Shown here: positions 1 to 33,292 of the stretch, one piece after another
Position numbering within the stretch: position 1 is the stretch's first letter
Layout of the letters: the number at the start of each line of letters is the position of its first letter
Assembly (NCBI GenBank): GCA_029567505.1
Contig: JAKPXO010000239.1
Coordinates: 1-33,292, forward strand
Reading direction: 5' to 3'
DNA from: Acidobacteriota bacterium
GTDB taxonomy: Bacteria > Acidobacteriota > Thermoanaerobaculia > UBA5066
DNA: 33,292 nucleotides
The notes under the pieces: model-generated
Database searches by the model: none
Seen by the model: only the letters and a program-made list of their open reading frames with translations
Told to the model about the DNA's origin: nothing
Translations under genes and position numbers: made by a program

Positions 1-431
1 GCCGCCGTCGACGCGACGTTGACGACGTGGCCGCGGCGCCGGCTCTTCATCCCCGGGAGGACGGCGCGCGCCATCAGGAACGGTCCGCGAAGGTTGACCG
101 CGAGCGTGTGGTCGAAGACGAGGGCGTCGAGCCGGTCGACCGGGCCGTGCGCCCAGACGCCCGCGTTGTTGACGAGGACGTCGACCGGCCCGAGCTGCTG
201 CTCGGCCGCGGCCACGCAGCGCGCGACGCTCCCCTCGTCGGAGACGTCGCCGGGGAGGACGGCGCACCGCGCGCCGAGAGCGCCCGCCTCCTTCTCGACG
301 GACGCGAGGTGCGACGCGGTCAGGCCCATCAGGGCGACTCGGGCCCCTTCGCGCGCGAAGGCGAGGGCGACGGCCCGGCCGATGCCGCGGCCGGCGCCGG
401 TGACGAGGGCGACCGAATCCCTGAGCTCCAT
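1..431 (-). CDS. Short-chain dehydrogenase/reductase (SDR), C-terminus cut by window edge
   Basis: Reading the minus strand from the ATG at 431 gives 143 residues that run off the left edge, so the C-terminal half is missing. The N-terminus is a classical SDR Rossmann fold: TGAGRGIG at residues 11-18 binds the dinucleotide, an acidic GDV at 61-63 contacts the adenine, and NNAG is at 88-91. The visible part ends in VNVAST, just where the catalytic Ser and YxxxK region of the family would begin. A Shine-Dalgarno GGAGG lies 6 nt before the ATG. The neighbouring diguanylate cyclase is divergent. The family reduces carbonyls or oxidises alcohols using NAD(P)H; FabG-like activity is possible, but the substrate cannot be told from this fragment. 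Confidence 0.9.
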   Translation of the reverse strand, partial: MELRDSVALVTGAGRGIGRAVALAFAREGARVALMGLTASHLASVEKEAGALGARCAVLPGDVSDEGSVARCVAAAEQQLGPVDVLVNNAGVWAHGPVDRLDALVFDHTLAVNLRGPFLMARAVLPGMKSRRRGHVVNVASTA

Positions 432-449
432 GGCGGGCCTCCGGGGCCG

Positions 450-455
450 ATCTTA
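450..455 (-). promoter_or_regulatory. Candidate -10 element for the SDR gene
   Basis: On the minus strand this reads TAAGAT, 8 nt upstream of the GGAGG ribosome site of the SDR gene. It matches the TAnnnT pattern seen before other genes here. No convincing -35 box was found, so this is tentative. Confidence 0.3.
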
Positions 456-523
456 TCCGCCCCGTCGACCCGCCTCCTGGGCGGCCGTTGCCCCTTCGTC
501 GCGGATGGGAGATGCTGATCCGG

Positions 524-2287
524 ATGGTCCGGCGAACGTGCGTTCTGGCGGCGGCGCTCCTCTGGGCCATTCCCGTGCCGCGCACGGCCGAAGGGCAGGA
601 GCCCGCGGCGATACGGGTCGAGCGCCTGCCGGCAAGCCTCGCCGGCACCTGGGAGTTCGCGCTGGGGGACCCGCCCGGCGGGCTCGCGGACCTGGACACT
701 CTCCCGTTTCGCCCGATCGCCGTGCCCGGGAGCTGGCAGTCCGCCGGCTTCTCCGGACACGGGACGGGCTGGTACCGGGTCACGCTCGACCTCGATCCCT
801 CGCTCTCGATCGTCCCGCTCGCGTTCACCTGCACGCAGATCCGGGACGCGGACGAGGTCTACCTCGACGGCCAGCCGATCGGCCGGACCGGCGGGTTCCC
901 GCCGGCTTACGACAAGGGGACGGTCGTGGAGCGGATCTACGAGCTTCCCCCGTCGCGGTCCTCGGTCCCGGGACGTCACGTCCTAGCCGTGCGGGTCTAC
1001 AACGCGGGGCCGCGCGGAGGCGGGATCACCGGCACTCCGCGGCTCGAGGCGGTCTCCGCGGCCTTCCACGCCCGGACGATGCGCGAGGCGCCCCGCGCCC
1101 TCCTCGCCGCGGCATTCGGCGCGCTCGGGCTCTTCTCCCTCTTCTTCTACCTGCGCGACCGGGGGCAGTCGGACTTCCTCTTTTTCTTCCTGACGACGAG
1201 CGTCACGGCCGTCCTCATCGTCTCCTGGCTCTCGGTCTGGGCCGTCTTCGGCCTGCCCCTGACGTTCCTCTTTCGCGTCGGGCATGCCGGCGTCTTCGTC
1301 CTGCCGGCGCTCGCCTGGGTCCTCTTCCTGAAGTTCTTCGAGCGTCCGATCGGGAGCCTCCACCGCGTCCTGCTGTCGGCGCAGGTGGTCGGGGCGCTGG
1401 CGTGCCTCCTCTGGCCGAGGCCCGACGACATCTACTACACGTTCCCTCTCGGCGGCCTCCTCGGCGCGGCCGCGTCGGCCGACGTCCTCGCGCACCTCGG
1501 GACGGCGGCGCGTCGGCGCGTCCGGCACGCGCGGTCCCTCCTCGCCGCGGCGCTCGTCGCGGTCCTGGCGGCGGCGTTCGACGTCGCCGGTCTCCTCGCC
1601 CTCGGACTCGGGGCGTCGATCGAGATCGCCCTCTCCGGGCCGGCCTTCTTCCTCCTGATGAGCGTCCTCCTCGCGGCGCTCGCCGACCGGCTGGCGCGTC
1701 TCCGGCTCGCGGCCTCGACCGACCCGCTCACCTCCCTGGCGAACCGGGCGGTCCTCTTCGACCGGATCGGCCTCGAGCTCGCCCGGGCCCGGAGGAGCGC
1801 CCACCCCGTCGCGCTCGCGATCCTCGACCTCGACGGGTTCAAGGGGTTCAACGACCGGCACGGCCACCTGACCGGAGACCGGCTCCTCGTCGCGGTCGCC
1901 GCCGCGATCACGCAGGCGATCCGGGACACCGACCTGGCGGCCCGCTTCGGGGGCGACGAGTTCGTCGTCCTCCTGCCGGAGGCCGACGCGACCCGGGCCG
2001 TCTCCTGTCTCGAGAGGATCCGGGACGGCGTCGCCCGGGCGCGGGTTTCCGGGGCGCGTGACGGGACGACCGTCTCCGCGGGCGTCGCCGTCTTCGACCC
2101 GAACGTGAGGGCGAGCGTGTCCGTCTCGGCCTGGCTGCGCCAGGCGGACACCGCGCTCTACGCCGCCAAGGCCGCGGGCCGGAACCGAGTCCTCGTCGCG
2201 CACGGCGCTCCGCCCGGGGCGACCTCCGCAGAGCGCGTCCCGAGCGACGACGCGTCGATCCGCCGCGTCCCGGGGACGCCGCCGTGA
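524..2287 (+). CDS. Membrane-anchored diguanylate cyclase with extracytoplasmic jelly-roll sensor
   Basis: The protein should make cyclic di-GMP from two GTP in response to an extracytoplasmic signal. With the start chosen here (587 aa) it has a signal peptide (residues 1-24), a beta-rich periplasmic domain (about 30-190) resembling the sugar-binding jelly roll of glycosidases and 7TMR-DISM sensors, about seven hydrophobic segments (190-385), and a C-terminal GGDEF domain. The active-site motif GGDEF is at 476-480 and an intact inhibitory I-site RDTD at 467-470, so it is probably active and product-inhibited. The ATG at 524 has GGGAG 12 nt upstream; ATG 512 and TTG 488 are in-frame alternatives that add 4 or 12 residues. 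Its stop overlaps the GTG of the next gene (GTGA), suggesting translational coupling. Confidence 0.88.
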   Translation: MVRRTCVLAAALLWAIPVPRTAEGQEPAAIRVERLPASLAGTWEFALGDPPGGLADLDTLPFRPIAVPGSWQSAGFSGHGTGWYRVTLDLDPSLSIVPLAFTCTQIRDADEVYLDGQPIGRTGGFPPAYDKGTVVERIYELPPSRSSVPGRHVLAVRVYNAGPRGGGITGTPRLEAVSAAFHARTMREAPRALLAAAFGALGLFSLFFYLRDRGQSDFLFFFLTTSVTAVLIVSWLSVWAVFGLPLTFLFRVGHAGVFVLPALAWVLFLKFFERPIGSLHRVLLSAQVVGALACLLWPRPDDIYYTFPLGGLLGAAASADVLAHLGTAARRRVRHARSLLAAALVAVLAAAFDVAGLLALGLGASIEIALSGPAFFLLMSVLLAALADRLARLRLAASTDPLTSLANRAVLFDRIGLELARARRSAHPVALAILDLDGFKGFNDRHGHLTGDRLLVAVAAAITQAIRDTDLAARFGGDEFVVLLPEADATRAVSCLERIRDGVARARVSGARDGTTVSAGVAVFDPNVRASVSVSAWLRQADTALYAAKAAGRNRVLVAHGAPPGATSAERVPSDDASIRRVPGTPP

Positions 2288-3024
2288 CCGGGAGCGCCGG
2301 GGCGGACGCCGCGCCGGCGCCGCGGGTCCCGGACCGCGTCCTCTTCGACGACGGCTCGGTCCTCGCCCTCGACAAGCCCGCCGGCGTCTCGATGGCGACC
2401 TCTTCCCGACCGGGGAAGTCGGAGGAGGAGGTCGTCTCGCGGCTGCTCGCCTCCTGCGGCCTGCCGGAGACGGCCCCGCGACCGCTCCTCGTCCACCGGC
2501 TCGACGAGGGGACCTCGGGAGTCGTCCTCCTGGCCCGTGACGCCGCGACGCACCGGCGTCTCTCGGAGGCGTTTCAGAAGCGTGCGACGGAGAAGACGTA
2601 CCGCGCGCTCGTCTGGGGGCATCCCGTGCCGGTGCGAGGGGAGACCCGCGCTCCGCTCGGACGCGACCGGAAGGACGGCCGGAAGATGCGCGTCCGGGAG
2701 GAAGGCAAGCCGGCCGTCACCCGATGGACGACGCTTCGCCGGTACGCTTCCGTCGCGGACCTCGAGGTCGCGCCCGAGACGGGCCGGACGCACCAGATCC
2801 GCGTCCACCTCGCGGCGCGGGGACACCCGCTCGTCGGCGACGACCTCTACGGCGGCGGCACGCGCTGGCGCGGCGTCCGCGACCCGGCGCTCCGCGCCGC
2901 CTTCGCGGCCGTGGCGCACCCGCTCCTCCACGCCGCCCGGGTCGTCGTTCCCGCGCTCGGGATCGACGTCGAGGCGCCGCTTTCGGGCGACTACGCCGCG
3001 CTCCTCGGGCTCCTCGCGCGCTGA
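2284..3024 (+). CDS. RluA-family RNA pseudouridine synthase
   Basis: This 246-residue protein isomerises uridine to pseudouridine in rRNA or tRNA. The catalytic block HRLDEGTSG is at residues 71-79 with Asp74 as the essential residue (the usual form is HRLDKDTSG), and RTHQIRVHLA near 168-177 is the second family signature. There is no N-terminal S4 domain, so it belongs to the short RluA/TruC-like group. The GTG start overlaps the upstream cyclase stop by 4 bp. The exact RNA target cannot be assigned. Confidence 0.92.
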   Translation: MTGSAGADAAPAPRVPDRVLFDDGSVLALDKPAGVSMATSSRPGKSEEEVVSRLLASCGLPETAPRPLLVHRLDEGTSGVVLLARDAATHRRLSEAFQKRATEKTYRALVWGHPVPVRGETRAPLGRDRKDGRKMRVREEGKPAVTRWTTLRRYASVADLEVAPETGRTHQIRVHLAARGHPLVGDDLYGGGTRWRGVRDPALRAAFAAVAHPLLHAARVVVPALGIDVEAPLSGDYAALLGLLAR

Positions 3025-3031
3025 CGCGCGC
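3015..3031. terminator. Hairpin at convergent gene end
   Basis: CGCGCG at 3015-3020 and 3025-3030 can pair around the TGA stop of the pseudouridine synthase, one base before the permease stop on the other strand. There is no T-tract. It may act as a bidirectional terminator, but GC background makes short CG stems common. Confidence 0.3.
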
Positions 3032-4267
3032 CTACTCGTAGCGGAGCGCCTCGATCGGGTCGATCGAGGCGGCGCGCAGCGCCGGGTAGAAGCCGGAGAG
3101 GAGGCCGACGGCGCCGGAGACGCCGGTCGACAGGAGGAGGGACCAGAGCGTCACGACGGTCGGCCAGCCGGCGGAGGCGGCGACGACCTTCGCGATGAGG
3201 ACCCCGAGGCCGACCCCGAGGAGGCCTCCGAGCGCGCTCAGCGCGAACGCCTCGACGACGAACTGGACGAGGACGTCCTTTCGACGCGCGCCGATCGCGC
3301 GGCGGATGCCGATCTCGCGCGTCCGCTCGAGGACGGTCGCCAGCATGATGTTCATGATCCCGATCCCGCCGACGAGGAGCGAGATCCCGGCGATGCACCC
3401 CATGACGACGTTGAAGAGACGCTGGGTCTTCCGGCTCTGGGCGAGGAGCGCCTCGGGGACGACGACCTCGAAGTCGGCCGCGCCGCCGTGGAGCCGGTCG
3501 AGGAGGGCTCCCACGAGGCGCGCGGCCTCCGTCGCCGGGGTCCCGTCCCGGAGCTTCACGACGAGCTCGGAGAGCGGGGACTCGAGCGCGTCGCGGTCCA
3601 GCTTGCGGAGGACCGTCGTGAAGGGGACGAAGAGCTCCCGCGCGGTCGACCCGACGGAGACCCCCTGAAACGAGTCGCCGCCCTCGCCCGAGGGAGCGAG
3701 GACGCCGACGACGGTGAGCCAGACGTCGTTCACCTTGACCGTTCGCCCGAGCGCCGGCTCCCAGCCGAAGAGGTCGCGGCGGGCGTCGTCGCCGAGGACG
3801 CAGACCTGGGCGTGCGTCTCCTCGTCCTCCTTCGTCAGGAAGCGCCCGGCGGCGAGCGGCAGCGACACGAGCTCCGCGTGGCGCCACGAGACGCCCGAGA
3901 CGCGCGCCTCGCTCTTTCCGCCCCGCCCCCGCACGCTCCAGGGGTTCACCGTGACGCGCGGGCCGGTGAAGTCGACCCCCGGCACGGCCTCCTCGATCCC
4001 GGCGGCGTCGCGGAGCGAGACGCCGATCGACTTCTTCCGGACCTCCTGGAGCTCGTCGGGGCGGAACTCCTTCGCGCGGACGAGGACGTTCGAGATCCCC
4101 ATCCGCCGGATCATGTCGAGCGCCTGCCGCTCGGCGCCCGCGCCGATCGAGAGCATCGCGATGACGGCGCCGACGCCGAAGATCATCCCGAGCATCGTCA
4201 GGACGGACCGCAGCTTGTGCGCCGAGAGGCTCGCCAGGGCGCGCAGGAGCGACTCGCGAAGGCTCAC
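3032..4267 (-). CDS. MacB/FtsX-type ABC transporter permease (no ATPase domain)
   Basis: This 411-residue inner-membrane permease has the MacB architecture: a first transmembrane helix (about 18-42), a large periplasmic core domain (about 45-275), then three helices (about 287-310, 333-360, 370-393) forming the FtsX domain, with the typical stretch GGIGIMNIMLATVLERTREI and the end DPIEALRYE. It should work by mechanotransmission with a cytoplasmic ATPase and the adaptors encoded just upstream to expel a substrate or lipoprotein. The GTG start overlaps the adaptor's TGA by 4 bp. Unlike MacB itself there is no fused nucleotide-binding domain, and no separate ATPase gene is in this operon. Substrate unknown. 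Confidence 0.93.
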   Translation of the reverse strand: MSLRESLLRALASLSAHKLRSVLTMLGMIFGVGAVIAMLSIGAGAERQALDMIRRMGISNVLVRAKEFRPDELQEVRKKSIGVSLRDAAGIEEAVPGVDFTGPRVTVNPWSVRGRGGKSEARVSGVSWRHAELVSLPLAAGRFLTKEDEETHAQVCVLGDDARRDLFGWEPALGRTVKVNDVWLTVVGVLAPSGEGGDSFQGVSVGSTARELFVPFTTVLRKLDRDALESPLSELVVKLRDGTPATEAARLVGALLDRLHGGAADFEVVVPEALLAQSRKTQRLFNVVMGCIAGISLLVGGIGIMNIMLATVLERTREIGIRRAIGARRKDVLVQFVVEAFALSALGGLLGVGLGVLIAKVVAASAGWPTVVTLWSLLLSTGVSGAVGLLSGFYPALRAASIDPIEALRYE

Positions 4268-5526
4268 GACGCCCCTCCGACGGGGGAGCCGGGCGCGGGC
4301 GACGTGGCCGGCTCGGGCGCCGCCTCCGGGTCGACGAGCGCGACGACGTCGCCCTCGCGCAAGCCCGAGGCGACGGCGACGCGGCCGAGCGCGGTCGCGC
4401 CGAGCGTGACGGGAACGGGCTCGAAGGCCCCCTTCCCGAGCCGGAAGGCGACGGTTTCGCCGCCGCGCTCGAAGAGCGCCTGCCTCGGGACGACGAGGGC
4501 GTCGGCCTCGCCGCCGAGGTCGAGCGTCGCGGCCACACGCTGGCCCGGCTTCATCCGGGCCGGGTCGATCGCGTCGAGCGAGAGGACGGCGCCGAAGTAC
4601 TGGATCGGGACGTTCCGGAGGCGCGGCCGGGCGAGAGCGTCGACCGACTTCACCTTCGCGGGGACGGGCCGGCCGGCCTCGCCCTCGAGCGAGAGCGTGG
4701 CGGGACGTCCGGGCGCGAGCCCTCCGGCGTCCGCCTCGAGGACCCAGACCTCGGCCTCGAGCTTGCCGAGGTCGGGGATCTCCGCGAGCGTCTGGGTGCT
4801 CCAGACGACCTGCCCGACCTGGGGCAGCTCGCCGCGCCAGTTTCGCTTCAGAACGACGATCCCGTCGTGCGGCGCCTTCAGCTCGAGGGCGGCGAGCTCG
4901 CGCTCGGCCTTGTCGATCTTCAGCTGCGCCGTGCGCCCCTCCAGGGCGACGAGCTCGCGGCCCGTCCGCGCGAGGGCCTCGCGCTCCCCCTTCGAGTCGA
5001 CGGCGTGGCGCTCCTTCTGCGTCGCGAGGGAGACGTCGATGTCCGCCTCGATGATCTCGTGCCGGGAGAAGAGCTCCGGGTCGCGGCTCTGGAACGTCTC
5101 GGCGGTCGACCGCTCGTCGCGGGCCTGGTCGGCGTCGCGGCGGAGGTTCGCGATGAGGGCTCCGGCCTCGGCGCGTTCCTTGTCGCCGCGCCGGTCCGCG
5201 GTCGCGCGCTCGGCCCGGCCGTCGGCGAGGAGCTTCGTCGTCTGCGTCGGGTCGAGACGGACGACGACGTCGCCCGCCTTCACGGGCGTCCCGTCCTCGA
5301 TCATCCAGCCGATCTTCAGGCTCACGTCGTTGCCCGGGACGCGGACGGGCGTCGCGTCGACGGCGCGGAGGACCCCCTCGGCGCGAACCGTCCGCTCGAG
5401 CTTCGCCGCCTTCACGACGAACGTCGGGACGCGGGCGTCCGCCGTCCGAGGCCGGAGGAGTCGCGCCCCGAAGGCGGCGGCGGCGAGGAGCGCCGCGGCG
5501 AGGGCGACGAGGGCGCGCCGTCTCAC
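4264..5526 (-). CDS. HlyD/MacA-type periplasmic adaptor (membrane fusion protein)
   Basis: The 420-residue protein has an N-terminal membrane anchor (RRRALVALAAALLAAAAFGA), then the split lipoyl domain flanking a coiled-coil-forming helical hairpin: the first half-motif is DGTPVKAGDVVVRLD and the second ELKAPHDGIVVLKRNW followed by GQVVW. A beta-barrel domain and a C-terminal membrane-proximal domain follow. Such adaptors bridge an inner-membrane permease to an outer-membrane channel. The start is the GTG at 5526, which overlaps the upstream TGA (GTGA) and has GGGAG just before it; the longer frame to 5607 would run into the upstream gene. Second gene of a three-gene operon. Confidence 0.9.
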   Translation of the reverse strand: MRRRALVALAAALLAAAAFGARLLRPRTADARVPTFVVKAAKLERTVRAEGVLRAVDATPVRVPGNDVSLKIGWMIEDGTPVKAGDVVVRLDPTQTTKLLADGRAERATADRRGDKERAEAGALIANLRRDADQARDERSTAETFQSRDPELFSRHEIIEADIDVSLATQKERHAVDSKGEREALARTGRELVALEGRTAQLKIDKAERELAALELKAPHDGIVVLKRNWRGELPQVGQVVWSTQTLAEIPDLGKLEAEVWVLEADAGGLAPGRPATLSLEGEAGRPVPAKVKSVDALARPRLRNVPIQYFGAVLSLDAIDPARMKPGQRVAATLDLGGEADALVVPRQALFERGGETVAFRLGKGAFEPVPVTLGATALGRVAVASGLREGDVVALVDPEAAPEPATSPAPGSPVGGAS

Positions 5527-7742
5527 GAGGCGGCTCCCTTCGGGGCCGGGCGCGCGACGCGCAGGACGGCGTTCCCTTCGGTGAGGCCGGAGAGGACCTC
5601 GACCCACTCGCCGTTGCGCCGTCCGACCTTCACGGCGACCGGCCGGGCGCCGCTCCCACGCGGGACCCAGACGAAGGGACCGGCCTCGGTCGGGACGACC
5701 GCGTCGGCCGGGACGGCGAGGGCGCGCGCGACGCGCCCGGTCTCGACGTGGCCGCGGACCCGCATCCCCGGCTTCATCTTCTTCGGGTCGACCTCCTCGA
5801 GCACGACGGAGAGGCGAGCGACCTTGAGCGGAACGGAGGGCGACGCGCGCTGGACCGTCCTCTGGATGCGAAGCACCTTTCCCCGGACCTCGGAGTCGGG
5901 GTGGGCGTCGAGGCGGAGCGAGACGGCCGCCCCTTCGCGGACGAGACCGGCGTCGGCCTCGTCCACCTCGCCCTGCACCCCGAGGCGGGCGAGGTCGGGG
6001 ACCTCGAGGATCTTCTCGCCGTACCAGCAGCGGTCGCCGACCTTCTTCTTGTCGCCGTTCCAGCTCGGGATGAGGAGGACGGTCCCGGCGCGCGGAGCGG
6101 GCACCGTCATCTTCCCGATCGCCGTCGTCAGCTCTCCGGCCCGGAGCGCGGCGCGGCGCCGGCGCCCCTCGAGGATCGAGAGCTCGGCGCGGGCCGCGCG
6201 CTCGGCCGCCTCGAGGCGGCGCGTGACGGAGGCCGACTCCGCCTCCGCGAGCGCGAGGTCGAGGCGCGCCTTCGTCAGCTCGATCGCGCCGGAGATCTCG
6301 GGCGGGACGTCGACCTTCAGCGCGGCCTTCGCGCGACGCGCCTCGGCCTGCGCCTTCTGCAGCTCGAGGTCGGCGCGGGCGAGCGCGAGCGTTCGGCGGC
6401 GGCGCTCGATCTGCTTCCCCGCCGACTCGGCCTCCGCCCGCTTCTCCTCGAGCTGCTGGGAGAGCGCGGTCGTGTCGAAGCGGAGGACGGGCTGGCCCTT
6501 CTTCACCTCCGAGCCTTCGGCGGCGAGGAACGAGATCCGGTAGTCCCAGACCTCGGGGAGGCGCGTGGGGCCGATCGGCTCGCCGTCGAGCGCCGCCAGC
6601 TCGCCCTTCAGCTCGACGGAGAGGACGAGGTCGCGCATCTCGGCCTTCGCCTGGCGCGCGCTCGCGGGGTCGGGAGGCGGGAGCGGGACGCGGCTCGGGT
6701 CGGCCGCGACGGACCGCGTCGGCGCCGGCGGCGTCTCGACGCGGACGGACATGCCGGGCCGGAGGCCGTCGAGCTCCCCGCCGGTGACGTCGACCTGGAC
6801 GCGAAAGGCCATACGCGGCGAGCCGCGTCCGATCGGCTGCGCGACCGGCGCGACGGAGGCGACCCGGGCCGGGAGACGGCGGTCGGGGAAGGTGTCGGGG
6901 ACGACGACGGCGGCGTCGCCCGCGCGGACCCGGCCGTCGTCGACGTCGAAGAGGAGCGCGTCGACCCGAAGCGCCCCGGGGTCGGGAATCCGCGCGAGCG
7001 CGAGGCCGGGCCAGAGCGTGTCGCCCGTCAGGAACTTCTTCCGCTCGCGCGGGTTCTCGGCGACGACGAAGACGCCGTCCTTGGGCGCGTGGAGGGTGAG
7101 GGCGGCGACCGCCGCCTCCAGCTTCTCGCGCTCGGCGCGGGCCCGCTCCAGCGCGATGAGCTTCGTGGCGCGATCGGCGTCCGCGGCCGCGCTTGAGCCG
7201 GCGAGCTCCTCCCCGGCCTTCGCGAGCTCCGTCCGCGCGCGGCGGAGCGCGAGCTGCTTCTCCTCGTGGTCTCGCCGCGAGCGGAGCTCGGCGGGGAGGT
7301 CGGCGTCGAGGCGGGCCTTCTCGAGGTCGGTCGTCCGGGCGCGGACGGCCTGCTCGCGCCCGAGCTCCGCCACCTCCCGGTCCGCGTCGAAACGGACGAG
7401 CTCGGTCTCCGCCTCGATCGCGGCGATCCGCTTCTGCTCGAGCTCGGAGGCGAGGTTCCCCGCGTCGAACTCGGCGACCCGGTCGCCCGTCTTCACGAGC
7501 GCGCCGTCCTCCTCGAGGAAGCGGAGCTGGAGCTCCCAGAGCGGCGTCTCGGGGACGAAGAGGTCGGCCGACCGGACCGCGGCGAGCTCGCCGGTCAGGA
7601 GCAGTGTCCCGGAGCCGGCGGTCGGAGGCGCCGTGCCGGGACCATCGCCGGCCCGGGCGCCGCGGCAGCCCGAAAAAACGCCCGCGGCAGCCAGCAGGAG
7701 AACCGCCGCGGGCGCGAGGAGGGAGAGTCGTCCCCGTTTCAT
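5523..7742 (-). CDS. Lipoprotein with two fused HlyD-type adaptor modules
   Basis: At 739 residues this is about twice the usual adaptor length because it contains two complete modules. A lipobox ends in FSGC, with Cys26 the predicted lipidation site. Module one (about 46-338) has lipoyl half-motifs EEDGALVKTGDRVAEFD and LHAPKDGVFVV around a charged helical hairpin. After a Pro/Ala-rich linker (339-366), module two (about 367-739) repeats the plan with AAEGSEVKKGQPVLRFD and VPAPRAGTVLLIPSWNGDKK. Module two resembles the separate adaptor encoded next more closely than module one does, judged by eye. The ATG at 7742 starts the signal peptide; upstream in-frame codons lie inside the divergent glucanotransferase gene and are a shadow. 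First gene of the operon. Confidence 0.88.
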   Translation of the reverse strand: MKRGRLSLLAPAAVLLLAAAGVFSGCRGARAGDGPGTAPPTAGSGTLLLTGELAAVRSADLFVPETPLWELQLRFLEEDGALVKTGDRVAEFDAGNLASELEQKRIAAIEAETELVRFDADREVAELGREQAVRARTTDLEKARLDADLPAELRSRRDHEEKQLALRRARTELAKAGEELAGSSAAADADRATKLIALERARAEREKLEAAVAALTLHAPKDGVFVVAENPRERKKFLTGDTLWPGLALARIPDPGALRVDALLFDVDDGRVRAGDAAVVVPDTFPDRRLPARVASVAPVAQPIGRGSPRMAFRVQVDVTGGELDGLRPGMSVRVETPPAPTRSVAADPSRVPLPPPDPASARQAKAEMRDLVLSVELKGELAALDGEPIGPTRLPEVWDYRISFLAAEGSEVKKGQPVLRFDTTALSQQLEEKRAEAESAGKQIERRRRTLALARADLELQKAQAEARRAKAALKVDVPPEISGAIELTKARLDLALAEAESASVTRRLEAAERAARAELSILEGRRRRAALRAGELTTAIGKMTVPAPRAGTVLLIPSWNGDKKKVGDRCWYGEKILEVPDLARLGVQGEVDEADAGLVREGAAVSLRLDAHPDSEVRGKVLRIQRTVQRASPSVPLKVARLSVVLEEVDPKKMKPGMRVRGHVETGRVARALAVPADAVVPTEAGPFVWVPRGSGARPVAVKVGRRNGEWVEVLSGLTEGNAVLRVARPAPKGAAS

Positions 7743-7770
7743 TCCCCGCCCACTTTTACGGAGGCAGGCC

Positions 7771-7791
7771 CCGGAGCGTTGCCGGCTCCGG
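7771..7791. promoter_or_regulatory. Inverted repeat in divergent promoter region
   Basis: CCGGAGC (7771-7777) and GCTCCGG (7785-7791) are perfect inverted repeats with a 7-nt spacer, midway in the 63-bp gap between the divergent adaptor operon and the glucanotransferase gene. This is a plausible operator or transcript hairpin; no known regulator motif was recognised. A TAGGAT hexamer at 7793-7798 could be the -10 of the plus-strand gene. Confidence 0.3.
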
Positions 7792-7805
7792 ATAGGATCG
7801 TCCGG

Positions 7806-9325
<1,520 letters not shown>

Positions 9326-9332
<7 letters not shown>

Positions 9333-9345
9333 GGCGCCTCAGCCC
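9326..9345. terminator. Perfect 20-bp palindrome containing both convergent stop codons
   Basis: GGGCTGAGGC (9326-9335) is followed directly by its reverse complement GCCTCAGCCC (9336-9345). The plus-strand TGA (9330-9332) and minus-strand TGA (9341-9339) lie symmetrically inside it. It is probably a bidirectional terminator; there is no U-tract on the plus strand beyond CTTCG. Confidence 0.55.
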
Positions 9346-10181
9346 TTCGCCTTCCGCGACCCGTTCCGCTTCGTCTGGAGGCGGAGGTGCTTCACGGCCC
9401 GGGCCGGCGCGATGCCGTCCCCCCAGCGCTCCCGGAGCGCGTGGAGGTGGCGGGCGACGAAGAGGTAGAGGTCCGCCTCGGTCCTCCCGGGGAAGTCCGC
9501 GAGGACGCCGCTCGCGCGGATCGTCTCGGTCATCGGCCGGAAGAACGTCTCGTACCAGGAGCGGACCGCCTCCTCCCAGGACGTGCAACGGGAGAGCTCC
9601 AGGCCGAGGAAATAGCGATGGACCGCGACGTGCTCGAGCATTTCCGCGTAGTCGCCCGGGTGCGTCACCCGGAACTCGTCGGGAGAGGACGGGACGAGGC
9701 CGGTCGCCTCGAGGAAGTCGGCGAGCCCCTCCTTCCGGAGGACGTCCTCGAGCGAGGCGTCGGGGCCGAGCGGGACGGGAGTGAGGAACTCGAGGACGTG
9801 CGCCTCGATCGTCCGCGCGCCGAGCGAGCGGGCCACGGAGACGCGGTGGTGGCCGTCGACGGCGAAGTAGGCGTTCCCGACGAGGTAGAGCTCGACGGGA
9901 GGGAACCCCGCGGCCCCTTCGGCGAGGTCCTTCACGTCCTCCCACCGCTCCCGGAGCGACTCGGATCGCGGCAGGAAGACCCGGTTGAACTCGCCGCGCC
10001 GTCCGAACGTCCCGACGATCTTCTCGAGCGGCACGTCGGACGTCCCGCGGTCGACGACCCGGCGGAGCTTGAGGCGGTCGCGGACCTCCTCGAACGGGAG
10101 GAGGTCCGCCGGTCGCCGTCTCACGACGGCGAGGAGGTCGTGCACGAGAGCCCCGAGCCGGGCCCCGTCGAAGCCGCTCAC
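9339..10181 (-). CDS. ParB/sulfiredoxin-fold domain protein
   Basis: The 280-residue soluble protein contains a ParB-like nuclease/CTPase-fold motif, [17 protein letters not shown], at about residues 106-122, preceded by a helical region and [11 protein letters not shown], which resembles the 'VPLDKIVGS' lead-in of ParBc domains. The C-terminal half contains the motif [16 protein letters not shown] near 230-245, seen in some ParB-like regulators and universal-stress-type fusions. There is no helix-turn-helix that I can see and no parA nearby, so a role in chromosome partition is unlikely. The start is a GTG at 10181 with GGAGG 5 nt upstream. It sits alone on the minus strand between two glucan enzymes. 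Function unknown; a regulatory role is a guess. Confidence 0.75.
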
Positions 10182-10197
10182 GGCCGCCTCCGTCCGA

Positions 10198-10226
10198 TAT
10201 CCTTCGGCCGGGCCACGGCCCGGAGG
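10198..10226 (+). promoter_or_regulatory. Leader of the amylase gene: -10-like hexamer and SD-overlapping hairpin
   Basis: TATCCT at 10198-10203 is a candidate -10 box. CCGGGCC (10208-10214) pairs perfectly with GGCCCGG (10217-10223), and the 3' arm takes in the first two bases of the GGAGG ribosome site (10222-10226), which is 5 nt from the ATG. The hairpin could limit translation initiation. Confidence 0.35.
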
Positions 10227-10231
10227 ACCTC

Positions 10232-11884
10232 ATGCGTTCGACGCGACTCGCGCTCGTCGTCCCGATGGCGCTCGCCGCCCTCACCTGCGGCAGCTCGCCG
10301 TCCGAGAGGGAGGTCGTTCCCGTCCCCTCGCGCGCGGCCTCGGCGGGCTGGGACCACGAGTGGGCCCGCGGCGCCGTCTTCTACGAGGTCTTCGTCCGGA
10401 GCTTCCAGGACTCCGACGGCGACGGCATCGGCGACCTGCCGGGCCTGATCTCGCGCCTCGACGACCTCAACGACGGCGACCCGGCGACGACGACCGACCT
10501 CGGCGTCGACGCCCTCTGGCTCATGCCGGTCTTCGAGTCCCCGAGCTACCACGGCTACGACACCACCGACTACCTGAAGATCGAGCCGGACTATGGCACG
10601 AACGCCGACTTCCTGAGGCTCCTCGACGAGGCGCACCGGCGCGGGATGAAGGTCATCGTCGACCTCGTCGTCAACCACAGCAGCTCGCAGCACCCCTGGT
10701 TCGTCGCGGCGTCCTCCTCGCCCGCCTCGCCCTACCGCGACTGGTACGTCTGGAGCGCGACGGACCCGGGCTGGAAGCAGCCCTGGGGCGGCAACACCGG
10801 GACCTGGCACCGGAGCGGCGACGCCTTCCACTACGGCGTCTTCTGGAGCGGGATGCCCGACCTGAACTGGAAGAACGCCAGCTTCCGCGGAGAGATGCGG
10901 CGGATCTCGGCGCTCTGGCTCGAGCGCGGGGTGGACGGATTTCGCCTCGACGCGACGCGCTACCTCGTCGAGACCGGGGCCGGAGGCGGCCAGGCCGACA
11001 CGCCCGAGACGCACGCGGCGCTGAAGGCGTTCGCGGCGCACGTCCGGGGGGTGAAGCCGCAGGCGTTTGTCGTCGGCGAGAACTGGGCCGACACCGCGGT
11101 GATCGCGACGTACTACGGCTCGAAGGAAGTCCCGGGCGGGGACGAGCTCCCGGCGAGCTTCAACTTCCCGCTCTCCGACCTGGTCCTCAAGGCGGTCGCC
11201 TCCGGGAACGCCGCTCCGGTCGCCGCGAAGCTCGAAGAGGTGGCGCGGGTCTACCCGGCCGGCGCGATCGACGCCCCGTTTCTGACGAACCACGACCAGG
11301 TGCGCCTCGCGACGCAGCTCGGCCGGAACGCGGCCCGCCTCCGGAACGCCGCGGCGATCCTCCTGACGCTTCCGGGCGCGCCGTTCCTCTACTACGGAGA
11401 GGAGGTGGGCCTCGAGAACGGGCCGACCGGGGGCGACGAGTCGAAGCGGACGCCGATGCCGTGGGACGCGACGCCCGGCGGCGGTTTCACGACCGGGACT
11501 CCCTGGTTCGCGTTCGCGCCGGGCCGCGAGACGGCGAACGTCGCCGCCCAGCGAAACGACCCCTCCTCGCTCCTCTCCCGCTACCGGAGCCTCATCCGGG
11601 CGCGGACCTCCTCGGAGGCGCTGCGGAAGGGAGAGATCACCCTCCTCTCGGCGAGGTCCGGCGTCACGCCCTTCCTCGCGTTCCTCCGCGCGTCCGCGGG
11701 GGAGACCGTCCTCGTCGTCCACAACCTGTCGGACTCCTTCCAGTCGGCCGGCCCGTTCGCCGTGCCGGGGGGCTCGTTCGAGCGCGTCTTCGCCGATCCG
11801 GGCGCGGCCGACCCGAGCGGCGCCCCCGGGGCGATCCGCGTCTACCTGCCGGGGCGGGGCACGGGGATCTGGCGCGTCCGCTGA
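10232..11884 (+). CDS. GH13 alpha-amylase-family lipoprotein (AmyA-like)
   Basis: The 550-residue protein starts with a lipoprotein signal ending in LTC, Cys19 being the predicted lipidation site, so it should act outside the inner membrane on alpha-glucans. The (beta/alpha)8 domain has the standard motifs [16 protein letters not shown] (nucleophile Asp240), VVGENW (acid/base Glu283) and FLTNHDQ (Asp355). The opening [20 protein letters not shown] and [16 protein letters not shown] closely resemble the lipoprotein amylase of Halothermothrix (subfamily GH13_36) and related oligo-alpha-glucosidases. A small C-terminal beta domain follows from about 465. The exact specificity (amylase versus cyclodextrin or pullulan hydrolase) cannot be read off. 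It may feed maltodextrins to the nearby amylomaltase. Confidence 0.93.
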
Positions 11885-11886
11885 AG

Positions 11887-11903
11887 CCCCCTCGCGGAGG
11901 GGG
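11887..11903 (+). terminator. Hairpin terminator after the amylase gene
   Basis: CCCCCTC (11887-11893) and GAGGGGG (11897-11903) form a perfect 7-bp stem with a 3-nt loop, beginning 2 nt after the amylase stop. There is no run of T after it, only TCTGGTCT. Confidence 0.5.
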
Positions 11904-11908
11904 TCTGG

Positions 11909-11945
11909 TCTACACTCTACACTCTACACTCTACACTCTGCACTC
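11909..11945 (+). repeat. Heptanucleotide tandem repeat (TACACTC)n
   Basis: TACACTC occurs four times head to tail at 11911-11938, followed by one variant copy TGCACTC (11939-11945) and a degenerating TGCCGGC; a partial TC precedes. It is a short, comparatively AT-rich microsatellite in otherwise GC-rich intergenic DNA. The period of 7 and absence of spacers exclude a CRISPR. Confidence 0.9.
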
Positions 11946-12105
11946 TGCCGGCGTCCCTGTCCCGGCGTCCGGGCTCGAGGGCTCGTCGAGGCGCATGGCG
12001 ATGGGCCGCGTCGCGGGGCCCGGCGTGCGCCGCGGTTTCCTCTGTCCTCGCGGCGGAGGCGGCGCTAACCTGACGGAGACTCGACGACCCGGCGGAGGTG
12101 CTCCG

Positions 12106-13086
12106 ATGACGGACCTGCAGACGACGTGGTTCCTCCTGGTCGGCGTCCTCCTGGTCGGGTACTCGGTGCTCGACGGGATCGACGGTGGGGTCGGGACGCT
12201 CGTCCTCTCGCGGTCGGGCGAGGACGAAACGCGCCGGCGGCGGCTCGCCACGCTCGGCCCGGCGACGCTCGGGAACGAGCTCTGGCTCGTCGGGGGGCTC
12301 GCGGCTCTCTTCGCCGCGTTCCCGCCCGTCCGCGAGGCGGTGGCGTCGGCGTTCGGGGCGCTCCTCGGCGCCCTCGCGCTCGCCTTCGTCCTGCGGGCCG
12401 TGGTGCTCGGCAAGGGACGCGCCTCCGGGGCCGTCGATCGTCCCCGCGACGTCGCGTTCGGAGCGCTGAGCGCCCTGGCCGCGGTCCTTCTCGGACTGAT
12501 GCTGGGGAACGTCCTCCTCGGCCTTCCGCTCGACGAGGCGGGGCGCTTCGCGGGCGCGTTCGGAGACCTCCTGTCGCCGTTCGCGCTCGTCGTCGCCGTC
12601 GAGACCGTCGCCCTCTTCGCACTCCAGGGGGCCTGCTGGCTGAACCTCCGCGTGGGCGAGGGCGAGGACCTCGTCCTGCGCGCCTGGGTGACGGCGGTCG
12701 CGCTCCACGGCCTGACCGGCGTCTTCTCGCTCTTCGCCGCGCCGCACCTCTGGGAGCCGTACCACCACCCGCTCACTTGGATCGCCCCCGTCGTCATGCT
12801 CGCGTCCCTCGTCGCGCTTCCCTACTTCGTGAAGGCGGGGCGGCCGGCCCTGGCGCTCGGGTCCTCCTCGCTCTCGATCGCCGCCCTCTGGGGGATCGTC
12901 GGGCAGGGGCTCTATCCCGCGCTCGTTCCGGCGCGGGGCGGCGCCGGGGAGAGCCTGACGATCGCGCACGCCGCGGCCAGCCCGGACGCGCTCACCTCGC
13001 TGCTCGTCGTCCTGCTCGTCGCCCTCACGCTCGTCGCGGGCTACAGCGCCTTCGTCTTCCTGCGCCTGAGGCGGACCGCGGTCTGA
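12106..13086 (+). CDS. cydB: Cytochrome bd-type quinol oxidase subunit II (CydB-like), without a linked subunit I
   Basis: The 326-residue integral membrane protein has about eight or nine hydrophobic helices and the CydB N-terminal pattern LLVGVLLVGYSVLDGIDGGV, corresponding to the usual LLxGVLLIGFAVxDGFDMGV, then GPATLGNELWLVGG in place of the family's GPVWEGNQVWLV. It is somewhat shorter than typical CydB (about 335-380). In bd oxidases subunit II binds no catalytic heme alone; it forms a heterodimer with CydA, which carries the haem ligands and quinol site. No cydA is adjacent: upstream is the amylase and downstream a converging gene. GGAGG lies 7 nt before the ATG, and TAACCT at 12066-12071 may be a -10. 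Confidence 0.85.
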   Translation: MTDLQTTWFLLVGVLLVGYSVLDGIDGGVGTLVLSRSGEDETRRRRLATLGPATLGNELWLVGGLAALFAAFPPVREAVASAFGALLGALALAFVLRAVVLGKGRASGAVDRPRDVAFGALSALAAVLLGLMLGNVLLGLPLDEAGRFAGAFGDLLSPFALVVAVETVALFALQGACWLNLRVGEGEDLVLRAWVTAVALHGLTGVFSLFAAPHLWEPYHHPLTWIAPVVMLASLVALPYFVKAGRPALALGSSSLSIAALWGIVGQGLYPALVPARGGAGESLTIAHAAASPDALTSLLVVLLVALTLVAGYSAFVFLRLRRTAV

Positions 13087-13137
13087 GAAGGGCGGCGCCT
13101 GTCGGCCGAAAGGGCCGGGCCGCGACCGTCCGGTGCC

Positions 13138-13161
13138 CGCTCGGTCTCGGGCGCCCGAGCG
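13138..13161. terminator. Candidate bidirectional terminator hairpin
   Basis: CGCTCGG (13138-13144) and CCGAGCG (13155-13161) can pair around a 10-nt loop between the converging cydB-like and propeller-cyclase genes. A smaller stem, CGGCC/GGCCG at 13103-13117, lies before it. No T-tract. Confidence 0.3.
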
Positions 13162-13162
13162 T

Positions 13163-16100
13163 TCACCCGATCGTGCCGGACCCTTCCGATGCGGCCGGAG
13201 CGCGGGCCGGGCCGGGCGCCGACACGTCTCCGGTCGGGTCGTCCGGGGAATCGAGGCGGCCCGCCTCGACGCGGTTGCGTCCGTTCCCCTTCGATCGATA
13301 CAACGCCTCGTCGGCCGCGCGGACGAGCGAGGTCCACTCGCGACCCCGACCCGGAATCCCGGTCGCGCACCCGACGCTGATCGTCACGTGTGACGAGACC
13401 GGCGACGCCTCGTGGGCGATCTGCAGGTCTTCCACCGCCGCCCGAATCCTCTCCGCGACGACGACGGCCCCTTCCGCGTCCGTCTCCGAGAGGACGACGA
13501 CGAACTCCTCCCCGCCCCAGCGGGCCGCGAGGTCCCCCGGCCTCCGGGCGCTCGACCTCAGCGCGCGGGCGACACCGCGCAGGCACTCGTCGCCGGCCGG
13601 ATGGCCGTACCGGTCGTTGAAGGCCTTGAAGCAGTCCACGTCCACCATGAGAAGCGAGAACGAGAGGCCGTTCCGGACGGCGCGGCCCCACTCCCGATCC
13701 AGGAACTGCTCCAGTGCCCGGCGATTGGCGATCTCCGTGAGCCTGTCCGTCAGGGAGAGCTGCGCCAGCTCCAGATTCGCCCTTTCCAGGTCTCGCGTGC
13801 GCTCGTCGACGAGGCGGGTCAGCTCCCGCTCCCGGACCTTCATCCGACGGACGCGCAGCCGATGGCCTCCCACCGCGGACGCGACCACTCCGAGGACACA
13901 GAGGGCGTAGAACGGAATCGTCTGCGTGAAACGAGGCAGAACCTCGAAGGCGAAGGACGCCCCGGCCGGGTTCCACCCGCCCTCGCCGTCGCTGGCGACC
14001 ACCCGGAACGTGTAGGCGCCGGGAGGGAGGTTCGTGTAGATCGCCTCGGGGTCCTGGTTCGTCGGGTGCCATCTCTCGTCGAAACCCTCGAGGCGGTATC
14101 GGTAGCGGGTCTTCCGAGGCTCGAGGTAGTCCAGGGCGACGAAGCCGAAGCGCAGGCGACGCTTCCCCGACGGGAGCCGGACCGATCCCGCTCGGGCGAT
14201 CTCGATCCGCTCTTCGTCCAGATCGACCGTCTCGATCACGACCGGCGGCGGGGGCCTGCGGAATCCTTTCGTGTCGGGGCGGTAGGCGGCGACTCCTCGC
14301 GTCGTCGGGAAGAGGACCGTCCCGTCGGGCCGCCGACAGGCGGCCGGGAAACCGCCGTTGCACTCCGCTCCGGGCATGCCGTCGGCCTCGTCGTACTGGA
14401 CGCCGACGTCCCGGAGCGCGCTTCCGCTCCTCAGCTCCGCGATGGCGCTCTCGGGGACGCGGAAGACACCCTGGTTCGACGTGAACCAGAGGCTTCCGAC
14501 GCCGTCGTCCACGATGCCGTAGATGTTTCCCGTATAGGCTTCGTCCTTCGCGGCCGGTCCGATGCGAGTCCCGGTCAGGCTCACGAGGCCGGCGTTCGTC
14601 CCGAGAAGCAGCTCCCCGTCCTTCTCCCAGATGCAGTAGACGTAGGGGGGCAGGGTGCCGTTCGTCGCCGTGACGCGACGGAACTGCCCGTTCTCCCGGA
14701 CGTGGAGCCCGTCGCCGTAGGTTCCGATCCAGAGCCGGCCGTCGGGGTCCTCCCGCATCGTCACGATGCCCTTGTCGGCGACGCCCCGATGGGTCCGGGC
14801 ACGTGACGGGTCGCCCCCATTCCAGACGTGCACGTCGCCGGAATCGAGGCCGATCCAGAGGTCTCCCCGGCGGTCGACGAAGACGCATCGGACGAAGGGG
14901 GCGAGGAGGCCGTCCGCGAGGCCGAAACGCGTGATCGATCCACCCGCGATCCTGTTCAGCCCGTTCAGCGTGCCGACCCAGATCGCGCCGTCGCGGGTCT
15001 GGGCGATCGACCGCACGTAGTTGTTGGAGAGTCCTGCCGAGGTGTCGAAGCAGTCGATGCGTCCGTCCTTCTCCCGGCACGCTCCGCCGCCGTAGGTTCC
15101 GATCCAGAGGGCGCCGTCGGAGGAGGGAAGGAGCGCCCGGACGAACCGCGCCGAGAGGCCCTCCTTCTCCGTGATCGGGGTGAACCTGCTGTCTCGAAGC
15201 CGGTGCACCCCCACGGTCGACGTCCCGATCCAGATGCTCCCGTCCCGGTCCTCGTATCCCGTCAGGGAAAGGTCGTCGTCGAGCCCTTCGCGCGTCGTCA
15301 GCGTGAAGACGCGTCCCTCGAAGATGCGAAGGACGCCCGCGATCGTTCCCGCCCAGACGTTCCCGTCGCGGTCCTGAAGGAGCCACTGGACCTCCTCGAC
15401 GTCCCACGACTGGTCAGGCGAGGCTCCGGCGACGCGGACCAGGCCGAGCGGTGACATCCCGAGCCAGCGCCCACCCTCGCGGTCGGCCAGGATCGCGGTG
15501 ACGTTGCGACCACGGAGCGGCAGAGACGGCGAGATGTCCCGGAGGGCCCCCGCGCGAAGCTCGAGGACGCCGGCGTGGGCCGTCCCGATCCAGAGGACTC
15601 CACGCTCCACCTCGCAGATCGCGTTGACCGCGATTCCCCGGAGCTCCGGGACGGAGGAGATTCTGGGCTCGCCGTCCCGCCCGAGCTCGATCCGGGCGAG
15701 GCCGCCGCTCGTCCCGACCCAGATTCGCCCTTCGCGGTCGAGACGGAGGGCGTTGACCGAGTCGGCCGGCAGACCGTCCTTCGTCGAGTAGACCGACCAC
15801 GTGCCGTCCCTGAGGCGGGCGACGCCGGAGCCGTACGTCCCGACCCAGAGGTCCGCGCCGCGATCCTCGAGGAGCGAGCGAACGTCCGGAAACCTCTCGC
15901 CGGCGGGGTGCTCGATGGCGATTCGCGTGAACCGAAGCCCGTTGAATCGAGCCAGCCCCTCCTGGGTCCCCAGCCACAGGTAGCCGTCGCGCCGCTGGAG
16001 GAACGCGCGGACGGAGTTGAGGGGGAGGCCGTCGCGCGTCCTCCAATGATCGAGCGGATACTGCGTGATGGCCTTGCGGGGATCGAGCGCCTCGAGGGAG

Positions 16101-16186
16101 GAGGCCGACAAGAGGGCGATCAGCCCACCCGCCGCGAGCCATCGGCTTCCGCGGCACGTCCGGGCCTCTCGGGCGCCTTTCCTCAC
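13163..16186 (-). CDS. Periplasmic beta-propeller / Y_Y_Y / GGDEF diguanylate cyclase
   Basis: The 1007-residue sensor enzyme has a signal peptide, then about 600 residues of two-component-regulator propeller repeats, recognisable from recurring phrases such as DGYLWLGTQEGLARF, EGRIWVGTSGGLARI and DGSIWIGTSTVGVHRL. A Y_Y_Y domain (678-752, YRYRLEGFDERW), one transmembrane helix (about 757-777), a short coiled coil (about 780-810) and a GGDEF domain follow. The active site is GGEEF at 891-895 with an I-site RPGD at 882-885, so cyclic di-GMP synthesis with product inhibition is expected. The periplasmic part is like the sensors of Bacteroidetes hybrid two-component systems, here coupled to a cyclase instead of a kinase. 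The start is a GTG; the ligand is unknown. Confidence 0.93.
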   Translation of the reverse strand: MRKGAREARTCRGSRWLAAGGLIALLSASSLEALDPRKAITQYPLDHWRTRDGLPLNSVRAFLQRRDGYLWLGTQEGLARFNGLRFTRIAIEHPAGERFPDVRSLLEDRGADLWVGTYGSGVARLRDGTWSVYSTKDGLPADSVNALRLDREGRIWVGTSGGLARIELGRDGEPRISSVPELRGIAVNAICEVERGVLWIGTAHAGVLELRAGALRDISPSLPLRGRNVTAILADREGGRWLGMSPLGLVRVAGASPDQSWDVEEVQWLLQDRDGNVWAGTIAGVLRIFEGRVFTLTTREGLDDDLSLTGYEDRDGSIWIGTSTVGVHRLRDSRFTPITEKEGLSARFVRALLPSSDGALWIGTYGGGACREKDGRIDCFDTSAGLSNNYVRSIAQTRDGAIWVGTLNGLNRIAGGSITRFGLADGLLAPFVRCVFVDRRGDLWIGLDSGDVHVWNGGDPSRARTHRGVADKGIVTMREDPDGRLWIGTYGDGLHVRENGQFRRVTATNGTLPPYVYCIWEKDGELLLGTNAGLVSLTGTRIGPAAKDEAYTGNIYGIVDDGVGSLWFTSNQGVFRVPESAIAELRSGSALRDVGVQYDEADGMPGAECNGGFPAACRRPDGTVLFPTTRGVAAYRPDTKGFRRPPPPVVIETVDLDEERIEIARAGSVRLPSGKRRLRFGFVALDYLEPRKTRYRYRLEGFDERWHPTNQDPEAIYTNLPPGAYTFRVVASDGEGGWNPAGASFAFEVLPRFTQTIPFYALCVLGVVASAVGGHRLRVRRMKVRERELTRLVDERTRDLERANLELAQLSLTDRLTEIANRRALEQFLDREWGRAVRNGLSFSLLMVDVDCFKAFNDRYGHPAGDECLRGVARALRSSARRPGDLAARWGGEEFVVVLSETDAEGAVVVAERIRAAVEDLQIAHEASPVSSHVTISVGCATGIPGRGREWTSLVRAADEALYRSKGNGRNRVEAGRLDSPDDPTGDVSAPGPARAPAASEGSGTIG

Positions 16187-16511
16187 TCCCGGCTGCGCTC
16201 CTCCCGCCCATCGTAGCCTCGACCCGTCCGTCGGGGCAGCCTCTTCCGGTGCGCCGGGCGGTCGCCCTCGTCCGCCGGGGCCCCGCGATCAGCGCACGCC
16301 GGACGTCGGGACGCACGACCCGACGTTCGTCGCCGCGGCGACGATCGTCGCGCAGGCCGCGAGCGGCTTCTCGCCGGTGATCCGCTCCACGACGGCATCG
16401 GCTCTCTCGAGGCCGTCCTCGGCGGGCGGGGAGCTCCACCGCGTCCGCCCGCCCGGGCCCGGCACGGCGTCCCGGGTAAAGGAGCGATCGGCCGCGTGGA
16501 ACGTCGCCCGG
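16187..16511. other. 325-bp intergenic stretch rich in hairpins
   Basis: No convincing gene is present. It holds three strong inverted repeats: ACGTCGGG/CCCGACGT (16303-16326, 8-nt loop), a perfect 18-nt palindrome (16327-16344), and GGCGGGCGG/CCGCCCGCC (16421-16453, 15-nt loop). The last lies about 60 nt beyond the endonuclease IV stop on the minus strand and could end that transcript. The region separates two minus-strand genes, so it should also hold the promoter of the propeller cyclase. Confidence 0.5.
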
Positions 16512-17399
16512 TTACCCCGTGCTCTTCCGTCGCGCGAGCCGGCGGAGGGCCGCGAGACCCTCGCGGTCCCACTTCCCCTCCTCGTCCTTCGGGGTCTCGA
16601 GGATCTTCGGGACATCCTCGAAGGCGGGCTCGGTCATCAGGTTCGCGAAGCCCTTCGCGCCGATCGTTCCGTGGCCGATCCGCTCGTGGCGGTCGACACG
16701 GCAGCCGCGCTCCTTCTTCGAGTCGTTCGCATGAATCACCTTCACGAGGCCGAGGCCGCAGGCGGCGTCGAGCGCGTCGAGCGTCCTCCTCCAGCCTTCC
16801 TTCGAGACGACGTCGTAGCCGGCGGCGTGGACGTGGCACGTGTCGAGGCAGAGGGCGAGGCGCGGGCGGCTGTCGGCGCGGGCGAGGATCCCCGCGAGGT
16901 GGGCGAAGTCGTGGCCGAGACAGGCCCCCTGCCCGGCGGCCGTCTCGAGGAGGACGGTGGTTCCCGAAGCCGGGCTCTTCGCCGCCGCCTCGTCGAGGCC
17001 GCGGGCGATCCGGTCGAGGCCGACCTCCTCGCCGTCGCCGCCGTGCGAGCCGGGATGGAGGACGAGGTACGGGATGCCGTGCGCGTCGCAGCGCTCGATC
17101 TCGTCGACGAGCGCCTCGACGGAGCGGGTCCTCACGAGCGGGTCGGGGGAGGCGAGGTTGATGAGGTAGGCCGAATGGGAGACGAGCGGCGCGAGGCCGG
17201 CGTCGGCCGCGGCCTTCCGGAACGCGGCGGCTTCTCCGGCGACGACGGCCTTGCCGCCCCATTGGTTCGAGTTCTTCGTGAAGACCTGGAGCGTCCGGCA
17301 GCCGGCGTCGACCGCCCTCTCGACCGCCCGGACGAGGCCGCCCGCGGCGCTCATGTGAGCGCCGACCAGGGGGCCCGTCCCGGCGGGGCGGCGCGTCAA
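16512..17399 (-). CDS. nfo: Endonuclease IV (AP endonuclease)
   Basis: The 295-residue enzyme cleaves DNA 5' to abasic sites in base-excision repair, using a three-zinc centre. All ligand motifs are present in order: SHSAYL (His75), VLHPGSH (His115), LLETAAGQG (Glu152), CLDTCHVHAAGYD (Asp186, His189), IHANDS (His223), DRHERIGHG (Asp236, His238) and ILETP (Glu268). The only start leaving the first strand GPLVGAHMSAAGG intact is the TTG at 17399, which overlaps the upstream PHP gene's TGA by 4 bp; the ATG inside GAHMS would truncate the fold. A GGAGG lies almost directly before the TTG. Translational coupling to the PHP gene is likely. Confidence 0.95.
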   Translation of the reverse strand: MTRRPAGTGPLVGAHMSAAGGLVRAVERAVDAGCRTLQVFTKNSNQWGGKAVVAGEAAAFRKAAADAGLAPLVSHSAYLINLASPDPLVRTRSVEALVDEIERCDAHGIPYLVLHPGSHGGDGEEVGLDRIARGLDEAAAKSPASGTTVLLETAAGQGACLGHDFAHLAGILARADSRPRLALCLDTCHVHAAGYDVVSKEGWRRTLDALDAACGLGLVKVIHANDSKKERGCRVDRHERIGHGTIGAKGFANLMTEPAFEDVPKILETPKDEEGKWDREGLAALRRLARRKSTG

Positions 17400-18388
17400 C
17401 CCTCCCTCGGCCGCGCGAGCCCGGTCCGCGCGAAGCGCCTCGAGAGGTTCTTCGAGAGGGCGACCTGCTTGACGTAGTTGAGGCTGAGGACGGCGGCGGG
17501 GAAGCCCGTCGCGAAGATCGGGAGCGAGGCGATCGAGAAGAAGAGGTGCTGCGCCTTCTCGCGGGGCGTGTAGTCCGGGTTGCGGAGCTTCGTCACCTCC
17601 CGGTAGTGCTTCCCGATGCTCCGGTAGACGTCGCCGAGGACGTTCGTGAAGCCCATCTCCGAGCCCCAGGAAAGGCATTCGCCGCGACGGATCGAGGCCA
17701 GGAACTCCTTCCAGGTCTTCCCCGGGGCCATCGTGAAGACGGAGGCGATCGGAGGGTAGGTGTGCGCGTCGGAGCCCCCGACGAGGGCGAGGCTCCCCCT
17801 CTTCTCCTTCGCCACGAGCAGGAGGTCCTCGACGAGCGCGTTGTGCTGGTAGGCCATCGACCCGTTCTTCACCTCGAAGACGTCGAAGAGGGAGAGCATC
17901 GTCTCGAAGAAGACCTCGGGGGCCTGACGCATCCGGTACGACTGGAAGAGGTGGTTCGCCGAGAAGAGGAGGTCCTCGGCCCGGAGGTACTCGACGAGGT
18001 CGAAGATGCTCTTCCGCTTCCGGTCGATGACGGCATGCTGCTGGCGGGTCAGGTCGAAGACGTTCACGTGGATCCGATGGCCCGTCTTCGGGAACCAGGT
18101 CTCGACCTCCACGGAGACGAAAAAGTCGGTCAGGTCGGGGTGGCGGTCCTGGAACCTCAGGCACCCCTCCACGGTGTCGTGGTCGGAGAAGGTGACGAAA
18201 TCCATCCCGCGGGCCTTCGCGAGGCGGTAGACCTCCTCCGGATCGTTGTAGGAATCGTGGCTGTTGGCCGCCTTGAAGTACTTGAAAATGGAAGCGTTGG
18301 TGTGGACGTGGAGGTCCGCGCGGGAAAGCGGGAGCTCCGGCGTCGCCGCCGGGCCGCGGGATCTCGTCACTCGAGGGGTCTCGGCCAT
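17396..18388 (-). CDS. PHP-domain metal-dependent phosphoesterase
   Basis: The 330-residue protein has the full PHP set of metal ligands: DLHVHT (His27, His29), FSDHDT (Asp69, His70), VSVEVET (Glu94 or Glu96), IHVNVFD (His107), SANHLF (His146) and GGSDAHT (Asp207, His209). PHP proteins hydrolyse phosphoesters such as nucleotides, nucleoside 3',5'-bisphosphates or histidinol phosphate. The C-terminal 60 residues contain an amphipathic-to-hydrophobic stretch (about 280-310, LFFSIASLPIFATGFPAAVL) that may attach it to the membrane. It is not polymerase-associated. It overlaps nfo by 4 bp, but a direct repair role is only suggested by that linkage. ATG at 18388, GAGGAG 11 nt upstream. Confidence 0.88.
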   Translation of the reverse strand: MAETPRVTRSRGPAATPELPLSRADLHVHTNASIFKYFKAANSHDSYNDPEEVYRLAKARGMDFVTFSDHDTVEGCLRFQDRHPDLTDFFVSVEVETWFPKTGHRIHVNVFDLTRQQHAVIDRKRKSIFDLVEYLRAEDLLFSANHLFQSYRMRQAPEVFFETMLSLFDVFEVKNGSMAYQHNALVEDLLLVAKEKRGSLALVGGSDAHTYPPIASVFTMAPGKTWKEFLASIRRGECLSWGSEMGFTNVLGDVYRSIGKHYREVTKLRNPDYTPREKAQHLFFSIASLPIFATGFPAAVLSLNYVKQVALSKNLSRRFARTGLARPREG

Positions 18389-18439
18389 GGAGACGGAGTC
18401 TCCTCGTCCCGGGAATCGGGGTCAAGGCACGCCCCCTGC

Positions 18440-18445
18440 TAAAGT
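18440..18445 (+). promoter_or_regulatory. Candidate -10 element for the PASTA gene
   Basis: TAAAGT ends 8 nt before the ATG at 18454 and there is no Shine-Dalgarno sequence between them. If used, the transcript would be nearly leaderless. No clear -35 box. Confidence 0.35.
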
Positions 18446-18453
18446 CCGCGCGA

Positions 18454-19182
18454 ATGAGCGGCGTTCTGGCACGGATCCTCTACGCCCTCCTCCTCGCCGG
18501 GATCCTCGGGGCGGCCGCGTGGATCTCGTTCTCCCGATTCGTCCTCGGAAAGGCGGAGGAGGTCCCCGATCTGACGGGGAGGTCGGTCGACGAAGCGACG
18601 GCGCTCGCCGCCGAGCGGGGCCTCCGTGTCGTCGTCGACGCCACGCAGGAGGGATTCGACGAGGAGATTCCGGCGCACCGGGTGCGCGGACAGAGCCCGG
18701 CGGCCGGAATGGCCGTCAAGGCCGGGCAGGATCTCCGGGTCTTCCTCTCCCTCGGCCCGCGGGTCATCCAGGCGCCCGATCTCGCCGGCCTGACGGCCCG
18801 GACGGCCGCCCTCGCTCTCGCCCGCGAAGGCCTCGTCGAGGGGGCGGTCTCGGCCGCGCGGATGCCCGGCCCGCAGGGCGTCGTCGCGCAGGGAGTCGTG
18901 CCGGGAGCGCCCACGGAGCCGGAGACGCCCGTCGACGTCCTCGTCAACCGCGGCGCCCCCGATGTCCTCTACGTCATGCCCGACCTGATCGGCCGCGACT
19001 TCGAACGGGTCCGTCTCGCCTTCGAGGCGCGCGGCTTCCGGCTCGGGGGCGTGAAGGCCCAGCCCTACGAGGGAGCGGCCGCCGGCACGATCCTGCGGCA
19101 GTTCCCGCTCGCCGGCGCCCCCGTCGGCCTCCGCGACACCCTGTCCTTCGTCGTCGCCTCGCCCGAGCCCCAGCCGGGCTGA
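18454..19182 (+). CDS. Single-pass membrane protein with three PASTA repeats
   Basis: The 242-residue protein has an N-terminal transmembrane helix (about 8-30, ILYALLLAGILGAAAWISF) and three extracytoplasmic PASTA domains: about 35-102 (VPDLTGRSVDEATALAAERGL), 103-171 (APDLAGLTARTAALALAREGL) and 171-238 (MPDLIGRDFERVRLAFEARGF). PASTA repeats bind unlinked peptidoglycan or muropeptides in Ser/Thr kinases and penicillin-binding proteins. Here neither a kinase nor a transpeptidase domain is present, so it may be a stand-alone cell-wall sensor or scaffold. The short cytoplasmic tail of about 8 residues leaves little room for signalling. A BamD-like gene follows 14 bp later, probably in the same operon. 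Confidence 0.9.
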   Translation: MSGVLARILYALLLAGILGAAAWISFSRFVLGKAEEVPDLTGRSVDEATALAAERGLRVVVDATQEGFDEEIPAHRVRGQSPAAGMAVKAGQDLRVFLSLGPRVIQAPDLAGLTARTAALALAREGLVEGAVSAARMPGPQGVVAQGVVPGAPTEPETPVDVLVNRGAPDVLYVMPDLIGRDFERVRLAFEARGFRLGGVKAQPYEGAAAGTILRQFPLAGAPVGLRDTLSFVVASPEPQPG

Positions 19183-19196
19183 ATCCGGAGAAGAGA

Positions 19197-20009
19197 ATGG
19201 CCCATCGCACTCATGCCAAGACCGCCGCGTCCCTCGTCCTCGGCCTCGCCGTCCTCGGAGGAGGAGCCTGCTCCTCGAGCGACCCGTCGCGTGTGACGCG
19301 GGAGCTGCTGACGATGTCGAAGGAGGACGCCTACGCGCAGGGAGACGCCCTCGTGACGAAGCGGAAGTTCGAGGTCGGGCGGCAGTACCTCCGGTTCGTG
19401 GCGGAGAACTACGCGAACGACCCGCTCGGCAAGCAGGCGGCGCTGCGGCTCGCCGACTCGTTCCTGGAGGAGAAGTCGCCCACCGGATACGTCGAGGCGC
19501 AGGCCCGGTTCAAGGACTTCCGGAGCCGTTACCCGTCGCACCCGCGGTCGGACTATGCGCTCTTCCGGCTCGCGCAGGTCTCCGACCGCCAGGCCGAGAA
19601 GCCCGATCGCGATCAGGCGAACACCCGGCTCGCGGCCCAGAGCTACAGCGACCTCGTCGTGAGCTACCCGAGCTCTCCCTATGCCTTCGAGGCGCGCGCA
19701 CGCTACAAGGCGATGCTCGACCTCCTCGCCGAGCACGAGTTCCTCGTCGCGCGGTTCTACTACCGGCGAGGCGCCTGGCAGGCCGCCCGGAGCCGCTTCG
19801 AGGGGCTTTTCGCGGCCTTCCCCGAATACTCGGGGATGGAGAAGGCGCTCTACTGGGCCGGGCAGACCGAGCGCCGGCTCGGCCGGACCGAGGACGCCCG
19901 GGTCCTGTTCGACCGGCTCCGCCGGGACCACCCCGAGAGCCGTTTCCTCCGGAAAGTCCCCCGCCTCCCCGAGACCCCCGTCGCGGCCACGGCCTCGACG
20001 GGGCTTTGA
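19197..20009 (+). CDS. BamD-like outer-membrane lipoprotein with TPR repeats
   Basis: The 270-residue protein has a lipoprotein signal with lipobox GGAC (Cys25). The mature part is helical TPR-like: GDALVTKRKFEVGRQYLRFV, EAQARFKDFRSRYP and LAAQSYSDLVVSYPSSPYAFEA, then a final repeat pair around FLVARFYYRRGAWQAARSRFEGLF, which closely matches the BamD/YfiO pattern (VARYYIKRGAYVAAVNRF in relatives). BamD is the lipoprotein partner of BamA in folding outer-membrane beta-barrels. GGAG sits 6 nt before the ATG. An opposite reading as a CpoB/YbgF-like TPR lipoprotein is less likely. It supports a diderm envelope. Confidence 0.88.
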   Translation: MAHRTHAKTAASLVLGLAVLGGGACSSSDPSRVTRELLTMSKEDAYAQGDALVTKRKFEVGRQYLRFVAENYANDPLGKQAALRLADSFLEEKSPTGYVEAQARFKDFRSRYPSHPRSDYALFRLAQVSDRQAEKPDRDQANTRLAAQSYSDLVVSYPSSPYAFEARARYKAMLDLLAEHEFLVARFYYRRGAWQAARSRFEGLFAAFPEYSGMEKALYWAGQTERRLGRTEDARVLFDRLRRDHPESRFLRKVPRLPETPVAATASTGL

Positions 20010-20033
20010 GAAACGTCGACGTTGCGGTAACTT
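20006..20033 (+). promoter_or_regulatory. Sigma70-type promoter for the duplicated-module secreted protein
   Basis: TTGAGA (20006-20011, five of six bases of the -35 consensus) is followed after 16 nt by TAACTT (20028-20033). The -35 overlaps the stop codon of the BamD-like gene. The best promoter match seen in the window. Confidence 0.55.
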
Positions 20034-20111
20034 AGCGTCGATAGTCCGGAAGAATCGAGCCGAGGCCGTCGGGCGCGGTCGCACCGCGGCGTCCTCGAGG
20101 AGGTCGGAGCC

Positions 20112-20981
20112 GTGAAGCGCGTGTTCGTTCCCGCGATGGTCGTCCTCGCCTGTGCCGTCATCTCTCTCTCCGCCGCAGCCGCTTCGCCGTCGCGCCTCCC
20201 GGAGGCCGCGCCGGTGCCGATGCCGCAGGAGGCCGTGGAGGCGCCCGCGGTGATCGAGCAGGCGCCCACCGAGAGGACGTCCACGTCGGCGCCGTTCCCG
20301 GTCGGCTGGGAAGACGACGTCTACTGTGCCGGCTGGATCGGGGTCGACGAGGAGCCGGTCACGGGTCGGATCGTCGCCGCGGAATACGAGGACAGCCGGC
20401 AGATGTTCGGGGTCGGCGACGTCGTCTACTCGGACGTCGGCGCCCGCGCCGGCCTGATGGCGGGTCAGGAGTTCCAGGTGATCCGGCCGGCGCACGAGGT
20501 CTACCAGGTGGGCTCCTACACCGCGACGATCGGGCGGTTCTACGAGACGCCCGCACGCGCGCGGGTCGTCTGCGTCCAGGACGACTCCGCGATCCTCGAG
20601 ATCACCGAGTCGTGCGAGCCGACCTACCTCGGCGACCTCCTGATTCCGTTCGAGCCGATCCCGATCCCGCTCGTCCGCGCGAGCGCTCCTCTCACGCAGT
20701 GCGACCCTCCGTCCGGGAAGGTGACGGGCCGGATCGTCGAGGTGAAGGACCGCGCGACGCCCGTCGGAACCGACTCGGTCGTCTTCCTCGACCTCGGCGA
20801 GGACGACGGGCTTTACCCGGGAGATTTCCTGACCGTCTTCCGCAAACGGAACGACAGCGGCACGGTCCGGACTCTCCTCGGCGAAGCCGCCGTCCTCTGG
20901 ACGAAGGGAAAGACCTGCGTCGCGAAGATCACGTCGATGGTCGACTCGATGCAGGCCGGTGACTTCGTCGAGCTGAAGTAG
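20112..20981 (+). CDS. Secreted protein with two copies of a beta-rich module, function unknown
   Basis: I do not recognise this 289-residue protein as a named family. It has a signal peptide (about 1-24), a Pro/Glu/Ala-rich segment (25-60), and two similar modules. The first (about 82-185) begins VTGRIVAAEYEDS, then VVYSDVGARAGLMAGQEFQVIRP; the second (about 202-289) begins VTGRIVEVKDRAT, then VVFLDLGEDDGLYPGDFLTVFRK, ending in a GD-containing strand. The pattern resembles small beta domains found next to LysM or in FlgT-type C-termini, which suggests an envelope role but does not prove it. Start GTG with GAGGAGG 8 nt upstream. Four Cys residues in the mature part may form disulfides. Confidence 0.8.
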   Translation: MKRVFVPAMVVLACAVISLSAAAASPSRLPEAAPVPMPQEAVEAPAVIEQAPTERTSTSAPFPVGWEDDVYCAGWIGVDEEPVTGRIVAAEYEDSRQMFGVGDVVYSDVGARAGLMAGQEFQVIRPAHEVYQVGSYTATIGRFYETPARARVVCVQDDSAILEITESCEPTYLGDLLIPFEPIPIPLVRASAPLTQCDPPSGKVTGRIVEVKDRATPVGTDSVVFLDLGEDDGLYPGDFLTVFRKRNDSGTVRTLLGEAAVLWTKGKTCVAKITSMVDSMQAGDFVELK

Positions 20982-21055
20982 CGGGAGAACGCGCGGCCGC
21001 CCGCAGGCCGCGCCGCGAGTGAGACCGCGAGGTTCCGCTCCGCACCGTCGCGTGA

Positions 21056-21061
21056 TAAGTT
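21056..21061 (+). promoter_or_regulatory. Candidate -10 element for the Fis-type gene
   Basis: TAAGTT lies 17 nt after a weak -35-like TTCCGC (21033-21038) and about 55 nt before the start codon. Confidence 0.3.
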
Positions 21062-21115
21062 GCCGTCCCTTTCGCCCGACGCGGGTTCCTTTGCGACGAG
21101 GAGGATGAGGTCACC

Positions 21116-21349
21116 GTGATGCTCGACGGACAGCTCCAGCGGATCATCGACGAGCTCGTTTCCAAGGGGATCCCCCTCGAGACGGCGAGGAAGGAGTTCG
21201 AGAGGAAGTACGTCGCCACGGCTGTGACCCGGGCTTCCGGGAACATGGGCCAGGCCGCGAAGTCCCTCGGGATCCACCGGAACACGCTCCGCGCGAAGAT
21301 CTCGCTGCTCCGTCTGAAGCCCGCCCCGAAGCGCCGGGACCACGCGTGA
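21116..21349 (+). CDS. Small Fis-type helix-turn-helix protein
   Basis: The 77-residue protein ends in a Fis/NtrC-type HTH_8 domain: FERKYVATAVTRASGNMGQAAKSLGIHRNTLRAKI (residues about 28-62), with the typical 'A-x-x-L-G-I-x-R-x-T-L' recognition turn. The first 27 residues (LDGQLQRIIDELVSKGIPLETARKE) are helical and could dimerise. Fis is a nucleoid and transcription factor of about 98 residues; this version lacks the N-terminal beta arm, as do many small Fis-like proteins outside the gamma-proteobacteria. No AAA+ domain is attached. GTG at 21116 directly precedes ATG 21119, and GAGG at 21107-21110 fits either start. A strongly structured region follows it. Confidence 0.85.
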   Translation: MMLDGQLQRIIDELVSKGIPLETARKEFERKYVATAVTRASGNMGQAAKSLGIHRNTLRAKISLLRLKPAPKRRDHA

Positions 21350-21356
21350 GGCGAGC

Positions 21357-21376
21357 GCCCCGGCCGGAGCCGGGGC
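21357..21376 (+). terminator. Hairpin after the Fis-type gene
   Basis: GCCCCGGC (21357-21364) and GCCGGGGC (21369-21376) form a perfect 8-bp stem with a 4-nt loop, 7 nt past the stop. No T-tract. Confidence 0.5.
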
Positions 21377-21408
21377 CGCCGGATACATAGCCAGGACGAG
21401 AACGGGAG

Positions 21409-21510
21409 GGGGGAGGCGCACCGCCTCCCCCGAGTCGTCTCCGCCCGCGCGGCGGGCGCCGCAGACGAAGAGAGGCCGGCGCGACGCGCCGGCCTCTCGG
21501 GCGACTCGGG
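21409..21510. other. Multi-hairpin structured intergenic element
   Basis: Four further perfect stems are packed here: GGGGGAGGCG/CGCCTCCCCC (21409-21431, 3-nt loop); an outer stem CCCGAGTCG (21429-21437) with CGACTCGGG (21502-21510); inside it, a CGTCT/AGACG-bounded arm (21436-21467) containing CGCCCGC/GCGGGCG; and a 14-bp stem GAGAGGCCGGCGCG (21470-21483) with its complement at 21485-21498. The outer stem plus two arms would fold as a three-way junction on either strand. It lies between convergent genes, so it may be a terminator cluster, a REP-like element or a small RNA. Confidence 0.5.
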
Positions 21511-21522
21511 ACGAACCGGCCG

Positions 21523-22434
21523 CTACGCGAGCATCCTGAGCCGGGCGATCCGCGTCTCGAGGGGCGGGTGCGTCGAGAGGAAGCGCATGAGGCCTTTCGG
21601 GTGGCCCGAGATCTTCATCGTCTGGACGGCGGCCTGCCGGTCCGACGGGTCGACGATGCCGTAGGTGCGCTGGAGCGCCTCGAGGGCGCCGATCATCCGG
21701 TCGCGGCCGGCGATCCGCGCCCCGCCGGCGTCGGCGCGGAACTCGCGCAGCCGCGAGAACCAGGCGACGACGAAGGAGCCGAGGATCGAGAACGCGATGT
21801 CGAACACGAGCGTCGCGATGAAATAGACGAGGTGCGAGACGCCACCCCCCTCCTCGTCTCCGCGGCGGAAGAACTGCGCCACGAAGAACGCGAGGACCCG
21901 GGCGAGGAACATCGTGAACGCGTTCACGACGCCCTGCACGAGCGTCATCGTCACCATGTCGCCGTTCGCGACGTGGGCGATCTCGTGGCCGAGGACCCCT
22001 TCGACCTCCTCCCGCCGCATCCGCCGGAGGAGGCCCGTCGAGACGGCGACGAGCGCGCGGTTCTTCGTCGGCCCGGTCGCGAAGGCGTTGACCTCCTCCG
22101 AGTCGTAGACGCCGACCTGCGGCATCTTCGTCAGGCCCGCGGCCTGGGCGAGGCGGTGAACGGTAGAGACGAGCTCCTGGGCGCCCGGGTCGGGCGTCGT
22201 CGGGTCGACGATCTTGACGCCCATTCCCCACTTCGCCATCACCCGCGAGAGCGCGAGCGAGATGAAGGCGCCGCCGAAGCCCCAGACGAGGCAGAAGACG
22301 GCGAGGGCCCGCAGGTCGAGGCCGTACGCGTTCAGGTACGGCCGGACGCCGAGGAGGCTCAGGACGACCGAGATCGTCGCGACGACGAGGACGTTGACGG
22401 CGAGAAAGAGAAAGACGCGCTTGGCGATCTTCAT
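21523..22434 (-). CDS. htpX: HtpX-family membrane zinc metalloprotease
   Basis: The 303-residue inner-membrane protease has two N-terminal helices (about 7-28 and 43-63), the zinc motif HEIAH at 150-154 with Glu151 catalytic, two more hydrophobic segments (about 163-187 and 203-225), and the third ligand in REFRAD (Glu231). HtpX degrades misfolded membrane proteins alongside FtsH. The ATG at 22434 begins the typical MKIAKRVFLFLAVN; a longer frame to 22497 adds a Pro/Gly-rich tail unlike the family. GGGAG sits 9 nt upstream. It follows tatA with a 126-bp gap that contains hairpins, so it may have its own promoter. Confidence 0.95.
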   Translation of the reverse strand: MKIAKRVFLFLAVNVLVVATISVVLSLLGVRPYLNAYGLDLRALAVFCLVWGFGGAFISLALSRVMAKWGMGVKIVDPTTPDPGAQELVSTVHRLAQAAGLTKMPQVGVYDSEEVNAFATGPTKNRALVAVSTGLLRRMRREEVEGVLGHEIAHVANGDMVTMTLVQGVVNAFTMFLARVLAFFVAQFFRRGDEEGGGVSHLVYFIATLVFDIAFSILGSFVVAWFSRLREFRADAGGARIAGRDRMIGALEALQRTYGIVDPSDRQAAVQTMKISGHPKGLMRFLSTHPPLETRIARLRMLA

Positions 22435-22499
22435 GCTGACGACTCCCGCGGAGGGGGGCGAACCGCCCGGGCCGTGCCGGTCAGGGGGCGTGCGCACCC

Positions 22500-22522
22500 G
22501 TCCGGCGGAGAAAACGCCGGAC
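22500..22522 (-). terminator. Hairpin between tatA and htpX
   Basis: GTCCGGCG (22500-22507) and CGCCGGAC (22515-22522) form a perfect 8-bp stem; on the minus strand the loop is TTTTCTC. A second stem, CCCGGC/GCCGGG (22543-22558), lies immediately after the tatA stop. Together they could attenuate or end the tatA transcript. Confidence 0.4.
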
Positions 22523-22560
22523 CGCGGCCCGCTATTCCGGCGCCCGGCGGAGGCCGGGGG

Positions 22561-22770
22561 TCACTTCGGAGTGGAGGAGCCGTTCCCGGAGCCGTCGCCC
22601 GTCGGGGGCTCCTTCTTCTCGGAGTCCTGCCCGCCGTCCTTGACGGCCTGCTTGAAGTTGCGGATCCCCTCGCCGATCCCCTTCCCGAGCTGCGGGAGCT
22701 TCCCGACGCCGAAGAGGAGGACGACGATGAAGAGGAGGATCAGAAGTTCCGGGAGTCCGAGGTTGGGCAC
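22561..22770 (-). CDS. tatA: Sec-independent (Tat) translocase subunit TatA/E
   Basis: The 69-residue protein has the TatA plan: a short N-terminus NLGLPELL, a single transmembrane helix [21 protein letters not shown], an amphipathic helix [16 protein letters not shown], and a charged Gly/Ser-rich tail. TatA oligomers form the passage for folded proteins with twin-arginine signals, together with TatC (and TatB), which are not in the window. The start is a GTG at 22770 with AGGAGG 5 nt upstream; longer frames run into the kinase gene. It lies 32 bp after the AmgK-like gene on the same strand. Confidence 0.95.
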
Positions 22771-22802
22771 GTAGGCCTCCTGAGGGCGGGAATGATACCC
22801 GT

Positions 22803-23735
22803 TCAGGCGGGCAGGAAGTCGAGGAGCGGTGCCCAGGCGCCGTCGGGGCGCGTCCGCGCGCGGATCGTGAGGAGCGCGGTGTCCCGGTGGGGCCGATAGA
22901 CCTCCCGTCCGAGCGCGAGCATCTTCTCGAACGTCCCGAGGACCTTCCAGGCACGCTGGAGGAGGACGGCCTCGCTCCGGTCGTCCCCGCTCGACGGGAC
23001 GAGCGCCCCGGCGCGCTCGAATCGAAGGGAGACGGGGTCGTAGTCCGGATGGCCGAGGCGAAGGTCCTGGAAGTCGATCAGGGCGAGGGCCCCCTCCGGC
23101 GTGCGCATCAGGTTGTTCGCGTGGAAGTCGCGGTGCGTCGGGACGGGGCCGCCGGCTCGCGAAGCGTCCGCCGCCTCGCGCGCGAGGCTCGCCGCGAGCT
23201 CCTCCCACGCGGCGGATCGCTCCGGGGAGAGCGCTCGCGCGCCGTCGCTCTCCAGCGCCCAGCGCCGCGTGTGCGCGAGCTCCGCGACGAAGAACGCGGC
23301 GTCGAAGGGCGGGTTGAGGAGCGCGGCCTCGCGCGACATCGCGCGGAGCGGGGCGAGGAGCTCCTCGGCCTCCTCGATCAGGCGTCCGCGCTCGCCGGGA
23401 TCCGCCTCCCGGATCTCGGCCGCCAGGTCACGGTCTCCGAGGTCCTCGACGAGCGCCGTCCCCGAGGCGGGATCGTCGTCGAGGAGCGCCGGGACGCGAA
23501 GGCCCTCGCGGCCGAGGGCCTCGCCGATCCGGCGCCACCTCTCCTGCGCCGGCGAAGCCGGCTCGGGGTAGAGGACGAGGACGACCGTCGCGTCGGCCCA
23601 GGTCCGGAGGCGGACGTATCTCCGCTGGCCGACGTCGCCCGCCAGGAGCTGAAGGGGGCCGGATTCCGGAAGGCCGAACCGGGAGCATGCCGCGGAGACG
23701 CGCGCCTCCAGGGCGGCGGGGCCGGGAGACGTCAC
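22803..23735 (-). CDS. COG3178-type sugar kinase (AmgK-like, APH fold)
   Basis: The 310-residue protein has an aminoglycoside-phosphotransferase/choline-kinase fold: N-lobe [27 protein letters not shown] (about 34-60), the catalytic loop HRDFHANN at 201-208 and the metal-binding DFQD at 221-224 in [19 protein letters not shown]. This arrangement, including RxYxRL near the start and the DFQD form, is typical of COG3178, whose characterised member AmgK phosphorylates the anomeric carbon of N-acetylmuramate and N-acetylglucosamine in wall recycling. MurU, its usual partner, is not present, so the substrate is uncertain; an antibiotic-resistance role is unlikely. The GTG start overlaps the cyclophilin stop by 4 bp. 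Confidence 0.85.
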
Positions 23736-24442
23736 GCGTTGCCGGGCGCCGCCTCGGCGGCGAGCTCGACCTTCAGGACTTTCTGGTAGGCGCGGGGCTT
23801 GCCGCCGCTTCGCGGGTCGGAGGTGTCGGAGTTCGACTCCGTCACGAGCTTGTCGAGGACCTCGAGCCCCTTCACGACCTCGCCGAACGCGGTGTACTGG
23901 TGGTCGAGGAACGGCGAGTCCTGAACGACGATGAAGAACTGGGACGAGGCCGAGTTCGGGTCGCTCGCTCGGGCCATCGAGACGACGCCCCGCTTGTGGC
24001 TGACGTCGTTGAACTCGGCCTTGACGTTCACCGGCTTGCCCGCCTTGTCGGTGTTCCCGCCGGTGCCGAACAGGGAGCTCTTGGCCGGGTCCTTCGTGAG
24101 CGGGTCGCCGCCCTGGACCATGAAGCCCGGGATGACGCGGTGGAAGAGCGTCCCGTCGTAGAAGCCCTTCGCGGCCAGGTCGACGAAGTTCTTCACGTGA
24201 CCGGGAGCCTTGTCGAAGAAGAACCGGATCGTGACGTCTCCCTGGGAGGTCTTCAGGACGGCGAGGGTCTTCGCGTAGTCGCGCGGGGTGGACGACACCT
24301 TCTTCTCCTTCTTCGGCGCGGCCTTCCGGGGCGACGCGCCCTTCTTCTGAGGCGCGGCCGCGTCGGACGGGAAGGCGGTCGCCGCGAGAGCGAGACCCAG
24401 CGAGAGGGCGAGGGCGAAACGGATGGGTCGGATCGCGTGCAC
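23732..24442 (-). CDS. Exported cyclophilin-type peptidyl-prolyl isomerase
   Basis: The 236-residue protein begins with a signal peptide (about 1-27, ending in FPSDAAA), a Lys/Ala/Pro-rich stretch (28-60), and a cyclophilin domain (about 65-225) with FHRVIPGFMVQGGDP and SSQFFIVVQDSPFLDHQYTAFGEVVKGLEVLDKL. The catalytic Arg is in FHRV; the position of the human Trp121 is Tyr-like, usual in bacteria. It should assist folding of exported proteins. The start is a GTG at 24442 with GGAGG 4 nt upstream; the longer frame would enter the divergent EcsC-like gene. It leads a minus-strand run with the AmgK-like kinase and tatA. Confidence 0.94.
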   Translation of the reverse strand: MHAIRPIRFALALSLGLALAATAFPSDAAAPQKKGASPRKAAPKKEKKVSSTPRDYAKTLAVLKTSQGDVTIRFFFDKAPGHVKNFVDLAAKGFYDGTLFHRVIPGFMVQGGDPLTKDPAKSSLFGTGGNTDKAGKPVNVKAEFNDVSHKRGVVSMARASDPNSASSQFFIVVQDSPFLDHQYTAFGEVVKGLEVLDKLVTESNSDTSDPRSGGKPRAYQKVLKVELAAEAAPGNA

Positions 24443-24530
24443 GGAACCTCCTTCTTCGTCCGGCGGACGTCGCCGGCGCCGCCTTGTTCCGGCGGCAGGG
24501 CGGGGGGGATGATACTTCGACGGAGCCGAC

Positions 24531-25130
24531 GTGAAGATCGCCGAGTCGTTCCTGTCCCTCGTCCGGCGCGCCTCGACGGACCTCGACGTGGAGAGGATCC
24601 GCGACGGAGTCCTGGAGCTCTCGCGACGGCATCCCGGACTCTCGACGCGGCGGAAGGCGGCGCTCATGGTCGAGTCGACGGCCCGGAGGGCCGCGCTCGT
24701 CGGCGCGGCGGCGAGCGTCCCCCCGGGGTGGGCGGCCGTCGCCGCGACGGCGCCCGAGCTGACGACCCTGATCGTCCTCCAGAGCCGGATGATCGTCGGC
24801 CTTCACCTTCTCTACGGGGCCGACCTCGACCCGGAGGAGCGCGCCCTCGAGGTCGTCGCCGGCCTCGCCTCCGGCGCCGGCCTCTCGGTCGGCCGGCGCC
24901 TCACGGTCGGAGTGGCGGAGTCGCTCGCGACGCGGCTCGCCGTCCGGGCCGCCGGTCGTCCCCTCGCGCACCTGATCCCGGTCGCCGGGATCGCCGCCTC
25001 GGCGGCCCTGAACTACATCGCGGTCCGGGCCGTCGGGCGGGCCGTCGTCGCGCGTGTGGAGCGGCGGTGGGGCCCGCCCGAGATCGCGGGCCGGGGCCCC
25101 GTCCTCACCGCGGAGGGCCGGGTCGCGTGA
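24531..25130 (+). CDS. EcsC-like membrane-associated protein
   Basis: The 199-residue protein starts with a charged helix and then has alternating hydrophobic segments: ALVGAAASVPPGWAAVAATAPEL (about 55-77), VVAGLASGAGLSV (about 107-120) and LIPVAGIAASAALNYIAVRAVG (about 146-168). The pattern P-x-G-W/x-x-x-x-A-x-x-PELTTLIVLQSRMI followed by LLYGADLD resembles EcsC/DUF697-type proteins, whose function is not settled; the match is by eye. It overlaps the FAD oxidoreductase gene by 4 bp (GTGA), so the two are translationally coupled. A divergent cyclophilin gene lies 88 bp upstream; the gap holds candidate promoters on both strands but none is clear. Confidence 0.6.
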   Translation: MKIAESFLSLVRRASTDLDVERIRDGVLELSRRHPGLSTRRKAALMVESTARRAALVGAAASVPPGWAAVAATAPELTTLIVLQSRMIVGLHLLYGADLDPEERALEVVAGLASGAGLSVGRRLTVGVAESLATRLAVRAAGRPLAHLIPVAGIAASAALNYIAVRAVGRAVVARVERRWGPPEIAGRGPVLTAEGRVA

Positions 25131-26251
25131 CGCGGACGCTCTCGGCCGCGGACGCGGTCGTCTGCGGCACCGGGCTCGCGGCGGCCGCCGTCGCCCTCGA
25201 GCTCGCGCGGCGTGACCTCGACGTCGTCCTCCTCGGCTCCGGGCGATTCGGCCGCCCGCGCGGTCCCGGCGCCCCGGTCGCGGCCCAGGCCTTCGTGGAG
25301 GAGGCGGTCCCGGAGGCGCGGGCGCGGCTGGCGCACCTCGCGCGCGACCTCTTTCCCGACTGGCTCTCGGATCTCGAGGAGGAGACCGGCGTCCCGTGCG
25401 AGCTCGACGAGCGGGGCGCCCTGACCGTGGCGTTCGACGAGCCGGAAGAGGTCCTCCTCGACCGCGCGCTCGACGCGCAACGGAGGCGCGGGGTCCCGTT
25501 CGAGGTCCTCGAGCCGGAGGAGGCGCTCCGGCGCGAGCCGGCGCTCACGCCGGAGCTCCGGGCCGCCTTCTCCTTCCCGCGGGACGGCGTGGCGAGGGCG
25601 CGTCGCGTCGGAAAGGCCCTCGTCCTGGCCGCGCGGAGCGCCGGAGTCCGCCTGATCGACGGCACGGGCGCCCGCGTCGTCGCGCGGACCGGCGGCCGGG
25701 TCTCGGGGGTCGAGACGCCGGCCGGCTTCCTCCCGTCCGCGGCGGTCGTCCTCGCGGAGGGCGAGGCGGTCGAGCGCGGCGAAGCCGGGCTCCCGCCGTT
25801 CCCGCTCGAGGCGGCCTCGCGGCCGTGGCTCCGGCTCGACGCGTCCTCGGACCCGGATCGCCCCGGCCGCCTTCTCGTCTCGAGCGGCGTCCGCCTCGTC
25901 CCCCGCCGGGACGGGACGCTCGTCGCGCTCGGCCGGCCCGGGCGCGACGGACGGACGAGGCGGTGCTCGGCGAGCCGCCTCGCGATCCTCCTGGAGGCGC
26001 TGCGACAGCTCGTTCCGGCCTCGATGGCCTGGGAGGCGGGCGAGTCCGGGGCCGCGCCCGAGCTCCGGACGCCGGACGGCCTTCCCCTGGCGGGAGAGAC
26101 GGACGTCGCGGGCCTCTTCCTGGCGACGGCCTGGGGCAGCGACGAGCTCGCTTTCTCGCCCGCCGCGGCGCGATTCGTCGCCGACCTCGTCACCCGCCAC
26201 GAGCCGCCGGCCCCGGCCGCTCCCTTCGCTCCGGCGCGTTTCGGGCTCTGA
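25127..26251 (+). CDS. DAO-family FAD-dependent oxidoreductase with degenerate cofactor motifs
   Basis: The 374-residue protein has the glycine-oxidase/D-amino-acid-oxidase (DAO) layout: an N-terminal Rossmann strand-turn-helix, CGTGLAAAAVALELARRDLDVVLL (read from about residue 14), a middle substrate domain, and a C-terminal region (TPDGLPLAGETDVAGLFLATAWGSDEL) corresponding to the second FAD-contact segment. Both cofactor signatures are altered: the usual GxGxxG reads GTGLAA, and the C-terminal GHGxxG-like block reads AWGSDE. It may still bind FAD or may have lost catalysis. A ThiO role is not supported because no thiamine genes are nearby. It is coupled to the EcsC-like gene and lies 96 bp before the radical SAM gene. 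Confidence 0.72.
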   Translation: MTRTLSAADAVVCGTGLAAAAVALELARRDLDVVLLGSGRFGRPRGPGAPVAAQAFVEEAVPEARARLAHLARDLFPDWLSDLEEETGVPCELDERGALTVAFDEPEEVLLDRALDAQRRRGVPFEVLEPEEALRREPALTPELRAAFSFPRDGVARARRVGKALVLAARSAGVRLIDGTGARVVARTGGRVSGVETPAGFLPSAAVVLAEGEAVERGEAGLPPFPLEAASRPWLRLDASSDPDRPGRLLVSSGVRLVPRRDGTLVALGRPGRDGRTRRCSASRLAILLEALRQLVPASMAWEAGESGAAPELRTPDGLPLAGETDVAGLFLATAWGSDELAFSPAAARFVADLVTRHEPPAPAAPFAPARFGL

Positions 26252-26265
26252 GCGGGCACGAATGG

Positions 26266-26347
26266 TATTCTGCTCGGCTAAGTATTCGAGGTGGCGAGCC
26301 GCTCCTGCGGAGCGGGCGGGCGTCGCCCTTCAGGGAGGACCCGAGAA
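26266..26347 (+). promoter_or_regulatory. Leader of the radical SAM gene
   Basis: TATTCT (26266-26271) is a candidate -10. The leader contains a perfect hairpin, CCGCTCC/GGAGCGG (26299-26315, 3-nt loop), before GGGAGG (26333-26338), which is 9 nt from the ATG. The relatively AT-rich stretch at 26258-26289 stands out from the coding DNA around it. Confidence 0.35.
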
Positions 26348-28222
<1,875 letters not shown>

Positions 28223-28223
28223 C

Positions 28224-28283
28224 GGCGAGGACGGGGGCCGCGGCTCCGCGGCCCCCGCGCCTCGAGGGCGCCGGTGCCTCGCC
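28224..28283. terminator. Strong hairpin, possibly nested, after the radical SAM gene
   Basis: CGGGGGCCGCGG (28232-28243) and CCGCGGCCCCCG (28246-28257) form a perfect stem of up to 12 bp. GGCGAGG (28224-28230) can pair with CCTCGCC (28277-28283) as an outer stem. It lies between the radical SAM stop and a converging gene and probably serves as terminator; no T-tract. Confidence 0.5.
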
Positions 28284-28300
28284 CCTCGTGATCAGACCCG

Positions 28301-29830
28301 CTACTCGGGGACCCTCTCGGCCTCGCGCCAGCGCTGCGCCCACCCGGCCCGCTCGGCGGTCTCCATGTTCACGGTGCCGTCCGCGTGGAACGTGCCGTTC
28401 GACACGAGCCGCCGCCGGCCTTCCTCCGAGAGCCAGAGCGGCAGCGTGTCCTCGGGCGACCTCGGCATGAACTCGTCGCCGGGGGCGACTGGCTGGAAAT
28501 CGCGGTAGGCCTTCCGGACGCCCTGGACGAGGTAATGGAGCTTCGTGTCGGCGCTGGAGCGGACGACGATCCTCTCGAGCGATTCGCTCTCGACCCAGGC
28601 GTGGGCCCCGGAGCCCACGGTCGTCAGCTGGACCGTGAGCCCTTCCTCGTCCGTGACCATCCGGAACGGCTCCGGCACCTCGATCACGCAGACACCTCCG
28701 CGAGTGGACGCGGTGCCGCGGAAGTACGTCCCGGCCTCCGGCCCTTCGAGCGAGACGAACTTGATCACCTTCGAAGCGTCGGTCGGGTGCGGCTCGACGA
28801 ACGTCTTCGTGCCCGTCGCACCGAGGTCCCCGTTCGCGTAGACGCCGTAGGAGTTCCCCTGGCCGAGGCTGCCGAACGTCTGGAGGATGCCGGACGCGTC
28901 GACGGAGTAGCCCCGGACCCCGACCCCGGAGGGCCCCGCGACCCCGACGGTGCCTCTGGCGGCGCCTTCTCCCCGTACCCCCGCCGTATTCGCGATGCTG
29001 TTGATGATCGGCGACGTGCCGAAGGTCGAACGGCCGAGGACGCCGGCCGCGTCGAACGCGTTCGTTGCCGATTCGCCGTACACGCCGAAAGTCCGTGCCG
29101 TGCCGGCGCCGCCGATGCCGTGGACGCCCGCCGACAGGTCGGCGGCCCCGGATCCGATCTCCCCCTGCACGCCGTGGACGACTCCCGTCCCGCCGGCGTA
29201 TCCCCCGACGCCATGGGAGCCGATCGCGTTCGAGTCGTTGACGCCGAGGATTGCTGCGGCCGCGCTGAAGGACCCGGAGGTGAAGAGCTGCTTGTTCGTG
29301 TTCGGGTAGTTCGTGAAGTAGCCGTTGATGTCGATGATCAGGTCTGTGGCGCTCACGGCGGCGACGACCGAGATGGACGTCCCGGAGCCGGCGGGAACGA
29401 TCGCGGCGTTCGCGAGCGTCTGCGCGCCGAGGTAGTTGAGCGTGGACACGTTCGGCATCGTGCCGCCCGCGGGCCACGCGACGATGTGGCCGGGCCCGGC
29501 CGTGTTCGTCACAGCGAAGTTCAAGGAGAACGCGGAGACGTTTGCGGGAAGGCCGGTGCAGCCCGACGCGACGATGTTGAACGTACGGGGGGCGGCCGTC
29601 AGAGCCGGCGGACCGTAGGCGCCGCTGAAACCCATCCCGAGCCGCGTGTCCACCACGCGGCACGGCGTGACCGCGACGAAGACACCGGGATTGCCGATGT
29701 CGCCGAGTGCGGAGAGCCGGGTGGGCGAGGACGGGACGGTCCAGTTGCGGAGGGGCACTTCGTCGGCCGAGATGCGAGGCGCAACGAGAAGCAGGAGCCC
29801 GAACAGGGCTCCGATGGATCGACAGGACAT
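28301..29830 (-). CDS. Secreted surface protein with 'TPCRVVDTR' domain and glycine-rich repeats
   Basis: The 509-residue protein has a signal peptide (about 1-22), an N-terminal beta domain (about 47-175) opening with FVAVTPCRVVDTRLG and closing with LIIDINGYF, a domain type often seen in secreted proteins of Acidobacteria and Planctomycetes, then a glycine-rich region (about 190-330) with repeats such as GVHGIGGAG, FGVYGES and AGVLGRS that look like a beta-helix or fibre. The C-terminal part (about 345-470) has FVEPHPTDASKVIKFVSLEGPEAGTYF and VPEPFRMVTDEEGLTVQLT, reminiscent of tail-fibre or chaperone-like tips. Function unknown; it is probably displayed on or shed from the cell surface. 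GGAG lies 6 nt before the ATG. Third-position GC looks relaxed compared with its neighbours (by eye). Confidence 0.82.
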   Translation of the reverse strand: MSCRSIGALFGLLLLVAPRISADEVPLRNWTVPSSPTRLSALGDIGNPGVFVAVTPCRVVDTRLGMGFSGAYGPPALTAAPRTFNIVASGCTGLPANVSAFSLNFAVTNTAGPGHIVAWPAGGTMPNVSTLNYLGAQTLANAAIVPAGSGTSISVVAAVSATDLIIDINGYFTNYPNTNKQLFTSGSFSAAAAILGVNDSNAIGSHGVGGYAGGTGVVHGVQGEIGSGAADLSAGVHGIGGAGTARTFGVYGESATNAFDAAGVLGRSTFGTSPIINSIANTAGVRGEGAARGTVGVAGPSGVGVRGYSVDASGILQTFGSLGQGNSYGVYANGDLGATGTKTFVEPHPTDASKVIKFVSLEGPEAGTYFRGTASTRGGVCVIEVPEPFRMVTDEEGLTVQLTTVGSGAHAWVESESLERIVVRSSADTKLHYLVQGVRKAYRDFQPVAPGDEFMPRSPEDTLPLWLSEEGRRRLVSNGTFHADGTVNMETAERAGWAQRWREAERVPE

Positions 29831-29987
29831 GGTTCGCTCCTTCTGCCAGTCCCGCCCGGCGGGACGTTGCGGGACGGAGCTCCGCGCGGCTTCGCGAGGT
29901 TCCGATGTGGGTCTGGAGCGAATCTGTCGTCGCTTCGGCGACCTGGCAAGTGTCGGGGCTCACGCGGTGCGCGGTTCCGGACCGAGC

Positions 29988-30013
29988 CGCGCACTCCCGA
30001 CGCGCACTCCCGA
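29988..30013 (+). repeat. Perfect tandem duplication of a 13-mer
   Basis: CGCGCACTCCCGA occurs twice without interruption (29988-30000 and 30001-30013) in the 267-bp gap between the surface-protein gene and the pterin synthase gene. The same gap contains a GTCGC-TTCG-GCGAC hairpin (29929-29942) and no gene that I can support. Confidence 0.75.
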
Positions 30014-30097
30014 GAATCCGGACGGAAGAGGTCCTCGTTCGGCGACGTCGCGATCGGTACTCGAGACTCTTCGGAAGGATGACTCGTGCGCACCCGC

Positions 30098-30472
30098 TCA
30101 GGGTCGGTAGGTCACCGAGTTCCTCGGCCCCTCCCAGACCATCACCTCCTCGAGGCGGACGCCGTCCGAAAGGACGCCCGCCTTCCGCACCTCGTCCGCG
30201 AACCACAGCGCGACGTTCTCGGCGGTCGGGTTCTTCACGTCGAAAGGAGGGACGGTGTTGATGTCGCGGTCGTGGAGGCGCGCGGCGAGCTCGCGGACGA
30301 GCCGCTCGGTCGGGACGAAGTCGACGGAGAGGTCGTACGAGCCCAGACCGTCGGTCCCGAGGGCGACCTCGACCTTCCAGGAGTGCCCGTGCACGGGCTC
30401 CGGCCCTCCGACGTAGTCGCGGAGGTGGTGGGCGGCCTCGAACGTCGCGTGGCAGCGGATGGTGAAGGGCAT
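30098..30472 (-). CDS. 6-pyruvoyl-tetrahydropterin synthase family, PTPS-III type
   Basis: The 124-residue protein is a complete T-fold enzyme of COG0720. Zinc ligands are His15 or His16 in FEAAHHL and His28/His30 in VHGHSW. The catalytic Cys that QueD and eukaryotic PTPS carry in CxxxHGH is absent; instead Glu25 stands in the form ExxHGH (EPVHGH). This is the PTPS-III signature known from Plasmodium and some bacteria, in which the enzyme makes 6-hydroxymethyl-dihydropterin from dihydroneopterin triphosphate, bypassing FolB in folate synthesis. Later motifs VDFVPTERLV, HDRDINTVPPF and NPTAENVALW are typical. It lies 23 bp after the radical SAM fusion gene, probably co-transcribed. GGGGAG sits 8 nt before the ATG. 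Confidence 0.88.
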   Translation of the reverse strand: MPFTIRCHATFEAAHHLRDYVGGPEPVHGHSWKVEVALGTDGLGSYDLSVDFVPTERLVRELAARLHDRDINTVPPFDVKNPTAENVALWFADEVRKAGVLSDGVRLEEVMVWEGPRNSVTYRP

Positions 30473-30495
30473 GACGCGTTCTCCCCGTCGCGCAC

Positions 30496-33132
30496 TCAGC
30501 GCGTCAGGACGGTCTCCTCGCGAACGACACGGATGACGTGCTGGTCCTCCGCGGCGAGGCCCCACGTCTTCTCGATGTGGCGCTTCGGCGTCGTCGCCCC
30601 CTCGCCCGCCAGGCGCAGACGCTCGACGATCACTTCGCCGTTTGGCAGCGTGAAGCGGTAGACCCCTTCCGTCGCCGCCTTCCCGAGGGACGGTGCGCCG
30701 GGCGGCAGCTCCGTCCAGCCGAGGAGCCGCATGCCGGGCGGGAGGCGGTCGTTGACGGCGGCGAGGTGCTCGAGCGTCAGAGGCTCGACGACGTCGAGGT
30801 CGAAGAGCTCGTGGCGCGACTCGGAGCCGAGCGGGAGGGCCGGGCCCATCGAGAGCCGGATGTGGGGGTTGAAGCCCTCGGTGTACCGGACCGGAACGCG
30901 CGCGGCGCGGAGCGCCCTTTCGAGGACGTCCATGACGTTCCGGTGCGAGAGGTAGCGGGCGTCGCCGAGCTTCTCGAAGGAGACGCGCCAGCTCCTCGCG
31001 ATCGCGGCGCTCTCGCTCGCTCCGCCCCGGGAGGTCCGCCGCTCGCGGAGCGGGAGAAGGTCGGGTGTCGCCTTCATCCGATAGGCGGCGCCCTTCGCCT
31101 TGTCGGCGTAGGCCGCGCCGCGCCCCTCGTCGCGGGCGTCGGCGACGCCGCTCGCGACGCCGGATGCGGAGGGAAGAGCGGAGATCTCGACGGCCGCGCG
31201 CCCGCCGTCGCCGGCGTCCCCCGGAACCGGCGCCGGCGGCGCTCCGGCCTCCGCCGCTCCGAGGGTCGGCAGCGCGAACGAGAACGCGGCCGGCATCCCG
31301 TTCGCGAGGACGGTGTCCTCCCCGTTGCCGGGGACGCCGCAGGCCGTGCACCGGCCCCACTTGCAGTCGTCCGTCGCCATCTCCTGCAGGGCCTTCTTCC
31401 ACTCGACGACGAGGAAGGGCTTGCGGATGGAGGCGTCGACGACGTCCCAGGGGAGCGTCTCCTTCAGGTCCTTCTCGCGGAGGTGGCGCGCCTTCGGAAT
31501 TCCCGCCGCGTCGAGCGCCTCGGTCCAGCGCGGCCAGGAGAAGTGCTCGGACCAGCCGTCGAACTTCCCGCCCCTCTTCCAGACCTCGAGCAGCGCGCCC
31601 GACATCCGCCGGTCGCCGAGCGAGAGCATCGCCTCGATCTCGGCTTCCTTCGGCTCGTGCCACTTCAGCTTCGCTCCGCGGACGGGGCGGAACCTCTCCT
31701 TCAGGTACGCGAGCTTCTCCGTGAGCCGCTCCACGCCGTCGAACGCGGACCACTGGAACGGCGTGAAGCTCTTCGGGACGTAGGAGCCGATGGAGACGTG
31801 GACCGTGGCCCGCACGCCCTTCTTCCGTCCCTCGGCGAGGATGTTCGCCACGAGCGTCACGAGCTCGTCGAGGTCGGCCGTCGTCTCGGACGGGAGGCCG
31901 ATCATCGTGTAGACCTTGATGAGGTCCCAGCCGCGCTCGAACGCGACCCCCGCGGCCTTGACCATGTCGTCGTTCGTGAAGGTCTTGTTGATGACGCGGC
32001 GGAGGCGGTCCGAGCCGGTCTCGGGGGCGAACGTGAAGCCCGACTTCCGCACCTCGGAGACGGCGTCGGCGAGCGCGACGGAGAAGGCCTCGGCGCGAAG
32101 CGAGGGGAGCGAGATCGAGACCTTCGTCTTCGCGAGCTCCGGCGCGAGGCAGGCGACCAGGGGCTCGATCTGCGAGTAGTCGGCCGAGGAGAGGGACAGG
32201 AGCCCGACCTCCGACCACCCCGCCTCGTCGATGAACGCCTTCGTCATCCGGGCGACGTCGGCCGGGTCGAGCTCCCGCACGGGGCGATACCAGTAGCCCG
32301 CCTGGCAGAAGCGGCACCCCTGCGTGCAGCCCCGCATGATCTCGAGGCCGAGGCGGTCCTGGACGATGTCGACCGAGGGGACCATTGGCCTTTCGGGGTA
32401 GACGGACGGGTCGAGCCGCTCGACCCAGACCCGCTTCGCCCGCTCCGGGACGCCCGGGGCGTTCGGCGTGTACGCGACGACCCGGTCGCCGTCGTAGCTC
32501 ACGTCGTAGAGCGAGGGGACGTAGATCCCGGGGCAGGCGGCGAAGGCGAGGAGGCGCTCGCGGCGCGGCAGGCCCTGCGTGGACTTCACGGCCTCGAGGA
32601 AGACGGCGAGCGCTTCCTCGGCGTCGCCGAGGAGGAAGACGTCGAAGAAGTCGGCGACCGGCTCGGGGTTCGCGACGCACGGTCCGCCGCCGACGACGAC
32701 CGGGTCGGCGTCGCCGCGGTCGGCCGCGAGGACCGGGACCCCGGCGAGGTCGAGCATGTTCGGGACGTTCGTGTAGTTCAGCTCGCTCTGGAGGGAGAAG
32801 CCGAGGACGTCGAAGTCCGCGACCGGGGCGCACGACTCGATCGAGAAGAGCGGGATCCGCTCGCGTCGCATCACCCCCTCGAGGTCGACCCACGGGGCGT
32901 AGGCGCGCTCGCAGGCCCATCCGTCGCGGCGGTTGACGAGCTCGTAGAGGACCTTCGTGCCGGTGTGGCTCATCCCGATCTCGTACGTGTCGGGGAAGGC
33001 GAGGCAGAGGGTCAGCTCCGCGGCGGAGAGCTCCTTCCGGACGACGTTCCGCTCGAGGCCGAGGTAGCGGCCGGGACGCTCGACGCGGAGGAGGAAGGGC
33101 TCGAGTCGGGGGCGAAGGGAGTCGAAGCGCAT
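30496..33132 (-). CDS. TIGR03960-type radical SAM protein fused to a TIGR03936 (DUF2344) domain
   Basis: The 878-residue protein has an N-terminal B12-binding-like domain (about 40-200, GFSLQSELNYTNVPNMLDLAG), a radical SAM core with CTQGCRFCQAG (Cys269, 273, 276; CX3CX2C), and a Cys-rich end to this half, CKWGRCTACG. A linker of about 110 residues rich in Ala, Gly and Pro (about 600-714) leads into the C-terminal DUF2344 domain (715-878) beginning WRVSFEKLGDARYLSHRNVMDVLERALR. In many bacteria the two halves are separate or directly joined and lie near ribosome-related genes; an RNA-modification role has been suggested but the reaction is unknown to me. TAAACT on the minus strand (33163-33158) may be the -10; AAAGG precedes the ATG weakly. 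Confidence 0.92.
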   Translation of the reverse strand: MRFDSLRPRLEPFLLRVERPGRYLGLERNVVRKELSAAELTLCLAFPDTYEIGMSHTGTKVLYELVNRRDGWACERAYAPWVDLEGVMRRERIPLFSIESCAPVADFDVLGFSLQSELNYTNVPNMLDLAGVPVLAADRGDADPVVVGGGPCVANPEPVADFFDVFLLGDAEEALAVFLEAVKSTQGLPRRERLLAFAACPGIYVPSLYDVSYDGDRVVAYTPNAPGVPERAKRVWVERLDPSVYPERPMVPSVDIVQDRLGLEIMRGCTQGCRFCQAGYWYRPVRELDPADVARMTKAFIDEAGWSEVGLLSLSSADYSQIEPLVACLAPELAKTKVSISLPSLRAEAFSVALADAVSEVRKSGFTFAPETGSDRLRRVINKTFTNDDMVKAAGVAFERGWDLIKVYTMIGLPSETTADLDELVTLVANILAEGRKKGVRATVHVSIGSYVPKSFTPFQWSAFDGVERLTEKLAYLKERFRPVRGAKLKWHEPKEAEIEAMLSLGDRRMSGALLEVWKRGGKFDGWSEHFSWPRWTEALDAAGIPKARHLREKDLKETLPWDVVDASIRKPFLVVEWKKALQEMATDDCKWGRCTACGVPGNGEDTVLANGMPAAFSFALPTLGAAEAGAPPAPVPGDAGDGGRAAVEISALPSASGVASGVADARDEGRGAAYADKAKGAAYRMKATPDLLPLRERRTSRGGASESAAIARSWRVSFEKLGDARYLSHRNVMDVLERALRAARVPVRYTEGFNPHIRLSMGPALPLGSESRHELFDLDVVEPLTLEHLAAVNDRLPPGMRLLGWTELPPGAPSLGKAATEGVYRFTLPNGEVIVERLRLAGEGATTPKRHIEKTWGLAAEDQHVIRVVREETVLTR

Positions 33133-33157
33133 CTGGAGGCCTTTCCGAGAGGGCCGG

Positions 33158-33163
33158 AGTTTA
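33158..33163 (-). promoter_or_regulatory. Candidate -10 element for the radical SAM fusion gene
   Basis: Read on the minus strand this is TAAACT, 25 nt upstream of the ATG. No clear -35 box was seen. Confidence 0.35.
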
Positions 33164-33272
33164 GTCCGGGACGTTGCGAGGACGTCTCTGGCGCCGGTCG
33201 CTCGACGGATTCGGACTCGACGGGAGCGCGCCTCCCGTGGGTAGCGGCCCCCAGGTTCCGGGGGAGGGCATC

Positions 33273-33292
33273 GTGAGATCGCCGCGCGGGTC
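33273..33292 (+). CDS. Possible start of a further gene, cut by window edge
   Basis: GGAGG (33263-33267) lies 5 nt before a GTG at 33273 that opens a frame (V R S P R G) running off the right edge. Too short to identify; the ribosome site is the only support. Confidence 0.25.

Follow-up and report, generated by a model that had tools for sequence, protein, structure and literature searches.

How could an operon that encodes three adaptor modules, one MacB-type permease, and no ATPase make a working exporter? The operon that raises this question lies on the minus strand of the window, by which we mean the whole 33,292-nucleotide stretch analyzed here, which is contig C468 of an Acidobacteriota genome (G000) assembled in 532 contigs. 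The first-pass annotation had described a 739-residue lipoprotein, a second adaptor, and a permease with 4-bp overlaps, and our coordinates agree: a predicted lipoprotein of 739 residues in which two adaptor modules, M1 and M2, are fused (P0001, 5523..7742), a single adaptor of 420 residues, A3 (P0002, 4264..5526), and a MacB/FtsX-type permease of 411 residues (P0003, 3032..4267), overlapping at 5523..5526 and 4264..4267. The operon is indeed closed on both sides, by a convergent RluA-like gene (2284-3024, plus strand) ending 7 bp from the end of the permease gene, and by a divergent MalQ-like gene (plus strand, ATG at 7807), both named from their translations only. We found no ABC ATPase on the contig and no OEP gene within the operon. 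Elsewhere in the window, and again judging by translation only, positions 488-2287 (plus strand) encode a GGDEF-type protein with an N-terminal sensor and a membrane region, and positions 9339-10181 (minus strand) a protein with a ParB-like domain, between MalQ-like and alpha-amylase-like genes.

Both adaptor proteins have the lipoyl domain, alpha-hairpin, and beta-barrel of HlyD/MacA-type adaptors according to Pfam and to AF2 models. Pfam finds two matches each to HlyD_D23 and HlyD_3 in P0001 and one set in P0002. The AF2 model of P0001 (14-row input alignment, pLDDT 81.1) places the two lipoyl-hairpin-barrel sets at residues 47-337 and 364-678. In the gene, M1 spans 6729..7607 (hairpin residues 95-147/156-214) and follows Cys26 (codon 7665-7667) of the predicted lipoprotein, while M2 spans 5562..6653 (hairpin 425-477/486-544). 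The Pro/Ala-rich linker at their junction occupies 6654..6728, and residues 340-354 within it have a pLDDT under 50. An MPD is common in RND/MacA-type adaptors and absent from some HlyD types. P0001 has a single one, at residues 690-727 after the second set, and M1 ends at its barrel in the model and in the alignments. Hence the earlier description of two complete HlyD modules holds for the lipoyl-hairpin-barrel sets and is slightly too strong for the MPD, which M1 lacks and its unfused homologues have. A3, described earlier as a normal adaptor, is one: its model (pLDDT 85.5) shows four domains, with a hairpin at 94-147/155-213, preceded by a predicted N-terminal helix (residues 3-22). The best fold match of the adaptors is MacA within MacAB-TolC. 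M1 and M2 of the window align with a score of 256 against a maximum of 74 for shuffled sequences, a duplication far beyond chance. All three pairs (M1/M2, M1/A3, M2/A3) are 32-33% identical across 280-358 aligned residues, and their pair scores (221-366) are set against shuffled maxima of 74-89.

The permease carries MacB_PCD and FtsX domains and no ABC_tran, as had been read from its sequence, and the MacB model PRK10535 matches it only over model positions 253-646, the N-terminal NBD that fused MacB carries in the same chain being absent. The operon thus shares with MacAB-TolC the HlyD/MacA-type adaptor modules and the MacB_PCD/FtsX permease, but differs in having an unfused NBD, three adaptor modules instead of one, an unlinked ATPase and OEP gene, and adaptor tips without the RLS motif. 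Acidobacteria are also known for the 'orphan' permeases of the ADOP family (TIGR03434), a family of duplicated permeases. P0003 resembles them as a MacB-type permease without an adjacent ATPase in Acidobacteriota, but it is not duplicated, and its score of 140.9 with this model is below the curated cut-off of 622.3.

The first-pass annotation had proposed a search for homologues with the same double-module architecture, and such homologues exist in a narrow range. Among 100 relatives searched with P0001, long fused matches are confined to five genera (g1, g4, g5, g6, g7) of the family of the window, f1. Elsewhere in the class, and also in G012 of f1 itself, each half of P0001 matches a gene of its own, the two genes being neighbours. 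The arrangement itself is much more widespread. The order M1-M2-A3-permease is found in the 33 class loci with all four parts (tblastn, fetched regions), and wherever the contig of a class locus extends far enough, A3 accompanies M1-M2. Across the phylum, 74 of 297 genomes give a match with E 1e-25 or better (some of these are partial and more weakly related), and the cassette is present in most of the 20 outgroup loci. The cassette M1-M2-A3-permease is kept across Acidobacteriota.

A tree of M2 puts every fused member in one clade (97/85) and leaves the unfused G012 outside, so that a single fusion is the simplest history: judging by the sequences, M1 and M2 would have been joined once, inside f1. 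Where M1 is a separate protein, a Cys in lipobox-like surroundings lies close to its N-terminus, and its C-terminal MPD contains two Cys that are invariant in 8 sequences (C373 and C378 in the L074 protein); separate M2 proteins carry a hydrophobic N-terminal anchor. The fused proteins end M1 at its barrel, and M2 begins behind the Pro/Ala-rich linker. The fusion removed the MPD of M1 and the N-terminal transmembrane anchor of M2, and the linker occupies their place. The Cys pair in the MPD of unfused M1 (L074, L079, L073, and others) could form a disulfide; the fused proteins lack this pair along with the MPD. A natural fusion of two ABC-exporter adaptors has been described before, in DSY0927 of Desulfitobacterium hafniense (PMC4338810, PMC4446572). 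It too places two adaptor modules of an ABC-type exporter in one chain, but its N-terminal half lacks a coiled coil, whereas P0001 retains both hairpins in full and has lost the first MPD. Considering that DSY0927 belongs to another phylum and that fusion occurs here within one family only, the two fusions probably arose independently.

The first reading had left room for homologous operons with an ATPase that was deleted locally here. Such operons exist: a MacB-type ATPase adjoins the cassette in nine examined genomes, all from families other than f1. It immediately follows the permease on the same strand in five genomes of the class (G040, G076, G081, G083, G089; families f13, f15, f9) and lies upstream of the adaptors in three outgroups (G103, G131, G143; f19, f39), and downstream of the permease in a fourth (G147, f34). 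Two ATPase matches were not counted as linked: the one at L070 is ABC-F like, and the one at L080 is importer-like and on the opposite strand. The deletion does not hold, since most of the examined genomes likewise lack an ATPase at the cassette, as a conserved state. We therefore reject an assembly artefact or local deletion as the source of the fusion or of the missing ATPase. Although the genome is fragmented, the same arrangement recurs in several genera and many separate assemblies, and the convergent RluA-like gene leaves only the 7 bp mentioned above.

Which ATPase might then serve this permease? A profile built from the five class-linked ATPases was searched against G000. Its best match is at C32:8983-9663, with 369 bits (next 322), within a gene at C32:8929-9666 that is thus the closest relative of the linked ATPases in this genome. 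Twelve matches exceed 200 bits, and the one on C32 is alone in having no MacB_PCD permease on its contig, which makes it the orphan MacB-type ATPase that the first-pass annotation had suggested looking for. It belongs to a minus-strand locus (L166, C32:8929-12132) of an OEP, a Yip1-domain protein, and the ATPase, without adaptor or permease; the Pfam match for the OEP was made on the G007 orthologue, which is 65% identical. On its other side, loci of this type have a pair of oligopeptide-type ABC ATPases in many genomes. In YknWXYZ of Bacillus, W is a Yip1-type protein, X the adaptor, Y the ATPase, and Z the permease. The C32 locus is reminiscent of this system by its Yip1-domain protein and ATPase, as is the encoding of ATPase and permease in separate genes (PMC8277102). 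YknWXYZ differs in that here the adaptors and the permease are at another locus, an OEP gene is present, and there are three adaptor modules; in G000 the components are not in one operon but split between C32 (OEP-Yip1-ATPase) and C468.

In f1, the C32-type ATPase lacks a neighbouring permease, and also an adaptor, in every genome with readable context. In f14, the OEP-Yip1-ATPase locus has neither adaptor nor permease in the cassette-bearing G073 and G091, which is not so in the cassette-less G070. The related ATPase is accompanied by its own adaptor and permease in f8, f12, f7, f16, f6, f10, and others, so it may be dedicated there, and stands beside an adaptor only in the outgroup families f41, f78, f49, f31, and f24. 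No further profile match above 314 bits occurs in the five class genomes that carry a linked ATPase. G131 has both a linked ATPase and a TolC-locus ATPase, so the exclusivity is not absolute. We also considered a strict co-occurrence of orphan ATPase and cassette and discarded it, since f1 genomes without the cassette carry the orphan as well.

In a tree of the ATPases (73 rows), the linked ATPases of f13, f15, and f9 are nested in a clade (100/97) that also holds f14 orphans and ATPases of OEP loci, and that of f34 in a 100/80 clade with the adaptor-only ATPases; the linked trio of f19 and f39 is separate from the other linked ones. The f1 orphans group with those of f2 and f3 (98/77), the clade of f1 ATPases contains zero linked cases, and the deep branches are weakly supported. 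A smaller tree had united linked and unlinked ATPases in a single clade with good support; in the 73-row tree this holds for parts only. The pairing of the f1 orphan with the permease therefore draws on common features of locus structure, on the rank of this ATPase in the profile search, and on the lack of another free ATPase, and not on a linked case in f1. Because the linked genomes are few and related, the contrast between linked and unlinked states may come down to three or four independent events.

The same genomes contain a second exporter without an ATPase. An adaptor gene followed by two MacB-type permease genes (tP1-tP2), with no neighbouring ATPase, is found in G005, G006, G008, G035, and G073. 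This operon lies at contig edges in G000 and G001; in G000 one part (L226) is at C227:4-2966 on the minus strand and the other at C486:1-933, and neither contig gives an ABC ATPase match. In several other families, a comparable set of one adaptor and two permeases does come with an ATPase. Of 14 f1 genomes, 13 have tP2 (G010, 77% complete, is the exception); none of the five class genomes whose ATPase is linked to the cassette gave a tP2 match. At L224 (G008:C9, 2501-6603, plus strand), further permease, OEP-like, and adaptor matches lie beside the tandem-permease operon. A second ATPase-less operon in the same genomes favours one ATPase common to both exporters, in line with the first-pass view of an ATPase that is unlinked or shared: by these genomic arguments, the C32 ATPase is probably that common motor. 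We would expect the observed pattern if the ATPase stays separate where it has a second client and becomes linked where it has none, with the reservation that the independent events are few and that G131 is an exception. NBDs that several importers have in common are known, and a multitask ATPase has a parallel in MsmX, one NBD proposed to work for several transporters (PMC7658222). MsmX serves type I importers, while here the motor would be shared by MacB-type exporters.

The C32 ATPase could instead be dedicated to tP1-tP2, with the three-adaptor permease borrowing another MacB-type ATPase of G000, e.g. one with a different permease. The orphan is kept in f1 genomes that lack the cassette and have tP2, which suggests that tP1-tP2 may be its main client, and 11 other MacB-type ATPases of G000 exceed 200 bits. 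We nevertheless consider this arrangement unlikely: each of these 11 has its own permease on the same contig, and cassette-linked ATPases elsewhere are closest to the group of OEP-Yip1-locus and adaptor-only ATPases, not to the 11 paralogues, with the upstream-linked trio (f19, f39) outside.

What would three adaptor modules build? The predicted hairpin helices have 53/59 residues in M1 and M2 and 54/59 in A3 (AF2), and this same predicted length is compatible with all three standing in one six-membered ring. In TriABC-OpmH, different adaptors are encoded together and both are required (PMC4338810); that system is an RND pump with two adaptors, while here an ABC permease comes with three adaptor modules. 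Two M1-M2-A3 trios would suit the permease, for which a dimer is expected. A hexamer made of three double-module chains, as the first-pass annotation had proposed, with A3 acting separately, would be compatible with the proposed ATPase; AcrA fused in tandem does function, and RND pumps as a rule have three adaptor dimers (PMC4446572, PMC4338810). We find that composition doubtful given the expected permease dimer, the constant company of A3 in class loci, and the equal hairpins. The conserved trio and the equal hairpins fit a ring of two double chains and two single adaptors at least as well as one of three double chains.

The RLS motif, which serves TolC docking, is missing from nearly all tips of these hairpins. 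We scanned them for the RLS motif as R-x3-L-x6-S, with the spacing of MexA R119/L123/S130 (PMC4446572), in about 60 loci per module, including a few distant ones: it occurs in 0 of 60 M1, 1 of 60 M2, and 0 of 61 A3 tips. In this phylum the motif is present in most adaptors linked to an ATPase, and the adaptors of the tP operon have, by eye, a similar tip without the Leu. Together with the lack of an OEP gene in the operon, this could point to a mechanotransmission or envelope-remodelling complex, FtsEX- or LolCDE-like, whose adaptors are no conduit to TolC. We regard such a complex as quite improbable, considering that the long hairpins and lipoyl domains are intact and that the top fold match is MacA of MacAB-TolC. 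The motif is moreover not universal among known TolC-binding adaptors (PMC4446572), so its absence is a hint and not proof. Docking of M1, M2, and A3 onto the TolC of the C32 locus, or onto any other, is putative.

Our main reading, to which we give a probability of roughly 55%, is a tripartite ABC exporter of the MacB (type VII ABC) class, split between loci, in which the C32 ATPase drives P0003, most likely tP1-tP2 too, and M1, M2, and A3 form a ring. A permease homodimer would be powered by the unlinked ATPase at G000:C32:8929-9666, encoded next to a Yip1-domain protein and an OEP/TolC-type channel; the same ATPase would most likely also power the tP1-tP2 exporter of contigs C227/C486. The periplasmic ring would contain, most simply, two copies each of M1, M2, and A3, giving six members matched to the two-fold permease, with M1 and M2 covalently joined in f1. 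The function would be efflux. More tentatively, and as a possibility only, all of these features may hold at once: one MacB-type ATPase with a TolC-type channel as the shared motor of two ATPase-less exporters, one of which has a hetero-hexameric 2:2:2 adaptor ring matching its permease dimer, with two modules fused in one family.

Natural and engineered double adaptors as well as two-adaptor pumps have been described (PMC4338810, PMC4446572, PMC8277102, PMC13328181). Our literature search, limited mostly to freely available papers, found no publication on a three-adaptor cassette or a shared MacB-type ATPase. The system is real, conserved, and unusual, and it is built from known parts. If our reading is true, MacB-type exporters, usually seen as self-contained, would be able to run separately encoded permeases on one motor, in the manner of sugar importers. 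The conserved adaptor trio would be a natural example of an adaptor ring with two-fold symmetry that joins a transporter dimer to a channel trimer, and the family with the fusion would offer a ready covalent link for tests of subunit order.
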